Shown: positions 1 to 64,000 of the stretch, piece by piece | Layout: each line of letters begins with the position of its first letter | Position numbering within the stretch: the stretch's first letter is position 1 | NCBI GenBank assembly: GCA_949300325.1 | Contig: CASGDQ010000021.1 | Span: 1 to 64,000, forward strand | DNA length: 64,000 bases | Direction of reading: 5' to 3' | Source: an uncultured Spirochaetales bacterium | GTDB taxonomy: Bacteria > Spirochaetota > Spirochaetia > Sphaerochaetales > Sphaerochaetaceae | Position numbers and translations under genes: made by a program | The notes under the pieces: generated by a model | What the model was told of the DNA's origin: nothing | The model's input: the letters and a program-made list of their open reading frames with translations, nothing else | Databases searched by the model: none

Positions 1-67
1 AAGGGCAAAGCCTAACAGTAGGGTCTTACCCCCCCCCCATAAGAATCGAACGTCTGATTTTTTCCAT
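1..67 (-). CDS. 5' end of an exported-protein gene with a G tract, currently out of frame (runs off left edge)
   Basis: An ATG at 67 (minus strand) follows a strong AGGAGG site at about 72-77. It reads MEKIRRSILMGGG and then meets TAA at 26-28, straight after a run of ten G (minus strand). With nine or twelve G the frame stays open to the window edge and reads MEKIRRSILMGGGKTLLLGF, a basic stretch followed by a hydrophobic stretch as in a signal peptide or membrane anchor. With eleven G it stops six codons after the tract. The gene is therefore seen in a switched-off state, or the assembly has miscounted the homopolymer. The product cannot be named because only its start lies in the window. 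Surface proteins are the usual class under this kind of control, but that is inference. Confidence 0.55.
29..38. repeat. Homopolymer, ten C (ten G on the minus strand)
   Basis: Uninterrupted run of ten C. It lies 9 codons into the minus-strand frame that starts at 67. Tracts of this length and composition are known sites of slipped-strand mispairing in phase-variable genes of Neisseria, Campylobacter and Treponema. Confidence 0.9.
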
Positions 68-666
68 AGTTTCCTCCTATTGTGTTTTCTATCGACCGGA
101 GGTGTGGACCATTGATCAATAAGGATATTTTAACATGGGAAAAGGGTTTGAAGTGTTTTTTTCGCAAAAATGGATGTTTGAAATGGAAGGAGGTTTGAAT
201 ATGTCCTTTCGCTCTTGACCGGATATTCCACCCTTAAAAGCGGAAGTGAGGCATGAGCATTTGACTCCTGCGCCGGTGGAACCCTATTGCTTTTAATTAG
301 GATTGAAAGTCCAAGGCCATCCCTAAAATAGTAGGCAAAAAATATTAAGGGACCATGGAAAAACTTCTCCTTTACTTTTCAATTCAAAAGTCGAAGCAGT
401 CAGATTCTTTAATGCTTAGTGGGGGCGTAAAATGTTGTAATACACCTCTATCCAGCGGAATATAATGCTCCAGATTTATGAATGTCCCGCTTTGGACGCA
501 TTCGCGTTTGAGCATCGGGAAAAGCTTTCCAGGGAGGCTTTCTCATCCAGGAAATGTCCGATGGTCGTGAAAGACTAAATGAAATGCCGTATTTGTCAAA
601 GTTTTGCATTATGAATCTGAATTTCCTGTCTTTTTGTTCATGAAGAAGGCCACAGCTTTTTATATT
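68..666. other. Gene-poor stretch with remnants only
   Basis: About 600 bases without a supported gene. On the plus strand, AAGGAGG at about 187-193 precedes ATG at 201, but the frame ends after five codons (MSFRS). On the minus strand a frame is open from about 651 down to a TAG at 448-450. It lacks a start at its head; an internal ATG would give about 52 residues that I do not recognise. It follows directly after the HTH remnant at 667-876, so both may be debris of one older operon. Short inverted motifs CCTCC (73-77) and GGAGG (98-102) flank the leader of the edge gene and could pair over its ribosome-binding site. Confidence 0.5.
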
Positions 667-876
667 TCAATTGTCTCCTTCTGCTTTCTTATGGTCTTTC
701 TTGCCCGGAACCCAGTTCTCCACGGTCTTGAGTGGGATGCCGAACTCCTCCGCCGTCTTGCGGAACTGTCTTAAATACTTCTTTGGCGTTTTTGCCTCCT
801 TTGCATTATACCCTTGGTTTTTTGTGTCCACTAAAATTGGAATATTCACACAAGATGTCAGGTTTTTTATTGACAT
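667..876 (-). pseudogene. Probable remnant of an XRE-type helix-turn-helix gene
   Basis: The frame gives 69 residues. Residues 38-59 contain FRKTAEEFGIPLKTVENW, which fits the core of small XRE-like HTH proteins (usual pattern: tFaeyFGIPLRTlqNWE.G.R). The N-terminal third does not look like that family, and the C-terminus breaks down right after the recognition helix into a lysine-rich tail. There is no ribosome-binding site: the bases upstream of the ATG are the twelve-C face of the 881-892 tract, and the start codon overlaps the plus-strand -35 box at 870-875. I read it as decayed. A functional short DNA-binding protein is possible but less likely. Confidence 0.35.
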
Positions 877-901
877 GGATGGGGGGGGGGGGTGCTGTAT
901 C
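870..901 (+). promoter_or_regulatory. Candidate phase-variable promoter with a G tract in the spacer
   Basis: TTGACA at 870-875 is a perfect -35 hexamer. The next 17 bases are TGGAT plus twelve G. Weak -10 candidates follow at 895-900 (CTGTAT) and 896-901 (TGTATC), which puts the present spacer at 19-20 bases. Loss of two or three G would bring it to the optimal 17. Control of promoter strength by spacer G tracts is known for porA and opc in Neisseria and for G tracts near tpr-family promoters in Treponema pallidum. Transcription would serve the 43-residue ORF at 925. Confidence 0.5.
881..892. repeat. Homopolymer, twelve G
   Basis: Uninterrupted run of twelve G, the second long G/C homopolymer within 900 bases. 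It sits between a perfect TTGACA and the leader of the small ORF at 925. Confidence 0.9.
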
Positions 902-924
902 TTCTGAGTTTATAGGAGGGGAAT

Positions 925-1056
925 ATGAAGAAGTATTCAAAGCCTGAGATCAGTATTGTTGAATTTGAAAAAGATGATGTTGTCATGATTGTGACGACAA
1001 GCAGTTTCACCGGCGAGCACGAAGGATTCGAAGATGGAGGCACAGTCGACTGGTGA
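925..1056 (+). CDS. 43-residue peptide of unknown function
   Basis: ATG at 925 follows a strong TAGGAGGGG site (913-921) at good spacing. The product runs from MKKYSKPEISIVEFEKDDVV, through a Thr/Ser-rich centre (VTTSSFTG), to an acidic, Gly-rich tail ending DGGTVDW. It has no signal peptide and no Cys. Its shape (KKY-KPEI start, acidic core, TTS, then a DGG/DW tail) resembles short peptides of unknown role that I know from gut Firmicutes genomes; whether they are RiPP precursors is not established. No modification enzyme lies nearby. The good start site and codon structure suggest it is real. Its promoter carries the G12 tract, so expression may vary between cells. Confidence 0.55.
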   Translation: MKKYSKPEISIVEFEKDDVVMIVTTSSFTGEHEGFEDGGTVDW

Positions 1057-1394
1057 TTGATTCAACCATCGCTGCTCCACTGGACTAGTCAAGGAAAACT
1101 GGATACTAAGCCAAGTTGATTTGCCAATGCCTCTTTCCAAACGGGGGAGAGGCATATCTTAGAGAAGAATGCATCCTGATGCTGACTTATAATATAGTTT
1201 ATTTGAGTTTTGGGATCAGGCCGGCATAGTTTATAAGCTGCTCAGGCCTGGAGAAGCCTTGATCCATCCCCGGCATTACAACCTGATAAGGTCAAATGTA
1301 CGTCCGCTCCGGAAAGGGCGGACGTGTCTTAACGACAGGTGCTGATCCTGCGGGAAAGTCAAGAACCGCAGGACAGCGGCAGCGCTGCCTTACT
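1057..1394. other. Intergenic stretch with several hairpins, no gene seen
   Basis: About 340 bases without a supported gene. Visible structures are: a hairpin at 1129-1153 (GCCTCTTTCC against GGGGGAGAGGC with wobble pairs), a weak terminator for the 43-residue ORF; a long-range pairing GGATCAGGC (1213-1221) with GCCTTGATCC (1256-1265); and a perfect 8-bp stem ACGTCCGC (1300-1307) with GCGGACGT (1318-1325). None has a proper U tract. The 1213-1325 block could be a structured RNA or the 3' end of the psp transcript. It does not match tRNA, SRP RNA, 6S or the TPP aptamer as far as I can tell. Confidence 0.4.
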
Positions 1395-1610
1395 TCATGA
1401 AGGAAGCATTATTGCAAGTATTACGTATACCAATCCGATCGGAAAAAAACCGGAGAGGATGAACGATACGATGGCTGCAATCCTTATTATGCCCACGGGG
1501 ATTCCGCTCCAATTGGAAAGGCCTTGGCATACGCCGGCAATAAGGCCGTACCGGCTTCTTCTCAGACGCGGCCTCTCGTAATAAGGGTAATCATCGTAAT
1601 AGTCCCTCAT
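1395..1610 (-). CDS. pspC: PspC-domain membrane protein
   Basis: 71 residues. A charged, Tyr-rich N-terminus (about 1-20) is followed by the PspC core SRYGLIAGVCQGLSNW and a hydrophobic segment with the family-typical pattern of Ile/Gly residues up to the C-terminus (about 35-70). PspC domains sit in the inner membrane and take part in sensing envelope stress. The start codon shares one base with the stop of pspA, so the two are translationally coupled and transcribed from the sigma-54 promoter at 2326. Stand-alone short PspC proteins of this size are common. No pspB or pspF is present in the window. Confidence 0.85.
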   Translation of the reverse strand: MRDYYDDYPYYERPRLRRSRYGLIAGVCQGLSNWSGIPVGIIRIAAIVSFILSGFFPIGLVYVILAIMLPS

Positions 1611-2290
1611 CAGACATTCTCCTTGTTTTCGTCTTTCATTTTGCTTTTAAGCTCCGCTAGTTCCTTTTCCACTTCCGCATCCTTCTCGAGGTCGCTGAAG
1701 CTAGGCTTATCGGCTTCTGTCCTCACGCTGTCGTGATGTATGTCGGCCAGGGCCTCCCAGCGCTCGATCTTCGCCTTCATCTCCTCCAGCCTGCGTGCAT
1801 ATGATGCGCTTTCGTCGGTCTTCGCCTGTTTCTCAACCTTGAGACGGGCCTTCGCAAGCTTTGCTCTGGCCTTCAGGCTCAAGCTTGTCTCCTTGAGGGA
1901 TGTGAGCTTGCCGTTCGCCTTGTCAAGGCTTTCCTCGACACTATTGATCATCTCTTTGAGAGTGCTTTCCGCTTCTTCTGCGCCTTTAAGGCGGTCCTTT
2001 GCGGCGAGCTTTTCTTTTATGGCTTCTCTAGCCATGTCATCAAGACCCTTTTCAAGCGCCATACGGGACCTTTCCTCCCAGCGCTCCACGCTCTCTTTGA
2101 GGTCTTTCACCATATTGCCGCATTTAACGAGCTCGATTCTCTTTTCTGCAAGAGTGGATCTCATTTCAGCAATAGCATCTTCGAGTTCCCTTATTGAAAG
2201 GTCTATCATCTTTTCCGGATCTTCCATCTTATCCAGTGCCGAGTTTACGTTTGATGAGATTATGTCTCCAATTCTTTTGAATACGTTCAT
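1610..2290 (-). CDS. pspA: Phage shock protein A (PspA/IM30 family)
   Basis: 226 residues, the usual length (about 220-230). Begins MNVFKRIGDIISSNVNSALD, the amphipathic membrane-binding helix of the family, followed by almost continuous coiled coil (about 25-190) with the expected early motif EDPEKMIDLSIRELE. PspA/IM30 proteins form ESCRT-III-like rods or rings on the inner face of the cytoplasmic membrane and protect it when the proton gradient leaks. A good ribosome-binding site (AGGAG) precedes the ATG at 2290. First gene of pspA-pspC. Regulation looks sigma-54 dependent, as in enterobacterial psp operons, although no PspF-type activator lies nearby. Confidence 0.92.
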   Translation of the reverse strand: MNVFKRIGDIISSNVNSALDKMEDPEKMIDLSIRELEDAIAEMRSTLAEKRIELVKCGNMVKDLKESVERWEERSRMALEKGLDDMAREAIKEKLAAKDRLKGAEEAESTLKEMINSVEESLDKANGKLTSLKETSLSLKARAKLAKARLKVEKQAKTDESASYARRLEEMKAKIERWEALADIHHDSVRTEADKPSFSDLEKDAEVEKELAELKSKMKDENKENV

Positions 2291-2325
2291 CGTTTTCTCC
2301 TATAGGCTGGTTGCCTTACTGACAT

Positions 2326-2345
2326 AATTGCAAAGTACGTGCCAA
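2326..2345 (-). promoter_or_regulatory. Sigma-54 promoter of pspA
   Basis: On the minus strand the bases read TTGGCACGTACTTTGCAATT, matching the sigma-54 consensus TGGCAC(G)-N4-TTGC(A/T) at every key position (GG of the -24 box, GC of the -12 box). It ends about 35 bases before the pspA start. Direct GGTAAAAA elements lie upstream at 2393-2421, where an enhancer-binding protein could sit. Confidence 0.8.
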
Positions 2346-2392
2346 GTGTATTTTTGCCTTTAAAAAAGCGCTTTTTGAGGCTAAAACGGCTG

Positions 2393-2421
2393 TTTTTACC
2401 AATAAAGAGGTATTTTTTACC
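2393..2421 (-). promoter_or_regulatory. Possible activator site upstream of the psp promoter
   Basis: Two direct copies of GGTAAAAA (minus strand). One of them forms the palindrome GGTA-N5-TACC at 2409-2421. They lie 50-75 bases upstream of the sigma-54 promoter, a usual place for an upstream activating sequence, and just behind the divergent rsmI promoter. Function is inferred from position only. Confidence 0.3.
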
Positions 2422-2433
2422 ACTTGCTCCAGC

Positions 2434-2462
2434 TTGAAGATATCCAATCGGGGGAATAAAAT
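2434..2462 (+). promoter_or_regulatory. Promoter of rsmI, probably giving a leaderless mRNA
   Basis: TTGAAG (2434-2439), 17-base spacer, TAAAAT (2457-2462), then eight bases to the ATG at 2471. There is no well-placed Shine-Dalgarno site, so transcription would start at or next to the start codon. Confidence 0.6.
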
Positions 2463-2470
2463 CATAAGCT

Positions 2471-3190
2471 ATGAGCACCCTTTACATGATAGCCACTCCG
2501 ATAGGCAACCTCGAGGATATAACTCTTAGGGCGCTTTCTGTTTTGAAAAGCGTCGACGTCATTGCATGCGAGGATACGAGGCATACAGGAATCCTGCTCT
2601 CGCATTATGGGATATCGAAAAAACTCATCGCTTGCCATGCGCATAACGAAGAGAACAGCAGCAGGGGGATACTGATGCTGCTTGATGAAGGAAAGGATGT
2701 CGCCTTCTGCTCCGATGCCGGCACGCCCGGGGTATCGGATCCGGGGGCAAGGGTTGTCGATCATGTGAGGAAAAACAGCAGCCACAACATCGTGCCGCTT
2801 CCAGGCGCGAGCGCCTCGGTGACGCTTGTCAGCGCCGCAGGCATGGTCGGGAAGGGGTTTTTCTTCGAGGGCTTTCTATCCCCGAAAAAAGGAAGGAGAA
2901 CTAAGAGGCTTTCTGAGCTTCTTTCAAGAAACGAGCCTTTTATCATATACGAATCCCCGTTCCGTGTAGTAAAGACGCTCAAGGAAATAGCAGATCTTTT
3001 CCCAGAAGCCTGCTGCGTCGTGGGCAGGGAGCTTACCAAGCAGTTCGAGGAGATATTCTCCTGCCCTGTATCTGAAGCTGTGGAGAAGCTTGAGAAGAAA
3101 GGTGCTGTGAAGGGGGAGTTTGCAATCCTTGTCTATTGCGAAAGGAGGGAGGAAGAGGATGCTGACGATACGCAAGATACGGACGCTTAA
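2471..3190 (+). CDS. rsmI: 16S rRNA (cytidine-1402 2'-O)-methyltransferase RsmI
   Basis: 239 residues. The SAM-dependent tetrapyrrole-methylase-like fold begins with MSTLYMIATPIGNLEDITLR, the family's N-terminal signature. ACEDTRHTGILL, SDAGTPGVSDPGA and PLPGASASVT are the other hallmark motifs. RsmI methylates the ribose of C1402 in the decoding centre of 16S rRNA. It is shorter than the E. coli enzyme (about 286 residues) because the C-terminal helical extension is missing, which is common. The last 32 bases overlap the start of the next gene, also an RNA methylase, so the two form a short operon. Confidence 0.93.
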   Translation: MSTLYMIATPIGNLEDITLRALSVLKSVDVIACEDTRHTGILLSHYGISKKLIACHAHNEENSSRGILMLLDEGKDVAFCSDAGTPGVSDPGARVVDHVRKNSSHNIVPLPGASASVTLVSAAGMVGKGFFFEGFLSPKKGRRTKRLSELLSRNEPFIIYESPFRVVKTLKEIADLFPEACCVVGRELTKQFEEIFSCPVSEAVEKLEKKGAVKGEFAILVYCERREEEDADDTQDTDA

Positions 3191-3908
3191 GCCCCGCGTG
3201 CAATTGAGGAAATGCGGGCAGTATTTCCATCTTGCCTCCGCATCCATCCGCCCAGAAGAGGAAATGGACGCCTATTTCCAGCTTTTTACCTCCCTTCTTC
3301 CAGATGAAAGGAGAAGTGAAGCCTCATACTCCTTTGAGAGGATGCGCTACGACGATCTCTATTATCTGAGCCTGGATGTGCTCGGAGAGGCCCCTGCCGA
3401 TTGGGATATTGTTGAAAACGGGGATGTGGACTATTCAAAAAGGACTGTATTCCCTCATTTTCTGTATCTTGATTTCATAAGAAGCCCGTATAATCTCGGC
3501 TCCATATTCCGCAACTCCGAGGCCTTCGGGGTTGAAAAGATATTCATACGTCCAGGCTCTGCAAGCCCGCTGCACGAGCGTGCGCTGCGCACCTCGCGCG
3601 GCACTGTGAACGGTGTTTTGTGGGAATTCAGGGAGCTGGAGGAGATTAGGGATGATTACCAGCTCTTTGCCCTCGAGCTTGGCGGGAAGGACGTCTCTTC
3701 TTTTGCCTTCCCCGAACGGGGCCTCTGCATAATCGGAAGCGAGGAGAGCGGAGTCTCGAGGGGCGCGCTTGATGCTGCCGATTCATCCCTCGGACGTGTT
3801 TCAATCCGGCAGTACGGGGCAAAGGGGAGCATAAATGTCGCCTCGGCCTCTGCCATCCTTCTTTCTGCGTGGGCTAATTCTTCTGGCTTGAGGTGCAGAG
3901 CCTTTTAA
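3159..3908 (+). CDS. SpoU/TrmH-family RNA 2'-O-methyltransferase
   Basis: About 249 residues from the ATG at 3159, chosen because AAAGGAGGGAGG lies just upstream; a more upstream start at 3120 would overlap rsmI further. The SPOUT knot motifs are present: SPYNLGSIFRNSEAFG (motif 1), CIIGSEESGVSRG (motif 2) and GSINVASASAILL (motif 3, usually SLNVS). The N-terminal hundred residues may recognise substrate RNA. The enzyme methylates a ribose in tRNA or rRNA, but the exact site cannot be told from sequence. It follows rsmI and ends 35 bases inside the 3' end of the convergent protease gene. Confidence 0.85.
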   Translation: MLTIRKIRTLKPRVQLRKCGQYFHLASASIRPEEEMDAYFQLFTSLLPDERRSEASYSFERMRYDDLYYLSLDVLGEAPADWDIVENGDVDYSKRTVFPHFLYLDFIRSPYNLGSIFRNSEAFGVEKIFIRPGSASPLHERALRTSRGTVNGVLWEFRELEEIRDDYQLFALELGGKDVSSFAFPERGLCIIGSEESGVSRGALDAADSSLGRVSIRQYGAKGSINVASASAILLSAWANSSGLRCRAF

Positions 3909-5760
3909 GGCTGTCCTCGATCATCCTGTTGAAGCTTCCGGCTGGAAACTGCCCTTTCAGGTTCCTTTCTCCTGCCTTGAGGCCTGATATTAGTTCGAAC
4001 CCTTCGTCTATCTCGCTTATCGAATAGATGTGGAAGGAGCCTTCATTCACAGCATCTTCCACCTCATATGGCAATATCAGGCTGGATATGTTCTGCTTTG
4101 GAATGATGACTCCCTGCTTTCCGGTCAGTCCGCTTGTCAGGCAGGCATTATAGAATCCTTCGATCTTCTCGTTTATCCCCCCGACTGGCTGGAGCTGGCC
4201 CATCTGGTTCACGCTTCCTGTGATTGCGATATCCTGCCGGATCGGGATCTCTCCGATTGCGGAAAGGAGCGCATAAAGTTCGGCGGAGGATGCTGAATCC
4301 CCGTCCACCTCGGCATAGCTCTGTTCGAAGCAGATTCCGGCATAAAGGCTTAAGGGAAAGGTTCTGGCATAGCGGTGCCTTAGATATCCTTCGAGAATAA
4401 GAAGACCTTTGTCGTGTATGCCCCCAGAAAGCCCCGCTTCATGCTCGATGTTGACTATCCCCTCGGTTCCCGGCGCGACGGTGGCGGTTATCACAGTAGG
4501 GGTTCCAAAGGAGGAAAGCCCCCTGTCCATCACCGCCAGTCCGTTCACCATTCCGATCTTTTCCCCTGTGAGGTTGATCAGAAGCTCCCCTTCTTTTATC
4601 TCCAGATTGATCTTTTCTTCTGTAAGTGCTGCCAGGCGGTTCCTCTTTTTTATGGCCCTGCGTACGTGCCGGCCTCCAATTTCTTTCTTCTTATCCTCTT
4701 TTGCTTCCAAAAAGGATTCCTCAACAACATCCCCCAGAAGCGAAAGCTGTGTTGAAAGCATGTTGCGGTTTTCAGCAAACCACGAGGAATATCTTAAAAG
4801 CTCCTTGCAAGCCTGATCGGATAGGGGCAGAAGCTCTTTTGCGACCCGTCTCAGATAGCCGACAGTGGCGAGCATGTTCTCCTTGTTCCTGGGCATTTGG
4901 TAATCGAATTCCGGGGAAATCTTGAAGAGCTTCAGAAATTGTCCGTCCTTTTCTGCAAGCTCGTCATATGTTGCATCGTTTCCTATGAGGATCACTTTTG
5001 TGGAAAGTGGAATGGCGGCTGGCCTTACAGTCCCCATGAGCTCTCCTGCCACAGCTGTAGAGAAGCGGGCCTTGTCGCTCATGTCTATGTATCTTTTGAG
5101 CGTAGTCCAAAGCCCTTTTTCCGATAAAAGCTCCTCGGCGTTTATAACCAGAAATCCTCCAAGCGCCATCTGATAGGAGCCGATTTCTATCGCCAGATGG
5201 GGCCTTTTATCCTTGTTTATGAATCCGAACAGCGAATCATGGGAAGGATGGCTTTCTATCACCAGCGGCCGCCTTCTGGTATTCGTCCTGTCAAGGATTA
5301 TGTTGAGCTTGTAGCTCTCGGGATCCTCTGTTATTTCTGGCAGCGAGGATACGAAGCGCTCTATTCCGCTGTCAGGAAAATCTTTGAGCAGCTCTTCCTT
5401 TGATATCTCTTTCTTTCCATAATCCAGCAGCCTCTGGGCAAAAATCCGGGCCATTCCTTTTTCGAATATAAGGCATATGGGGTTGTTTTCATGCTTTGCA
5501 TTATATGCATAAGCGACGTCTTTAAGATTTGAGACGTCATTCTCAATTTGTCCTATCTCTTCTTTTACAGCTGTAAGACGGGCAGTCCCTTCGTCGCCGG
5601 AAACAAATATGTTATACCCTGGACGATCTATGGCAAAACCGAGGGCCAGGGCTTCCATGGCCTTATCCTGGCCGATTATCGCCCGGCCTTCCTTCGCCTC
5701 TGAAATATCCAGATCCTGGAAATCAAGGATCAGATCTTTTCCACCAAGTTCCCTAAGCAT
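3874..5760 (-). CDS. Lon-family (S16) protease, LonB/YcbZ-like AAA_32 type
   Basis: 628 residues. The N-terminal part has IGQDKAMEALALGFAI and GYNIFVSGDEGTARLT, matching the nucleotide-binding start of AAA_32 Lon-like proteases, but with the Walker A lysine absent (GDEGTARL). The middle has GGFLVINAEELLSEKGLW and IPLSTKVILIGNDATY, as in the family. The C-terminal S16 domain carries the catalytic Ser in GDSASSAELY and the partner Lys in GGINEKIEGF. It is about 150 residues shorter than typical YcbZ/LonB-like proteins, mostly because the usual coiled-coil insertion is missing. Likely a cytoplasmic quality-control protease; whether ATP drives it is doubtful. Leaderless promoter upstream. Convergent with the TrmH-like gene. 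Confidence 0.82.
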   Translation of the reverse strand: MLRELGGKDLILDFQDLDISEAKEGRAIIGQDKAMEALALGFAIDRPGYNIFVSGDEGTARLTAVKEEIGQIENDVSNLKDVAYAYNAKHENNPICLIFEKGMARIFAQRLLDYGKKEISKEELLKDFPDSGIERFVSSLPEITEDPESYKLNIILDRTNTRRRPLVIESHPSHDSLFGFINKDKRPHLAIEIGSYQMALGGFLVINAEELLSEKGLWTTLKRYIDMSDKARFSTAVAGELMGTVRPAAIPLSTKVILIGNDATYDELAEKDGQFLKLFKISPEFDYQMPRNKENMLATVGYLRRVAKELLPLSDQACKELLRYSSWFAENRNMLSTQLSLLGDVVEESFLEAKEDKKKEIGGRHVRRAIKKRNRLAALTEEKINLEIKEGELLINLTGEKIGMVNGLAVMDRGLSSFGTPTVITATVAPGTEGIVNIEHEAGLSGGIHDKGLLILEGYLRHRYARTFPLSLYAGICFEQSYAEVDGDSASSAELYALLSAIGEIPIRQDIAITGSVNQMGQLQPVGGINEKIEGFYNACLTSGLTGKQGVIIPKQNISSLILPYEVEDAVNEGSFHIYSISEIDEGFELISGLKAGERNLKGQFPAGSFNRMIEDSLKRLCTSSQKN

Positions 5761-5766
5761 GGCTTA

Positions 5767-5795
5767 AGTGTATTTTCCTCCTTGCTTGCTGTCAA
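5767..5795 (-). promoter_or_regulatory. Promoter of the Lon-like protease gene, leaderless type
   Basis: On the minus strand TTGACA (5795-5790), 17-base spacer, TACACT (5772-5767), then six bases to the ATG at 5760. AGGAGG lies inside the spacer and so cannot serve translation. Confidence 0.6.
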
Positions 5796-5834
5796 TCTAT
5801 ATGCCCTTCTGTGGAAGACGTGTTGAATTTATTG

Positions 5835-5840
5835 TATACT
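5835..5840 (+). promoter_or_regulatory. -10 box of nif3, leaderless type
   Basis: TATACT six bases before the ATG at 5847. No Shine-Dalgarno site is present and no clear -35 box is seen at 17-18 bases. Confidence 0.35.
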
Positions 5841-5846
5841 CCTCTT

Positions 5847-6602
5847 ATGAACCTTAAAGAAACATGTGAAAAATTCTATGGTCTGCTCGATATCCGTTCC
5901 TACCAGGACATATCCCTGAACGGATTGCAGATAGAGTCTTCGAATAAGGAAATAAGAAAAATCGCTTTTGCTGTCGATGCATGCATGGATACGATCTGCC
6001 AGGCTGCAGATGAAGGGGCGGACATGCTTTTCGTCCATCATGGCCTCTTCTGGGGCAAGCCGCTTGCGATTGCGGATTCGCATTATCATAGGGTGAAGAA
6101 GTGCATTGATAACGATATGGCACTCTTTGCCTGCCACATACCGCTTGATGCTCATCCTCTTTATGGCAATAACGCACAGATGGCCCTCCGCCTTGGAATG
6201 ACCAGCTACGATCCATTTGGAGAGTTCATGGGCAAAAGCGTCGGTTTCAAAGGCAGATTGCCTTTCCCGATGACGGCGATGGAAATTGCCCGCCTTCTTA
6301 ATTTCGATGCTGAAAGCGGACTTGAAATCATATCCTTTGGCAAGGACATGATTGAAACAGCCGGCATAATTTCCGGAGGGGCAAGCGAAGATGTGGCTGT
6401 CGCGATCGATGAGGATCTCGATCTTTTCATAACAGGGGAAGCCCGTCATGAGGATTATCATTTTGTTAAAGAACATAATATGAACATGATCGCCGGAGGC
6501 CATTACCGCAGCGAAGTTTTCGGAGTGCAGGCTGTAATGCGTTATGTCAAAGGCGAGTGGGGCATCGATGCATTCTTCATCGATTCGGAGACGGGGTTAT
6601 GA
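5847..6602 (+). CDS. Nif3-like dinuclear metal centre protein
   Basis: 251 residues from the ATG at 5847; an upstream GTG at 5811 would lie ahead of the apparent promoter. Family hallmarks are present: SLNGLQIE near the N-terminus, FVHHGLFWG (metal-binding His pair), ACHIPLDAHPLYGNN, ISGGASEDV, FITGEARHED and GGHYRSEVFG (C-terminal metal His). Nif3/YbgI proteins form toroidal hexamers with a di-metal site; some are annotated as GTP cyclohydrolase I type 2, but the cellular role is unsettled. The last four bases overlap the start of lspA, giving an operon nif3-lspA-7105-7393. Confidence 0.9.
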   Translation: MNLKETCEKFYGLLDIRSYQDISLNGLQIESSNKEIRKIAFAVDACMDTICQAADEGADMLFVHHGLFWGKPLAIADSHYHRVKKCIDNDMALFACHIPLDAHPLYGNNAQMALRLGMTSYDPFGEFMGKSVGFKGRLPFPMTAMEIARLLNFDAESGLEIISFGKDMIETAGIISGGASEDVAVAIDEDLDLFITGEARHEDYHFVKEHNMNMIAGGHYRSEVFGVQAVMRYVKGEWGIDAFFIDSETGL

Positions 6603-7108
6603 AGCGCTTCAAGCCTTTTCTGCTCACTCTTTCAATCATTGCGATCGATCAGATAACCAAGGCTCTTATCGTGCATTATGTTCCGGAAAATACGATTTTA
6701 TGCTCGCTGTTCGGTGATTTTCTGCGCATAGTCCATGTGCGCAATACCGCTGTGGCGTTTTCAATGGGGACCGGATTGGCCTTGCCGATAAAGGTTGCTT
6801 TGTTCATAATCGTTCCTTTGCTGGTCATGGCTGCCGTATGCGTCATGATAGTCAAGGATGAAAAGGAGTTCACCTCTCTTCAAAGATGGCTGCTTGCAGC
6901 TTTTGCCGGGGGAGGCATAGGCAATCTCATTGATAGGATATTCCGGGGTATGAGTGTTGTGGATTTCATAAGTACAAACAATTATGGATGGTTCGGCATG
7001 GACAGGTTCCCTACATATAACGTGGCCGATGCATCCATAACCGTGTCTGTGATACTTTTGCTGTTTACCATATTATTTTCAAGAAAAGGGGATAAGAAAC
7101 AAAAATGA
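6599..7108 (+). CDS. lspA: Lipoprotein signal peptidase (signal peptidase II)
   Basis: 169 residues with four membrane segments, as in all LspA. The catalytic region is clear: NTAVAFS, GGGIGNLIDRIFRG and VVDFI, with the second aspartate in YNVADASI. The enzyme cleaves the signal peptide of diacylglyceryl-prolipoproteins in the inner membrane. The next lipoprotein-maturation enzyme, lnt, is encoded in this window at 28980. ATGA overlaps link it with nif3 upstream and with the small membrane protein downstream. Confidence 0.95.
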   Translation: MKRFKPFLLTLSIIAIDQITKALIVHYVPENTILCSLFGDFLRIVHVRNTAVAFSMGTGLALPIKVALFIIVPLLVMAAVCVMIVKDEKEFTSLQRWLLAAFAGGGIGNLIDRIFRGMSVVDFISTNNYGWFGMDRFPTYNVADASITVSVILLLFTILFSRKGDKKQK

Positions 7109-7383
7109 GTAAGAAAACCAATTCTTTATTGTTCATGCTGATTGCCACAGTGCTGAACCTTCTATTGCTGATCGTTCTTTTCGTGCTCGGGTTCATCATC
7201 CTGAGCTTTTTGCCGATACAGGATAATCAGAGCCTTTTGATGATCGGAATCGCAGCAGTCTTTATCCTATCCATCGTATTGTCCTTTCTGCTCTATTCCA
7301 AAATTGTCAAATGGGCCATTGCTAAATTCAATCTTGAGGATAAGATGGATCCGCTTTTCGGCAAGGGTGGAAAAAAACGCTAG
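7105..7383 (+). CDS. Small two-helix membrane protein, unknown function
   Basis: 92 residues. Two long hydrophobic helices (about 8-33 and 44-65) are followed by a charged tail ending GKGGKKR, which should be cytoplasmic. The start overlaps the lspA stop by four bases, so translation is coupled to the peptidase. I do not recognise the family. A membrane helper of LspA or an unrelated envelope protein are both possible. Confidence 0.7.
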   Translation: MSKKTNSLLFMLIATVLNLLLLIVLFVLGFIILSFLPIQDNQSLLMIGIAAVFILSIVLSFLLYSKIVKWAIAKFNLEDKMDPLFGKGGKKR

Positions 7384-7392
7384 AGGTGTTTG

Positions 7393-8376
7393 GTGAGATA
7401 TATCGCTTGGGAGAAATTTGAAAAGGCCTCATGGTATTCTTTTACGGACAACTATGTGCAGAACACTGCGTGGTATATGCCGCGGCTCAGTGATCCAAGC
7501 ATATTGCTGCCCTCGGAATCCCCTGACGGGATGTGGCATCTTTTTTCCCATACCTGGGTCGGCATCGAGCATTTCATTTCCACGAGCGGGCTCAACTGGA
7601 CCAGGCGCAGGCTTTTGTTTTTCAGAGGTCATTCCCCGTTCATATTCAAAGAGGGCAGCATGTACTACCTGCTGTTTGAATGCCATGACCGCGACTGGGG
7701 ATCGGAAAAGGCTAAAGATGTTACAAAAAAAGGCTCAAGAATCCTTCTCTCGTCTTCCAGCGATCTCAAATCCTGGTCCGATCCCAAGATAATTCTGGAA
7801 GCCGAAAAGATCAGCCTTTCATCCTACAGGGGCGGCCCTTGCAGATTGGCCCGTCCTCAGCTTATCTGCTGGGAAGGAAAGTACCGTCTGTATTTTGGTG
7901 CAGGGGAGTGCCGGATGTTCGATTCCCGGCAAAAGACATCCTGCCGTCTCATGTGCGCCGAAAGCCGCTATCTTGAGGGGCCGTATAAGATAAACGAAGA
8001 GGCTCTTTTGACAATAGAACCGGACTCTGAGTATATGAATCTTGCAGTAGGTGCTGTAAGGGTGTATCCCTGTGCGGATGCTGTGGCGGCTGTGGAATGC
8101 GCCTATTACTATGATAAAAAAAAGGACAGGAGCAGATCTGTAATGCTTCTCTTGAAAAGCTCGGATGGTCTTGATTTCCAGGTTGCCAAGGTGATGCATA
8201 CGCAGCCTGATGAAGGCTGGTCGTCCCGGGCCATAACCAGCTGCGATATAAAGTATATGGAAGGGGAGGACTCCTTCTACTGCTATTACAGTGCCAACAG
8301 CCGGCCTGAAAAGGGTATTTTGAAATTGCCGGTGAGGGAGGCGCTGGGCTTGCTTTTAGGCAAGGTCAGACCTTAG
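7393..8376 (+). CDS. Five-bladed beta-propeller, glycosidase-like (GH43/GH130 type)
   Basis: About 327 residues from the GTG at 7393, preferred over TTG at 7390 because of the AGAGG site at 7382-7386. Repeated blade motifs are visible: DPSILLPSESPDGMWHLFSH, SPFIFKEGSMYYLLFE, ARPQLICWEGKYRLYFG and CYYSANSR, the pattern of GH43/32/62/130 folds. An early Asp (DPSI) and Glu (YLLFE, or the Glu after FG) could be catalytic. No signal peptide, so it would act in the cytoplasm on oligosaccharides or glycosyl phosphates. Similar proteins are often annotated only as glycosyl hydrolase-like. Last gene of the nif3-lspA operon; convergent with the gene at 8383. Confidence 0.6.
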   Translation: MRYIAWEKFEKASWYSFTDNYVQNTAWYMPRLSDPSILLPSESPDGMWHLFSHTWVGIEHFISTSGLNWTRRRLLFFRGHSPFIFKEGSMYYLLFECHDRDWGSEKAKDVTKKGSRILLSSSSDLKSWSDPKIILEAEKISLSSYRGGPCRLARPQLICWEGKYRLYFGAGECRMFDSRQKTSCRLMCAESRYLEGPYKINEEALLTIEPDSEYMNLAVGAVRVYPCADAVAAVECAYYYDKKKDRSRSVMLLLKSSDGLDFQVAKVMHTQPDEGWSSRAITSCDIKYMEGEDSFYCYYSANSRPEKGILKLPVREALGLLLGKVRP

Positions 8377-8382
8377 GTGCTT

Positions 8383-8688
8383 TTAAAAAAAACATTTTTT
8401 GAACCCTTCATCTGTGAGATGGTATTCCTCGCCGTTTGCTAGAGTGAGTATGTTTTGCACCACTTCTCCTTTGAACCCGCGGCCTGAGCCTCCATCATAG
8501 AGCCCCATGTATTTCAGGTTCTTTGAATGGGGATGCTTGCAATATATCTGCAGCATCCGGGAGCAAAGCTTCGTATCCCTCATTAAGACATTGAACATAG
8601 CTTCGGCTACAGATTCGGTCTCTTCCTCCGCCTTTATGAATCTCCTGCTTTCCATGCTCAATATGAACAGCTCGTATCTGAATGCCAT
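8383..8688 (-). CDS. Hypothetical protein, 101 residues
   Basis: A soluble acidic/basic protein with no signal peptide or membrane segment. Notable stretch: YCKHPHSKNLKYMGLYDG in the middle and NGEEYHLTDEGFKKCFF at the end. Not recognised. It begins without a clear Shine-Dalgarno site and ends seven bases from the convergent propeller gene. It looks like a real gene because the frame is clean and uses the same codons as its neighbours. Confidence 0.5.
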   Translation of the reverse strand: MAFRYELFILSMESRRFIKAEEETESVAEAMFNVLMRDTKLCSRMLQIYCKHPHSKNLKYMGLYDGGSGRGFKGEVVQNILTLANGEEYHLTDEGFKKCFF

Positions 8689-8768
8689 ATTTGTCCGTTA
8701 CCTGCTTTATTTCATGAAACTATGATTAAAGTAGCATGTGAAAAAGGAAAAATGTTCTGGTTTCAGTG

Positions 8769-8796
8769 TAAAAAAACGGGCCGATATACGACCCGT
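8769..8796 (-). terminator. Rho-independent terminator of cstA
   Basis: On the minus strand a stem ACGGG...CCCGT (8796-8776) is followed by a run of T (8775-8770), just downstream of the cstA stop. Confidence 0.75.
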
Positions 8797-8819
8797 CATA
8801 TGTGTTTTTCCTGATGGCT

Positions 8820-10499
8820 TCAGGCCTTTGCTTCTTCTTCTTTTCCGAAGAGCTTCTGGCAGCACTTCACCACAACGATGATGGCAAGCGCAATCAGAAG
8901 GACGGCGAAGATGATCTGAAGGCTCTGTCCCATGACGGAAATCGAAGCTTTTCCAAAAGTCCTGATGTTGTTGATAGCGAGCTGGAAGAGCGCAACGAGC
9001 GTTACAGCAAGCATGAAGAACATCGGGAAGAACATCATCTTGTTGTTCTTTTTGATCTTCTTGAGGTAAACAGCTACGGCAGCAAGGGCAAGTACGCTCA
9101 GAAGCTGGTTCGCAGATCCGAAGAGAGCCCAGATTTCTGCGTATCCTACCTGTCCAAGCAGATAAGAGGGGACAAGCACGAAGATTGTTGCAACCCAGCG
9201 GTTTGTCAAAACCTTCTTTGCTCCTGTGAGCTTTTGCTCATCATCCTCGTTATCGAGGAACAGCTCCTGCCAGGAAAGCCTTCCTACACGGGCAACCGAG
9301 TCGAGGCTTGTAAGGGCGAATGCCGATACTGCAAGGCTGATGAGAGTGAAGGAGATGTCATGCGGCAATCCGATTGTGGTGAGGAATCCGGATACGGCTT
9401 CAGCAAAGATCACCTGCGGAGTGCCTGCAGGGATTACGCCGCCTGTGGCGATTGCACCTACAGCGATGAGGCTGATGATTCCAAGAAGGGATTCGATGAG
9501 CATTGCTCCGTAGGAAATCGGAAGCATGTCTGTTTCCTTCTCAACCTGCTTGCTTGCAGTTTCCGAAGACACGAGCGAATGGAAGCCGGAAACAGCGCCG
9601 CAGGCGATTGTTACGAACAATATCGGGAACATCGAACCAAGGCTGGATGTGAAGCCTGTGAACGCCGGCAGCTGCATTGCAGGATTGGAAACGAAGATTC
9701 CGACGACTGCTCCGAGGATCATGAGGATCAGCAGATAGCTGTTAAGGTAATCCCTAGGCTGCAGAAGCGCCCACACCGGTGTTACGGATGCAATAAGGAT
9801 GTACGCAAATACGAGATACATCCATGTGTTCACGGAAAGCGAGAACGGGAAAAGGCATCCGAGCGTTACACAGAGCACAAGCAGCACGATGGAAATTATT
9901 GTGTTGACGAGTGATGATGGGTTGAATTTCTTGATATAGAAGCCAAAGCCTACAGCCGCAACGATGAAGAGTGTCGATGTGCAGGCAACCTGGCTGTTTG
10001 CATGGTTTATGGCTTCAGTCTGTGCAGCTGTTACGCCGAAGGACTTTGCAACGATGTCTGCAAATGCCGCTACAACCAGAATGGAGAAAAGGTATACGAA
10101 CAGGAGGAACAGCCTCTTTCCTGTTTTTCCCACATAACATTCGATTATGTATCCGATGCTTCTTCCCTTATTTCTTACTGATGCGAACATCGATGAGAAG
10201 TCCTGCACCGCACCAAAGAAGATGCCTCCGATAACACACCAAAGGAATACTGGAACCCAGCCGAATACGGCTGCCTGTATGGGTCCATTGATAGGACCTG
10301 CTCCTGCAATTGATGCGAACTGGTGTCCGAATACGACCTGTTTCTTCGTAGGAACATAGTCGATATCATCTCTAAGTTCGTAGGCAGGAGTCTTGATTGA
10401 ATTGTCCACACCCCACTTCTTTGCAAGCCATTTTCCATAGAAGATGTAACCTGCGCCAAGGGCGAGTATGGCGATGACGAGTACTAATACGCCACTCAT
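8820..10499 (-). CDS. cstA: Carbon starvation protein A family transporter
   Basis: 559 residues, many hydrophobic segments. The N-terminus matches CstA/BtsT: SGVLVLVIAILALGAGYIFY, then FGHQFASIAGAGPINGP and an AVQDFSSMFASVRNKGRSIG loop. CstA-family proteins take up peptides or pyruvate under nutrient limitation in the inner membrane. This is the shorter form common in Firmicutes and spirochaetes (E. coli CstA is about 700 residues). A GGGAG site precedes the ATG. Divergent from glnN, with a clear promoter at 10533-10561 and a perfect inverted repeat right upstream, which suggests starvation control. Confidence 0.92.
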   Translation of the reverse strand: MSGVLVLVIAILALGAGYIFYGKWLAKKWGVDNSIKTPAYELRDDIDYVPTKKQVVFGHQFASIAGAGPINGPIQAAVFGWVPVFLWCVIGGIFFGAVQDFSSMFASVRNKGRSIGYIIECYVGKTGKRLFLLFVYLFSILVVAAFADIVAKSFGVTAAQTEAINHANSQVACTSTLFIVAAVGFGFYIKKFNPSSLVNTIISIVLLVLCVTLGCLFPFSLSVNTWMYLVFAYILIASVTPVWALLQPRDYLNSYLLILMILGAVVGIFVSNPAMQLPAFTGFTSSLGSMFPILFVTIACGAVSGFHSLVSSETASKQVEKETDMLPISYGAMLIESLLGIISLIAVGAIATGGVIPAGTPQVIFAEAVSGFLTTIGLPHDISFTLISLAVSAFALTSLDSVARVGRLSWQELFLDNEDDEQKLTGAKKVLTNRWVATIFVLVPSYLLGQVGYAEIWALFGSANQLLSVLALAAVAVYLKKIKKNNKMMFFPMFFMLAVTLVALFQLAINNIRTFGKASISVMGQSLQIIFAVLLIALAIIVVVKCCQKLFGKEEEAKA

Positions 10500-10532
10500 T
10501 TTAATCTCCCGATTTATACTAATTTACCGCGG

Positions 10533-10561
10533 ATTTTATGACTTATTTTGTGTTTTGACAA
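10533..10561 (-). promoter_or_regulatory. Promoter of cstA
   Basis: On the minus strand TTGTCA (10561-10556), 17-base spacer, TAAAAT (10538-10533), followed by a GGGAG ribosome site and the ATG at 10499. Confidence 0.65.
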
Positions 10562-10563
10562 TA

Positions 10564-10584
10564 TTTTACACGGTCGGTGTAAAA
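10564..10584. promoter_or_regulatory. Perfect inverted repeat between cstA and glnN (operator)
   Basis: TTTTACAC (10564-10571), five bases, GTGTAAAA (10577-10584). It lies directly behind the cstA -35 box, centred about 48 bases upstream of the expected start point, a position typical of activators of the CRP/FNR kind. It could also influence glnN. The binding protein is unknown. Confidence 0.5.
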
Positions 10585-10631
10585 AAAATTCCTGATTTGG
10601 TGATTTTTTTTGTCCGTCTTATAGGCTTTTC

Positions 10632-10660
10632 TTGTCAAAATGTGCCAAACATTTTAGAGT
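10632..10660 (+). promoter_or_regulatory. Candidate promoter of glnN
   Basis: TTGTCA (10632-10637), 17-base spacer, TAGAGT (10655-10660), about 36 bases before the chosen start of glnN. Confidence 0.4.
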
Positions 10661-10695
10661 GTATAGCATATTCTAGTCGATCCATGGGAGTTTAT

Positions 10696-12780
10696 ATGGA
10701 AACAGTTGCAGATTATTTCGGTTCCTTGGTTTTCAATGACGAGACTATGCGCTTACGTCTTCCAAAAGATGTATATAGGCAGCTTATGCAGACCGTACAG
10801 GAAGGAAAGGACCTGGATTTGAATATAGCAAACGCGGTCGCCCATGCCATGAAATGCTGGGCTATCGAGAACGGCTGCTCTTATTATACCCACTGGTTCC
10901 AGCCCATGACTGGGATAACTGCGGAAAAGCATGAATCCTTCATCCGCCCGGTTCCGGGGGGAAAGGTGATAATGGAATTTTCTGGAAAAGAGCTTGTGAA
11001 GGGAGAACCGGATGCATCCTCATTTCCTTCCGGCGGCCTCAGAGCTACTTTTGAGGCCAGGGGATACACCGCCTGGGATCCGACCAGCTATGCTTTTATC
11101 AAGGATGATACGCTTTGCATACCTACCGCATTCTGTTCCTATTCCGGGGAGGTCCTTGATAAGAAGACCCCGCTTTTGAGGAGCATGGAGGCGATCTCCA
11201 ACGAATCGTTAAAAATACTGCATCTATTCGGCAATGAGGATGTTAAGCGGGTCGGAACGACAGTCGGCCCTGAGCAGGAATACTTCCTTATCGACAAGGA
11301 GGATTATTCCAAAAGGGAGGATCTTGTATTGACCGGCAGGACCCTTCTTGGAGCCAGAAGTCCTAAAGGGCAGGAGATGAACGACCATTATTTTGGTGCG
11401 ATCAGGACCAGGGTCAGCGCTTTTATGCATGATCTTGACAAGGAGCTCTGGAAACTCGGCATCAACAGCAAGACCAGCCATAACGAGGTTGCGCCGTGCC
11501 AGCATGAGATGGCCCCTGTCTATTGCACTACGAATGTCGCAGTTGATCACAACCAGCTCACAATGGAGCTGATGAAGAAGATTGCGGAAAAGCATGGCCT
11601 TGCCTGTCTCCTTCATGAAAAGCCGTTCAAGGGTGTGAATGGATCTGGAAAACATAACAATTGGTCCTTGAGCACCGATACAGGCGAAAACCTTCTTGAT
11701 CCGGGGGATAATCCTAGGGAAAACATTCAGTTCCTATTGTTCCTGACGGCTGTGATAAAAGCAGTTGATGAGTATCAGGATCTTTTGCGTTTGAGTGCCG
11801 CAAGTGCTGGAAATGATCATAGGCTTGGCGCCAGCGAGGCTCCTCCTGCCATCGTTTCAATCTTCATAGGTTCCGATCTTGAGGATATCCTGGACTCGAT
11901 TTCCTTTGATAAGGAATCTTCTGGAAAGATGAATGAGAGGATGGGCTTCGGAGTGCATGCCCTTCCATATATCGCCAGGGATACAAGCGACAGGAATAGG
12001 ACGAGCCCGATGGCTTTCACGGGAAATAAATTCGAATTCAGGATGCTGGGCTCCTCGTTCAGCGTCTCCGGACCGAATATCGTGCTCAACACGATTGTTG
12101 CCAATTCCCTTTCCGAATTTTATGAGGAGCTGAAGGATGAGAAGGATATCAAGGCTGCAGTCCTTGAGCTGATCAAGAGGGAATATGCGGCGCATAAGAG
12201 GATAATATTCAATGGCAACAACTACTCGGAGGACTGGGTCAAGGAGGCTGAGAACAGAGGCTTGCTCAATTTGCGCACAGCCCCTGAGGCGTATGATACA
12301 TTCCTCTTGAAAAAGAATATGGATGTCTTTGCGAAATTCCATATCTACAGCGCCATCGAAATCCATTCCCGTTACGAGATCGTGAACGAGGAGTATTCGA
12401 AGACTATACATATCGAAGCTCTGACGATGATCGATATGATAAGGCGCATGGTCCTTCCTGCTGTGGAGAAGTACACATCTTCACTGGCTCTGGGGCTGGA
12501 AGCGAAGTTCAAGGTCAGCAAGGCTCCTTTTAAAAGCGAGAGGCAGCTTTTAGATAAGCTGTCGTCCCTTACCGATGAGCTGGATGCCGCTGTTGCAAAG
12601 CTGGATTCGGTCACAGCCGCCGCTGAGAAGTATGCAGGATCCTCGCTAAGCCATTATTCATGCAAGATAATAATACCGGAAATGGATGAGGTGAGAAGAA
12701 TTTCCGATGAGATCGAGCTTCTGATGCCATCCGAGTGCTGGCCCTATCCGACGTATGCGAAAATGCTTTATTATATCTGA
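10696..12780 (+). CDS. glnN: Glutamine synthetase type III
   Basis: 694 residues from the ATG at 10696, which has GGGAG five bases upstream; the longer frame from 10468 would cross the divergent cstA promoter. GSIII hallmarks are present: HWFQPMTGITAEKHESF and FPSGGLRATFEARGYT (N-terminal signature), GPEQEYFLID (metal Glu), NEVAPCQHEMAPVY, GVNGSGKHNNWS and RLGASEAPPAIVS. The enzyme makes glutamine from glutamate, ammonia and ATP in the cytoplasm as a large dodecamer and is typical of Bacteroidetes, spirochaetes and some Clostridia. Single gene, divergent from cstA. Confidence 0.95.
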   Translation: METVADYFGSLVFNDETMRLRLPKDVYRQLMQTVQEGKDLDLNIANAVAHAMKCWAIENGCSYYTHWFQPMTGITAEKHESFIRPVPGGKVIMEFSGKELVKGEPDASSFPSGGLRATFEARGYTAWDPTSYAFIKDDTLCIPTAFCSYSGEVLDKKTPLLRSMEAISNESLKILHLFGNEDVKRVGTTVGPEQEYFLIDKEDYSKREDLVLTGRTLLGARSPKGQEMNDHYFGAIRTRVSAFMHDLDKELWKLGINSKTSHNEVAPCQHEMAPVYCTTNVAVDHNQLTMELMKKIAEKHGLACLLHEKPFKGVNGSGKHNNWSLSTDTGENLLDPGDNPRENIQFLLFLTAVIKAVDEYQDLLRLSAASAGNDHRLGASEAPPAIVSIFIGSDLEDILDSISFDKESSGKMNERMGFGVHALPYIARDTSDRNRTSPMAFTGNKFEFRMLGSSFSVSGPNIVLNTIVANSLSEFYEELKDEKDIKAAVLELIKREYAAHKRIIFNGNNYSEDWVKEAENRGLLNLRTAPEAYDTFLLKKNMDVFAKFHIYSAIEIHSRYEIVNEEYSKTIHIEALTMIDMIRRMVLPAVEKYTSSLALGLEAKFKVSKAPFKSERQLLDKLSSLTDELDAAVAKLDSVTAAAEKYAGSSLSHYSCKIIIPEMDEVRRISDEIELLMPSECWPYPTYAKMLYYI

Positions 12781-12827
12781 ATTTATTGGAGCATCAGTTT
12801 CGTCCAAGTTTTTCAGTTGCATCGGAT

Positions 12828-12856
12828 TTGACATCCCAATGCCTCTTAGGTAACAT
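12828..12856 (+). promoter_or_regulatory. Promoter of the TauE-type gene
   Basis: TTGACA (12828-12833), 17-base spacer, TAACAT (12851-12856), followed by AGGAGGAG and the ATG at 12881. Confidence 0.6.
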
Positions 12857-12880
12857 TCATAAAAGAAGGAGGAGCCTCTT

Positions 12881-13657
12881 ATGCAGGTTGTGGTTATAGT
12901 TACAGTATTGGTCGCCACCATATTGGGATCCATAAGCGGAATCGGAGGAGGCGTACTCATAAAGCCTGTTATGGATGCGATCTGCAACATGGAGACTTCT
13001 CAGATAAGTTTCATGTCTGGAACGACTGTCCTTGTGATGACGATCGCTTCGCTTCTCAGAAGCCGCAACGACAGCACTCGTATAGATTACAGAGGTATTT
13101 ATCTTGCCATCGGCGGAGCCATAGGCGGGTTGCTCGGCAAAATGGTTTTTTCTGCTTTGGTGGCCTCCGTCAGCTCATCCTATGTCAGCTTGGTACAGAA
13201 CATCATAATGGTCCTTTTGACAGGGCTTGTTTTCGTCTATGTCCTTAAAAAGTCGTCCATAAGGCTTCTTGATATGAAGAACAAGGTGTTTGCTGTGGTC
13301 TGTGGCCTTTTTCTGGGCATTTTCTCCTCTTTCTTAGGAATAGGAGGAGGCCCCATAAACATCATGGTGCTTTCTTATTTCTTTTCTATGGAGACGAAAT
13401 GTGCGGCCCTTACAAGCCTGTACATAATTTTCTTTTCCCAGACGGTGTCCCTTTTGGGGAATATCGTTTCAAAAGACATACCGGACATAGATTGGATCCT
13501 TATGGCCGTCATGGCCTGCTGTGCCGTCATCGGAGCCACGATAGGGCGGAAGCTTTCCAGACGCATGGATGACAAAATGGTCGATAAGCTGTTCATGGGC
13601 CTTCTTGTCGTGATCATATTGATTTCTATATATAACTGTTTCCGGTATGCATTATGA
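12881..13657 (+). CDS. TauE/SafE-family membrane exporter
   Basis: 258 residues with about eight hydrophobic segments. The two internal repeats each carry the family motif, here SISGIGGGVLIKP (about 17-30) and SFLGIGGGPINI (about 155-167). TauE/SafE proteins move sulfite, sulfoacetate or other organic anions across the inner membrane; the substrate cannot be told here. Good ribosome site (AGGAGGAG). Single gene with its own promoter and a shared terminator with the convergent aminopeptidase. Confidence 0.85.
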   Translation: MQVVVIVTVLVATILGSISGIGGGVLIKPVMDAICNMETSQISFMSGTTVLVMTIASLLRSRNDSTRIDYRGIYLAIGGAIGGLLGKMVFSALVASVSSSYVSLVQNIIMVLLTGLVFVYVLKKSSIRLLDMKNKVFAVVCGLFLGIFSSFLGIGGGPINIMVLSYFFSMETKCAALTSLYIIFFSQTVSLLGNIVSKDIPDIDWILMAVMACCAVIGATIGRKLSRRMDDKMVDKLFMGLLVVIILISIYNCFRYAL

Positions 13658-13658
13658 T

Positions 13659-13684
13659 AAAAGCCCGGCTTCCCGGGCTTCTGC
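13659..13684. terminator. Bidirectional terminator
   Basis: Stem AAGCCCGG (13661-13668) with CCGGGCTT (13673-13680), flanked by A-rich bases on the left and T-rich bases on the right, between the convergent TauE and M18 genes. Confidence 0.8.
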
Positions 13685-14995
13685 TTATTCCATTTTTAAG
13701 AATGCCTTGTAGCATGACTTTGCTGATTCGATATCATATGTCGACGTGATCTCGAAAGGTGCATGCATGCTTAATACGGCAACCCCTGCATCGATGACCT
13801 GCATGCCGTAGAAGGCTGCGAATTTGGCAATAGTGCCGCCTCCTCCTATATCGACCTTGGCCATTTCTGCCATTTGGAATTTCACGTTTGCCTCATCCAT
13901 GCATTTTCTGAGCTTTGCAATGAACTCCGGATTGGCATCGCTTGCGCCTGCCTTGCCGCGCGAGCCTGTATACTTGTTGAAGACAACACCGCTACCAAGC
14001 CTGGATGAATTCTCCGCATCATAAAGATCCATATTTAGCGGATCGAGCGCGCTGTTGACATCGCTGGAGAGCATGTATGAGTTCTGCAGGCATCTTTTCA
14101 CTTTAAGGCCGCTGTATTGGCCGAGCCTTTCGACCAGCTCTGCAACAACATTCTCAAGCATGAGGCTGTTCATTCCGGTTGCGCCGGTGCTTCCGACCTC
14201 CTCTTTATCCGTGAGGATGCAGCATGCAGTCCTATTGACATGCTCGGTTTCCAGAAGGGCAGTGAGGCTTGTAAAGGAGCAGACCCTGTCATCCTGTCCG
14301 TATCCGATTACCATGTCGTTTTTGAGTCCAAGCATCTTTGCACGGCCCGCGGGGACTATTTCTATCTCGGCAGAAAGGAAATCCTCCTCTTTGATTTCGT
14401 ACTTTTTTTCCAGAATGTCCAAGATGGCCTTTTTGCCGGCATCCTTGTCCTCTGTCGTGTTGAGGCCCATGACAAGATCGAGATCCTCGCCGGCAATGAA
14501 TTCCCCTGCGGTCTTTTTCATCTGTTCCTGTGCGATATGCGGGAGGATATCGGAGATGGCGAATGTGAAATCATCCTCTTCTTCTCCTAATTTAAGATCG
14601 ATGCGTGAACCATCTTTTTTGAATACCACTCCGTGCATCGCAAGGGGATGTACAACCCATTGGTATTTTTTGATTCCCCCATAATAATGGGTGTTCATAT
14701 AGACAATTCCATTGCTCTCGTAAAGAGGTTTCATTTTCAAATCCAGACGGGGACTGTCGATATGGGCGCCCAGGATGTTCATGCCCTTGCTTATATCTTC
14801 ATCTCCGACTATGAACAGGATTATGGATTTGTCGTACACTGTGCTGTAGACCTTGTCTCCGGCTTTGAGAGCTGTCGTATCTTCAAGCCTCTTATATCCG
14901 AGTTCCTCGGCCATCTTCACCGCAGCTTGGACACATTCCCTTTCCGTCTTGTTATTGCTTATAAAAGAGATGTAATCATTAATTGTGTTTTTCAT
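13685..14995 (-). CDS. M18-family aminopeptidase
   Basis: 436 residues from the ATG at 14995, which has AAAGGAG at good spacing; an upstream ATG at 15022 overlaps the promoter. Zinc-peptidase motifs are visible: GAHIDSPRLDLK, HYYGGIKKYQW, GQDDRVCSFTSL, TDKEEVGSTGATG (catalytic Glu pair), DVNSALDP and LSMHAPFEITS. M18 enzymes are large cytoplasmic tetrahedral dodecamers that remove N-terminal residues, often acidic ones, from peptides. Single gene with promoter at 15013-15041. Confidence 0.93.
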   Translation of the reverse strand: MKNTINDYISFISNNKTERECVQAAVKMAEELGYKRLEDTTALKAGDKVYSTVYDKSIILFIVGDEDISKGMNILGAHIDSPRLDLKMKPLYESNGIVYMNTHYYGGIKKYQWVVHPLAMHGVVFKKDGSRIDLKLGEEEDDFTFAISDILPHIAQEQMKKTAGEFIAGEDLDLVMGLNTTEDKDAGKKAILDILEKKYEIKEEDFLSAEIEIVPAGRAKMLGLKNDMVIGYGQDDRVCSFTSLTALLETEHVNRTACCILTDKEEVGSTGATGMNSLMLENVVAELVERLGQYSGLKVKRCLQNSYMLSSDVNSALDPLNMDLYDAENSSRLGSGVVFNKYTGSRGKAGASDANPEFIAKLRKCMDEANVKFQMAEMAKVDIGGGGTIAKFAAFYGMQVIDAGVAVLSMHAPFEITSTYDIESAKSCYKAFLKME

Positions 14996-15012
14996 ATGTA
15001 CTCCTTTCGAAA

Positions 15013-15041
15013 TATATAACAAAAAGTTTGATGAGACACAA
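15013..15041 (-). promoter_or_regulatory. Promoter of the M18 aminopeptidase
   Basis: On the minus strand TTGTGT (15041-15036), 17-base spacer, TATATA (15018-15013), then AAAGGAG and the ATG. Confidence 0.5.
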
Positions 15042-15073
15042 GAAACAGTTATTATTTATATGAGGGTGGATAA

Positions 15074-15859
15074 ATGGAGGATAAGAAAAAGACAATCGAG
15101 GAAAGGGCCAGAAAAGAACCTGTTTTATTTTCCGTATATATAATTCTGCGGTTGCTTGTCGTGTTTGTGATGATCGCCCAGTTTGCAAATGGGCATTATA
15201 AGAATGTCTTTCTGTGCTTGCTGACTTTATTGGTGTTCATGATGCCTTCTTTGATAGAAAAACGCTTGAAAATCGATATACCGAATACTCTTGAGGTCAT
15301 CATAATAATCTTTGTTTTCTCAGCTGAAATACTTGGAGAGATAAGCGCCTACTATCAGAGGTACACGCATTGGGATACCGCGCTGCATGTCATCACGGGG
15401 TTCCTTGCCGCCGCTGTAGGATTTTCTTTAGTCGAGGTTTTGAACCGCAATTCGAAGAATATCAGCCTTTCTCCTTTTTATCTTTCGTTCGTAGCCTTCT
15501 GCTTTTCCATGACCATTGCGGTGATGTGGGAATTTCTGGAGTTTTCCTTGGACATGTTTTTCGGTATGGATACGCAAAAGGATTTTGTCATACACACCAT
15601 AAACACTATTGCATTGGACAAGTCAATGACTAATACTGTAGTAAGCATAAAAGATATAGACAGCGTTGTTGTGAACGGCGTGGATCTCGGCCTAGGCGGA
15701 TACCTCGATATCGGATTGATAGATACAATGAAGGATATGGCGGTATCTTTTGTCGGTGCTGTGGTCTTCTCCACCTTCGGCTATTTCTATGTCAAAGGCA
15801 ATTTCAAAGGCAAATTTGCAAAAAGGTTTATTCCTACAAGAATGAAAGAAGAGGAGTAG
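15074..15859 (+). CDS. Multi-pass membrane protein, DUF2238/YjdF-like
   Basis: 261 residues, about six or seven hydrophobic segments. The middle holds HWDTALHVITGFLAAAVG and VMWEFLEFSLDMFFGMDTQ, resembling the conserved Asp/His and Trp-Glu motifs of DUF2238 (YjdF-like) inner-membrane proteins. The role of that family is unknown. A charged N-terminus (MEDKKKTIEERARKE) and a basic C-terminus point to the cytoplasm. It is followed after two bases by an outer-membrane protein gene, so the two are co-transcribed and probably act together in the envelope. Confidence 0.6.
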   Translation: MEDKKKTIEERARKEPVLFSVYIILRLLVVFVMIAQFANGHYKNVFLCLLTLLVFMMPSLIEKRLKIDIPNTLEVIIIIFVFSAEILGEISAYYQRYTHWDTALHVITGFLAAAVGFSLVEVLNRNSKNISLSPFYLSFVAFCFSMTIAVMWEFLEFSLDMFFGMDTQKDFVIHTINTIALDKSMTNTVVSIKDIDSVVVNGVDLGLGGYLDIGLIDTMKDMAVSFVGAVVFSTFGYFYVKGNFKGKFAKRFIPTRMKEEE

Positions 15860-15861
15860 TT

Positions 15862-16857
15862 ATGATAAGAAAGTTCTTATTGGTGCTGCTGATTCCTGTT
15901 TTGGCCGCAACCGGGCTTTACGCTGCAACCTGGTATTGGACCAGCCCATATGAAAATGTGACGACATATCGTTATCAATTGGATTCCGAGGTCGGCAGGT
16001 GGACATACCTGGACGGCTCGATAACCTCGGTCACTCTGGATGTTCCGGATGATTCGGTCCTTTATGTGCAGCTGTCCTTGGATGGGGGAAGATCCTGGAG
16101 CCCCTCGGGGAAAGCCATGTATAAGCCTGAGAGCAATAATCTCATGGCTCCTTCTGCTTCCGTTGTTTATGATGAGGATTTGGAGTTGATCCCGGATGAG
16201 GATGAATTGGAATTATTTTTTGATGAAGAGGAGATCCTGGAGGATGCAGGCGCAGAGCCGAATGCCAGCGTACAGGAGGAATTTGCTGAGCCTGTTAAGG
16301 CCGTGCGGCCGTTTGATTTTAATTTCGGCATCGGCATTGGCGCTGAAATAATACCTTATACAGGGCGCACGGATGTCAATCCGCTTACTACTGTCAACAT
16401 TGATTTTGAAAACATTGCAAGCTCAGGAAAGGTCTTCGGTCTGGATCTGCTCCTTTCTGTCAATATGTATTTGGAACCTGCCGGCGGAAATTTTCTGGAT
16501 ATGTTCATCAATCCTCAGGCAGGGCTCGAATGGTATAAGTGGAATTCTTACAATAAGAGATATTCCGCCGATGCAATGCTTGGCTTTGACTTCCTTTTGG
16601 GCTCGACAGATATAAATATCGCGCTTGGCGGAGGAATGGCTATGTTCATGACCCAGAACCATCCGGTATTGTTCACTTTCCAGGATTATTCTTTCAATGC
16701 ATATGCCGCCGCTTCCTTCAGCCTTGATAAATATATCGGATCGGTATTTCATATCGGCCTTGGATATAAGTTCAAATATACCTTTGCAAAGGAAGATATT
16801 TTGAAGAACAGCGAGATGACCCATGATGTGGTTTTGAAGCTGGGCTTCACGTTCTAG
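15862..16857 (+). CDS. Predicted outer-membrane beta-barrel protein
   Basis: 331 residues. Signal peptide about 1-21 (FLLVLLIPVLAATGLYA). Residues about 22-90 form a small domain with WTYLDGSITSVTLDVPDD and SLDGGRSWSPSG, which looks like a beta-sandwich. Residues about 100-145 are a strongly acidic linker (runs of Asp/Glu). From about 150 on there are alternating, Gly- and aromatic-rich strands, ending in KLGFTF. A terminal Phe is the barrel-assembly signal of outer-membrane proteins. Function unknown. Co-transcribed with the membrane protein upstream. Confidence 0.65.
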   Translation: MIRKFLLVLLIPVLAATGLYAATWYWTSPYENVTTYRYQLDSEVGRWTYLDGSITSVTLDVPDDSVLYVQLSLDGGRSWSPSGKAMYKPESNNLMAPSASVVYDEDLELIPDEDELELFFDEEEILEDAGAEPNASVQEEFAEPVKAVRPFDFNFGIGIGAEIIPYTGRTDVNPLTTVNIDFENIASSGKVFGLDLLLSVNMYLEPAGGNFLDMFINPQAGLEWYKWNSYNKRYSADAMLGFDFLLGSTDINIALGGGMAMFMTQNHPVLFTFQDYSFNAYAAASFSLDKYIGSVFHIGLGYKFKYTFAKEDILKNSEMTHDVVLKLGFTF

Positions 16858-16884
16858 CTCTTTTTTCCAATAGGCTTTAATGCA

Positions 16885-16910
16885 ATAAAGCGGGGAACTC
16901 CCCGCTTTAT
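16885..16910. terminator. Bidirectional terminator
   Basis: Stem AAAGCGGGG (16887-16895) with CCCCGCTTT (16900-16908), loop AACT, between the convergent barrel gene and metK. A/T on both sides gives a short U tail in either direction. Confidence 0.8.
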
Positions 16911-16913
16911 GTT

Positions 16914-18062
16914 TCAAAGAAGCTTTTTCAGTTCCTTCAACAGGTTCTCATCGACCTTTTCCCAAGGGTAATCCTCAATTCCGAAATGGCCGCATCGCGC
17001 CGTTTTCAGATAAATCGGCGCTTTTAGCCCGAAATGCCTGATTATTTCATCAGGACGAAGGTCCACGTTGTCTAAAACGCAGTTGAGGATCATCTGCTCC
17101 TCCACTTTTGAAGAGCCGAAGGTGTTGATATATAGCGATAATGGTTTTGCCACTCCGATGGCGTAGGCCACCTGCAGCTCGCATTCGTCTGCAAGTTTTG
17201 CCTTTACAATCGTTTTTGCGATATTGCGCAGCGCATAAGCTGCCGACCTGTCGACTTTCGATGGATCCTTGCCGCTGAAGGCTCCGCCTCCGTGATGCGC
17301 ATAGCCCCCATATGTGTCTACGATGATCTTCCTGCCGGTGACGCCGGTATCTGCTGCGGGGCCTCCAAGCACAAAACGGCCTGTGGGGTTGATAAAGATT
17401 TTCGTATCAGCGTCCATGAGCTTTTTGCCGATGACAGGTGTGATGACATTGTCCATTATGTCCTTGCGGATTTTTTCCAGATCCAGATCATCATGCTGGG
17501 CAGAGACAACGATTGCTTCTATCCTCTTTGCTTTTTTCCCATCGTATTCGACCGTCACCTGGCTTTTCCCATCAGGCCTCAGGTAGTCCAGCATTCCTGA
17601 CTCCCTTACTTCTGTAAGCCTTGCGGTCAATCTTCGCGCCAGAGTGTGGGCAAGAGGCATGAGCTCTTCTGTCTCGTTGCAGGCATAACCGAACATCATT
17701 CCCTGGTCTCCCGCTCCAGAAGAAGATGAATCATCATAGGATCTGTCGACCCCCTGGCTTATATCCGGGCTTTGGCTATGTATGGAACATGTTATTGAAG
17801 CCTTGTCCGTAAAGCCGTATTCTTCCTTGGTATATCCTATCTCGCGGATCACCTTTCTGGCGGTTTCAATATAATCGACAGCTGCTTTGCTGGTCACTTC
17901 TCCCATTATATGCACAGCTCCAGGCTCTGCTGCTACCTCGCAAGCTACGCGCGACGAGGCATCTTTTTCAAGCAATGCATCCAGTATCCCGTCTGCAATC
18001 TGGTCGCAGACCTTGTCAGGATGGCCTTTTGTTACCGATTCTGAAGTAAAGAATCTCTCCAT
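16914..18062 (-). CDS. metK: S-adenosylmethionine synthetase
   Basis: 382 residues, the usual length. Motifs: ESVTKGHPDKVCDQIADG (ATP/Met binding at the N-terminus), GAGDQGMMFGYA, GGPAADTGVTGRKIIVDTYG and GGGAFSGKDPSKVDRSAAYA. The enzyme makes SAM from Met and ATP in the cytoplasm and supplies the methylases encoded in this window (rsmI and the TrmH-like protein). GAGGAG lies before the ATG. No SAM riboswitch fold is visible in the short leader. Confidence 0.97.
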   Translation of the reverse strand: MERFFTSESVTKGHPDKVCDQIADGILDALLEKDASSRVACEVAAEPGAVHIMGEVTSKAAVDYIETARKVIREIGYTKEEYGFTDKASITCSIHSQSPDISQGVDRSYDDSSSSGAGDQGMMFGYACNETEELMPLAHTLARRLTARLTEVRESGMLDYLRPDGKSQVTVEYDGKKAKRIEAIVVSAQHDDLDLEKIRKDIMDNVITPVIGKKLMDADTKIFINPTGRFVLGGPAADTGVTGRKIIVDTYGGYAHHGGGAFSGKDPSKVDRSAAYALRNIAKTIVKAKLADECELQVAYAIGVAKPLSLYINTFGSSKVEEQMILNCVLDNVDLRPDEIIRHFGLKAPIYLKTARCGHFGIEDYPWEKVDENLLKELKKLL

Positions 18063-18199
18063 GATTTTCTCCTCGGCCTACAGGATAGCATGTTGTTGCC
18101 GCTAATTACCAGAAAATCGGAAGAAAACCCCGTTTGGAATGCAAAATTAAACATCCGTCCGTTATTGAACTTCTGCGTTCATGGGAGTATCATTTGTGC

Positions 18200-19405
18200 A
18201 TGCTTACATTAGACACTGTTTATCAGGCGGCTTTTGCGCTTAAAGCCGTCGCACGCTGTACCGATCTCATAAGAGCTCCCCGGATGTTCCCGGATGAAGA
18301 GGTTTACCTTAAGACCGAAAACCTGCAGGTTACCGGTTCTTTCAAATTGCGCGGCGCTTATTACAAGATGAGCAAGCTTACCGAAGAGCAGAAACGCAAG
18401 GGTGTAGTCGCATGTTCTGCAGGAAACCATGCCCAAGGGGTTGCCCTTGCTGCACAAAGGCAGGGAATAAACGCCTTGATCTGCATTCCTGAAGGCGCGC
18501 CGATCTCAAAGGTCGAGGCAACTAGAAGCCTTGGTGCGGAAGTCGAGCTTGTTAAGGGTGTTTATGATGATGCCTATAACAGGGCCGTGGCTATCTGCAA
18601 GGAAACCGGAAAGACGATGATTCATCCTTTTAACGATGAAGATGTCATCGCCGGCCAGGGAACAATAGGCCTTGAGATCCTTCAGCAGCTTCCAGATGTG
18701 GATGCGGTTATAGTTCCAGTCGGCGGAGGCGGTCTTATCGCCGGTCTTGCCTATACGATGAAAACACTGAAACCGACTGTCAAGGTCTATGGTGTCCAGG
18801 CTGCAGGAGCCGCATCGATGGTGCATTCTTTGGAATTGCATAAGGTCGACAGCCTTGATAGCGTCTCGACTGTAAGCGACGGCATAGCGGTCAAATGTCC
18901 AGGAGACCTCACTTATTCATATACTGAAAAATATGTGGACAAGGTCGTTACTGTCACCGATGACGAGGTGGCCTGCGCCATACTCTCCCTGATGGAAAGC
19001 CAGAAGCTTGTTGCCGAAGGGGCAGGAGCCGTAGCAGTAGCGGCTGCCATGTTCGGCAAGGTGGATATAAAAGGCAAGAAAGTGGTATGCCTCGTCTCCG
19101 GTGGAAACATCGATGTGACCATCCTGTCGAGAGTCATAAACAGGGCTCTGCTCCGTCAAGGCCGGTATGCAGATTTCACCGTTGCTCTCGCCGATAAGCC
19201 TGGCCAGCTTGTGGAAGTGGCTTCCGTTATAGCAAAGCATGGCGCCAATGTCGTCGGAGTGTATCATGAGAGGGGCGGATCCGATACTGATCTCAATTCC
19301 TGCACTCTCCGCGTGTGCATCGAGACAAGGGATCACAATCATGTGAGGGAGATAAAGAAAGCGCTTGCCGCTGCTGGCTACAAGATCGTTGCGGAGCTTG
19401 TTTGA
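18200..19405 (+). CDS. ilvA: Threonine ammonia-lyase (threonine dehydratase)
   Basis: 401 residues from the ATG at 18200; a TTG at 18194 has better spacing from GGGAG (18183-18187) and cannot be excluded. The PLP lysine lies in VTGSFKLRGAYYKM, with SAGNHAQGVALAAQ and VPVGGGGLIAGLAY for phosphate and cofactor binding. Residues from about 325 form an ACT domain (DKPGQLVEVASVIAKHGANV). This layout (one ACT domain, about 400 residues) fits the TdcB/IlvA class 2 enzymes. It deaminates Thr to 2-oxobutyrate. Followed with a one-base overlap by a HAD gene and then a TetR regulator. Confidence 0.9.
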   Translation: MLTLDTVYQAAFALKAVARCTDLIRAPRMFPDEEVYLKTENLQVTGSFKLRGAYYKMSKLTEEQKRKGVVACSAGNHAQGVALAAQRQGINALICIPEGAPISKVEATRSLGAEVELVKGVYDDAYNRAVAICKETGKTMIHPFNDEDVIAGQGTIGLEILQQLPDVDAVIVPVGGGGLIAGLAYTMKTLKPTVKVYGVQAAGAASMVHSLELHKVDSLDSVSTVSDGIAVKCPGDLTYSYTEKYVDKVVTVTDDEVACAILSLMESQKLVAEGAGAVAVAAAMFGKVDIKGKKVVCLVSGGNIDVTILSRVINRALLRQGRYADFTVALADKPGQLVEVASVIAKHGANVVGVYHERGGSDTDLNSCTLRVCIETRDHNHVREIKKALAAAGYKIVAELV

Positions 19406-20232
19406 TGAAGTGTTTTTTTCTTGATATCGACGGAACTCTGCTTCCATTCGGAAAGCCTGCTCCAAGAAGCGCTGTAATCTCCCTCAAAGCAGCCCAAGCC
19501 CTCGGATGCAGGATTTTCATCGCAACCGGAAGGAGCCGGGCCGAGCTTCCGGATTTGTCCTTTTTGGATTTTGATGGCTTCATATGTTCTGCGGGTGCGA
19601 GCGTGGATGTCGAAGGGGAGTGCATACGGGATCTGTATATACCTGATGCAGATTATGCGCGCCTTTCTGAATATTTATCAGCGCATGGGCTTCATACTCT
19701 TGTCCAGACGGCCGAGGGTACGTACATGTCTCAGGAGGCCCGTGATCTTTTTTATGAGTATTTCATGAAATATATCGGGCGCATTGTAGCTTTGAATGGG
19801 CTGATAATAGGCGACGTCCCTTCCGGGGCCAAGGTCAAGAAGCTTCTTTTCCTGTCCCCTGAGGGCGGCTGGGGAGTAAGCAGGGTAAAGCAGGATATAG
19901 AGCCCGGATTCACTCTTGTCCCCAACACGGTCGGGCTTCCTTATGAGCTGATGGCGGAGATCGTCATGGCTGGCGTCGATAAGGCGGACGGGGTAAAAGC
20001 GGTGCTCGATCATTATGGATTGGAAAGAGAAGACGGGGTTGCCATCGGCGATGGTGCAAATGATATCGGGATGATAACTTATGCCGGTACAGGCATTGCG
20101 ATGGGAAATGCCTGCAATGAGCTGAAAGAGGCGGCTGATTTTGTCACTAGCGACATAGAGGACGATGGCATCAGGAATGCCATATTCCACGTTCTGGGAG
20201 GTTCTTGTGGAGGAAGCAAGGAAGAAGGCTGA
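19405..20232 (+). CDS. HAD-superfamily (Cof-type) phosphatase
   Basis: 275 residues from the ATG at 19405, whose A is also the last base of the ilvA stop. Motif I is FLDIDGTLLPFG, motif II is IATGRSRAEL and motifs III/IV are at GDGANDIGMI near the C-terminus, with a Cof-type cap between. Such enzymes dephosphorylate sugar phosphates or pyridoxal phosphate in the cytoplasm. Substrate not evident. Second gene of the ilvA-HAD-TetR operon. Confidence 0.85.
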   Translation: MKCFFLDIDGTLLPFGKPAPRSAVISLKAAQALGCRIFIATGRSRAELPDLSFLDFDGFICSAGASVDVEGECIRDLYIPDADYARLSEYLSAHGLHTLVQTAEGTYMSQEARDLFYEYFMKYIGRIVALNGLIIGDVPSGAKVKKLLFLSPEGGWGVSRVKQDIEPGFTLVPNTVGLPYELMAEIVMAGVDKADGVKAVLDHYGLEREDGVAIGDGANDIGMITYAGTGIAMGNACNELKEAADFVTSDIEDDGIRNAIFHVLGGSCGGSKEEG

Positions 20233-20827
20233 ATACAGGAGCAGCTTGCGCAGCAAGGCTCTCATCAAGAGAGCTTTGCTGGAGCTGATGCAGGAAAAGA
20301 AATTCGAGAAGATCACCGTAAGCGACATAGTCCGTGTCGCAGATATAAACCGCGGCACTTTTTATGCACATTTTAAAAGTCCCAGGGATGTCTTCAATAA
20401 GATACAGGAGAACATGTTCACCGATCTTCTCGGAACACTTGAGACATTTCCTGTCGATTTTGTCATCTCCAATCCCAGGCCTGTGCTCGAGGCGGCCTCC
20501 AATTTCCTTTTGGCTGACATAACGTATTACAAAATGCTTTTCAACATAAGCGACACTCCTGAATTCATAAACCGGAATAAGACAAAGCTGTTTGACTATT
20601 TCATGAGGTCCTCGGCTGCCGGGATGATGGATAATGTGGGGAGGAAGGCGGAATTCATAGCCATCCTTGATTTCTGGATCAGCGCTACATTGACTTTATA
20701 CATCGATTCGATATTGGGGCGCATACCGCTTACATTGGACCAGCTTCCTGATTTCTGCTCCAAGATGATGTCCCTTTCATCCATCACTTGGCTGGATGTT
20801 TTCCAGGAGCCGTCTTTTAAAGTGTAA
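20207..20827 (+). CDS. TetR-family transcriptional regulator
   Basis: 206 residues from the GTG at 20207, chosen because GGGAGG lies five bases upstream; it overlaps the HAD gene by 26 bases. The N-terminal HTH (about 15-60) shows RALLELMQEKKFEKITVSDI and INRGTFYAHFKSP, the TetR recognition core. The C-terminal part resembles TetR_C_7-like domains of DhaS-type proteins. Probably regulates its own operon (ilvA-HAD-tetR) or a distant target; no operator was identified. Confidence 0.85.
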   Translation: MEEARKKAEYRSSLRSKALIKRALLELMQEKKFEKITVSDIVRVADINRGTFYAHFKSPRDVFNKIQENMFTDLLGTLETFPVDFVISNPRPVLEAASNFLLADITYYKMLFNISDTPEFINRNKTKLFDYFMRSSAAGMMDNVGRKAEFIAILDFWISATLTLYIDSILGRIPLTLDQLPDFCSKMMSLSSITWLDVFQEPSFKV

Positions 20828-20831
20828 TATC

Positions 20832-21710
20832 TTACTGAAATGTCGTCCTGCACATGTTGATGAAGAGCTGCAATGCAGGGCTCAGATGCTTGTTCTTGTG
20901 GAATACTATGTGGTTTTCACGTGAAAAATCGGCATCTGATATCTCCCTGATTATCACATTTTTTCTATTCCTGTCTATCTGGACAAGCTCTTTCGGCAGT
21001 ATGGATGCTCCGATATTGCACGAAACTGCTTTGATTATCGCCTGGGTGCTTGTGCTCTCCCATGCGGGATCTATTATCATGCCATGTATGCTGAATATGG
21101 TATCGACCAATGTCCGTCCCACGCTCCCTTTTTCCCTTAGTATCAGTTTTTCCTTGAAAATATCCTTGAGCGTTATCTCTTCTTTCATTGAAAGCGGATT
21201 GCCTTTTCCCACTACAAGCACGAGATGATCCTTTCTGAAGGGGATGGTTATCAGCTGATCGTCGTATGATGTCCCTTCTATCAGCGCCAGATCAAGGACA
21301 TTGTCATAAAGATCGTTTTTCAATTGCTGTCCGTTGGTGATCTTCACCTTGATATCCAGTTTCGGCTTTATTTCCTGGAATTTCTGTATAAGGGAGGGGA
21401 GTATGATGTTGCCGAGCGTGATGCTGGCTCCGATTTTGATTTTTCCGGAATCATCCCAGTTCAGCAGCTCCTTATCGAGCATGTTCAGCGATTCGATTAT
21501 GTGCACTGCCCGTGAATAAAGCTGGTCTGCGGCTTTGGTTCTGAAAAGATGCCGCTTGTATCTTTCAAAAAGCAATACGTCATAGTATTGCTCGAGCTCT
21601 TTTATCGCCCTTGTAACCGCCGGTTGCGTCATATTCAGGTTTTCTGATGCCTTTGTGATGCTTTCCTTCCGATACACTTCAATGAAGATTTCAAGATTTC
21701 GTAGTGTCAT
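20832..21710 (-). CDS. LysR-family transcriptional regulator
   Basis: 292 residues. Winged HTH at 1-60 (ITKASENLNMTQPAVTRAIK), substrate-binding domain from about 85. Divergent from the chromate-type transporter pair, the classic layout of a LysR regulator and its target. On the minus strand a TATAAT box lies seven bases before the ATG with no ribosome site, so its mRNA is likely leaderless. The inducer is unknown. Confidence 0.9.
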   Translation of the reverse strand: MTLRNLEIFIEVYRKESITKASENLNMTQPAVTRAIKELEQYYDVLLFERYKRHLFRTKAADQLYSRAVHIIESLNMLDKELLNWDDSGKIKIGASITLGNIILPSLIQKFQEIKPKLDIKVKITNGQQLKNDLYDNVLDLALIEGTSYDDQLITIPFRKDHLVLVVGKGNPLSMKEEITLKDIFKEKLILREKGSVGRTLVDTIFSIHGMIIDPAWESTSTQAIIKAVSCNIGASILPKELVQIDRNRKNVIIREISDADFSRENHIVFHKNKHLSPALQLFINMCRTTFQ

Positions 21711-21717
21711 ATTCCAT

Positions 21718-21723
21718 ATTATA
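21718..21723 (-). promoter_or_regulatory. -10 box of the LysR gene, leaderless type
   Basis: Consensus TATAAT on the minus strand, seven bases before the ATG at 21710; the -35 region is weak. The AT-rich, partly symmetric bases 21716-21765 are the likely LysR binding region for both directions. Confidence 0.45.
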
Positions 21724-21808
21724 TAATGAAATCGTTATTAAATTCATAAAAATATAGTATTTTACTTATGTTTTGACATCCGATACTCTCTTCTATGGAA
21801 GTAGAAAG

Positions 21809-22402
21809 ATGGTAAAAGGAAATAAGGCAAAGGTTCTTTGGAAGCTCTTCCTGACGACGCTCTACATAAGCGATTTCACGTTCGGAGGAGGTTTCGTGAT
21901 CATCATATTCATGAAGAAGAAATTCGTGGATGAGATCGGTTGGATCAGCGAACAGGAGATGCTGGATTATACTGCGTTGGCTCAAGCTTCTCCTGGTGCG
22001 ATCGCTGTCAATTCCGCAATCCTTGTGGGCTGGAAGGTAGCAGGTCTTGCCGGGATGCTGGTTGCTGTTTTGGGGACGATAATCCCACCGATGGTGATCC
22101 TTTCGGTGATCTCTGTATTCTATTCGGCATTCATCAACAACGTTTATGTCTCGCTCGTGCTCAAGGGAATGCAGTCCGGGGTGGCTGCCGTCATATTGAG
22201 CGTTGCGGCGAAAATGATCCTGCCGTCATTGAAAAAAGACGGGATCCTGCATGGGGCGATAATGCTTCTTGCCTTTTGCATGACATTTTTCTTCAAGATC
22301 AATGTCGTGTTCATAATCCTGATATGCGCCGTCATCGGATTGGGCACTCAAGCAATCCGCGTGCACTTAAGAAAAGGAGGTATGGAAAATGATTTATCTT
22401 GA
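21809..22402 (+). CDS. chrA: Chromate transporter, first half-size subunit
   Basis: 197 residues from the ATG at 21809 (GGAAG upstream). CHR-domain motifs: FTFGGGFVIIIFMKKKFVDE near the N-terminus and ALAQASPGAIAVNSAILVGW. Split CHR proteins work as pairs of inverted half-transporters in the inner membrane. Many export chromate or take up sulfate-like anions, but the natural substrate in anaerobes is uncertain. Overlaps the second half by 14 bases. Confidence 0.88.
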   Translation: MVKGNKAKVLWKLFLTTLYISDFTFGGGFVIIIFMKKKFVDEIGWISEQEMLDYTALAQASPGAIAVNSAILVGWKVAGLAGMLVAVLGTIIPPMVILSVISVFYSAFINNVYVSLVLKGMQSGVAAVILSVAAKMILPSLKKDGILHGAIMLLAFCMTFFFKINVVFIILICAVIGLGTQAIRVHLRKGGMENDLS

Positions 22403-22961
22403 ACTTATGGTCTCCTTCCTCCAGATCGGATTATTCAGCATCGGCGGGGGATATGCGGCCATACCTCTTATCCAAAACGAGGTGGTGATGAATCGTGCGT
22501 GGCTTTCGATGAGCGAATTCACCGATCTGATCACGATTGCAGAGATGACTCCCGGGCCGATAGCTGTCAACAGCGCGACCTTCGTCGGAACGAGGATTGC
22601 AGGCCCTCTGGGTGCTGTTGCAGCAACTTTCGGATGCATATTCCCCTCTCTTATAATCGTGAGCATCCTGTTTCATCTTTATTCGAAATATGGGCAGATG
22701 TCGGTGATGAAAAACATAATGGATGCCCTGCGTCCTGCCATAATCGCACTGATTTTCAGTGCAGGGCTTTCCATATTGGCTGTTTCTGCATTCAATTCTG
22801 GCGTGTTCGATCTGAAAGACATCAATTATATCGGTTGTGCTCTTTTTCTCGCTGCGCTTTTTGCTATAGGGAAGCTGAAACTTAATCCCATATGGGTGAT
22901 GGTTTCATGCGGATTCTTGAATTTGGCTGTTTACGGGCTTATGGAGGTGATGGGGTTATGA
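22389..22961 (+). CDS. chrA: Chromate transporter, second half-size subunit
   Basis: 190 residues. Start at 22389 with AAGGAGG inside the end of the first subunit gene. Motifs parallel the partner: FSIGGGYAAIPLIQNEVV, IAEMTPGPIAVNSATFVGTR, then about five membrane helices. Together the two halves make one transporter. Ends with a four-base overlap into a short soluble protein gene. Confidence 0.88.
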   Translation: MIYLELMVSFLQIGLFSIGGGYAAIPLIQNEVVMNRAWLSMSEFTDLITIAEMTPGPIAVNSATFVGTRIAGPLGAVAATFGCIFPSLIIVSILFHLYSKYGQMSVMKNIMDALRPAIIALIFSAGLSILAVSAFNSGVFDLKDINYIGCALFLAALFAIGKLKLNPIWVMVSCGFLNLAVYGLMEVMGL

Positions 22962-23413
22962 TCAGTTATAGGTTGCATCGCATAGGAAACAGGGTAAGGC
23001 TTGAAGATGGCGGCGTGGTATTGTATTTGGTGCGCATGACAAAGGACGGCATACATGTCTATGATAAAGAAGGGCAGGAGATGGGCTTTTTGAAGCTAGG
23101 GGAGAAAAAGCTCTGGCATTATTTCATAAATGGCAGCAAGAGGGATTGCAGCATTGCATTCGCTGAAGTGGAAACACTTCGTCCAGAGCGGCCTCTGTTT
23201 GCTGAGATGGAGTTGGACGATGGCCTCATCGAAGTAAAAAATGATAAGAATGGAGAAATATTCTTGTATAAGGATACTGTTATTGGGTCAATAAAAAACT
23301 TATATTCCATTTATTCCATATTGAGCATAGAGGATGAATGCACTGTCCTGCTGCCTGTTCTGCTTGTTATGGCATACGCGATATACCTATCGGATGGATT
23401 GATTGTCGTATAG
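22958..23413 (+). CDS. Hypothetical protein in the chromate-transporter operon
   Basis: 151 residues from the ATG at 22958 (ATGA overlap with the preceding stop). Mostly short beta-rich stretches (GGVVLYLVRMTKDGIHVYD, GQEMGFLKLGEKKLWHYF) and a hydrophobic segment near the end (about 130-147). The pattern recalls tubby/LURP-one-like barrels, but this is not secure. Translational coupling suggests a link with the transporter. Confidence 0.5.
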   Translation: MISYRLHRIGNRVRLEDGGVVLYLVRMTKDGIHVYDKEGQEMGFLKLGEKKLWHYFINGSKRDCSIAFAEVETLRPERPLFAEMELDDGLIEVKNDKNGEIFLYKDTVIGSIKNLYSIYSILSIEDECTVLLPVLLVMAYAIYLSDGLIVV

Positions 23414-23414
23414 T

Positions 23415-24089
23415 TCAGATTATGCAGCAGCAGAAACGGAAGAAGAGTAGGGAAAGGCAGCATTCAAGGAAGCCTGATGTGACTCCGTAATAGCTTCTTT
23501 GGCTCTGATATGCATTCCTTCGCTGTCTGAACTGCTCTGCATATTGGCTGTATTTCCTATTAGACGGATCCATGGACTCGGCCCTTCTTATATCGGCTTC
23601 CGCCTCGCTGATATTTCCGAGAGCGCTGTTGATAAGGAAGGAAACGAAGAACCACTCTGCATTCCTGTCGGAGCCCGGCATGCGCCTGAGTTCGTTCATG
23701 GCCCTTTGGAATTGCCTCATATTGTAAAGGGCCTTCGCTCTTTCTATCGAAGGTCCGCTGCCATAACGGGCATCGAAATCCCTCTGGTCGAATGATGAAT
23801 AGCCGAAGGATGAGAACCAGTCGAACGGATTTCCTTGATTCTGGTAATAGGAAGAGTTCCCGTATCCGCCGGATGAGTATGCGTTGGAAGATCCGGATGT
23901 GGAATAGCTCTTATGGTTGATCAGGATGTCGTAGGCCTCGTTGACCTTCTTCATCATCTCGGCGGCCTCTGGACTGTTGTTGTTAAGGTCCGGATGGTAT
24001 TTCTTAGCCATCTTTTTATAGGCTTTCTTTATTTCGTCGTCGCTCGCACCTTTTTCAAGGCCGAGAATCTTATACGGATCGTCAATCAT
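23415..24089 (-). CDS. J-domain protein with TPR-like C-terminal part
   Basis: 224 residues. J domain at 1-65 with the HPD motif at 32-34 ([10 protein letters not shown]). A Ser/Gly/Tyr-rich linker (about 60-105) follows, then a helical TPR-like segment (about 110-190: [40 protein letters not shown]), and a hydrophobic, Cys-rich tail [17 protein letters not shown]. It should recruit Hsp70 (DnaK), perhaps at the membrane. Third gene of the zinc-ribbon/DUF5685/DnaJ operon, with a four-base overlap. Confidence 0.85.
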
Positions 24090-24886
24090 TTCTTATCATC
24101 CTTGTCGTAGCTTCTCCAGATTCCGGAGTAGATGATGTTCCTTAGTATTGCAAGATTGTCGTCAAGGGGGAGCTTCTCAAAGCTTGCGCTTGCATCGCTT
24201 GCCGCATTAAGGAGCATGTTTTCAACAATAGATTTATCATTGATGTCTTTCAAAGGGTTGTACAACCCCTTTTTCTCATCTTGCTTCTTGTCCTTGAATG
24301 CATCCATCAGATAAATGAAACGTCCAAGATTGGCCCCGAGCGACCTAAGCGCGGGAGCAAAGAAATCGGCCTCGTTCGGCGCAAAGATCTCTTTTATGGA
24401 GTCGCCGAAAATGAGAGCCATTTCCGGAGCGCTGTCAAAACCCTGCTTCTCCTTTTCTGAGAGTATTTCAAGACCTTTTTTCAGGCATCCGGCCTGCCTT
24501 GGATACTTCTTTGCTATGTCCGGAAGGTATTTTCCCAGCCTTTCAACGGTTTTTTCGCCCTTGCTCTCATCATTAAGCTGGTCTAAGGCTGAATAATATG
24601 AGAGCAGCATCTGCATATCCGCCGCATATCTGGTATATATGCCAGAAATGTATCTATGCTCCTTAATGGGGCGCACCACGCACTTTTCGTTTCCTTCTTC
24701 TTCCTCTTCGTTATATAGATCGGTTAAAAGAAGCGATAGGAATACCATGTCATAGCTGAGGTTGACTGTTCCGTCCTTCCCGTATTTTTCCTTGAGCTCG
24801 TGGCACAGTCCGCAATAATAGGCCCTGTATTTTCCTATATCCTCTTTTGTGAGGTTGCTTTTCGTAGGCGTTATGTATCCAAACAT
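24086..24886 (-). CDS. DUF5685 family protein
   Basis: 266 residues. The start [20 protein letters not shown] and the motif [17 protein letters not shown] are the family hallmark; the Cys pair and a later His may bind metal. Mainly helical, soluble. Function unknown. In many Clostridia the same family sits beside a J-domain protein, as here, so a role in protein folding or assembly of some complex is plausible but unproved. Confidence 0.8.
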
Positions 24887-25227
24887 CAGGTTTTCCTTAT
24901 GAACTGCTTTTTACAGTTTGGACATGTTATTTTTATCTTTCCCTTGTTCCTTGGTACGCGGCAGAGGGTTTTGCACTCCGGGCATTTGAATCTTTTGTAA
25001 GGATCCCTTTTGAACATGCTGGAGAATTTTTCCGCCTCATATCTCCTCTTGCCTATATTTGTGCTGAGCATGCGGAAGATCGCATAAACAAGACATGCAG
25101 CGGCTATGGCTGCAGGAATGAGCCTGTAGATTTCATTTGTCATCACGCTTGAAAATACTGCAAATACCACAGCAAGGATCAAAAAGAAGAATGCCAGGGA
25201 ATCAAGTCCATTGCGTTTGTTGTCCAT
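24886..25227 (-). CDS. Membrane protein with C-terminal zinc ribbon
   Basis: 113 residues from the ATG at 25227; the longer frame to 25320 crosses the promoter. Two hydrophobic segments (about 10-28 and 33-52) and a C-terminal CxxC...CxxC ribbon (CPECKTLCRVPRNKGKI, CPNCKKQF). The ribbon should face the cytoplasm. First gene of a three-gene operon with DUF5685 and a J-domain protein. Leaderless-type promoter at 25235-25263. Confidence 0.75.
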   Translation of the reverse strand: MDNKRNGLDSLAFFFLILAVVFAVFSSVMTNEIYRLIPAAIAAACLVYAIFRMLSTNIGKRRYEAEKFSSMFKRDPYKRFKCPECKTLCRVPRNKGKIKITCPNCKKQFIRKT

Positions 25228-25234
25228 AATAAAA

Positions 25235-25263
25235 AATATCTTAATAAAATGTGAGATTGTCAA
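25235..25263 (-). promoter_or_regulatory. Promoter of the zinc-ribbon/DUF5685/DnaJ operon, leaderless type
   Basis: On the minus strand TTGACA (25263-25258), 17-base spacer, GATATT (25240-25235), then seven bases to the ATG at 25227. Confidence 0.5.
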
Positions 25264-25302
25264 TTGATGAGGGCGGGAGTATAGTTCTTTAACGGAGGAA
25301 AA

Positions 25303-26022
25303 ATGAAAAATTACGGACATAGGGGTTTTTCAGGCATGTATCCTGAAAACACGATGCTTTCATTTGAGAAGGCTTATGAAGCAGGAGCGGATGGAATAGA
25401 ATTGGATGTGCATCTTAGCTCGGATGGGGAAGTCATGATCATCCATGATGAGAGCCTTGAAAGGACCACGGGTAAAAAAGGATGCGTTTATGAATATAAA
25501 AGATCCGAACTGGAAAAGATCGATGCTTCCCTCTTGAAGCCAGATTGCGGTTTTTCCCCGATACCGTCCTTAGAGGAATACCTGGCATTTGCCAAAAGAA
25601 CCGGCATCATCACGAATATAGAGATAAAGAGCATTCCGATGTATTATCCGGGTCTTGAGAAGAAGACCTTGGATCTGGTTTACAGGTTCGGTCTTGAAGA
25701 TAAGGTTGTTTTCTCTTCCTTCAACTGGCTCAGCTGCGAGATTATGAAAGCATTGGATCCCAAGATGCCTACAGGGCTTTTGGTCGAGGGCTATAAATTG
25801 CAAAATCTTGGATCCGCAATCAAGGCCAGGCATCATGAGTATTACCATCCTTCATTCACTTTGATCGATAAGGACATAGTTGAAGACATGCACGCTAACG
25901 GCGTCGGCTTGAACGTATGGACTGTTAATGAGGAAAAGGACATACGGGATGTCAAAGCCCTTGGCGTGGACGGGATAATATCGAATTATCCCGACCGTGT
26001 ATCTGAAATTCTTTCACAGTGA
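25303..26022 (+). CDS. glpQ: Glycerophosphodiester phosphodiesterase
   Basis: 239 residues. Catalytic His and metal ligands are in YGHRGFSGMYPENTMLSFEK, AGADGIELDVHLSSDG and MIIHDESLERTTG; the C-terminus has LNVWTVNEEKD and the typical GVDGIISNYPD. No signal peptide, so this is the cytoplasmic UgpQ-like form that splits glycerophosphodiesters to glycerol-3-phosphate and an alcohol. GGAGG lies before the ATG. Single gene, convergent with the nitroreductase. Confidence 0.92.
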   Translation: MKNYGHRGFSGMYPENTMLSFEKAYEAGADGIELDVHLSSDGEVMIIHDESLERTTGKKGCVYEYKRSELEKIDASLLKPDCGFSPIPSLEEYLAFAKRTGIITNIEIKSIPMYYPGLEKKTLDLVYRFGLEDKVVFSSFNWLSCEIMKALDPKMPTGLLVEGYKLQNLGSAIKARHHEYYHPSFTLIDKDIVEDMHANGVGLNVWTVNEEKDIRDVKALGVDGIISNYPDRVSEILSQ

Positions 26023-26032
26023 AAGGTTCTTG

Positions 26033-26809
26033 TCAGTCGATTTTCCCGCACCAGCGCTTAAGAAATACGGCGGCGGATCTGTTCATTTCTGCCATGAAAT
26101 CCGAAGCGTATTTCTTATAGTACCGGTCTGCGATGGTTCCTGTGTTGTCGTAGGGGAGCGCCCCGTTCTTTCTCAGGGCCTCCTCCTGCTCATGATATAC
26201 CCTTTCAAGCTCGTCAAAGCCCATCTTCTTATATCTGTTTTCCATGAAGATCCCATCTGCTTCAGGCCTCTTTGAAAGTGGGGCCTTGATGGTCCCCTTG
26301 GGATATCCCATTATGAGCATGCATGCCGGAGCGGCCCATTGCGGAAGGTCCAGCAGTTCCCTTACGGTCTCATAATTTTCTATGATATCCCCGATATAGC
26401 AGCTGCCGAGATTGAGGGCCTCGGCTGCAATCACCGCATTCTGCGCAGCAATGACAGCATCCTGCATTGCAAGGTGGAAGTCTCCTATGGAGGGCTTTCT
26501 CAAGGCCTTGCCCGATTTTTCATCGCTTTTGCTTTCTTTGAAAAATGTGTACCACTTCTCCACATCGGCAAGGAATACCCATACAACAGGAGCCTTTTCG
26601 ATCATCATCTGGTTGTCGCAGCATTTTGCCAAAACCTTCTTCTTTCCTTCATCTGTCACTTCTATTACGGAATAGAATTCCTGATTGCCAGCACTCGGGG
26701 CTCGGAGCGTTAGCCTCTTAAGCTCGTCAAGCACATCCTTTTCGACTGCCCTGTTTTCAAAAAGCCTTATGCTTCTTCTCTTTTCAATTGTAGCGATCGT
26801 ATCGTTCAT
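26033..26809 (-). CDS. NAD(P)H-dependent nitroreductase family protein
   Basis: 258 residues. N-terminal FMN-phosphate motif RRSIRLFENRAVEKDVLDEL and TLRAPSAGNQEFYSVI; later AAEALNLGSCYIGDIIENYE and a CMLIMGYPKGTIKAPLSKRP loop. Size and the long C-terminal extension fit the NfsA/FRP branch of flavin reductases. It would reduce nitro compounds, quinones or flavin in the cytoplasm. AAGGAAGG precedes the ATG. Single gene. Confidence 0.88.
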   Translation of the reverse strand: MNDTIATIEKRRSIRLFENRAVEKDVLDELKRLTLRAPSAGNQEFYSVIEVTDEGKKKVLAKCCDNQMMIEKAPVVWVFLADVEKWYTFFKESKSDEKSGKALRKPSIGDFHLAMQDAVIAAQNAVIAAEALNLGSCYIGDIIENYETVRELLDLPQWAAPACMLIMGYPKGTIKAPLSKRPEADGIFMENRYKKMGFDELERVYHEQEEALRKNGALPYDNTGTIADRYYKKYASDFMAEMNRSAAVFLKRWCGKID

Positions 26810-27063
26810 GGATCCTTCCTTTATGATTTCCTACAATAATTTTCTACAGAGAAGAGGGGACCGATGCAAGCTTTTTTTGTAAGAAAACAAAACAAAAGCA
26901 GGCTATGACCGATGTATGGCTTTTTCTTCAGCTATGCCAAAACTGTCCGGCTAAATTGGCTATCTGGCGTCAGCTGCCATTTGCAATCCATTTTATGTTC
27001 TTTCAAGATATACACTTGCCGATTTGCTTGCAATTGATATTTTATTATTTAGGAGTATATTAG

Positions 27064-28926
27064 ATGCAGGAAGTCAAAGAACCTAATAAGAGCCCTCAGC
27101 GGAAACCGCTTCTTTTCTATTACTTGATATGTTTGTTGGTGCTGATGCTTCTTAATGCGCTGCTTTTTCCGGCGATGAACGGAAGAAGAGTTGCGGAAGT
27201 GGGCTACAATAACTTTTTGGACATGATCGACCAGGGCGTTGTACGGCAGGTGGCTTACAACGAGGAGGAAAGCCAATATGTCTTTATCGCTGAACAGAAT
27301 GGCAAGGCTGCTGTCTTCAAGACAGGAGTATGGCCGGGAGACGGTGAGAGACTGCTTTCCCAGCTCAGGTCTAATCCCGATATCGTTTTCAGCGCTTCAA
27401 TCCCGACCCAGGCAAGTCCGATCCTTTCGTTCCTTTTGAACTGGATCGTTCCTGTGCTCTTTTTCATTGCAATTGGAAACCTGCTTTCCCGCATGATGCT
27501 GAAAAGAATGGGAAGCGGCGGGTTTGGAAATGCGATGCAGTTTGGCAAGTCAGGAGCAAAAGTGTATGTTGAGGATGCCCAGACCGGTGTCACCTTCCAG
27601 AATGTTGCAGGACAGGAAGAGGCTAAGGAATCCTTGCAGGAGGTGGTGTCATTCCTTCATGATCCTGATAAATACGCCGCTATTGGAGCAAAATTGCCTA
27701 AAGGCGTACTTCTTGTCGGACCTCCTGGAACCGGTAAGACCCTTCTTGCAAAAGCCGTTGCCGGAGAGGCTAAGGTTCCCTTCTTTTCCATTTCCGGATC
27801 TGAATTTGTGGAGATGTTTGTCGGAATGGGAGCTGCCAAGGTACGCGACCTTTTCAAGCAGGCAAACGAAAAGGCTCCTTGCATTGTATTTATAGATGAG
27901 ATAGATGCGATCGGAAAGAAAAGGGATTCCGGCGGGCTTGGCGGAAACGATGAGCGCGAGCAGACTCTCAACCAGCTCTTGGCCGAAATGGATGGCTTTG
28001 ATGGTAAGAAGGGTGTTGTTATACTTGCTGCCACAAACCGTCCTGAAACTCTCGATCCCGCATTGCTGCGTCCGGGAAGATTCGACAGGAGGGTTCCTGT
28101 GGAGCTGCCGGACCTTAATGGAAGAAAGGCGATCCTTGAAGTGCATGCCAAGGATGTGAAGCTTGAAGGCGCCATAGATTGGGACAAGATAGCCAGGGCT
28201 ACGGCCGGGGCTTCGGGTGCAGAGCTTGCCAACATAATCAATGAAGCAGCGCTTCTTGCTGTCAGAAGCGGCAGGATGAGCGTCAGCCAGAAGGACCTTG
28301 AGGAGAGCGTGGAGACCGTCATCGCAGGAGCGCAGAGAAAGAATGCCGCGGTTTCTGAAAAGGATAAGGAGATAGTCTCCTATCATGAAATAGGGCATGC
28401 CATAGTTGCTGCAAAGCAAAGCAACAGCGCACCGGTGACGAAGATAACCATAATACCGAGGACCAGCGGCGCTTTGGGCTATACGATGCAGGTTGATGAG
28501 GATGATAAGCTTTTGATGAGCAAGGCGGAGATCCTCAATAAGATCGCAACGTTTACAGGCGGACGGGCTGCCGAAGAGCTATTATTAGGGAAGGACAATG
28601 TCACAACCGGAGCAAGCAATGACATCGAGCAGGCCACCAAGCTTGCCCGCGCACTGATCACCCGTTATGGGATGAGTGATGATTTTGGAATGGTTGCATT
28701 AGAGACTGTGTCCAATCAATATCTTGGAGGAGATACCAGCCTGATGTGCTCTGCCGAGACTGCAGGCAAGGTCGATGAGAAGGTGTTCCTCATTGTTAAG
28801 AATGCTTACGAGAAGGCCTTGAGCATCCTTAAGGAAAACAGAGCCAAGCTCGATGAACTCTCTCAATATCTTCTGAAGAAAGAGACCATAACGGGCGAGG
28901 AGTTTATGGAGATATTGAATAAGTGA
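27064..28926 (+). CDS. ftsH: ATP-dependent zinc metalloprotease FtsH
   Basis: 620 residues. Two N-terminal membrane helices (about 16-35 and 120-140) flank a periplasmic domain. AAA module: VLLVGPPGTGKT (Walker A, about 218), CIVFIDEIDAIGKKR (Walker B), ATNRPETLDPALLRPGRFDR (SRH). Protease: SYHEIGHAIV (zinc His, about 440) and a downstream Asp in the GASNDIEQAT segment. FtsH is an inner-membrane hexamer that degrades misassembled membrane proteins and some regulators. The C-terminus is short, ending soon after the protease domain. Terminator follows. Confidence 0.96.
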   Translation: MQEVKEPNKSPQRKPLLFYYLICLLVLMLLNALLFPAMNGRRVAEVGYNNFLDMIDQGVVRQVAYNEEESQYVFIAEQNGKAAVFKTGVWPGDGERLLSQLRSNPDIVFSASIPTQASPILSFLLNWIVPVLFFIAIGNLLSRMMLKRMGSGGFGNAMQFGKSGAKVYVEDAQTGVTFQNVAGQEEAKESLQEVVSFLHDPDKYAAIGAKLPKGVLLVGPPGTGKTLLAKAVAGEAKVPFFSISGSEFVEMFVGMGAAKVRDLFKQANEKAPCIVFIDEIDAIGKKRDSGGLGGNDEREQTLNQLLAEMDGFDGKKGVVILAATNRPETLDPALLRPGRFDRRVPVELPDLNGRKAILEVHAKDVKLEGAIDWDKIARATAGASGAELANIINEAALLAVRSGRMSVSQKDLEESVETVIAGAQRKNAAVSEKDKEIVSYHEIGHAIVAAKQSNSAPVTKITIIPRTSGALGYTMQVDEDDKLLMSKAEILNKIATFTGGRAAEELLLGKDNVTTGASNDIEQATKLARALITRYGMSDDFGMVALETVSNQYLGGDTSLMCSAETAGKVDEKVFLIVKNAYEKALSILKENRAKLDELSQYLLKKETITGEEFMEILNK

Positions 28927-28929
28927 CAA

Positions 28930-28957
28930 AGCGGGCCATCGTTTGATGGCCTGTTTT
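28930..28957 (+). terminator. Terminator of ftsH
   Basis: Stem GGCCATC (28934-28940), loop GTTT, GATGGCC (28945-28951), then TGTTTTA. It also lies a few bases from the end of the convergent lnt gene. Confidence 0.75.
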
Positions 28958-28979
28958 ATCCTAGCTAAGAAAATTTTAC

Positions 28980-30626
28980 TCAGCACCAATAACGGTCATC
29001 ATCCGCAAGGAGCTTTTCAAAATATTCGTATTCTTTTCTTTTGCGTTTTTCCTTGATGCGGAGGCTGATTCCATAGATAAAAAGGATAACTGATGCCAAA
29101 AGCGATGTTTTTGCAAGGCTGTCCGGGCATCTGGTATAGAAGGTTGTTCCTGTTTTTTTAAAAAGCGGCAGTTCAAAAATATGCCAAGTCTGTATAAAAG
29201 GTTCCACCATATCCAAAACCTTTCCGCTTGGATCTATAAGGCAGGTGATGCCGCTGTTTGTGCTTCTTAGCAGCGGGCGCCTGTTTTCGATCGCCCTGAA
29301 GACTGAAAGCTGCATGTGCTGCATTTCCGCCGCCACCGAACCGGACCATGAATCGTTTGAAAGGTTGATGAGCGCATCCGCACCGTTCTGGACAAACTCT
29401 GCAGAAAGGTATCCGAAGGTATCTTCAAAGCATATAGGTGTGCTGAATCGGAATCCGCTTGCCTCGAACACGGTCGATTCCGTTCCTGTCTCCCACCAGT
29501 TATAATCGTTGGCTATCAGCAGGGCTGTCAGGCGCGGAAACTGTTTCTGATATGGAAAATGCTCCGTGAATGGTACGAGATGCTGTTTCCTGTATGTCTT
29601 TTTCACAACTCCATCTGCAAAGTGGATGACGGTGTTGTAATCTGTTCTGTTCCATTCCCCGTTCTCAAGCAATGCCGGCTTGTTTTCATCGGCAATGACG
29701 CCTTCCGGATTGCCTGTCACCAATGGTACGTCCAGATTGAGGCCGAAGTTTACAAAATCCTCCACGAGTGCGCTAGTCAGCGCATTCGACGGATACGCCA
29801 TATGCCATGATACAGATGGAACGAACGCAGTCTCGCTCCAGACCACCATTTCAGGATTCTCTTCCATCGCTTCCATTGTAAGCGAGCTCAAGGTCTCGAA
29901 GTTCTTCTTATATGTGGCATACCCGCCTTGCCAGCTGTCGGCAGAGTGCTGGATTGATGCTATCCTGACTGTTTTTCCTGCATCCTTATTAAGATAATAG
30001 TAATATGAGGCCGATCCCAGCAGCAGGTTCAATAAAAAGACTATCGAGTAAATCAAAATATCTTTTTTCCTATTTTTGAGCTTTATTCTTTTTGTGACCG
30101 ATTCTGCTATGAATGTTTGAGGCAGCAGGATCAGAATGCAGAGTCCCCATATGCCGAAGATCGACGCGCTCTGGATCAGATATGGCATGTTCCATAATGC
30201 TGCAGCCGGATTGCCGTACGGGTAGGCCAGAAAGCCTTGCTGAGTGATATAAAGATAAGCAAGATGGAAAATGGCCTGTACAATATATCCTCTTTTCTTG
30301 AAAAGGCTGTCTGCACTCTTCAGGATGGGAAAAAGCAGCATATATTGCACGCTTTCAAGTATAGGGGCTATTAAGATGGCAAGAGGATGGAATGTCTTCA
30401 GCCAGAAATTATATACGAGATAGAAGACGAAACCGAAGGTTAATCCTTCAAACCAGATGTATGACCAGCTGGATCTGTTTATTGCTATATAAGCAGGTAT
30501 GAAGGCTATGAATATCAGTACTCCCCATCCGTTGTCGGATATCGGATTTGGAAAGGCAAGGGGAGCAATCAAAGCGGCACACAGTGTCAGAAAAAGATTG
30601 GATATGAATTTTTTGAATCCTTCCAC
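28980..30626 (-). CDS. lnt: Apolipoprotein N-acyltransferase
   Basis: 548 residues from a GTG at 30626. An N-terminal membrane part of about seven or eight helices (1-220) is followed by the nitrilase-like periplasmic domain with the Glu-Lys-Cys triad: VVWSETAFVPS (Glu), TYRKQHLVPFTEHFPY (Lys) and TPICFEDTFGYLS (Cys). A last helix (about 505-525) returns to the membrane. Lnt adds the third acyl chain to lipoproteins, a mark of a diderm cell. The promoter lies eight bases before the GTG, so the message is probably leaderless. Confidence 0.93.
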   Translation of the reverse strand: MEGFKKFISNLFLTLCAALIAPLAFPNPISDNGWGVLIFIAFIPAYIAINRSSWSYIWFEGLTFGFVFYLVYNFWLKTFHPLAILIAPILESVQYMLLFPILKSADSLFKKRGYIVQAIFHLAYLYITQQGFLAYPYGNPAAALWNMPYLIQSASIFGIWGLCILILLPQTFIAESVTKRIKLKNRKKDILIYSIVFLLNLLLGSASYYYYLNKDAGKTVRIASIQHSADSWQGGYATYKKNFETLSSLTMEAMEENPEMVVWSETAFVPSVSWHMAYPSNALTSALVEDFVNFGLNLDVPLVTGNPEGVIADENKPALLENGEWNRTDYNTVIHFADGVVKKTYRKQHLVPFTEHFPYQKQFPRLTALLIANDYNWWETGTESTVFEASGFRFSTPICFEDTFGYLSAEFVQNGADALINLSNDSWSGSVAAEMQHMQLSVFRAIENRRPLLRSTNSGITCLIDPSGKVLDMVEPFIQTWHIFELPLFKKTGTTFYTRCPDSLAKTSLLASVILFIYGISLRIKEKRKRKEYEYFEKLLADDDRYWC

Positions 30627-30634
30627 AGATAAAA

Positions 30635-30662
30635 AATATCAAGATGCATGCTCTCTGGTCAA
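30635..30662 (-). promoter_or_regulatory. Promoter of lnt, leaderless type with GTG start
   Basis: On the minus strand TTGACC (30662-30657), 16-base spacer, GATATT (30640-30635), then eight bases to the GTG at 30626. The -10 and following bases are nearly the same as in the zinc-ribbon promoter at 25235. Confidence 0.5.
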
Positions 30663-30734
30663 TCTGGGGAGCTGTCCTGCATTTGAAGAATTTTTTTGTT
30701 TCTGGTCAGATTTTAAGATTAGTGCGGATAATTC

Positions 30735-30762
30735 TTGAATTTGTGGCGTATGCCTTTATATT
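30735..30762 (+). promoter_or_regulatory. Promoter of the first mgtC-like gene
   Basis: TTGAAT (30735-30740), 16-base spacer, TATATT (30757-30762), 23 bases before the ATG at 30786. It covers the upstream ATG at 30735, which rules that start out. Confidence 0.5.
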
Positions 30763-30785
30763 TAAACCTAAAATGGAGGATATAT

Positions 30786-31487
30786 ATGTTTTGGGAAGAG
30801 GCAGGGTCGTTCATATTTCAGGAAATGGAATTCTTCTTGCGTCTGGTTGTTGCTTCCATCTGTGGCGCCCTTATAGGGCTTGAAAGGGAGAAGCGGCTTA
30901 AGAATGCTGGAATAAGGACGCATATAATCGTCGCCATTTCCTCGGCTTTGATGATGATAGTTTCCAAGTATGGCTTTTTTGACGTGCTGGAATTCGACAG
31001 CATAAGCGTGGATGCCTCCCGTATTGCAGCCGGAGTCGTAACTGCAATCGGCTTTCTTGGCGCCGGGGTCATTTATGTGCGCAAGGAGAATACAATAGGC
31101 CTTACAACTGCAGCCGGCTTATGGGCGACTGTCGGCATCGGAATCGCACTTGGTGCGGGAATGTATGTGCTAGGTATTGCCAGCACCCTTTTAATCCTTC
31201 TTATCCAATTCATATTGCACAGCCATTTCTTCAAGCTTTCAATACAGATTTCTGCATCGGTTAAGATCGTCATCGGCCAGAACGGAATGGATTTTGATGG
31301 AGTGAGGAATTTTTTCAGAAGCAACAATATATCGATAAAGAATGCACAGCTTTCAAAAGATGAGGACGGAAGGGCGGTGTTTTCCGCATATGTGACATTC
31401 CCTAAAAAGTATGAGCTGAGGGATGTTTTCACGCTTTTGGATGATGCTGGTTTTGTCGAGTCCATCGAGGTCAGCACTGTGCAGTGA
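30786..31487 (+). CDS. MgtC/SapB family membrane protein (paralogue 1)
   Basis: 233 residues from the ATG at 30786, with TGGAGGA upstream. Family motifs: GALIGLEREKRLKNAGIRTH, ISSALMMIVSKYGFFDV, ASRIAAGVVTAIGFLGAGVI and TTAAGLWATVGIGI; about four or five membrane helices and a C-terminal ACT-like domain (about 155-233). MgtC-type proteins adapt cells to low magnesium or acid, probably through the F-type ATPase or lipid effects. A close paralogue lies at 58500. Confidence 0.88.
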   Translation: MFWEEAGSFIFQEMEFFLRLVVASICGALIGLEREKRLKNAGIRTHIIVAISSALMMIVSKYGFFDVLEFDSISVDASRIAAGVVTAIGFLGAGVIYVRKENTIGLTTAAGLWATVGIGIALGAGMYVLGIASTLLILLIQFILHSHFFKLSIQISASVKIVIGQNGMDFDGVRNFFRSNNISIKNAQLSKDEDGRAVFSAYVTFPKKYELRDVFTLLDDAGFVESIEVSTVQ

Positions 31488-31600
31488 AGCTCTTTGTTGG
31501 GAAAAAATCCTTCCAATAATCGAAAAAAATGTCCATTGTTGATTTTTTGCCTCCGGGTTTAGACTGAAATTACAAAAGGAAAAACTCAGGAGGTTTTTAA

Positions 31601-32890
31601 ATGAAAAAAGTTTTGGTTGCATTGCTTGTGCTCCTTCTTTCTGTATCCTTTGTTTTTGCACAGGGCGGCAAGGAAAACAAGCAGATCACAATCGAGTTCT
31701 GGACACACGAAGATGTTAACCGCCAGGCTCTCGAGGACAGATATATTGCAGAGTTCGAGGCCTCTCATCCGAATGTGAAGATCAATGTCACACGCCAGGC
31801 CTCGACTAAGCTCATCGAACTTATTCAGACAGCTTTCGCAGCAGGCGAAGGTCCGGACGTTTTCAATCTCTCCATCAATGATGAATATCCCTATATAGTC
31901 GCAGGAAGGGTTGCACCGATGGATTATGAAGCGGCAGGCTTTGCAGATGCCAAGGCTGTTCAGGATGCATATCTTTCCGGAATGATAGATCCTGTAACTT
32001 ATGACGGAGAGGTCTATGGTCTTCCTCTCGAGCTGACCAACTGGAGCATCTTCATCAATAAGAAGGTATTCAGAGATGCCGGCCTCGATCCTGAAAAGGA
32101 TTACCCGAAGACTTGGGAAGATATGGTCGAAGTATCCCAGAAGATCGTTATCAGGGATGGAGACATCTTGGTGCGCAGAGGATTCGATTTCCGCTATCCG
32201 TACTATCTCGAAGCGATGGTTCCGATGGTCGAACAGCTCGGTGGAGCTCTTTTCAGCGATGATGGGACTGAAGCGATCGTAGGAGAGGATGCTTGGGTGA
32301 CATGGCTCACATTCATGCAGCAGTGGGGCCCGAACGGACTGAACCTCGGATCTCCGACATACACCAATGCCCGCTCTCTCTTCAATAAGGACAACAACGA
32401 CATTGCAATGGCCAACACCGGTCTTTACCAGGAAGCAAGAATCAAGGCTGACAACCCCGAGTTCTATGACAGCGGAGAGTGGATGGTTGTTCCGTTCCCG
32501 GTTTTCGAGAATGCGGTAAAGGATGTTGCAGCATGCTACTACGGCCACTATTACATGGTCAACGCGGACAGCGATAAGGAAACCCAGAAGGTTGCATGGG
32601 AATTCATTTCCTATATGCTCAGCCACGGAGAGGAATATCTTACAGAAGTCAACATCATCCAGCCTACAAAGGCATTGATGGAAAGCGATACCTATAAGAA
32701 TATGCCGTATTCCGATGTATTCACCAAGGACTTCGAAAGAGGCCACATCGTATACTACGGAGCAGCCAGCACCGAAATCCAAGCACAGCTCAGGACAGCA
32801 GTAGAAGCGGTCATGCTCCAGAATGTGGATCCGTACAAGGCTTATCTCGATTTGAAGAAGAACGTACAGGAAATCATCGACGAAGGCTGA
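31601..32890 (+). CDS. Sugar ABC transporter substrate-binding protein (secreted)
   Basis: 429 residues. Signal peptide about 1-21, ending SVSFVFA, then QGGKENK; no lipobox Cys, so the protein should be free in the periplasm. The mature part is a family 1 (MalE-type) binding protein: ITIEFWTHEDVNRQ, KDYPKTWEDMVEVSQ, NLGSPTYTNARSLF. The ligand is probably an oligosaccharide. Strong AGGAGG before the ATG. First gene of the operon with two permeases and a second, membrane-anchored binding protein; no ATPase gene is linked, so a shared MsmK-type ATPase is expected elsewhere. YesMN downstream likely controls it. Confidence 0.92.
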   Translation: MKKVLVALLVLLLSVSFVFAQGGKENKQITIEFWTHEDVNRQALEDRYIAEFEASHPNVKINVTRQASTKLIELIQTAFAAGEGPDVFNLSINDEYPYIVAGRVAPMDYEAAGFADAKAVQDAYLSGMIDPVTYDGEVYGLPLELTNWSIFINKKVFRDAGLDPEKDYPKTWEDMVEVSQKIVIRDGDILVRRGFDFRYPYYLEAMVPMVEQLGGALFSDDGTEAIVGEDAWVTWLTFMQQWGPNGLNLGSPTYTNARSLFNKDNNDIAMANTGLYQEARIKADNPEFYDSGEWMVVPFPVFENAVKDVAACYYGHYYMVNADSDKETQKVAWEFISYMLSHGEEYLTEVNIIQPTKALMESDTYKNMPYSDVFTKDFERGHIVYYGAASTEIQAQLRTAVEAVMLQNVDPYKAYLDLKKNVQEIIDEG

Positions 32891-32911
32891 TTTTCCGAAA
32901 TTCGGAACAAA

Positions 32912-32942
32912 AGGCTTGGCCGGTAATCGTCCGGTCAAGCCT
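32912..32942 (+). terminator. Hairpin between binding-protein and permease genes
   Basis: A 12-base-pair stem (32912-32923 with 32931-32942, one G-U pair), loop TAATCG, followed by CTTTAACG. The U tail is weak, so it probably protects or attenuates the message rather than ending all transcription. Confidence 0.65.
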
Positions 32943-32967
32943 CTTTAACGTAAAAGGAGTATGCAAA

Positions 32968-33897
32968 GTGGCAAAGAAAGCTAAAGTGTACAGCATCGAA
33001 AAAAAGCAGGCTCGCTGGGGATTCGTTTTTACAATTCCATGTCTTATTTTCTTTGCTGTTTTCAGTTTTTATCCTATCATCAATGCATTCTGGACATCAC
33101 TTACAAACAGGCAGGCAATAGCCAGGACCAGCAAGTTCGTGGGTTTGGAAAACTACATCTACATATTCACAAAAGATAATGGAGGATTTCCTCTTTCAAA
33201 TTCAATCAGAGCTACCTTGATCTTCACGATAGGCACGTTCATTCCGATGATAATAATTTCCCTGATCGTCGCAGTGTTCCTCATGCAGCTCAGAAAGGAT
33301 AAATACAGGGGTTTTTTCCAGCTGGCATATTATACGCCTGCTGTTCTCTCCTCGGTTGTGGCCGCTTCGATCTGGATGATCATTTTCGATCCGCGCGGGC
33401 TTATGAACCAGGTATCCAATTTTGTAATGCACACATCCGGTGTCGATTATAACTGGCTGGTCGATTCAACTATGCTCCAGATCTCGACTATGCTGATCTA
33501 TTTCTGGAAATATATAGGATACTTCGTAATCCTCTTCATAACAGGACTTGCGTCGATTCCTTCCGTGATATATGAGGCTGCTACGGTCGATGGCTCGTCC
33601 CGCTGGCATACCTTCTGGCATATAACGCTGCCTCTATTGAAGCCGACGACGGCCATGGTCTCCATTATGGCGATGCTGCAGTGCCTTAAGACATTCAGCA
33701 CCCAGTACATGCTTTTCCAGGGAGGCTCATCAAGGGCGCCGATAGATGTCATCACTATGAACATCTATTTCACAGGTATCAGGAACGGACGTCTTGGAAG
33801 GGCGAGCGCCATGTCCATAGTGCTGTTCTTGATAATGCTTATCTTCACTTATCTGCAGCTGGTTGCTAACCGCTCAAGTGAGGATGTCGAATACTAG
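32968..33897 (+). CDS. Sugar ABC transporter permease, MalF type
   Basis: 309 residues from the GTG at 32968 (AAAGGAG upstream; the nearby ATG at 32961 is out of frame). Six membrane segments and the EAA loop YEAATVDGSSRWHTFWHITL, where the ATPase docks. Partner of the MalG-type protein at 33908. Inner membrane. Confidence 0.93.
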   Translation: MAKKAKVYSIEKKQARWGFVFTIPCLIFFAVFSFYPIINAFWTSLTNRQAIARTSKFVGLENYIYIFTKDNGGFPLSNSIRATLIFTIGTFIPMIIISLIVAVFLMQLRKDKYRGFFQLAYYTPAVLSSVVAASIWMIIFDPRGLMNQVSNFVMHTSGVDYNWLVDSTMLQISTMLIYFWKYIGYFVILFITGLASIPSVIYEAATVDGSSRWHTFWHITLPLLKPTTAMVSIMAMLQCLKTFSTQYMLFQGGSSRAPIDVITMNIYFTGIRNGRLGRASAMSIVLFLIMLIFTYLQLVANRSSEDVEY

Positions 33898-33907
33898 GAG
33901 GGCAGGG

Positions 33908-34783
33908 ATGACAAAATTCGTTGGAAAAATAACAGTTGCAGAAGTCCTGATCTGGATATTCCTGATTCTCGTCCTGCTTTTTACCATTGTTCCTATACTT
34001 TTCATGTTCGTATCCTCCTTCATGGACAGCAAGCAGATATTGGCCATGCCGTTCCATTGGATACCTTCAAGAGCGTATTTCACTTCATCTGACAGGACGT
34101 TTTTTACAAACTTCTACCGTGCGATCATGGGGAACAACTCAGATCCGATATTCTTCAGGAATCTAATAAACTCGCTGGTGGTGGCCATAACTGACAGCTT
34201 CACCACCGTCATCCTTGCATCCCTTTGCGGATACGGGCTTGCGAAGTTCAAGTTCCGCGGCAGGAATTTCGTGTTCATCTCCATAATGGCTACGATGATG
34301 ATCCCGTTTGAAGCGATCATGATACCGCTTTACATGGTTGCATCCTCTTTCAAGATCATAAACACATACCGTGGTCTTATAATCCCATTCATGGTGTCTG
34401 CTTTCGGAGTATTCCAGATGAGGCAGTATCTGCTCACATTCCCGTCAGAGTATATAGATGCGGCGCGTGTGGACGGGCTTCCAGAGCCTGGCATATATGC
34501 CCGGATAGTGCTTCCTAACTGCAAGCCTGTCATAGCAACCCTTGGAATCCTTTCCTTCAGAAACCAGTGGGATAATCTCCTGTGGCCTCTTCTTGTTGCT
34601 CAAAGCGAGAAGATGAAGACTATACCTCTTTATATAACCAAATTCAGCGAGGAGAAGATGACGGATGAAGGAGCTATGATGGCTTGTGCTCTTCTTGCTT
34701 CCATTCCGATGTTCATACTTTTCTTCACATTGAGCCGTTACTTTTTAGGCGGTGCCGCTGTTTATGATTCCAGAAAAGGTTGA
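33908..34783 (+). CDS. Sugar ABC transporter permease, MalG type
   Basis: 291 residues from the ATG at 33908 (AGGAGGGCAGGG upstream). Six membrane segments, EAA loop EYIDAARVDGLPEPGIYARI and a C-terminal ALLASIPMFILFFTLSRYF ending with the GGAAVYDSRKG tail typical of the family. It forms the channel with the MalF-type partner. Three bases separate its stop from the start of the second binding protein. Confidence 0.93.
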   Translation: MTKFVGKITVAEVLIWIFLILVLLFTIVPILFMFVSSFMDSKQILAMPFHWIPSRAYFTSSDRTFFTNFYRAIMGNNSDPIFFRNLINSLVVAITDSFTTVILASLCGYGLAKFKFRGRNFVFISIMATMMIPFEAIMIPLYMVASSFKIINTYRGLIIPFMVSAFGVFQMRQYLLTFPSEYIDAARVDGLPEPGIYARIVLPNCKPVIATLGILSFRNQWDNLLWPLLVAQSEKMKTIPLYITKFSEEKMTDEGAMMACALLASIPMFILFFTLSRYFLGGAAVYDSRKG

Positions 34784-34786
34784 TGG

Positions 34787-36109
34787 ATGATAAGAGGTGT
34801 ACGGAATTTTCTTATAACCTTGGCTATTGTGGCCCTGCTTGCGCTTGCCGCTGTCTGTGTACGCATCATGTTCAAACCCGAGGATGGAGCAGCAGGCCCC
34901 GCAGAGCCTATTGTTATTGAATATTGGACCCACGTCGATGCCCAGCGCAGCAAGCTGGAGGAACGTCTTATTGAGGAGTTCATGCGGGATAATCCCGGCA
35001 TAACGGTCCATAGAAGCGAATATACGGCAGTGGAGATGCTCAATGTGGTGAATACCGCATTCGATGCATCCCAGGCCCCGGATTTCTTCAATTTCCCCGC
35101 AGAGGGTATTGCGGAGCTTCTTTATTCCGGACGATTGGAGCCTGTTGATTATCAGGCATCGGGCTTTGGAAATAAGGAAGGCCTGCTGGATACTTATCTT
35201 GACGGGGTTTTTTCTGCTGTCACAATGGATGACAAGATTTATGGAATACCTTTGGAGCTGACAAACTGGTGCTTGTATATAAACAGGAATCTCTTTGAGC
35301 AGGCAGGACTTGATCCCGATAATGATTATCCGAAGACATGGGAGGAAATGGTTGCAGTCTGCCAAAAGCTCGTAAAGCGTGACGGTGCGGTGCTTGAGCG
35401 CAGAGGATTTGATTTCCGTTATCCTTATTACCTTGTGTTTTTCGTTCCGATGGTAGAGCAGCTCGGAGGGTCTGTAATAAGTCCTGATGGAAAGAGCTAT
35501 ATCTACAATGATGAAGCCTGGGAAAAGGCCCTGTCATTCATGGCGTCCTGGGGGCCGTTGGATCTCAATCTCGGTTCTCCGACATATATAAATGCCAGGA
35601 CGATTTTCAACCAGGAAAAGATCGCGATGTGCCTTTCCGGGCTTTATCAGGAGAGCCGCATGGAAACGGATAACCCGTCTTTTTATAATAGCGAAGAATG
35701 GATGGTTGTACCGTTTCCGACATTCTCTTCTTCTGTTGAGAAGCTTGGAACCGCGCCTTATCCGCATTTCTTCTTGGTTAATTCCTCTTCTTCTGACCGT
35801 GTGAAGACCGCATGCTGGAAGCTTATAGGATATTTTGCTTCCCATGGGGAGGATTACCTTAGAGAGATAAACCTGATAGTCCCGCGCAAGGATCTAATTG
35901 ACAGCCCACTTTTCAGCAACATACCTTACAGCAGTGTGTTTCTTGAACAGATGTCATACAGCCATCCTGTATATTCCGGCAGGCATGCCGCCCAGATACA
36001 GAACCTGATAGGCGAGGCTGTCGAGTCGGTGATGCTTTCAGGAGAATCCCCTGAAAAGGCTGTGATATCCTTAAGAGCGTCCGTACAGGAACTTTTTTAT
36101 GAAAATTAG
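34787..36109 (+). CDS. Second, membrane-anchored sugar-binding protein
   Basis: 440 residues, clearly homologous to the binding protein at 31601 over its whole length: IEYWTHVDAQRSKLEER, PLELTNWCLYINRNLFEQAG, ERRGFDFRYPYYL, LGSPTYINARTIFNQE. Instead of a cleavable signal peptide it begins with a basic stretch and one long helix (about 8-27, FLITLAIVALLALAAVCV) without an obvious cleavage site, so it should stay tethered to the inner membrane. AAAGG precedes the ATG. A tethered copy may hand ligand to the permeases or to the YesM sensor. Its 3' end overlaps the convergent yesN gene by four bases. Confidence 0.85.
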   Translation: MIRGVRNFLITLAIVALLALAAVCVRIMFKPEDGAAGPAEPIVIEYWTHVDAQRSKLEERLIEEFMRDNPGITVHRSEYTAVEMLNVVNTAFDASQAPDFFNFPAEGIAELLYSGRLEPVDYQASGFGNKEGLLDTYLDGVFSAVTMDDKIYGIPLELTNWCLYINRNLFEQAGLDPDNDYPKTWEEMVAVCQKLVKRDGAVLERRGFDFRYPYYLVFFVPMVEQLGGSVISPDGKSYIYNDEAWEKALSFMASWGPLDLNLGSPTYINARTIFNQEKIAMCLSGLYQESRMETDNPSFYNSEEWMVVPFPTFSSSVEKLGTAPYPHFFLVNSSSSDRVKTACWKLIGYFASHGEDYLREINLIVPRKDLIDSPLFSNIPYSSVFLEQMSYSHPVYSGRHAAQIQNLIGEAVESVMLSGESPEKAVISLRASVQELFYEN

Positions 36110-36864
36110 CATCCATCACGGAATTGTGTGGGTGTGGTGTTGAAATAGCGTTTGAACAGCTTTGTGAAATATCCAGGGGTTGGAAAGCCGCTGTTTGTGG
36201 CTATCTCGCTGATGTTCATGTTCGAATGCTTAAGAAGATATACCGCACGGTTCATCCTGAGTGCGTTCATATATTGCAGGAAGTTCATCCCTGTGACCTC
36301 TTTGAATAATGTGGACAGATGGCTTTCGGAAAGCCTTACCGCTTCTGCCACATCGGCAAGTCCTATCTGCTTGGTGCAGTTTTCCTTCATGTTGTTTATC
36401 GCCATTTGGACTGTATGGTTCTGTACAGTTGTTGGAAGCTCTATTTCCATCCCGTCCGCATTCTTATGTATTTCCAGCTCTTTATTCTCTTCTCTCACAC
36501 GTTCTGCAAGGCGTGCCAGCGTCTCTTCCAGCTCATCATCGTCGATAGGCTTTTTTAAATAGTCGAACACGCCGAGACGGATGGCCCTTTTCGTATACTC
36601 AAAATCGGTATGCCCCGATAGTATGATAGCATTGTTGACCGGACAGGATGAGAGCATCTCCAGACCGTTTTTTCCTGGAAGCCTGATGTCTGTTATTACG
36701 ATATCAGGCTCTGTCTCCTTTATCAGGGCCTCTCCTTTGATTCCATCGTCCGCAGTTCCTATAAGATTGATGCCGAGCTTGTCCCAGTTTATTGACAGCA
36801 CAAGCTCCTTTAAGAATATCTGTTCGTCCTCGACGATTACCGCAGTAAGCGGTGCAATGCTCAT
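36106..36864 (-). CDS. yesN: YesN-type response regulator with AraC HTH
   Basis: 252 residues. Receiver domain 1-120 with the phospho-acceptor Asp at about 59 (DIVITDIRLPGKNG) and KKPID switch Lys. The C-terminal AraC DNA-binding domain (about 155-252) has EAVRLSESHLSTLFKEVTG and ISEIATNSGFPTPGYFTKLF. Such regulators activate neighbouring sugar ABC operons, here the one at 31601-36109. Encoded after the kinase with a four-base overlap. Confidence 0.92.
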   Translation of the reverse strand: MSIAPLTAVIVEDEQIFLKELVLSINWDKLGINLIGTADDGIKGEALIKETEPDIVITDIRLPGKNGLEMLSSCPVNNAIILSGHTDFEYTKRAIRLGVFDYLKKPIDDDELEETLARLAERVREENKELEIHKNADGMEIELPTTVQNHTVQMAINNMKENCTKQIGLADVAEAVRLSESHLSTLFKEVTGMNFLQYMNALRMNRAVYLLKHSNMNISEIATNSGFPTPGYFTKLFKRYFNTTPTQFRDGC

Positions 36865-38567
36865 ATTTCTTCCTCCTGATAGGGGATTCCTATTATGATT
36901 TCTGTGTATTCATTCAGCTTTGAAGAGATTTTGAATACGAGTTTATCTCCGTATTTAAGGAATAATCTCCTATATACATTGTATATCCCTACATGGCCCT
37001 GATGGAACAGCTCTTCAAGGTCTATGTTTTCATCTTCAAATCCTATGCCGTCATCCCAGACGCTGAAGAACACATAGCTTCCGTCCCTTTTTATCTCGAT
37101 CTTCAGATGCCAGTCTCCGCTCTTGGGTTCCAGTCCGTGTATTACGCTGTTTTCGACAAGGGGCTGCAGCATGAGGCGGGGAGTGATGATCGATTTCAAT
37201 TCTTGCGGACATATTATCTCGTAGTTCAGCTTGTCTCCGAAACGGATTTTCTGGATCATGAGATAGCTTTCCACCAGATCTATCGTCTCAAACAGCGTGC
37301 AGGTGCTTTCATGGGTGTCTATCGACGATCTGAGAAGCTTTCCAAGCTTTACGCTTATCGTGTAGATATCCTTTTCCCCGTTAAGCTTTGCCAGCGCCTT
37401 TATGGTGTTCAGCGTATTGAATAAGAAGTGGGGATTCATCTGGCTCTCCAGCGCTTTCCTTTCCGCCTCGGACAGCTTTGCTTCCTCTTCCCTCGTTATT
37501 TCAAGAAGCTCCTTGATCTGGCTGACCATGACGTTGAACGATTTTGAGAGCGTGTCGAAATCGGATATGCCTGTCGTCTCCAGATGCGCGTCCAGATTCC
37601 CTTCCTCGATTTTCTTCATTGAAGAGGAAAGGCTTTTGAGCCGGCGGCTTATCGAGTGGGAGAACACGAGGGAAAGAAATACCGATATCACAAGCCCTAC
37701 GACCAATGAGATTATAAGGATTGTTGTCCATTGCTCCAGATTTTCCGTGTATGCGTCTTTGGCGCTTATGGCGATCAGGAAAAAATCCGTGCCTTCTATA
37801 TCTGTGTAAAATCTCGTCGAATCCTCATTGCTGAGCTCCGGTATGTTTGCAAAGGAACCGAAAAGGTTCTGGTGTATCAGGGAGTATGCGGAGTATGTTT
37901 CCTTATCTGCTATGACGAGCTCTGAAAACAGGTTGTCGGTATTGAGAATCCCAAGTGCGGAATTGTATATGTCGACTATCACGTAACCGACAGGATCGCC
38001 GTCAGGGGAGAATATCCTTCTTAAAATCGATGCGAATATCTGTTTTCCTTCTTCCGTCCTATGGTCTTCTATTGAGATTATCGAAGCCCTTTCTCCCTTT
38101 GCCTTCTGATTGGCTATCGATATTATGTTTGTGCTGTCCCACTGGTTGCTGTGGGTCCTCAAGTCATATATTTCAGGAAAATTATGTGTGCTGATCCTGA
38201 CTTTGCCGGATAAGGATACTATGTTGGCGCTTGCTCTGTATGTATCGGAACGCATTGTAGAAAAAAGTACATTGTATATGTTTTTTATCTCCTCATCATC
38301 CGCAATCCCTGCATCCTTTTCGACTGCGGAGATGACAGCCGGATCTATCGATATCTGATAGCATTTGTGTCTGTACTCCTCTAAGACCATACCGATCTGG
38401 TTTGCATCTTTCTGTAGGCTGCTTTCAGCTTGGATCTGGAGTGCATTTTTAAGATTTGTTCCGCTTGATGACAGATAATAGACCATGAAAAGAAAGAACG
38501 GCACAATCATGACTATGAGGAAATAGAACAGCAGGCGTGCAAACAGCGAAGAGCTCAATCTTTTCAT
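36861..38567 (-). CDS. yesM: YesM-type sensor histidine kinase
   Basis: 568 residues. Helix at about 8-30, a periplasmic sensor domain (about 31-275), a second helix (about 278-302), a HAMP domain (about 300-350) and a His_kinase/HATPase module. The phospho-acceptor is in ESQMNPHFLFNTLNTI (His about 380) with LMLQPLVENSVIHGL and VWDDGIGF for ATP binding. It pairs with the YesN-type regulator. On the minus strand TATAAT lies eight bases before the ATG without a ribosome site, so a leaderless start is likely. The ligand may be presented by the linked binding proteins. Confidence 0.92.
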   Translation of the reverse strand: MKRLSSSLFARLLFYFLIVMIVPFFLFMVYYLSSSGTNLKNALQIQAESSLQKDANQIGMVLEEYRHKCYQISIDPAVISAVEKDAGIADDEEIKNIYNVLFSTMRSDTYRASANIVSLSGKVRISTHNFPEIYDLRTHSNQWDSTNIISIANQKAKGERASIISIEDHRTEEGKQIFASILRRIFSPDGDPVGYVIVDIYNSALGILNTDNLFSELVIADKETYSAYSLIHQNLFGSFANIPELSNEDSTRFYTDIEGTDFFLIAISAKDAYTENLEQWTTILIISLVVGLVISVFLSLVFSHSISRRLKSLSSSMKKIEEGNLDAHLETTGISDFDTLSKSFNVMVSQIKELLEITREEEAKLSEAERKALESQMNPHFLFNTLNTIKALAKLNGEKDIYTISVKLGKLLRSSIDTHESTCTLFETIDLVESYLMIQKIRFGDKLNYEIICPQELKSIITPRLMLQPLVENSVIHGLEPKSGDWHLKIEIKRDGSYVFFSVWDDGIGFEDENIDLEELFHQGHVGIYNVYRRLFLKYGDKLVFKISSKLNEYTEIIIGIPYQEEEI

Positions 38568-38708
38568 GGATATGAATTATAACCTGCTTATGCCCTTGGC
38601 AGAGATATTTTTTTATTGAATTGTATTCGATTGTGCCAGGTGAAAAGGATGGATTGTCCAATTTATGAAAGCATTGTAATGTGTTTTGGGGTACAATGCA
38701 TAATCAGT

Positions 38709-39848
38709 ATGAAAGACAGACTTCTTTTTCCAACTTGTGCACTTCTGATGCTTCTTCTTGGCGCCAGTGATGCACTGAGGGGGATTTTCTCTCCCTTGTT
38801 CATTGGAACATTCGGATATTCTACAGGACAGGTCGGTCTGATCGTCTCCGCCAGCTATTTGGGAAATCTCGTGTGTCTGCTTTCTGGTGGAATCCTGCTT
38901 GACAAGATAGGAATAAAGAAATCGTTCATGCTTTTTATTCTCATCATGATGCTCTCAGAGATCCTTCTTCTCTTTGGATATAAGTTTCCTCTGCTTGTCT
39001 CCGGTTTTTTTGTCTCTCTTGGAGTGTCCACGCTTTTAAACACTACGATAAATCTGATAAGCGATAGGTTTTCAAATGATAAGCCGATGACATATCTGAA
39101 CATGCTTTTTTTCCTTCAAGGAATCGGCACCTCCGGATCGCAGTTCATCCTTTCCCGATATTCTTCCTCCTGGAGGGCTTGGAATCTGACTTTGATTACG
39201 ATTGCTCTGCTGCTCATACCTGTGATGATTTTGATCAGGCAGTGTGGAAATATTGAGAGAAAAAGAGTGGATCAGGATTGTGCCTTTGAAGAAAACGATG
39301 AAAAAAAGCCGTGCATGACAAAACTGGCTTTTATCACTCTTGCTCTTGCTTTTTATTTGATAGCCGAGCATGGAGTGACAAATTATTTCATGATTTATGG
39401 GACTCAGCATCTTGCTTTGAGCCCCTCTTATGCAGGAAATGCTTTAGCCTCGTTCTCAATAGGCATCATGCTGGGCCGTCTGGTATTCGGGCTTGCCATG
39501 ACAAGGATCGGAGAGAAAAGGATGCTTCTTCTTTCGCTTCTTTTCTGCTCGATCTTTTATATCGCCGTATATGTTTTCTCTTTATCCGCTTTACTCTTTT
39601 TTGCAGGACTGGCCTGTGCAATAGTTTATCCTACTCTCACAGCATCTGTAAGAAGCTTCGTCCCATCCTTCATGGGTGCAAGAGCAACGACCATGGTTAT
39701 TGCCGCAGCCAGCATTTTCGACGTGGTGTTCAATTTCGTATTCGGATATATGATTTCCATTCTGGGTTATAGGATTTCGATGTATTTCCTTCCCCTATGC
39801 ATGGTTTTGGCGTTGCTTTCTCTGCTTATGGCAAGATTGCATAAATGA
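38709..39848 (+). CDS. Major facilitator superfamily transporter
   Basis: 379 residues from the ATG at 38709, about twelve helices. MFS features: SDALRGIFSPLFIGTFGYST in the first loop region, LSGGILLDKIGIKKSFML (loop 2-3 motif), and in the second half GIMLGRLVFGLAMTRIGEKR. The shape is that of FucP/sugar or drug carriers; substrate unknown. Poor ribosome site. Convergent with the oxidoreductase gene. Confidence 0.85.
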   Translation: MKDRLLFPTCALLMLLLGASDALRGIFSPLFIGTFGYSTGQVGLIVSASYLGNLVCLLSGGILLDKIGIKKSFMLFILIMMLSEILLLFGYKFPLLVSGFFVSLGVSTLLNTTINLISDRFSNDKPMTYLNMLFFLQGIGTSGSQFILSRYSSSWRAWNLTLITIALLLIPVMILIRQCGNIERKRVDQDCAFEENDEKKPCMTKLAFITLALAFYLIAEHGVTNYFMIYGTQHLALSPSYAGNALASFSIGIMLGRLVFGLAMTRIGEKRMLLLSLLFCSIFYIAVYVFSLSALLFFAGLACAIVYPTLTASVRSFVPSFMGARATTMVIAAASIFDVVFNFVFGYMISILGYRISMYFLPLCMVLALLSLLMARLHK

Positions 39849-39853
39849 GCTTC

Positions 39854-41200
39854 TTACTGTTCTTCGCTTATCCCCTCGGCACGTCCAGCCCATTCGAATA
39901 CTATCCCATCTTCAGGATCATAGGCTTGTGATTTTATCTCATCGTCCTTGATGAGCATCTCCACTTGCCCGGTCTTCCTCGATTTCTCGGCTGCAAAGAC
40001 CATCATATGGCTGTCGATAGATGCTTCCAGCGTGCTTGAAGCGCTATGGATTCCGTTCATCTCCATTATGAATGATTTGACTATTTCCTCATCCCCGCCG
40101 CCATGTCCGCTGCAGGTTTCTTCCAATGGTATGACTTGCTCTTCTTCTCCGAACCGGCGCAGCACCAATTGGTTTTTCTCCATATCGCCTTCGATTTCCC
40201 CCTCGGTGCCGAACAGCTTGATAGTACGGTGATTATCTGCGGTGAATCCTGTCATGGTGAAGGTTGCAGTCACGTTTGAAGCGAATTCCATCGATACGAC
40301 CTGATGGTCGACCACGTCGTTATCCGAATAAAAGACACATCTGCCGTAGGGGCCGTTGCAGATCGCATCATACAGTTTTTCTTCATCCGGACTGTCTGCA
40401 AGTATGTTGCAGGGCCAGTTGTCTCCTGGATTATGCCTTATCCCTGTTCTTTTATTGGTAATGTAGATTTTTTCTGCATCGAAAGGACATCTTTGTTTTG
40501 CCTTGCAGCCGTCCATGCAGCGTCTGCTCGCTCCCTGCGGTGCGTTTTCTGCCTTGAAATATGACAGCCCGCCGTAGCTTGCAATCTTTTTGCAAGGACT
40601 GCCGACCAAATATCTGATGATATCCATATCATGACAGGATTTCTGCATCAGCATAGGGGAGGATAAGCTTTCGTTCCTCCAATTTCCCCTTATAAAAGAA
40701 TGGGCTTGGTGCCAATAGCCTACATGCTCGATGGCATCAAGGCTCATGAGTTTTCCTATTGCGTTATTTTCAAGAAGGGATTTTATTGTTTTATAAAACG
40801 GGGTATACCGCAATACGTGGCAGACTACGACAAGGTGCCCTTCTTTTTTAGCTTTCTTTTCCAGCAGCTCGACTTCTTCTTTTTTAGGGGAAATCGGTTT
40901 TTCCAAAAGTATGTCATATCCTTTTTCCAAGGCCTTGACCGCTTGCTTGACATGCTCCTGATCTTGAGTCGCAATGATAGCCGCATCTGCAAGTTTTTCT
41001 CTATTAAGCAGTTCGTCTGCGTCATGAAAGACCATCGATGGATCAAGATTGAAAAGCTTTGCAGCCTTATCACGCTTTTCTTTCTTGGGGTCGGCAACAG
41101 CTTTTATTTCCATTTCCTCAGGGTGGGTGAGCGCATATTGGGCATAGCTGTCCAACCCCCTGGAGCCTAGTCCGATTATGGCAAATGAAATCTTTCTCAT
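39854..41200 (-). CDS. Gfo/Idh/MocA-family oxidoreductase
   Basis: 448 residues. Rossmann start FAIIGLGSRGLDSYAQYAL, NAD-binding DAAIIATQDQEHVKQAVKAL and the substrate Lys in ILLEKPISPKKEEVE (EKP). A Cys-rich insertion (CMDGCKAKQRCPFD, about 225-240) is found in a subgroup of this family. These enzymes oxidise or epimerise sugars and inositols with NAD(P) in the cytoplasm. Single gene with a strong leaderless-type promoter, divergent from the MATE pump. Confidence 0.9.
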   Translation of the reverse strand: MRKISFAIIGLGSRGLDSYAQYALTHPEEMEIKAVADPKKEKRDKAAKLFNLDPSMVFHDADELLNREKLADAAIIATQDQEHVKQAVKALEKGYDILLEKPISPKKEEVELLEKKAKKEGHLVVVCHVLRYTPFYKTIKSLLENNAIGKLMSLDAIEHVGYWHQAHSFIRGNWRNESLSSPMLMQKSCHDMDIIRYLVGSPCKKIASYGGLSYFKAENAPQGASRRCMDGCKAKQRCPFDAEKIYITNKRTGIRHNPGDNWPCNILADSPDEEKLYDAICNGPYGRCVFYSDNDVVDHQVVSMEFASNVTATFTMTGFTADNHRTIKLFGTEGEIEGDMEKNQLVLRRFGEEEQVIPLEETCSGHGGGDEEIVKSFIMEMNGIHSASSTLEASIDSHMMVFAAEKSRKTGQVEMLIKDDEIKSQAYDPEDGIVFEWAGRAEGISEEQ

Positions 41201-41206
41201 ACCATG

Positions 41207-41235
41207 ATTATATGGGCAACGTTTTTCTCAGGCAA
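41207..41235 (-). promoter_or_regulatory. Promoter of the oxidoreductase gene, leaderless type
   Basis: On the minus strand TTGCCT (41235-41230), 17-base spacer, perfect TATAAT (41212-41207), then six bases to the ATG at 41200. Confidence 0.65.
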
Positions 41236-41245
41236 TAAAGGAAGG

Positions 41246-41274
41246 TTGAAAAAAATCCCATCGGATTACATAAT
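41246..41274 (+). promoter_or_regulatory. Promoter of the MATE gene, leaderless type
   Basis: TTGAAA (41246-41251), 17-base spacer, CATAAT (41269-41274), then eight bases to the ATG at 41283. No ribosome-binding site. Confidence 0.6.
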
Positions 41275-41282
41275 AGCGGAAT

Positions 41283-42650
41283 ATGAAGATTCATCAGACA
41301 GATTTCTCAAAGGGTAGCGTAAGTGCATGCATAATGAGGGTATCCCTGCCTTTGATTGTTGCTGAGATAGTCAATCTTCTTTACAGCATGGTCGACAGGA
41401 TCTATATAGGGCATATCCCGGAAGAAGGAAGCCTTGCTCTTACAGGTCTTGGCTTGTGCTTTCCGATAATCAGTCTGATCAGCGCTTTTGCCCGTCTTTA
41501 TGGCTTAAATGGAGGTGCTCCTCTTTGTGCCATGGCCCGTGGCCGTGGAGATGAGGATGAGGCCGGATTCATAATGGGCAACTCGTTCCTGCTATGTTTT
41601 CTGACCGGCGTCGTGCTCACACTGCTTACGCTTATTTTCAATAAGCCGCTTTTATATGCCTTTGGAGCAAGCGACCTGACATATCCATATGCAAGGGATT
41701 ATCTATCGATATATGCTGTCGGTTCGGTTTTTGTTTTGACAACCCTTGGCATGAATGCCTTCATCAACAGCCAGGGGTTCGCTTCTGTCGGCATGATTAC
41801 GGTGCTTATCGGTGCGGTTTTGAATATAATCTTAGATCCCATCCTCATTTTTGCATTTCATATGGGAGTGAAAGGGGCTGCGATTGCAACAGTGATCAGC
41901 CAGACCTGTTCTGCTGTTTTTGTCCTGTGGTTTTTGACCGGCAAGAATGTGGAGCTGCGGCTTAGCCTGCGTTATATGAAACTTAAAAAGGCAAGATGCA
42001 TAAAAATAGTATCGCTTGGAATAAGCGGCTTTACTATGGGAGCGACCAATTCAGTTGTGCAGCTGGTTTGCAATAAGGCTGCATATATCTGGGGCGGGGA
42101 TCTGTATGTCGGGGTCATGACGATTCTCAATTCGGTAAGAGAAATATTCAGTACTCCGATAAGCGGCATCGGAAGCGGGGCCAGCCCTGTGCTGAGCTAT
42201 AATTATGGCCGCAGAGATGGCAAGCGGGTCAGAAAAGCAAGCGATGTGATGCTTCTTTTCACGTTGGTCTATTCTTTGGCTGCATGGGCTGTGGTTGTTG
42301 TCTTTTCCCATGGCATGGCAATGCTTTTCACACAGGATAAGATGATGATTGAGGCTGCTGCCGGCGCATTGAGGATATATTTCTTCGGCTTTTTCTTCAT
42401 GTCGTTCCAAACTGCGGGACAGCAGACCTTTGTAGCCTTGGGAAAGGCCAAGCAGGCAATCTTTTTCTCCTTGTTCAGAAAAGTTGTGATAGTTGTTCCT
42501 TTGACGATACTTCTTCCATATGTGTTCGGCATAAACGGAGTCATGCTTGCAGAGCCGATAAGCAATGTCGTCGGAGGCCTGGCTGCATATCTTACGATGC
42601 GCCATATCGTAATGCCTGAGCTGAAGGGGATGGAAGCGCGGCAGATATGA
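41283..42650 (+). CDS. MATE-family efflux transporter
   Basis: 455 residues, twelve helices in two halves. The N-terminal part has RVSLPLIVAEIVNLLYSMVD and RIYIGHIPEEGSLALTGLGL, the MATE signature, and ISGIGSGASPVLSYNYGRRD at the start of the second half. It exports drugs, dyes or metabolites from the cytoplasm in exchange for Na+ or H+. Single gene. Confidence 0.92.
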   Translation: MKIHQTDFSKGSVSACIMRVSLPLIVAEIVNLLYSMVDRIYIGHIPEEGSLALTGLGLCFPIISLISAFARLYGLNGGAPLCAMARGRGDEDEAGFIMGNSFLLCFLTGVVLTLLTLIFNKPLLYAFGASDLTYPYARDYLSIYAVGSVFVLTTLGMNAFINSQGFASVGMITVLIGAVLNIILDPILIFAFHMGVKGAAIATVISQTCSAVFVLWFLTGKNVELRLSLRYMKLKKARCIKIVSLGISGFTMGATNSVVQLVCNKAAYIWGGDLYVGVMTILNSVREIFSTPISGIGSGASPVLSYNYGRRDGKRVRKASDVMLLFTLVYSLAAWAVVVVFSHGMAMLFTQDKMMIEAAAGALRIYFFGFFFMSFQTAGQQTFVALGKAKQAIFFSLFRKVVIVVPLTILLPYVFGINGVMLAEPISNVVGGLAAYLTMRHIVMPELKGMEARQI

Positions 42651-42659
42651 AAATAATAA

Positions 42660-42688
42660 CCCTCCAAATTGGTTTCCAACTTGGAGGG
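42660..42688. terminator. Terminator hairpin between convergent MATE and glgA genes
   Basis: Stem CCCTCCAA (42660-42667) with TTGGAGGG (42681-42688). T-rich bases follow in the minus direction, so it serves glgA at least. Confidence 0.65.
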
Positions 42689-42715
42689 CTGAGTGTACAT
42701 TCAGTTTTTCTTTCT

Positions 42716-44173
42716 TCACATCCTGGAATACAGATCCTCGTAGATCCGTTTTGAATTGTTCCAGGAGAAGTCTTTCTCCATTCCACGCTTCTGCATCTTC
42801 ATCCAGGATTCCGGCCTGTTGTAATAGAGCCAGGATGCATGGTTGATCCTATCCATCAGAGCCCATGCGGAATATTCGTCGAATGCAAATCCTGTTCCTG
42901 TTTCCTCATATTCGTTGTATGGCTCGACGGTATCCTTCAGCCCGCCGACGGCATGAACGATTGGAATGGTTCCATACTTCAGTGCAATCAGCTGCGTCAG
43001 ACCGCAGGGCTCGAATGCCGATGGTACGAGGAATGCATCGACTCCTGCATAAATCTTATGCGACAGGTCATCAGAGTACATTATCCTCGCTGCGACCTTT
43101 TGCGGATACTTGCTTTGATAGAAGCGGAACATGTTCTCATAATTTGGATCTCCAGTGCCGAGTACGATGAGGTTGATTTCTCTCGAGCAGAGCTCATCCA
43201 TTATGATATTCACAAGGTCAAGTCCCTTTTGATCGGTCAGGCGGGAAATTATGCCTAGGGTCAGGACATCTGGATTTATCGGGAGACCCAGCTCTTTCTG
43301 AAGGCTTGTCTTGTTTTCCTTCTTACCGTTTTTGAGTGATTTTTCGGTATACGTCTTATAAATCTTCTTATCTGTATGAGGATTCCACTGGGTATAGTCC
43401 AGTCCGTTGATTATTCCCCAGAGCCTTTCATGGCGCCAGCGGAGGATGTCGTCCAGCCCATCTCCGAAATTCGATGTCTGTATCTCGTTTGCATAGCTGT
43501 TGCTGACTGTTGTGATGTAGTCGGAGTATACGAGAGCTCCTCTCATCATCGAGCAGTTCCAGCTGTTTTTGGGTACGCTTCTGTCCTGGTATGGCGAAAC
43601 GAGAAGTCCTGGCTCGAAGCATTCCCAGGGCAGTCCTGACACCCATTGGATATGCCCGACATCCCAGGTTCCCTGGAATCTGATGTTGTGGATTGTGAAG
43701 ACGGTCCTTATTCCCTGGAAGAACCTGTCGCCCTGGAATACCGTATTAAGATAAACAGGAACCAGCGCGCTCTGCCAGTCATGGCAATGGATTATATCCG
43801 GACGGAAGCCGATGAGAGGAAGAGCAGAGAGGACAGCTTTTGAGAAATATGCGAACCGCTCCAGATCCTGGAACATATCGTAGTAGGGGACCAGGCCGCC
43901 GAAATACTGTTCGTTGTCGACGAAGTAATATCTTATCCCGTCAAGCTCGAGAGTCTTTATTCCCACATAGATCCTGTTGTCCATCTGGAAATAATAGACA
44001 GTCTCCATCTTGTTGCGATATTCCTCTTTTATTGCATGGTAGTTCGGAATGATTACACGGATGTCGTATTCGTTCTTATCGAAAGCTTTCGGAAGGCTTC
44101 CGCATACGTCTGCAAGCCCGCCGGTCTTGACAAAGGGAACACATTCGCTGGCAACATACAGTATTCTTTTCAT
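42716..44173 (-). CDS. glgA: Glycogen synthase (ADP-glucose type, GT5)
   Basis: 485 residues, the normal length. N-terminal ASECVPFVKTGGLADVCGSL (ADP-glucose binding KTGGLADV), HCHDWQSALVPVYL, and C-terminal EPCGLTQLIALKYGTIPIVH with AVGGLKDTVEPY. It extends alpha-1,4-glucan chains in the cytoplasm. Encoded alone; other glycogen genes are not in the window. A perfect 14-base palindrome lies in its upstream region at 44265. Confidence 0.95.
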   Translation of the reverse strand: MKRILYVASECVPFVKTGGLADVCGSLPKAFDKNEYDIRVIIPNYHAIKEEYRNKMETVYYFQMDNRIYVGIKTLELDGIRYYFVDNEQYFGGLVPYYDMFQDLERFAYFSKAVLSALPLIGFRPDIIHCHDWQSALVPVYLNTVFQGDRFFQGIRTVFTIHNIRFQGTWDVGHIQWVSGLPWECFEPGLLVSPYQDRSVPKNSWNCSMMRGALVYSDYITTVSNSYANEIQTSNFGDGLDDILRWRHERLWGIINGLDYTQWNPHTDKKIYKTYTEKSLKNGKKENKTSLQKELGLPINPDVLTLGIISRLTDQKGLDLVNIIMDELCSREINLIVLGTGDPNYENMFRFYQSKYPQKVAARIMYSDDLSHKIYAGVDAFLVPSAFEPCGLTQLIALKYGTIPIVHAVGGLKDTVEPYNEYEETGTGFAFDEYSAWALMDRINHASWLYYNRPESWMKMQKRGMEKDFSWNNSKRIYEDLYSRM

Positions 44174-44264
44174 AAGTTCAATTTCTCCCGTTTCAGCACA
44201 TTTTCTCAGGGATGGAATCAGGCCTTTTCCCCTTTTATATCATAACCCAAGAAAAACAGTATTT

Positions 44265-44278
44265 CCACTTTAAAGTGG
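44265..44278. promoter_or_regulatory. Palindrome between glgA and the MBL gene
   Basis: CCACTTTAAAGTGG, perfectly symmetric, in the 174-base divergent region. Possible operator for glgA, the MBL gene or both. No regulator is linked. Confidence 0.3.
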
Positions 44279-44347
44279 TTCTGAAAGCCGTTTTTATGAT
44301 TTTAAACCGGCAATAATGGATTAATATGTTTATATGGAGGCCTTCAG

Positions 44348-44932
44348 ATGTTGATACGGTATTTGGACCATAGCGGATTCATGGTGGAGGGAGATTCTTG
44401 CAATCTGCTTTTTGATTTTGTGAAAGGCGACCTTCCAAGTGCTGCCTTTTTGAAACCGCTTTATATATTCGTATCACATCGCCATGCTGATCATTTTTCC
44501 AAAAGGATATTCTCGTTGAATGCCGAAAAGATATTTCTCGATCTTAAGGAAAATGAATGCTGCTCATATCCCCTTTTTTCTTTTTGCACATATCCTTCGA
44601 CTGATGAAGGGGTATGTTTTGTAGTGCGTTTCGAAGACAAGCTGATATATTATGCAGGGGATAACGGCGACTGGTATTGGGACGAGGAAGAAAAATGGAG
44701 GGACCTTCAGCATGTTGCAACCCTTAGGAAAATAGGGCATGTCGATATAGCGATAGCTCCTGCAGATCCTCGTCTTCCTGATCCTTGCAGGACTTTTTCT
44801 GAAATTATTGATATTATGGATCCAAATCTCATCATCCCGATGCACATGTGGGGCAGGGAGGCTGATGTGGTGCCGCTTCTTAAAGAAAAATTTGGACAAA
44901 AGGTGGAATTTAAAAATGAAATACAGCTTTGA
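44348..44932 (+). CDS. MBL-fold metallohydrolase, UlaG-like
   Basis: 194 residues, GGAGG upstream. The metal motif is SHRHADHFSKR (HxHxDH), with YYAGDNGDWYWDEEEKW and a late MHMWGREADV His. Such short proteins resemble the UlaG (ascorbate-6-phosphate lactonase) branch but are not proven to share its substrate. The start of the next gene overlaps its end by 17 bases. Confidence 0.8.
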   Translation: MLIRYLDHSGFMVEGDSCNLLFDFVKGDLPSAAFLKPLYIFVSHRHADHFSKRIFSLNAEKIFLDLKENECCSYPLFSFCTYPSTDEGVCFVVRFEDKLIYYAGDNGDWYWDEEEKWRDLQHVATLRKIGHVDIAIAPADPRLPDPCRTFSEIIDIMDPNLIIPMHMWGREADVVPLLKEKFGQKVEFKNEIQL

Positions 44933-45293
44933 TCATAACAATTTCAATGTAATCGATCTTGAACGCAGCCTGGCTTTCTATAAAGAGGCCCTTGGATTAT
45001 ATGAGGTCTCCCGCAAATGCGCGCCTGATGGTTCATACACCATCTGCTTCCTTTCTGATGGAAACGGCCATCACAAGCTTGAGCTGACATGGCTGCGTGA
45101 TTTTGAAAAGGATAGGTACGACCTGGGAGATGAGGAATTCCATCTTGCCCTCCGTACAGATGACTATGAAGCATCCCTTGAAAAACACAGAAAGATGGGG
45201 TGCGTGGCTATGGAAAATGAGAAAATGGGCATTTATTTCATAACCGATCCCGATGGATATTGGATTGAGATACTGCCACCGGCAAAGCCTTGA
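44916..45293 (+). CDS. VOC-family protein (glyoxalase I-like)
   Basis: 125 residues from the ATG at 44916. Two beta-alpha-beta-beta-beta modules: HNNFNVIDLERSLAFYKEAL and HLALRTDDYEASLEKHRKMG, with Glu in KLELTW and DPDGYWIEILPP. It fits lactoylglutathione lyases, which act on methylglyoxal adducts, although glutathione use is doubtful in spirochaetes. Coupled to the MBL gene upstream; the pair may act in methylglyoxal detoxification (inference). Confidence 0.8.
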   Translation: MKYSFDHNNFNVIDLERSLAFYKEALGLYEVSRKCAPDGSYTICFLSDGNGHHKLELTWLRDFEKDRYDLGDEEFHLALRTDDYEASLEKHRKMGCVAMENEKMGIYFITDPDGYWIEILPPAKP

Positions 45294-45526
45294 GATTTCA
45301 TCTTGCCAGACAAGCCTTAAGCATGAAATCTATTTGATTATTCCTTATCTTATAAAAAGAAATATAATCACCATTCTACTTTTTTAAGTGTATGATATTG
45401 TATATTTCCATACATAATTACCGAATTTTCGATGTATAAAAATTCATTATTTTGCATCAATGTGTAGAACATCTTGCCAAGTTGGAGTAAAATACCTCTC
45501 AAGATTCAAAAATAGGAGGAATCTAG

Positions 45527-46774
45527 ATGAAGAAAGCATTGGTTTTGCTCTGCATGCTTCTTGCTGCATCTTTTGTTTTTGCTGGCGGAAGCTCTGAAAC
45601 ATCCGCAACATCGACATCGGCAGCCGCTGCAACCACAACCGCAGCTCCCGAAAAGAACAATTTCCATATTGGAATCGTAACAGGCACAGTCAGCCAGAGC
45701 GAGGACGACCTCCGTGGCGCTGAGGCTCTTATCGCCGAGTATGGTGCTGTTGCTGATGGCGGCATGATCCAGCATCTCACATATCCTGACAACTTCATGG
45801 AAGAGCAGGAGACCACCATTTCCGTTATCGCAGGTCTTGCTGATGATCCTTTGATGAAGGCTGTAATCGTCAACCAGGCTGTTCCTGGAACGACTGAGGC
45901 TTTCAGAAGAATCAAGGAAATGAGACCTGACATCATCTGCATCGCAGGTGAGGCACATGAGGATCCGGGCGTAATCGCAAGTGTGGCAGACCTTGTCTGC
46001 AACAACGACTTCGTAAGCCGCGGCTATCTCATCATCAAGACCGCTCATGATCTTGGCTGTGACACATTCGTGCATATTTCCTTCCCGCGCCACCTCTCAA
46101 TGGAGACGATGAGCAGAAGAGCCGCTATCATGAAGGCCGCTTGTGATTCCTTTGGAATGACATTTGTCATGGAGACCGCTCCGGACCCGACAAGCGATGT
46201 CGGAATCGCAGGAGCTCAGCAGTATGTTCTTGAACAGACTCCGTCCTGGATCGAGAAGTATGGACAGAATACAGCATTCTTCTGTACTAACGATGCTCAT
46301 ACCGAGCCTCTTCTCCGCCAGCTCATGCAGTACGGCGGCTACTTCATCGAAGCTGACCTTCCATCCCCGCTCATGGGATATCCTGGAGCTCTTGGAATCG
46401 ACCTCAGCGCAGAAGCTGGCGATTTCCCGGCAATCCTCAAGAAGGTTGAGGATTCTGTAATCGCAAAGGGCGGCGCAGGCAGATTCGGAACTTGGGCTTA
46501 CAGCTATGGCTACACAGTTTCAGCTGGACTTGGAACACATGCCATCAACGTCATCAACGGCGAGAGCGAGCTTCTCAGCAGAGCTGATGTCATGAAGGCT
46601 TATAACAAGTATACCCCGGGTGCAAAGTGGGGTGCTGCAAACTACACCAACGTCGATACCGGAGTTGCTCTCAGGAACATGTTCCTCGTATACCAGGATA
46701 CATATATCATGGGTAAGGGCTACATGGGAGTCACCGAGGTTGAGATTCCTGAGGAATATTACACCCTTAAGTAA
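45527..46774 (+). CDS. DUF3798 binding protein of an ABC transporter
   Basis: 415 residues. Signal peptide about 1-19 (LVLLCMLLAASFVFA), then GGSSETS and a Ser/Thr/Ala-rich linker (about 20-42), with no lipobox Cys. The mature domain starts FHIGIVTGTVSQSEDDLRGA and has the two-lobed look of sugar-binding (BMP/RbsB-like) proteins; KPT-type metal sites are absent. DUF3798 proteins are known only by family name; ligand unknown. Strong AGGAGG. It heads an operon with an RbsA-type ATPase, two RbsC-type permeases and a DUF6672 protein. A hairpin follows its stop. Confidence 0.88.
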   Translation: MKKALVLLCMLLAASFVFAGGSSETSATSTSAAAATTTAAPEKNNFHIGIVTGTVSQSEDDLRGAEALIAEYGAVADGGMIQHLTYPDNFMEEQETTISVIAGLADDPLMKAVIVNQAVPGTTEAFRRIKEMRPDIICIAGEAHEDPGVIASVADLVCNNDFVSRGYLIIKTAHDLGCDTFVHISFPRHLSMETMSRRAAIMKAACDSFGMTFVMETAPDPTSDVGIAGAQQYVLEQTPSWIEKYGQNTAFFCTNDAHTEPLLRQLMQYGGYFIEADLPSPLMGYPGALGIDLSAEAGDFPAILKKVEDSVIAKGGAGRFGTWAYSYGYTVSAGLGTHAINVINGESELLSRADVMKAYNKYTPGAKWGAANYTNVDTGVALRNMFLVYQDTYIMGKGYMGVTEVEIPEEYYTLK

Positions 46775-46798
46775 GTCTTTAAGAAAGAATTTCATCAA

Positions 46799-46820
46799 AG
46801 GGGAGGTGTATGCCTCCCCT
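46799..46820 (+). terminator. Hairpin between DUF3798 and ATPase genes
   Basis: Stem AGGGGAGG (46799-46806) with CCTCCCCT (46813-46820), loop TGTATG. Only a weak T tail, so partial termination or 3' protection of the binding-protein message is likely. Confidence 0.65.
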
Positions 46821-46858
46821 GTATTTGCTTATAAAACTTTATTAACGCAGGAAAAATA

Positions 46859-48481
46859 ATGGAAAACAAAGGATTGCCACTTCTTGAAATGAAGGGCATC
46901 AGCAAGGACTTTTTCGGCAACCAGGTCCTCTCCGATATCAATTTCTCCCTTTATCCGGGGCAGATACTTGGGCTTGTAGGTGAAAACGGTGCAGGAAAAT
47001 CCACGCTGATGAAAATATTGTTCGGTATGGAGGAGATCCATGCCACGGGCGGTTATGGAGGCGATATTCTCATAAACGGCGAAAAGGTCGTGTTCAAATC
47101 CTCCGAGGATGCCCTTAAGGCCGGCATAGGAATGGTCCATCAGGAATTCTCGCTATTGCCGGAGTTTACAGTAGCGGAAAACATCCTTTTTAATCGCGAA
47201 CCTGAGAAATACAGCGTTGTCAGCGAGCTTTTTGGAAAAAGACTTAATACAATCGACAGGAAGGAGCTCCAAAAGAGGGCCCTTAAGGCAATTGAAAAGC
47301 TTGGAGTATCCCTTGACGAGAATAAATACATCAAGGATCTGCCTGTAGGGCACAAGCAGTTTACAGAAATCGCCCGCGAGCTCAGCAAGGAAGATGACGG
47401 CAAAGCAGGAGAAAGCGGCATAAGGCTTCTTGTTCTCGATGAACCCACTGCGGTCTTGTCCGAGCATGAGGCTGAAGCTTTGCTGAAGGCTATGAAGATG
47501 CTCAGCAAGGCCGGCATTGCAATAATTTTCATCTCGCATCGTCTGCATGAGATCATCGATGTCTGCGATTCGATCATGGTCATGAGGGACGGATTGATCA
47601 TCAAGCAGGTCGATGCAAAGGATGCCGATGTTGCAAAGATCGCTTCCTGGATGGTCGGCCGCACCGTTTCAACGGAAAGGATAGAAAGAGGAACGGATGT
47701 CCGTGAGGATAAGGACATACTTACCGTGTCCCATCTTAAAGTCAACATGCCTGGCGAGATGGTCAAGGATGTGAGCTTTGCAGTGAAGAAGGGTGAGATT
47801 TTCGGCATCGGAGGTCTTGCCGGACAGGGTAAGATCGGAATTCCAAACGGAATAATGGGACTTTATGGGGCAAAAGGAGATGTCAAGTTCGATGGCAAGC
47901 AAATCAAGCTCAATGCTCCGCGCATGCCTTTGGATGCTTCCATGGCTTTCGTAAGTGAAGACAGAAGGGGCGTCGGGCTTCTTTTGGACGAATCTCTTGA
48001 GTGGAATGTCGCCTTTTCTGCAATGCAGATACAGAACAAGTTCCTTAAGAAGATCGGCTTCATAAAATTCCGTGATGGAGAAGCCATCAAAAAGATTACA
48101 GAAGACTATATTTCACAGCTTGAAATCAAATGCACATCCTCAAGACAGAAAGCCAAGGAGCTTTCAGGAGGCAACCAGCAGAAGGTTTGCTTGGCTAAGG
48201 CTTTTGCTCTTGAGCCCAAGCTGCTGTTTGTCAGCGAGCCGACCCGCGGCATCGATATCGGCGCAAAGGCCCTTGTTCTCAAGGCTCTCAGGAATTACAA
48301 CGAAAAATACGGAACTACGATCGTGATGGTCTCTTCCGAGCTTGAAGAGCTCAGAAGCGTATGCGACCGTATCGCCATCGTACAGGATGGCATGATCAAC
48401 GGGATTCTCGATGCATCCTCGCCGAGCGAGGAATTCGGATTGCTGATGGTCGGAAATGTCAAACAGGGAGGCGCAGAATGA
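46859..48481 (+). CDS. Sugar-type ABC transporter ATPase, RbsA/MglA family
   Basis: 540 residues, two fused ATPase modules. First module: VGENGAGKSTLMK (Walker A), LLVLDEPTAVLS (Walker B), with VGHKQFTEIARELS in place of a standard LSGGQ. Second module: LSGGNQQKVCLAKAFA signature and LLFVSEPTRGIDIG, where the Walker B Asp is Ser; its Walker A is degenerate (GLAGQGKIG), as usual in the second half of this family. About 40 residues longer than RbsA. Overlaps the first permease gene by four bases. Confidence 0.9.
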   Translation: MENKGLPLLEMKGISKDFFGNQVLSDINFSLYPGQILGLVGENGAGKSTLMKILFGMEEIHATGGYGGDILINGEKVVFKSSEDALKAGIGMVHQEFSLLPEFTVAENILFNREPEKYSVVSELFGKRLNTIDRKELQKRALKAIEKLGVSLDENKYIKDLPVGHKQFTEIARELSKEDDGKAGESGIRLLVLDEPTAVLSEHEAEALLKAMKMLSKAGIAIIFISHRLHEIIDVCDSIMVMRDGLIIKQVDAKDADVAKIASWMVGRTVSTERIERGTDVREDKDILTVSHLKVNMPGEMVKDVSFAVKKGEIFGIGGLAGQGKIGIPNGIMGLYGAKGDVKFDGKQIKLNAPRMPLDASMAFVSEDRRGVGLLLDESLEWNVAFSAMQIQNKFLKKIGFIKFRDGEAIKKITEDYISQLEIKCTSSRQKAKELSGGNQQKVCLAKAFALEPKLLFVSEPTRGIDIGAKALVLKALRNYNEKYGTTIVMVSSELEELRSVCDRIAIVQDGMINGILDASSPSEEFGLLMVGNVKQGGAE

Positions 48482-49527
48482 ATTTGAAAGAAAGATTGGA
48501 TTCGTTTATCAAGGCCTTCGGATTACCGAGGATCATCATCGGTCTCTTTTTGGTCTTTTTATTCATAATCTCTCCGTTCGCAGGAATAAACATCCTGACA
48601 GGACTCACCGATACTTTCAACAGGTTTGGCATGAATGCAGTGCTGGTGCTGGCAATGGTGCCGATGATCCACTCCGGATGCGGACTCAACTTCGGACTCC
48701 CGCTTGGAATCATTTCCGGTCTGCTTGGAGCCACGTTAAGCCTTGAGCTTAATTTTGCCGGAGCCGGTTCGTTCTTCATGGCGATTCTGCTCTGCACGCC
48801 GTTTGCGATAATACTCGGCTGGGGCTATGGCGTGCTTCTCAATAAGGTCAAGGGCGGCGAGATGATGATCGCCACTTATGTCGGATTCTCTTCCGTTGCA
48901 TTCATGTGCATCATGTGGCTTCTGCTTCCGTATGACAACCCTGCGATGGTGTGGGGCTATGCCGGGCAGGGACTCAGGACCACGATCTCTCTCGATGGCT
49001 ATTACTATCATGTGCTGCAGGATTTCCTTGCAATCCGGCTTGGCCGTCTTGAAATACCTGTGGGAATGTTCCTGTTCTTCGCATTCCTTGCATTCCTTGT
49101 GTGGCTGTTCTTGAGGACAAAGACCGGAACTGCAATGACTGCCGTCGGATCAAATCCGGTTTTTGCAACTGCAAGCGGTGTTAATGTCGATAAGATGAGG
49201 ATGCTTTCAGTAATCCTTTCCACTTGGCTTGGCGCTGTCGGAATCCTTGTCTACGAGCAGTCGTTCGGCTTCATCCAGCTTTATATGAGCCCTTTCAATA
49301 TGGCTATGCCCGCAGTCTCTGCGATCCTGCTCGGTGGCGCTACGGTCAATAAGGCGTCGATTGCAAACGTCATAATAGGAACCTTCCTTTTCCAAGGCAT
49401 CCTCACAATGACTCCAAGCGTCATGAACGGCCTTATCCAGACCGATGTGTCTGAAGTCATCAGGATCATCGTCTCCAACGGCATGATCCTTTACGCGCTC
49501 ACAAGAAAACAGGAGGTGGCAAGATGA
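48478..49527 (+). CDS. ABC transporter permease 1, RbsC-like
   Basis: 349 residues from the ATG at 48478 (ATGA overlap). About eight to ten helices; motifs GLNFGLPLGIISGLLGATLS and AVGSNPVFATASGVNVDKMR, the latter being the conserved BPD_transp_2 loop (usually G.N..AA..SGI.V...). Works with the second permease as a heterodimer. Confidence 0.9.
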   Translation: MNLKERLDSFIKAFGLPRIIIGLFLVFLFIISPFAGINILTGLTDTFNRFGMNAVLVLAMVPMIHSGCGLNFGLPLGIISGLLGATLSLELNFAGAGSFFMAILLCTPFAIILGWGYGVLLNKVKGGEMMIATYVGFSSVAFMCIMWLLLPYDNPAMVWGYAGQGLRTTISLDGYYYHVLQDFLAIRLGRLEIPVGMFLFFAFLAFLVWLFLRTKTGTAMTAVGSNPVFATASGVNVDKMRMLSVILSTWLGAVGILVYEQSFGFIQLYMSPFNMAMPAVSAILLGGATVNKASIANVIIGTFLFQGILTMTPSVMNGLIQTDVSEVIRIIVSNGMILYALTRKQEVAR

Positions 49528-50609
49528 AAAGTCTTAACATAAGACCGAAAGAAATTGTGATGAACAATATGGTCACCATCCTTTTCGTGCTCATATGTGC
49601 TGTCAGCATTCCCTTTTCCGGTTACAGCGGAACATATATCCTTAATGAGGTTGTGACCCGTTTGAGCAGGAACGCATTCCTTGTTCTTTCCCTTCTGATC
49701 CCAATCATGGCTGGAATGGGATTGAATTTCGGAATGACGCTTGGTGCGATGGCTGGACAGATCGGACTCATCTTCGTTTCCGACTGGAATATCGTAGGCA
49801 TTCCCGGAATGGTGCTTGCTGCGATAATATCCACGCCTATTTCGATTATTCTCGGCTATCTCTGCGGTTCGATCCTGAACAGGGCGAAAGGAAGGGAGAT
49901 GGTCACATCCTATATTATCGGATTCTTCATGAACGGCGTGTATCAGCTGGTTGTGCTTTATCTCATGGGATCCGTGATCCCCATCATGAGCAGCGCCTTG
50001 ATACTCCCGAGAGGCTATGGTGTCAGAAACACCGTAAACCTCATCGCAATGAGGAAAAGCCTTGATAATCTTCTCACTTTCTCCTTCTTCGGCGTGCCGG
50101 TGCCCGTGGCCACTTTCATTATTGTGGCGCTCTTCTGCCTCTTCATCCTTTGGTTCAAGAAGTCAAAGCTTGGACAGGACATGAGAGCTGTAGGGCAGGA
50201 TATGGATGTTGCAAGAGAATCCGGTGTGAAGGTGGAAAGGACAAGGGTCATCTCAATCGTGCTCTCAACGGTTTTCGCCGGTTATGGTATGATCATATAT
50301 CTTCAGAATATAGGAACCCTGAATACCTATAACAGCCATTCGCAGATAGGAATGTTCTCCATCGCGGCCCTGCTGGTTGGAGGCGCTTCCGTCGATAAGG
50401 CCAACATCCGCAACGTGTTTTTGGGCATAATCCTTTTCCACCTGATGTTCGCCATCGCGCCGATGGTCGGCCGTAACCTGATTGGACAGGCTCAGCTTGG
50501 TGAATACTTCAGAGTATTTGTCAGCTACGGGGTCATCACCGTATCTCTGGTCCTTTATGAGGTACGCAGAAGAAGGGCTGCAAGGCTTGCCCTGGAACAG
50601 GAGGCTTGA
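49524..50609 (+). CDS. ABC transporter permease 2, RbsC-like
   Basis: 361 residues, ATGA overlap with permease 1. Motifs GLNFGMTLGAMAGQIGLIFV and AVGQDMDVARESGVKVERTR match the first permease, so the two are ancient paralogues. About eight to ten helices. Ends just before the DUF6672 gene. Confidence 0.9.
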   Translation: MKSLNIRPKEIVMNNMVTILFVLICAVSIPFSGYSGTYILNEVVTRLSRNAFLVLSLLIPIMAGMGLNFGMTLGAMAGQIGLIFVSDWNIVGIPGMVLAAIISTPISIILGYLCGSILNRAKGREMVTSYIIGFFMNGVYQLVVLYLMGSVIPIMSSALILPRGYGVRNTVNLIAMRKSLDNLLTFSFFGVPVPVATFIIVALFCLFILWFKKSKLGQDMRAVGQDMDVARESGVKVERTRVISIVLSTVFAGYGMIIYLQNIGTLNTYNSHSQIGMFSIAALLVGGASVDKANIRNVFLGIILFHLMFAIAPMVGRNLIGQAQLGEYFRVFVSYGVITVSLVLYEVRRRRAARLALEQEA

Positions 50610-50611
50610 GA

Positions 50612-51079
50612 ATGAAGATAGCTATCAACAGGTCTTTCTATATCAGGATCGCTGCGATTATTGTAGTGATCCTGATCGGGGTATGGATGTTCTTCATAGG
50701 AAAGCAGCATACCATCCTCATCGATAATAACAAAACCGGCGACATAAAAGCTCTGGATGAGGTTTATGTCCAGATCGACAAGCAGCCTGAAATGGTTCTG
50801 TATAGCCGCATGAGGGATCAGTTTGTTGTTACGGGACAGTCCCATACGCTCAAGATCACTTATGTGGATGAGAACTGGAACGAGGTTACGATAGAAAAGA
50901 AGCTCGATATTCCGCTTGGTGAGAACATGATGCTTCTTTCTGTTCCGTATCTTGTTGCAAACCAGGATTCTACTCAAGAGGAATGGCTTACTCATTTCGA
51001 GAGCCTTGCTGTCTCAGTGGATACCGGTGCCAGCGAAGAGGTTGTTACAGATGAAACAGCCGCTTTTGCGGATTTTTAA
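50612..51079 (+). CDS. DUF6672-type membrane-anchored protein
   Basis: 155 residues from the ATG at 50612 (GGAGG upstream). One helix near the N-terminus (about 10-30), then a soluble beta-rich domain: HTILIDNNKTGDIKALDEV, VVTGQSHTLKITYVDENWNE. It should be anchored in the inner membrane with the domain outside. I place it in DUF6672 from its position and shape. Function unknown; perhaps an accessory unit of the DUF3798 transporter. Two hairpins end the operon. Confidence 0.7.
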   Translation: MKIAINRSFYIRIAAIIVVILIGVWMFFIGKQHTILIDNNKTGDIKALDEVYVQIDKQPEMVLYSRMRDQFVVTGQSHTLKITYVDENWNEVTIEKKLDIPLGENMMLLSVPYLVANQDSTQEEWLTHFESLAVSVDTGASEEVVTDETAAFADF

Positions 51080-51091
51080 TCATTCCTGCGT

Positions 51092-51174
51092 TGCATCCTT
51101 TCCCGCTACTTCCTTTTGGAAGCCGGGAAAGATGCATCAAATATCCAGATCTCCGGAAACGGAGATTTTTTTTT
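51092..51174 (+). terminator. Double-hairpin terminator of the DUF3798 operon
   Basis: First a long stem (51092-51105 with 51124-51136, one bulge), then ATCTCCG-GAAA-CGGAGAT (51149-51166) with a GNRA loop and nine T. The second is a classic Rho-independent terminator. Confidence 0.9.
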
Positions 51175-51256
51175 GCACATTACTTTAACACTTTGTTTAA
51201 AAAAAGGAAAAAGAAAGAAAATTATGTTAAAAACTTTCGTTTTAAAAAGAAAAAAC

Positions 51257-51285
51257 TTGCGTTATCGAAAATAGAGACTTATACT
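51257..51285 (+). promoter_or_regulatory. Promoter of the PP2C-TctCBA operon, leaderless type
   Basis: TTGCGT (51257-51262), 17-base spacer, TATACT (51280-51285), then seven bases to the ATG at 51293. An A-rich stretch upstream may act as an UP element. Confidence 0.6.
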
Positions 51286-51292
51286 TTACAGT

Positions 51293-52123
51293 ATGAAAAT
51301 CATCGAAAGGTTTGAAATGGGTAAACAGGGAGACATGGAGAGCAATGAGGATGCGATAGTCTTCTCTGAAAATTTCGCTGCCGTTATCGATGGCTGCTCC
51401 TGCAGAAGCGGTGTGACTTACGATGGCAAGACTCCGGGTAAAATAGCTTCTGAGATCGTTGCAAACGCGATCAAAGCCCTTAATCCGAATGCCACAGCTG
51501 ATGAAGCAGCATCGTTTTTGGATAGAAACATAAACGAATGGTACAGAAAAAAAGGCATATACGATTTTGTCAAAGATAATCCCCAGGCAAGGTGTGCCTG
51601 CTATTATGCCATATACTCGAAAACCAGGAGGCAGGTATGGGTATTGGGGGACTGCCAGGCTCTTATCGCCGGGCATCTGATCACATATTCAAAGCTTATA
51701 GATAAGCTCCATGAACAGTTCCGAAGTTTCATAATCAGGGCAAAATTGCTTCAAGGTGCGAAAGAGTCTGAGCTTTTAAAGAAACAGGCTGAGCTGAGGG
51801 TGATAGCTAAGGCCATCAGCGATTATCAGCCGATATTCCAGAACACAAACGATGATTTATTCGGTTATAGCTGCCTTGACGGCTTCTATCTGCCGGGGCC
51901 GATGCTTCAGGTTGAGGACGTTCCATATGGGACCGATGAGATCGTTTTGGCAACCGATGGATATACCAAGGTCTTGCCAAGCCTGGATGAAACCGAGGAT
52001 GTGCTGGCGGGCATGCTTAGAAGAGATCCTCTCTGCTATAGGGAAAACATGTCCGTAAAGGGTGTGATGCCCAAGAATGTTTCGTTCGATGACCGTAGTT
52101 ATCTACGAATCAGAATAGACTAA
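51293..52123 (+). CDS. PP2C-like protein phosphatase
   Basis: 276 residues. The PP2C metal motifs are all visible in order: ESNEDAIVF, FAAVIDGCS, VWVLGDCQAL, EIVLATDGYTKVL and SFDDRSYLRI, with one helical insertion (about 140-180). It should dephosphorylate Ser/Thr or a small molecule in the cytoplasm. No fused sensor domain. First gene of a run of eight closely spaced genes; 24 bases separate it from tctC. A role in controlling the transporter or the mutase downstream is possible but not shown. Confidence 0.8.
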   Translation: MKIIERFEMGKQGDMESNEDAIVFSENFAAVIDGCSCRSGVTYDGKTPGKIASEIVANAIKALNPNATADEAASFLDRNINEWYRKKGIYDFVKDNPQARCACYYAIYSKTRRQVWVLGDCQALIAGHLITYSKLIDKLHEQFRSFIIRAKLLQGAKESELLKKQAELRVIAKAISDYQPIFQNTNDDLFGYSCLDGFYLPGPMLQVEDVPYGTDEIVLATDGYTKVLPSLDETEDVLAGMLRRDPLCYRENMSVKGVMPKNVSFDDRSYLRIRID

Positions 52124-52147
52124 TACGTTTCGAGGAGGATGAAAGTT

Positions 52148-53134
52148 ATGAAACGGATGAGGTTATTGGTTTTGGCGCTTGTTCTGCTGTTTGCTGTATC
52201 AGGCGTTTTTGCAATGGGAGCGGAGGAAACTTCTTATCCGGATCCTGAGAAGACGATCACGATTGTCTGTCCTCAGGCCGCAGGAGGCTCTACCGATCTT
52301 ATTTTCCGCACCTTGGCAGAGGAGATGAAGAATGCTTCCGGCGGACAGAATTTCATTGTTACAAACGTTACCGGAGCTGGTACCGCTACAGGAACCAACG
52401 AGGTTCTCAATGCAGATGCTGACGGATATACGCTCCTTGCTGGCGGAACCCATACTATTGCAGCTACAATGCAGGGCCTTACTGAAGGCTACAAGGCAAT
52501 GGATTATGTTGTAGGACTCAATATGGATCCTTTCATCATCGCAGTCAGGAACGACAAGCCCTGGTATACTTTCGACGATCTTGTGAATGCTGCTGCAGAG
52601 AACCCCGGAAAGATCTCCTTCGGCAATGCTGGAATGGGTGGAGCAACCGGTGTTGCATGCGTGGGAATCAACCTTGCATTCGACAAGACTTTCAACGTTA
52701 CTCCTTTTAACGGCGGCGCCGATCTCATTGCAAGCGTGCTTGGCGGACACTGTGATGCAGGCGTGTTCAGCCAGAGTGAGGTTGTTGCAAACATCGACAG
52801 CTTCAGACCTCTTGTAATCCTTGGCGATGCACACAGCGTCATTGATGAATTGAAGGATGTGCCGACACTTGCAGAAGCCGGATATCCTGATATCCATGTT
52901 CCTGCAGGATCCTACCGCTCGATCATGGTAAAAGCCGGAACTCCAGCTGAAGTGGAGCAGTGGATTGCAGATATTGCTGAAAAGGCTTTCAATTCAGATG
53001 CTTTCCAGTCATTCATGGAAGCAAACGGAATCATTCCGCAGTTCTCCAAGCTTGAAGGAGCAAAAGCCGACCATGAGGAGTTCATCGCTCAGTATGAACC
53101 GATTCTCAAGGAAGCCGGTCTTTACAATATGTGA
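52148..53134 (+). CDS. tctC: Tripartite tricarboxylate transporter binding protein TctC
   Basis: 328 residues from the ATG at 52148, nine bases after AGGAGG (an ATG at 52139 touches that site). Signal peptide about 1-22 ending VSGVFA, then MGAEETS. Family motifs: ITIVCPQAAGGSTDLIFRTL (about 35-55), NVTGAGTATGTNEV, YTLLAGG and GVACVGINL. TctC proteins bind carboxylates such as citrate in the periplasm; ligand unknown here. A hairpin follows its stop. Confidence 0.93.
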   Translation: MKRMRLLVLALVLLFAVSGVFAMGAEETSYPDPEKTITIVCPQAAGGSTDLIFRTLAEEMKNASGGQNFIVTNVTGAGTATGTNEVLNADADGYTLLAGGTHTIAATMQGLTEGYKAMDYVVGLNMDPFIIAVRNDKPWYTFDDLVNAAAENPGKISFGNAGMGGATGVACVGINLAFDKTFNVTPFNGGADLIASVLGGHCDAGVFSQSEVVANIDSFRPLVILGDAHSVIDELKDVPTLAEAGYPDIHVPAGSYRSIMVKAGTPAEVEQWIADIAEKAFNSDAFQSFMEANGIIPQFSKLEGAKADHEEFIAQYEPILKEAGLYNM

Positions 53135-53141
53135 GTATCCA

Positions 53142-53163
53142 GCCGGTCCTTTTGGGGACCGGC
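53142..53163 (+). terminator. Hairpin between tctC and tctB
   Basis: Stem GCCGGTCC (53142-53149) with GGACCGGC (53156-53163), followed by ATATTTTGATTTTT. The moderate U-rich tail suggests partial termination after tctC. Confidence 0.7.
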
Positions 53164-53188
53164 ATATTTTGATTTTTCGAGGTAGGAA

Positions 53189-53893
53189 ATGAAAAAGGTT
53201 AAACCGCTGCCATTTTTAATGACAATCGTTTCGGGATTGTATTTCATTTATGTAGTTTCAAACGGCAGCAGCAAGATGATAGGCGATGAAGTAGGAGGGG
53301 ATCCAGGTGGAATGCTTCTTCCTCTGATCCTTTCCATTTTCATGTTTTTGGGGTTTCTTTACATTACGATAAAAGAAAAGCCGAACGGAGACGAGGTTTC
53401 GGATCCTGTTACAAGAAAGCTTTTCATAATCACTTTGGTAACTGCTATACTTTATGTATTTTTGCAGAGCATGCTGGGGTTTGTCATAACCTCTCTGCTG
53501 CTGCTTTACATTCTCACTTGCACATATTTGTCTGTGAACGAGGAAAAGGCCGGATGGAAAGCATCCGTTTTGGGAGGAGTTGCCACTCTTGTAGGCTCCA
53601 TCCTGATCTATTCTGTTTTCAGGTATGTGACAAGGATGCTTCTGAGGTTGGGAAGAGCCGGAGCAATTCCTGCGATTTTAGGCAATTCGAATATGACAGC
53701 ATTCATTTCCTGTCTGATTGTCACAGCTTTCCTTCTTCTTTTTGTCTTTGCTGTTTATAAGAAGATAAGTAATCCGAAGATAAAGAGGATTGCGGCCAGC
53801 GGAATCATATCCTATGCGGTCGTAATGTATTTGTACATAGTTTTCAAGCAGTTCTTCATGGTTACCCTGGCTCCAGGGTTGATCAATTGGTAA
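53189..53893 (+). CDS. tctB: Tripartite tricarboxylate transporter small membrane subunit TctB
   Basis: 234 residues, longer than usual (about 150-190). Around six hydrophobic segments instead of the normal four; the N-terminal part (FLMTIVSGLYFIYVVSNGSS) and GGMLLPLILSIFMFLGFLY fit TctB, and the extra C-terminal helices are not explained. Sits between tctC and tctA as in all such operons. Confidence 0.85.
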   Translation: MKKVKPLPFLMTIVSGLYFIYVVSNGSSKMIGDEVGGDPGGMLLPLILSIFMFLGFLYITIKEKPNGDEVSDPVTRKLFIITLVTAILYVFLQSMLGFVITSLLLLYILTCTYLSVNEEKAGWKASVLGGVATLVGSILIYSVFRYVTRMLLRLGRAGAIPAILGNSNMTAFISCLIVTAFLLLFVFAVYKKISNPKIKRIAASGIISYAVVMYLYIVFKQFFMVTLAPGLINW

Positions 53894-53906
53894 AAGGAGG
53901 TTTCAG

Positions 53907-55427
53907 ATGGATGCGTTTATGCAGGGCCTGTCGATGGTCCTGAATGTTTCAACTTTGCTCTGGTGCTCCTTCGGGTCCATTCTTGGAATCATTCTCGGAG
54001 CGCTTCCCGGACTCACTGCAACAATGGGAATCGCACTTGTCATGCCAATCAGTTTCCAGCTTCCTGCTGCAACTGGAATCGGAATGCTTCTCGCTGTTTA
54101 TTGCGGTGCAGTATGCGGCGCCAGCATTCCTGCAATCCTATTAGGAATTCCGGGAAACCCGAATGCAATAGCAACTGTCGAAGACGGATTACTGATGACA
54201 AAGAAGGGGTTGGCTGGCCAGGCTCTCGGAGGATCTGTTATCGCTTCTTTCATCGGAGGAATGGGATCATTGATCTGTCTCATGTTCTTTTCTCCGCTGA
54301 TTGCCAAACTCACTCTTGCCTTCGGCCCTGCCGAAAAGACCACACTGGCTCTTGTAGGGCTTGTCATCATCGCTTCTGTAAGCGGAAAGAATATCTTAAA
54401 AGGCCTTTTGATGGGTGCTTTTGGAATGGCTTTGGCATTTTTAGGCACTGATCCGTTCAGCGGGCAGCTTAGAATACCGTTCAGCAGCGTTTTAGCTCAC
54501 ACCCCGCTTTCCAGAGGACTGGATCTTACTGCAACATTGATCGGGCTTTATGGAGTCAGCCAGGTTTTTGCTGAACTTGCAAATCTTTCGAAGCCTCAGG
54601 CCCAGGTGATTTCCACCAAGATCGAAAAGATTTTCCCGCCGTTCAAGAAAATAAGGCAGATGTGGAAGATCATCCTTTCTTCATTAGGAATCGGAACGAT
54701 TGTAGGAGCGATTCCTGGCACCGGCGCCTCGATTGCTGTCTTCATGTCGCGTAATGCTGCAGAGGGGATATGTGCCTCCAGCAAGGGAAAACTCGAACAG
54801 CCCGGCACAGGATGTCTTGAAGGGGTATTTGCTCCCGAGGTTGCCAACAATGCCGTTACAGGCGGAGCCCTGATACCTGCTCTCGCTCTCGGTATTCCTG
54901 GCGATGCCGCTACGGCTGTTTTGATCGGGGCCTTGATGATCAAGGGGGTCACACCTGGCTTCCAGCTTTTCCAGCAGAACATGCCGCTGGTATATGGAAT
55001 TTTCATCACCATGTTCTTTGCCAATATTTTCATGGCTGTTTATCAGCTGGCAGGAGTCAGAGTATATCCGAAAGTGTTGAAAATCTCCCAAAAGATCCTT
55101 CTGCCGATCGTGCTTATGCTCTCTTATATCGGATCTTATGCGGTAGCAGGGCAGGCGATCACCTCAGGCATCTATTACATGGGTATTTCCCTTGTGATGG
55201 GAATCGTCGGATATTTCCTCAAGAAAGATGGCTATCCGATTGCACCGATCGTTCTGGGACTTATTCTTGGCAGCATGTTCGAGGAGAATTTCAGAAGAGC
55301 TGTAAAGCTTGCTGGTGGAAATTATCTTACATTCTTCACTAAGCCGATCTGCTGGATATTCATCCTGATTGCGGTAGCAACGATAGTCGTTCCTGTGATA
55401 AGAAGGAAGAAAAAGGGGAACGTATGA
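53907..55427 (+). CDS. tctA: Tripartite tricarboxylate transporter large permease TctA
   Basis: 506 residues, AAAGGAGG upstream, about twelve helices. Signature GALPGLTATMGIALVMPISF near the N-terminus, CGASIPAILLGIPGNPNAIA, GAIPGTGASIAVFMSR and LALGIPGDAATAVLIGAL in the repeat halves. It is the translocating subunit in the inner membrane. The last four bases overlap the MBL gene. Confidence 0.95.
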   Translation: MDAFMQGLSMVLNVSTLLWCSFGSILGIILGALPGLTATMGIALVMPISFQLPAATGIGMLLAVYCGAVCGASIPAILLGIPGNPNAIATVEDGLLMTKKGLAGQALGGSVIASFIGGMGSLICLMFFSPLIAKLTLAFGPAEKTTLALVGLVIIASVSGKNILKGLLMGAFGMALAFLGTDPFSGQLRIPFSSVLAHTPLSRGLDLTATLIGLYGVSQVFAELANLSKPQAQVISTKIEKIFPPFKKIRQMWKIILSSLGIGTIVGAIPGTGASIAVFMSRNAAEGICASSKGKLEQPGTGCLEGVFAPEVANNAVTGGALIPALALGIPGDAATAVLIGALMIKGVTPGFQLFQQNMPLVYGIFITMFFANIFMAVYQLAGVRVYPKVLKISQKILLPIVLMLSYIGSYAVAGQAITSGIYYMGISLVMGIVGYFLKKDGYPIAPIVLGLILGSMFEENFRRAVKLAGGNYLTFFTKPICWIFILIAVATIVVPVIRRKKKGNV

Positions 55428-56167
55428 GCGTAATGGATATCACCATCCTCGGAAGGAATGGAAGTCTTCAAGACCGTCTTTCCGGAAATACATCGCTTCT
55501 TGTTGATTGTGGAAACGTTTCGGTTCTTGTCGACTGCTCCTCGAATCTTCAGGAGGCTGTTGAGAAAGAGAATCTTCAGGCTGTGGTTGTTACCCATGGC
55601 CATGTCGATCATCTTTATGGCTTTCCTTCCCTCATACATCAGCTTTGGCTGAAGGGCAGGAAGGAGGCTTTGGATGTGTATGCAAGGCCGGAGGTCCAAA
55701 AGATCCTGGCCTCTCTTCTCGATGCTTTCCTCCTTCGGGAGAAAAAGGGGATGTTCGATATCGTTTTTCATTCCACCTCGTCATTTTCAATAGATGATTT
55801 GAAGGTGGAGCTGTTTGATACTGATCATGCTCCGGGCAGCATAGGCATGGTATTCATCAGGGATGGGAAGAAGGTGGCATATACTTCGGATACCAGGCCT
55901 ATCGCCGCTCCTGATCAGGTTCTTATGGATGCTGATCTTCTGATCACGGAAGCTTCCGGGCTTTCGGATAAAAAAGACGATTTGGTGAAAAAAGGTCATC
56001 AGGGTGGACTTGAGGCTGCAGCCTTGGCTTTAGCTTCAAGAGCCCGCAAGCTTGTTTTGGTGCATCTTCCTTGCAGTGACAGCGCAAGAGATGCTATACA
56101 GTCGCAGGCCCGTGAAGTGTTTGCCTGCTCGTTTGCGGCCGTTCCGCTTGCACATTATGAGGTGTGA
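55424..56167 (+). CDS. MBL-fold hydrolase (RNase Z-like branch)
   Basis: 247 residues. Metal motif THGHVDHLYGF (HxHxDH), then VELFDTDHAPGSIGMV, YTSDTRPIA, TEASGLSDKKDD and VLVHLPCSD near the end. The arrangement is that of the beta-CASP-free RNase Z/PhnP-like group, but true tRNase Z exosite features are not obvious. Given its place after the transporter, a phosphodiesterase or lactonase acting on the imported compound is plausible. Confidence 0.75.
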   Translation: MSVMDITILGRNGSLQDRLSGNTSLLVDCGNVSVLVDCSSNLQEAVEKENLQAVVVTHGHVDHLYGFPSLIHQLWLKGRKEALDVYARPEVQKILASLLDAFLLREKKGMFDIVFHSTSSFSIDDLKVELFDTDHAPGSIGMVFIRDGKKVAYTSDTRPIAAPDQVLMDADLLITEASGLSDKKDDLVKKGHQGGLEAAALALASRARKLVLVHLPCSDSARDAIQSQAREVFACSFAAVPLAHYEV

Positions 56168-56168
56168 T

Positions 56169-57710
56169 ATGAAAGATTTGGATTTGGATGCATTCAAGGC
56201 GTACGACATAAGGACAAAAATCGGACGTATGGATGAGGAATTGCAGACGAGGCTATTCCATGCTGTAGGCTGCTATATGAAGAACTCCCTTTCAGTGCAG
56301 AGCGTAGTCATATGCAGGGATGCCAGGCTGTATGTTCCGCAGCTTGCAGAAGGGCTTTCAAGCACATTGCTTTCTTACGGAATCGATGTATATTTGAATC
56401 CTCAGCCGATTTCCACATGCCAGTATTATCATACGATGATGAAGCACAGGCAGAGCGCGGGAGTGATGCTTACAGCAAGCCATAATCCCGGTGAATATGT
56501 TGGGATGAAGCTCATGGAGCCCGATCTTTTCCCTGTAGCTTTCGGCTGCGGACGCGACGGCGGCATTGCAAAAATCAAGCAATACTATGAGAAGGGGGAG
56601 CGCATGTCCTCATTTTCAAGGGGAAAGCTCCATATAATAAACGATTTGGATTCCTATATAGATTATTCGCTCAAGCTCGCAGGAATAAATGAGGGGGATC
56701 TTAAAGGGCAGAAGATACTCTTTGAATTCCTTTCCGGATCGGCTGGAAACGAGGTTGCTCTTGCATTTCAGTATGCAGGTGCTGATATGGAGATCCGCAA
56801 TGTCGTGCCGAACGGATTCTTTCCCCAAGGGGATCCGAACCCGATTATTGAAAAGAGCATAGCCCCCGCTAGGGATGCGATGCGGAAAGGGTCTTTTGAT
56901 TTTGGATTCTGCTTTGATGGGGATGGGGATAGGCTTGATCTCATGGATGCAGATGGGAACCAGATCGTACCGGGATACAATATGTCCATACTGATTCCTC
57001 AGATAAACAGCATTTTCAAGGATGCATTCCATCCTTTTGATCCGCAGTACTATGCGGATGTGAAGGCGATTCCCGCAGCCCTTGTGGATATGGCTTCAAA
57101 GGGTGTCGGTGTCCATATAATCAGAAACGGTCATTCGTTCATCAAGGCAAAGCTGAGAGAGAATTTTTCAAAGCAGTATCTGGCTGCAGAGGAAGAGTCG
57201 GCCCATTATTATATGAACTTTCCATATGATCCGGCAGATCCTTCAAAAGGGTGTGCGGCTGTGGAATCCACGCTGTTCTTCTCCCTTTTGACTGCGAAAT
57301 GCCATATGCTTGATCCCGAGGCCTACAGACAGGCGCATGAGAAGGAAAAGAGCCTTTTCAGAGAGAGGGAATGGCCGCTTCATTGCGATGGGCATCCTGA
57401 GATAATGCAGGGCCTTATGGACGAGGTTGAGAATACGATGAAAGCCGAGGGGGCTGAAATCATCCGGGAAATGGACGATGGATCCGATCTTGATGCGGTT
57501 TTAATGCGTTTCAACCTGCCAAAGGTATTTGATAAAAACACTTCTTTAGGTGATAATTGGATACAGGTTGCAGAGCGTATAAGCCGCAGTGAGGATGCTA
57601 TGGTACGTTGGGAAGTGGCTTCCAATACCCATAAAGGGTGCGAGAAGATGAACAGCCTGATAAAGAAAATCACTGACAGGTATGTGGCTGACGGATATGC
57701 CCATTATTAG
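56169..57710 (+). CDS. Phosphomannomutase/phosphoglucomutase
   Basis: 513 residues from the ATG at 56169, one base after the MBL stop. The phospho-serine loop is VMLTASHNPGEYVG, the metal loop is FCFDGDGDRLDLMDADG, and the C-terminal phosphate loop contains RISRSEDAMVRWEVAS. Alpha-D-phosphohexomutases interconvert 1- and 6-phosphates of hexoses in the cytoplasm. Linked to a DeoR regulator, so it probably acts in catabolism of whatever this operon brings in. Confidence 0.9.
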   Translation: MKDLDLDAFKAYDIRTKIGRMDEELQTRLFHAVGCYMKNSLSVQSVVICRDARLYVPQLAEGLSSTLLSYGIDVYLNPQPISTCQYYHTMMKHRQSAGVMLTASHNPGEYVGMKLMEPDLFPVAFGCGRDGGIAKIKQYYEKGERMSSFSRGKLHIINDLDSYIDYSLKLAGINEGDLKGQKILFEFLSGSAGNEVALAFQYAGADMEIRNVVPNGFFPQGDPNPIIEKSIAPARDAMRKGSFDFGFCFDGDGDRLDLMDADGNQIVPGYNMSILIPQINSIFKDAFHPFDPQYYADVKAIPAALVDMASKGVGVHIIRNGHSFIKAKLRENFSKQYLAAEEESAHYYMNFPYDPADPSKGCAAVESTLFFSLLTAKCHMLDPEAYRQAHEKEKSLFREREWPLHCDGHPEIMQGLMDEVENTMKAEGAEIIREMDDGSDLDAVLMRFNLPKVFDKNTSLGDNWIQVAERISRSEDAMVRWEVASNTHKGCEKMNSLIKKITDRYVADGYAHY

Positions 57711-57724
57711 GAGATGTTTTTTGT

Positions 57725-58480
57725 ATGAATATCCGGGAACGAAGGGATGAGATATTGAGGCTCCTTGATGAGAAGGATTACATTACCGTCGAGGAGCTTG
57801 CTCTCGGATTAGGAGTATCCCTTGTGACTATCCGTTCCGATCTTGCCAATCTGGAGCAGAAAGGTGTTTTGAAGAGGACGCATGGAGGAGCAAAGCTTGT
57901 CGAGAAGAAATCGCTTTCAAGGTTGATTTCCAAGACGATTTTTGAGTTTGAGAAAGAAAAGGATGCCATATCCCGTCTTGCTTCGACCTTTGTGGAGGAG
58001 GGGAATACCGTTATCGTCGATACTGGAAGTACTACATTCCATGTGGCGAAGTATCTCTCAGGAAAAGGTGTCACGATGGTCACTGGTTCCCTTCTGGCCA
58101 TCGAGAGTGTGATGGATGACGAGAGCATTGAGGTTCTGGTGCTGGGTGGGATGCTGCGCAGGTATTCAAAGGGTTCCATCGGCACTTTTGCCTGCAGCGA
58201 GCTCGGGCAGATCAATGCCGATATCCTTTTCATGGGCGCCTCGGGGTATACGGATTCATGTCTGTATTGTTCCAATGTCATCGAAGCCGAGACCAAGAGA
58301 GCGATGATAAGGAGCGCCGGTACCGTATGCCTGCTGGCTGATTCCTCCAAGGCTGGCAAGAAAGCGTTTGCCAGCATATGCTCCTGGTCCGATATAGACA
58401 TATTTGTTTGTGACAAGATTTCCGATGAGATGAGAAAAGAGCTGGAAAGCAAGGGCGTCAGGATTTTTATAGCTGAATAA
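57725..58480 (+). CDS. DeoR-family transcriptional regulator
   Basis: 251 residues. N-terminal winged HTH (EELALGLGVSLVTIRSDLAN, KGVLKRTHGGA) and a C-terminal DeoRC sensor domain (VDTGSTTFHVAKYL, VLGGMLRRYSKGSIGT, LADSSKAGKKAF) that binds phosphorylated sugars. Probably the repressor of its own operon; the effector would be a sugar phosphate handled by the mutase upstream. Confidence 0.92.
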   Translation: MNIRERRDEILRLLDEKDYITVEELALGLGVSLVTIRSDLANLEQKGVLKRTHGGAKLVEKKSLSRLISKTIFEFEKEKDAISRLASTFVEEGNTVIVDTGSTTFHVAKYLSGKGVTMVTGSLLAIESVMDDESIEVLVLGGMLRRYSKGSIGTFACSELGQINADILFMGASGYTDSCLYCSNVIEAETKRAMIRSAGTVCLLADSSKAGKKAFASICSWSDIDIFVCDKISDEMRKELESKGVRIFIAE

Positions 58481-58499
58481 ACTGCAAGGTATTTTGATT

Positions 58500-59189
58500 A
58501 TGGAAGATTTCTTTGTGATTTCTGAGGTTGAATACATCCTCAGATTCTTTTTGGCTGCCGTATGCGGCGGCCTTATAGGCTTGGAGCGTGAGCGCAGGGC
58601 AAAAACCGCCGGCATCAGGACTCATGTGCTGGTTGCAATATCATCTGCTCTCATGATGATTGTTTCCAAGTATGGTTTTTTCGATGTGGTAGGCATTGAC
58701 GGTATTTCCCTTGATGCATCAAGAATCGCTGCAGGCGTTGTTACTGCCATAGGCTTCTTAGGTGCTGGAGTCATATTTGTCAGAAAGGAAAATACGATCG
58801 GCGTTACGACTGCGGCAGGATTATGGGCAACAGTCGGAATGGGAATCACAATCGGAGCCGGGCTTTATGTGACAGGGTGCGTATTCACGATTTTTATTCT
58901 GTTTTTCCAATGGCTTTTGCATAACAAGAGGATTCATCTCAATCTGCAGACCATCGGTACCGTGTCTGTGGAACTTGATAATACGGAAAGAACGACCACT
59001 TCGATTTCCGAGGCAATACGGAACGAGGGGCTTTGTGTCAAGAGCATGTACATCGAGCAGGGTGATAATGGCAATTTTGTATTGACTGCGAAAATCCTTT
59101 TTGGAAAGAACCTGTCGTTGAGCGATATGATGGAAAAGCTTGGCAAGATAGGAGAAATAAGGTCGATAGATGTTACCTCCTTAGGTTGA
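58500..59189 (+). CDS. MgtC/SapB family membrane protein (paralogue 2)
   Basis: 229 residues from the ATG at 58500. Closely similar to the protein at 30786: ISSALMMIVSKYGFFDV, ASRIAAGVVTAIGFLGAGVI and NTIG.TTAAGLWATVG are the same in both. Four or five helices and an ACT-like C-terminal domain (about 155-229). Nineteen bases after deoR, so it is probably the last gene of the operon that begins at 51293. Confidence 0.88.
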   Translation: MEDFFVISEVEYILRFFLAAVCGGLIGLERERRAKTAGIRTHVLVAISSALMMIVSKYGFFDVVGIDGISLDASRIAAGVVTAIGFLGAGVIFVRKENTIGVTTAAGLWATVGMGITIGAGLYVTGCVFTIFILFFQWLLHNKRIHLNLQTIGTVSVELDNTERTTTSISEAIRNEGLCVKSMYIEQGDNGNFVLTAKILFGKNLSLSDMMEKLGKIGEIRSIDVTSLG

Positions 59190-59248
59190 GGCCTTAGATA
59201 TCTCTTAGCTTTTTCTGTTCCGGCGTGTATTTCATAAGCATGTTTTTG

Positions 59249-59275
59249 CTTGGGTGTCCTTGAGCTTGGACACAA
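59249..59275 (+). other. Hairpin between mgtC and csoR
   Basis: GTGTCC and GGACAC with an eight-base loop, extended by CTTG and CAAG at the base. A T-rich stretch follows after a gap, so it may end the mgtC transcript or be an operator ahead of csoR. Confidence 0.4.
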
Positions 59276-59316
59276 GTAATGGTATTGTTTTTTTAGGGAT
59301 ATTCCAGGAGGGTCGC

Positions 59317-59592
59317 ATGAGACAATGCATGGATGCGGAAAACCTTCATAGAAGGCTGAAAAAGATTATCGGACAAGTGCAGGCAATAGATCGCATGGTG
59401 GATGAGGATGTCCCCTGTGAAGATGTGCTTTTGCAGATAAATGCAGCCAAATCGGCCCTTCATAAGTGTGGGCAGATTGTTCTTGAAGGACACATAAAGC
59501 ATTGTGTACGGGACGGAATTGAGCACGGGGATGCCGAAAAGACGATAGAGAGCTTTACTAAAGCGGTAGAGCGCTTTGCCAATCTCGATTGA
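59317..59592 (+). CDS. csoR: CsoR/FrmR-family metal-sensing repressor
   Basis: 91 residues from the ATG at 59317 (CAGGAGGG upstream). All-helical DUF156 fold: ENLHRRLKKIIGQVQAIDRM, VPCEDVLLQINAAKSALHKC, GHIKHCVRDGI. Cys in PCEDVL and the His-x3-Cys of GHIKHC match the Cu(I) ligand set of CsoR. It should repress the P-type ATPase downstream through the operator at 59626-59644 and release it when metal binds. Confidence 0.88.
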   Translation: MRQCMDAENLHRRLKKIIGQVQAIDRMVDEDVPCEDVLLQINAAKSALHKCGQIVLEGHIKHCVRDGIEHGDAEKTIESFTKAVERFANLD

Positions 59593-59617
59593 TTTTCAAT
59601 AAGTGTTTGTTTTATGG

Positions 59618-59646
59618 TTGAAACCTATACCCCCTATGGGTATAAT
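59618..59646 (+). promoter_or_regulatory. Promoter of the P-type ATPase with embedded CsoR operator
   Basis: TTGAAA (59618-59623), 17-base spacer, perfect TATAAT (59641-59646). The spacer holds the inverted repeat TATACCC-CCTAT-GGGTATA (59626-59644), the GC-cored palindrome known as the target of CsoR proteins. Binding would block RNA polymerase directly. Confidence 0.8.
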
Positions 59647-59670
59647 GTAAATAAAATAGGGGTTCTTCTC

Positions 59671-61551
59671 ATGCATGCTTTCATGGATAGCCTTGAGGTC
59701 TTATTGGAAAAAGGTGGAATCCGCAAGGATGTTGTCCTGCTTGTTATTTCCGCATTATCTCTTCTTTTAAGCATTTTCAAAGTATTTCCTTTCGGCTTTG
59801 ATACAGCGTGGATCGCGGTGGTCCTTTGCGGCATACCGATCATCCTTGAAGCCATAATAGGCCTTGTCACCAGATTTGATATAAAGGCGGACGTGCTGGT
59901 TTCATTAGCTCTTATCGCCTCTCTTTTCATAGGGGAGACTTTTGCCGCAGGCGAGGTTGCTTTGATAATGCAGCTTGGAAGCCTTTTGGAGGACCTGACG
60001 GTTGCAAAGGCAAGGGCAGGAATCGAGAAATTGGTGAAGCTTGATCCCCAGACTGCGCGCGTGATGAGAGACGGGGAGGAACGCATTGTTGGTGCAATTG
60101 ACGTGAAAGTCGGGGATGTTGTAAGGGTGCTTGCAGGCGAGACTGTTCCGGTAGATGGGATCATCATCAATGGCGAGACCTCGATAAACCAGGCTGTCAT
60201 CACAGGAGAGTCGCTTCCTGTTGATAAAAAAGCGGGAGACGAGGTGTTAAGCGGCAGCGTGAATCAATACGGACCGTTTGATATGAAGGCTTTGAAGGTC
60301 GGCAAGGACAGTTCGATACAGCGTATGATCCGTCTTGTCCAGTCGGCTGATGCCTCAAAGGCGAAGATCGTCGGACTCGCTGACCGTTGGGCCACCTGGG
60401 TGGTGGTTATCGCACTTTCTGCAGCTGCGCTGACCTGGGTTTTTACAGGTGAGATAATTAGATCGGTGACTATTTTGGTCGTATTCTGCCCATGTGCTTT
60501 GGTTCTCGCAACTCCTACTGCAATAATGGCTGCAATAGGCAATGCTGCAAAGCATGGATTCTTGGTCCGCCAAGGCGATGCGCTTGAACGGCTGGCCGGG
60601 GTGAAAAGGATAGCCTTTGATAAGACCGGTACTCTGACATATGGAACTTTGGAGGTCTGCAAAGCCGTTTCTGCAGAAAAAAAGCGCGAGGATGAAATGT
60701 TTTTCCTTGCTGCTTCAATCGAGGCCCTTTCCGAACATCCGATAGCAAAGGCTGTCGTAAAATCATATAAGAAAAATTATAAAAAGACGCTTGCAGAGGC
60801 GGCGGATTTCAAGATGTTTCCTGGACGTGGTGTGCAGGCGTATGCAGATGGAAAGATTGTGCTTGCAGGTAACAATGCATTAATGGATTCTTTTGGCATA
60901 GTGCTGCCGGAAAACATGGCATTAGAGGTGGATAATTGCAGTTTGGAAGGGGAGGCTGTGGTCAATGTTGCTGCAGATGGCATCTATCTTGGCTTTTTAT
61001 CGCTTTCCGATACTCTGCGCCCTGAAAGCAAAGAAATGATCGATTCAATCAAATCTTTCGGATTTGAACCGGTGCTTCTCACAGGGGATAATGGCAAGGT
61101 TGCCTCAAAAGTGGCTGACAGGGTCGGAATAAGGAATATAAGATCGTCATGCCTTCCGGAAGATAAGCTTTCATGGATAGAAGAGAGCAGAAAGAACGGT
61201 CTTGGCGTATGCATGATCGGCGATGGCATAAACGATGCCCCTGCGCTCAAAACGGCCGATGTGGGGATTGCCATGGGCGGCATAGGCAGCGACATAGCGG
61301 TGGAAGCCGCGGATATTGCTTTGGTGGATGACCAGATCGGGCAGCTTCCACATCTTCTGATGCTTTCAAGAAGGATGATGAAGACCATCCGCCTTAATCT
61401 GACGTTCTCCATGGCCCTCAATTTCCTTGCGATTGTTCTGGCGATAACCGGAGTATTGAATCCTGTAGTTGGAGCCCTTGTCCATAATGCAGGCTCTGTT
61501 TTCGTAATAGCCGATTCAGCTTTTCTGCTGAAATGGAAAAAAAAATTATGA
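59671..61551 (+). CDS. Heavy-metal P1B-type ATPase
   Basis: 626 residues from the ATG at 59671 (AATAGGGG upstream); starts further up lie in the promoter. No N-terminal metal-binding domain. Motifs: AVITGESLPVDKKAG (actuator), FCPCALVLATPTA (CPC in the metal-binding helix, about 272), AFDKTGTLTYG (phosphorylated Asp about 316), EALSEHPIAKAVV (HP locus) and GDGINDAPALK. The last helices have LVHNAGSVFVIADS rather than the usual Cu or Zn set, so the metal is open; the CsoR link favours Cu(I). It exports metal across the inner membrane. No copper chaperone gene nearby. Confidence 0.9.
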   Translation: MHAFMDSLEVLLEKGGIRKDVVLLVISALSLLLSIFKVFPFGFDTAWIAVVLCGIPIILEAIIGLVTRFDIKADVLVSLALIASLFIGETFAAGEVALIMQLGSLLEDLTVAKARAGIEKLVKLDPQTARVMRDGEERIVGAIDVKVGDVVRVLAGETVPVDGIIINGETSINQAVITGESLPVDKKAGDEVLSGSVNQYGPFDMKALKVGKDSSIQRMIRLVQSADASKAKIVGLADRWATWVVVIALSAAALTWVFTGEIIRSVTILVVFCPCALVLATPTAIMAAIGNAAKHGFLVRQGDALERLAGVKRIAFDKTGTLTYGTLEVCKAVSAEKKREDEMFFLAASIEALSEHPIAKAVVKSYKKNYKKTLAEAADFKMFPGRGVQAYADGKIVLAGNNALMDSFGIVLPENMALEVDNCSLEGEAVVNVAADGIYLGFLSLSDTLRPESKEMIDSIKSFGFEPVLLTGDNGKVASKVADRVGIRNIRSSCLPEDKLSWIEESRKNGLGVCMIGDGINDAPALKTADVGIAMGGIGSDIAVEAADIALVDDQIGQLPHLLMLSRRMMKTIRLNLTFSMALNFLAIVLAITGVLNPVVGALVHNAGSVFVIADSAFLLKWKKKL

Positions 61552-61634
61552 CATATATGTGTTTTCCAAACAATCAACACATAATCTTCACCATTAAATT
61601 TTTATCAAGTGATAGAGTTAAGCCATAAATTAAT

Positions 61635-61698
61635 AAGGGACATCCGCTTCACCATACTACCCCATGAATAAAATTAGAGGATGTCCCTTCTTTTTTTT
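61635..61698 (+). terminator. Long-loop hairpin with T8 tail
   Basis: A perfect 11-bp stem AAGGGACATCC (61635-61645) and GGATGTCCCTT (61679-61689), a 33-base loop, then C and eight T. It can end the ATPase transcript, but it lies 80 bases after that stop and only 50 before the next gene, so it may also act as an attenuator of the M81 gene. Confidence 0.65.
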
Positions 61699-61746
61699 CC
61701 TCGGATAGACTTGTCTTTGTTATTATTTTTCAAAAGGTGGTTTTTG

Positions 61747-63228
61747 ATGGAAAAAAGAGTTTTCGTCGGTGGTCTTCATCACGAGTCTGATACGTTCAAT
61801 CCGATTACAACAAATATTGATGATATTCATGTCTTGCGGGGAATAGATCTTCTTTGCTCAAAAAATAATGATTCCATCACAGGAATTATTGAGACTCTTG
61901 AAAAAGCTGATATCGATGTAGTTCCCTCTCTTTTTGCCAGAGCGGTCCCGAATGGAGAATGGGATGAGGAATGCTATACAGCCTTGCGTGACGAGCTTCT
62001 TTCGTCTCTTGAAAAAAGCCTTCCTGTAGATGCTGTATGCCTGGCCCTCCATGGTTCGATGAGAGTGCAGGGGATAGGAAAAAGCGAAAGCGACCTTCTT
62101 TTAAAAGTAAGATCGCTCTGTCCTGATATTCCAATAATCTGTTCGCTGGATATGCATGCGACGGTCACTAAGGATATGTTGGAATATGCTGATGGTTTTA
62201 TCGGATACAAATGCGCACCCCATACGGACGAGTATGAAACAGGAGCTTCAGCTGCAAAAATGACGCTTCATGCCTTATCTGGCAGAAAGATCCATATGGC
62301 AGCGGTACGTATACCGCTGCTGATTTCCGGAGAACAGTCAGAGACCAATACGGAACCAATGAAAAGCCTTATCAAAGAATTGAGGCGTCTGGAAATTGAA
62401 AAAGAGAGCGTTATTGCAGCCTCTTACTTTCTCGGATTTCCCTGGGCTGATTCAGGTGATAACGGGGTAGTCTCCCTTGTTTCCGCTTCATCCAAGGACA
62501 AGGCTGAGTCTTCAGCTCTTTATCTTGCAGAATTGTTTTGGTCCTATAGGAATGATTTCGGTTTTTATAGTGAAACGTACGAGCCTGCAGAATGCCTTAA
62601 GAAGGCCAAGGAGAGTATCAGATGTGGTGTGTATCCTGTTATCATCTCTGACAGCGGGGATAATCCCACGGCCGGTTCCAGCCAGGATGTCACGAATTTT
62701 CTGAAGCTGATTTTGCAGGATAAGGAACTCTGCAGCCTCGATCCTCCGTTATGCTGCCAGGCGATATACGATCCTCAGGTGGTTTGTGATGCAGTGGAGA
62801 AAGGAGAGGGGAATATCTTGGATGTTTCGCTGGGTGCTGGTTTTGATAAGAAGACCAGCACTCCGATAAAAGCGAAGGCAAGGGTTATTTCCATTAAGAA
62901 GGATTGGCCTGGATTTTCAGGTGTATCCCTGGCTCTTTTGGATATCGGAGGCATTGACGTGGTGGTAACCGACCGCCATGTAGGCTGCTACGATCCTAAG
63001 ATGATGGAAGCCCTCGGGGTGGATCCTTCTTTTCTCAAGGTGTGCGTTGTCAAACTCGGCTATCTTGAGCCGGAAATACGCGCCATAGCAAAAAGATCTT
63101 TGATGGCGCTTACCGACGGCAGCAGCAACGAGGTGTTTTCACGCCTGAGCTACAAAAACCTTCCCCGTCCGATATTTCCTCTAGATGATAGCTTTCCTTT
63201 TAATCCGTCGATTCTATTTTCCCGCTGA
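61747..63228 (+). CDS. M81-family metallopeptidase (MlrC-like)
   Basis: 493 residues from the ATG at 61747 (AGGTGG upstream; the frame also extends to 61681 through the T tract of the hairpin, which is unlikely). Motifs: VGGLHHESDTFNPI at the N-terminus, CLALHGSMRVQG, CSLDMHATVTKDML and KCAPHTDEYETGASAA (zinc His/Asp), and SDSGDNPTAGSSQDVT. MlrC-like proteins hydrolyse peptides or amides; the original member acts in microcystin breakdown, which is not implied here. Single gene, convergent with purL. Confidence 0.88.
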   Translation: MEKRVFVGGLHHESDTFNPITTNIDDIHVLRGIDLLCSKNNDSITGIIETLEKADIDVVPSLFARAVPNGEWDEECYTALRDELLSSLEKSLPVDAVCLALHGSMRVQGIGKSESDLLLKVRSLCPDIPIICSLDMHATVTKDMLEYADGFIGYKCAPHTDEYETGASAAKMTLHALSGRKIHMAAVRIPLLISGEQSETNTEPMKSLIKELRRLEIEKESVIAASYFLGFPWADSGDNGVVSLVSASSKDKAESSALYLAELFWSYRNDFGFYSETYEPAECLKKAKESIRCGVYPVIISDSGDNPTAGSSQDVTNFLKLILQDKELCSLDPPLCCQAIYDPQVVCDAVEKGEGNILDVSLGAGFDKKTSTPIKAKARVISIKKDWPGFSGVSLALLDIGGIDVVVTDRHVGCYDPKMMEALGVDPSFLKVCVVKLGYLEPEIRAIAKRSLMALTDGSSNEVFSRLSYKNLPRPIFPLDDSFPFNPSILFSR

Positions 63229-63229
63229 T

Positions 63230-64000
63230 TCAGGAGAAATAGTTTACAGCTCCCTTGAAGAATTTTATTCCTGAAGAAGATGATACGTTCTTGTATAGCC
63301 CGTTTCTGCATCGCTCGATATGCCCCATGCGGCCGAATACTTTCCCGTCGGGGCTTGTGATGCCTTCAACCGCCATATCGGAACCGTTTGCATTATACAG
63401 CCCGTCCATGGTCGCATTTCCATCCAGATCTACATATTGCGTTGCAATTTGATTATTTCTGATAAGCTTCTCAAGCAGGGCTGGAGCAGCAACGAATCTT
63501 CCTTCGCCGTGGCTGATAGGGACCATCTGCACTTCTCCGGGCTCATAGCAGCTGAGCCAGGGTGATATGGTGGAGGAGATGCGGGTCGGCACCAGGCGCG
63601 ACACATGGCGTCCTATCGTGTTGAACGTGAGGGTGGGGCTGAAGGGGCCTGCATCCCTGAATTCACCGTATGGCACAAGCCCGAGTTTTATAAGGGCCTG
63701 GAAGCCGTTGCAGATCCCGCCTATGAGCCCGTCGCGATTTTTTAACAAATTATCGATCTCTTCCATGATATCCCCGTTTCTCAAAAAGGCCGTGATGAAT
63801 TTCCCCGATCCGTCCGGTTCATCCGCACCTGAAAAGCCTCCGGGAATAAATAGTATGTTTGAAGAGGAGAGTTCCTTTTTAAATCCCTCTATGCTCTTTT
63901 TCAGGCTCTCAGGATTGAGGTTGTTGATTACATAAACCATCGGATCTGCGCCTGCATCCTTCCATGCGCGCTTTGAATCGTACTCGCAGTTTGTGCCGGG
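63230..64000 (-). CDS. purL: Phosphoribosylformylglycinamidine synthase, C-terminal glutaminase part (runs off right edge)
   Basis: At least 256 residues; the frame stays open to the window edge (first residues PGTNCEYDSKRAWKDAGADP), so an ATG at 63940 is internal. Glutaminase motifs: FIPGGFSGADEPDGSGKF, GGICNGFQALIKLG (nucleophile Cys) and PISHGEGRFVA (His/Glu). These belong to the large single-chain PurL of Clostridia, Bacteroidetes and spirochaetes (about 1,250 residues), in which the ammonia made here is passed to the synthase domain for the fourth step of purine synthesis. A separate PurQ is less likely because of the length and loop type. Confidence 0.88.
   Translation of the reverse strand, partial: PGTNCEYDSKRAWKDAGADPMVYVINNLNPESLKKSIEGFKKELSSSNILFIPGGFSGADEPDGSGKFITAFLRNGDIMEEIDNLLKNRDGLIGGICNGFQALIKLGLVPYGEFRDAGPFSPTLTFNTIGRHVSRLVPTRISSTISPWLSCYEPGEVQMVPISHGEGRFVAAPALLEKLIRNNQIATQYVDLDGNATMDGLYNANGSDMAVEGITSPDGKVFGRMGHIERCRNGLYKNVSSSSGIKFFKGAVNYFS

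Follow-up and report, generated by a model that had tools for sequence, protein, structure and literature searches.

The question raised by this locus is whether a run of twelve guanines inside a promoter can act as a genetic switch for the small gene behind it, and what such a switch would control. The window, the whole stretch of 64,000 nucleotides that was analysed, comes from an uncultured Spirochaetales bacterium. As a preliminary description had recorded, it carries a perfect TTGACA (870-875) followed by G12 (881-892) and, downstream, a 43-codon ORF (925-1056) that opens with ATG at 925; the letters 3′ of the tract read TGCTGTATCTTCTG and then AGGAGGGG up to this ATG. The homopolymer thus lies between a -35 and a -10 position, as in phase-variable promoters whose tract is located in the spacer. 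This mechanism class is already known. The poly-G tract of tp0126, which encodes an OmpW homologue in Treponema pallidum, lies between the -35 and -10 elements and transcription is best at a spacer of 17, while in porA of Neisseria meningitidis the length of a poly-G spacer in the same place controls transcription; both promoters have been tested experimentally (PMC7864442). The features of the locus are collected in Table 1.

Table 1. Features of the poly-G promoter and its surroundings, in window coordinates
Feature	Position	Strand	Basis
Divergent small HTH-like ORF, 5′ part and upstream region, apparently decayed	743..858	-	blastn, common to contig C6
Promoter cassette, upstream flank to Shine-Dalgarno	859..919	+	blastn, 87% identical to contig C31 cassette
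-35 element, perfect TTGACA	870..875	+	sequence; aligned in 74 distinct family sites
Spacer, 17 bp, TGGAT (876-880) and G12 (881-892)	876..892	+	sequence; family spacer counts
-10 position by family rule, TGCTGT, degenerate	893..898	+	family alignment; PWM score -2.61
Alternative -10, TATCTT, good hexamer	898..903	+	PWM score 4.92
Shine-Dalgarno-like AGGAGGG	914..920	+	sequence
43-aa peptide gene MKKYSKPEISIVEFEKDDVVMIVTTSSFTGEHEGFEDGGTVDW, predicted RiPP-type precursor, YxxPxI leader motif	925..1056	+	paralogues; cassette neighbours

Long G tracts are rare in this DNA. Tracts of at least 9 G account for six overlapping 9-mer matches in the window, in two tracts, against 0.41 expected, a count that none of 100 shuffles reached. 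The source genome, a draft that is 86% complete, contains 12 such tracts in 2.32 Mb. Tract lengths here and below are those given in MAG assemblies, where an error of one base is possible. A plain promoter scan of the window site called no promoter there and Rfam gave no match to an RNA element neighbouring it.

We searched for the arrangement in 139 genomes of the family to which the window belongs (Spirochaetota; taken to be Sphaerochaetaceae, as the order contains one family here), using the reversed pattern as a control. With the -10 element left free, TTGACA-N2-8-G8 is matched in 37 of the 139 genomes, and the reversed control gives 2 matches. We inspected 74 distinct sites and counted the geometry in those 64 whose tract is preceded by four bases or more. 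In 55 of these, or 55 of 63 without the window site (P ~1e-82 for the latter relative to base composition), TAnnnT follows the tract immediately; at other offsets it occurs 0-5 times. Position 2 of the hexamer behind the tract is A in 61 of the 64 sites and position 6 is T in 59, and the distance between the -35 and -10 elements is 15, 16 or 17 bp in 57 of them. When all these elements are combined in the tight pattern TTGACA-N7-10-G8-TAnnnT, 99 sites are found in 38/139 family genomes and none with the reversed control. Relaxing the -35 element to TTGA reveals at least one site in 33 of the 48 congeneric genomes. The start codon of the family sites usually lies 22-45 nt 3′ of the tract and is preceded by a Shine-Dalgarno sequence. 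Named genomes of several other phyla also carry the pattern, among the matches listed by a scan run without a control.

The recurrent design therefore consists of TTGACA, a short variable stretch, poly-G and, immediately 3′ of it, a TAnnnT -10 element. If the tract slips within a population, the spacing of the two boxes would move around its optimum of 16-17 bp, which would switch transcription from its predicted start. Near-matching promoters of different genomes have unequal numbers of G (G8 and G9 in L052 and L056; G8 and G10 in L087 and L089), which fits with tract instability between genomes. A second class of sites was also observed, in which TTGACA-N2-G8/9 is followed by a conserved TGTGGTAGCACTA...GGTAGTG that possibly forms a hairpin (L049, L057, L061, L066, L079, L096). 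These sites are located 72-88 nt before the start codon of mostly lipoprotein-type genes and show no clear -10 element at normal spacing.

The preliminary description had proposed a phase-variable promoter with its tract in the spacer, and this class assignment is right, since the roughly 100 directional family sites match the spacer poly-G type of tp0126 and porA. The register that it proposed has to be revised. It had placed the -10 candidate two or three bases too far away, which would be true only with TGTATC as the -10 element. Because the family -10 starts directly after the tract, the window spacer at G12 has the optimal length of 17 and not 19-20. TGTATC is present as letters (896-901, spacer 20) but was rejected as the -10 element: it is among the worst family hexamers by PWM and stands at the wrong offset, three bases downstream of the family position. 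The hexamer which does stand at spacer 17 is TGCTGT. It has G instead of A at position 2 and a low PWM score, with 59 of the 63 hexamers of the family -10 set scoring higher and 4 lower. Since this A has been lost, the score is low and the better hexamer TATCTT is at spacer 22, the promoter in the window, to judge from its letters, probably has little or no activity at present.

Overall, we think it fairly likely that the window site represents a recurrent family design of sigma-70-type promoter that is phase-variable, placed before a RiPP-like peptide gene, in a copy that is probably weak or silent now. Its relatives within the same genome bear on how this copy arose. Over 61 bp the promoter cassette is 87% identical to one on contig C31, which has G11, an abutting TATTGT and a spacer of 16, and which precedes a DUF2589 gene (Pfam PF11655, 3e-37). 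The upstream part (743-890) is shared at 86% with contig C6 (blastn), where the promoter reads TTGACA-G11-TAGACT before a lipoprotein-type gene. The window cassette was not found in viral contigs. The change from TATTGT on C31 to TGCTGT in the window, including the lost A at position 2, might mean that a decayed relic lies in the window: a C31-type cassette would have been duplicated and the copy would then have lost its -10 element, leaving a tract that is unstable but inconsequential. The apparently decayed HTH-like ORF directly upstream of the promoter and the isolation of the peptide gene, with no maturation genes among its near neighbours, point the same way. Against it, TTGACA, the 17-bp spacer, the Shine-Dalgarno sequence and an intact ORF with its conserved residues are all retained; we regard the relic as unlikely.

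A different register is more improbable still. TATCTT, which scores well among the family hexamers and occurs in both the C31 cassette and the window, could be the -10 element of a promoter that is OFF at G12, where its spacer is 22, and ON near G6-G8 (the spacer would be 17 at G7). This is close to the idea of the preliminary description but uses a different hexamer. It runs against the abutting -10 of 55 of the 63 other sites and against the C31 cassette, where an abutting TATTGT stands at spacer 16, and a shift of 4-6 Gs would be a large slippage step. Homopolymers are error-prone in assemblies, and in a draft of this completeness the tract might be an artefact, or neutral, with no regulatory role. 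We consider this very improbable in view of the directional enrichment (99 sites against 0) in independent genomes, the fixed position of the tract relative to both promoter boxes and the scarcity of tracts of 9 or more G in the source genome. The phase-variable promoter of recurrent design remains our preferred reading.

The genes behind the promoter class are strongly biased. By a crude regular-expression test, a lipobox with a hydrophobic N-terminus is present in 49 of 62 downstream ORFs compared to 4 of the 59 ORFs in the window that reach 100 aa (Fisher P ~7e-17, with sites within one genome not fully independent). The window gene is not a lipoprotein gene: it encodes a 43-aa peptide without a lipobox, and that most class members drive lipoproteins counts against the preferred reading. 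Like the tp0126 and tpr promoters of T. pallidum, a member of the same phylum, the sites described here carry poly-G of varying length within a promoter and would control surface proteins. In contrast to these, they form a whole promoter set with fixed geometry, the tract abutting TAnnnT, mostly before lipoprotein genes of uncultured spirochaetes, and the window copy precedes a RiPP-like peptide gene. porA is a different gene in another phylum, and it is one well-studied locus, whereas the cassette described here is repeated. Uncultured spirochaetes which, by their record names, are apparently gut-associated carry about 100 promoters with poly-G in the spacer, most of them in front of genes for lipoproteins. 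In the literature searched, itself incomplete, we found no spacer poly-G promoters on a comparable scale in this group and nothing on phase variation in Sphaerochaeta.

The 43-aa peptide belongs to a small family. Three paralogues are present in the same genome, two on contig C24 and one on contig C14, and the four members share 14 invariant columns, including Y4, K6, P7, E8, G38, G39 and W43. No homologue was found outside this genome among 296 sampled Spirochaetota genomes, a search of the window's family gave one weak match only, and Pfam and NCBIfam gave none. All four members carry the leader motif Y4-x-K-P7-x-I/V9, a conservative variant of the YxxPxL motif found in the leaders of lasso precursors that occur with PqqD-like RRE proteins (PMC10368454). 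The C24 pair adjoins ORFs with matches to HprK (weak), PqqD (1.6e-16), an S24-like peptidase (weak), an ABC transporter and NTP_transf_5 (2.7e-49). It therefore has the arrangement of PqqD-dependent RiPP systems in the broad sense, a precursor adjoining a PqqD/RRE protein and an exporter, and the position of these two members beside the cassette suggests that they are RiPP-type precursors. This HprK-like/PqqD/S24-like/ABC/NTP_transf_5 cassette, with its two convergent small peptide genes, occupies L249:7467-11627 and 11665-11971. Among 138 family genomes searched, NTP_transf_5 occurs in three, this one and two of other genera; the peptide family and cassette are therefore confined, within the genus, to this genome.

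The C24 cassette resembles the bsf-type lasso clusters (PMC10368454) in its YxxPx[L/I] leader, PqqD-like protein, ABC transporter, nucleotidyltransferase and weak HprK-like match. Unlike them, it has no adjoining cyclase-like ORF (five cassette ORFs searched with Pfam) and no B2 protease above the curated cut-off, a Transglut_core3 match below the cut-off lying ~6 kb away; core composition also differs, and the window copy of the peptide is on another contig than the cassette. Membership of the 43-aa family among the lasso peptides was rejected, as neither a cyclase beside the cassette nor a B2 leader peptidase above the cut-off was seen, and because no cyclase was seen we class the peptide only as RiPP-like. 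Judging from gene neighbourhood, the products of the C24 cassette (PqqD, peptidase, ABC transporter and nucleotidyltransferase) probably mature the family, the window copy being an orphan.

The paralogue on contig C14 (L010) has a G10 tract (946-955) in an N-terminal extension; with this number of Gs the gene is out of frame. Switching of this gene would, from its layout, be translational rather than transcriptional, within the same peptide family. We tentatively raise the possibility, although we hold it to be doubtful, that a commensal spirochaete phase-varies its RiPP precursors in two poly-G ways, through the promoter spacer in the window and through the reading frame on C14, so that individual cells would export different modified peptides, as part of a larger phase-variable repertoire of surface lipoproteins. 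If true, a secreted peptide would also vary among cells, through the association of such promoters with a family of RiPP-like peptides.

Tracts within reading frames were also observed elsewhere. The preliminary description had mentioned a first mechanism within 0.9 kb of the promoter, and there is indeed a G10 tract at 29-38 (- strand), within the coding frame of a 5′ end of lipoprotein type; at this length it is out of frame and reads MEKIRRSILMGGG followed by a stop. Contig C60 has a near-identical 5′ end, also with G10, that appears to read through. On contig C59, a G10 tract (L026, 33587-33596) lies inside an ORF that resembles a DNA adenine methyltransferase and includes an NPPYG motif, which makes phase-variable methylation possible.
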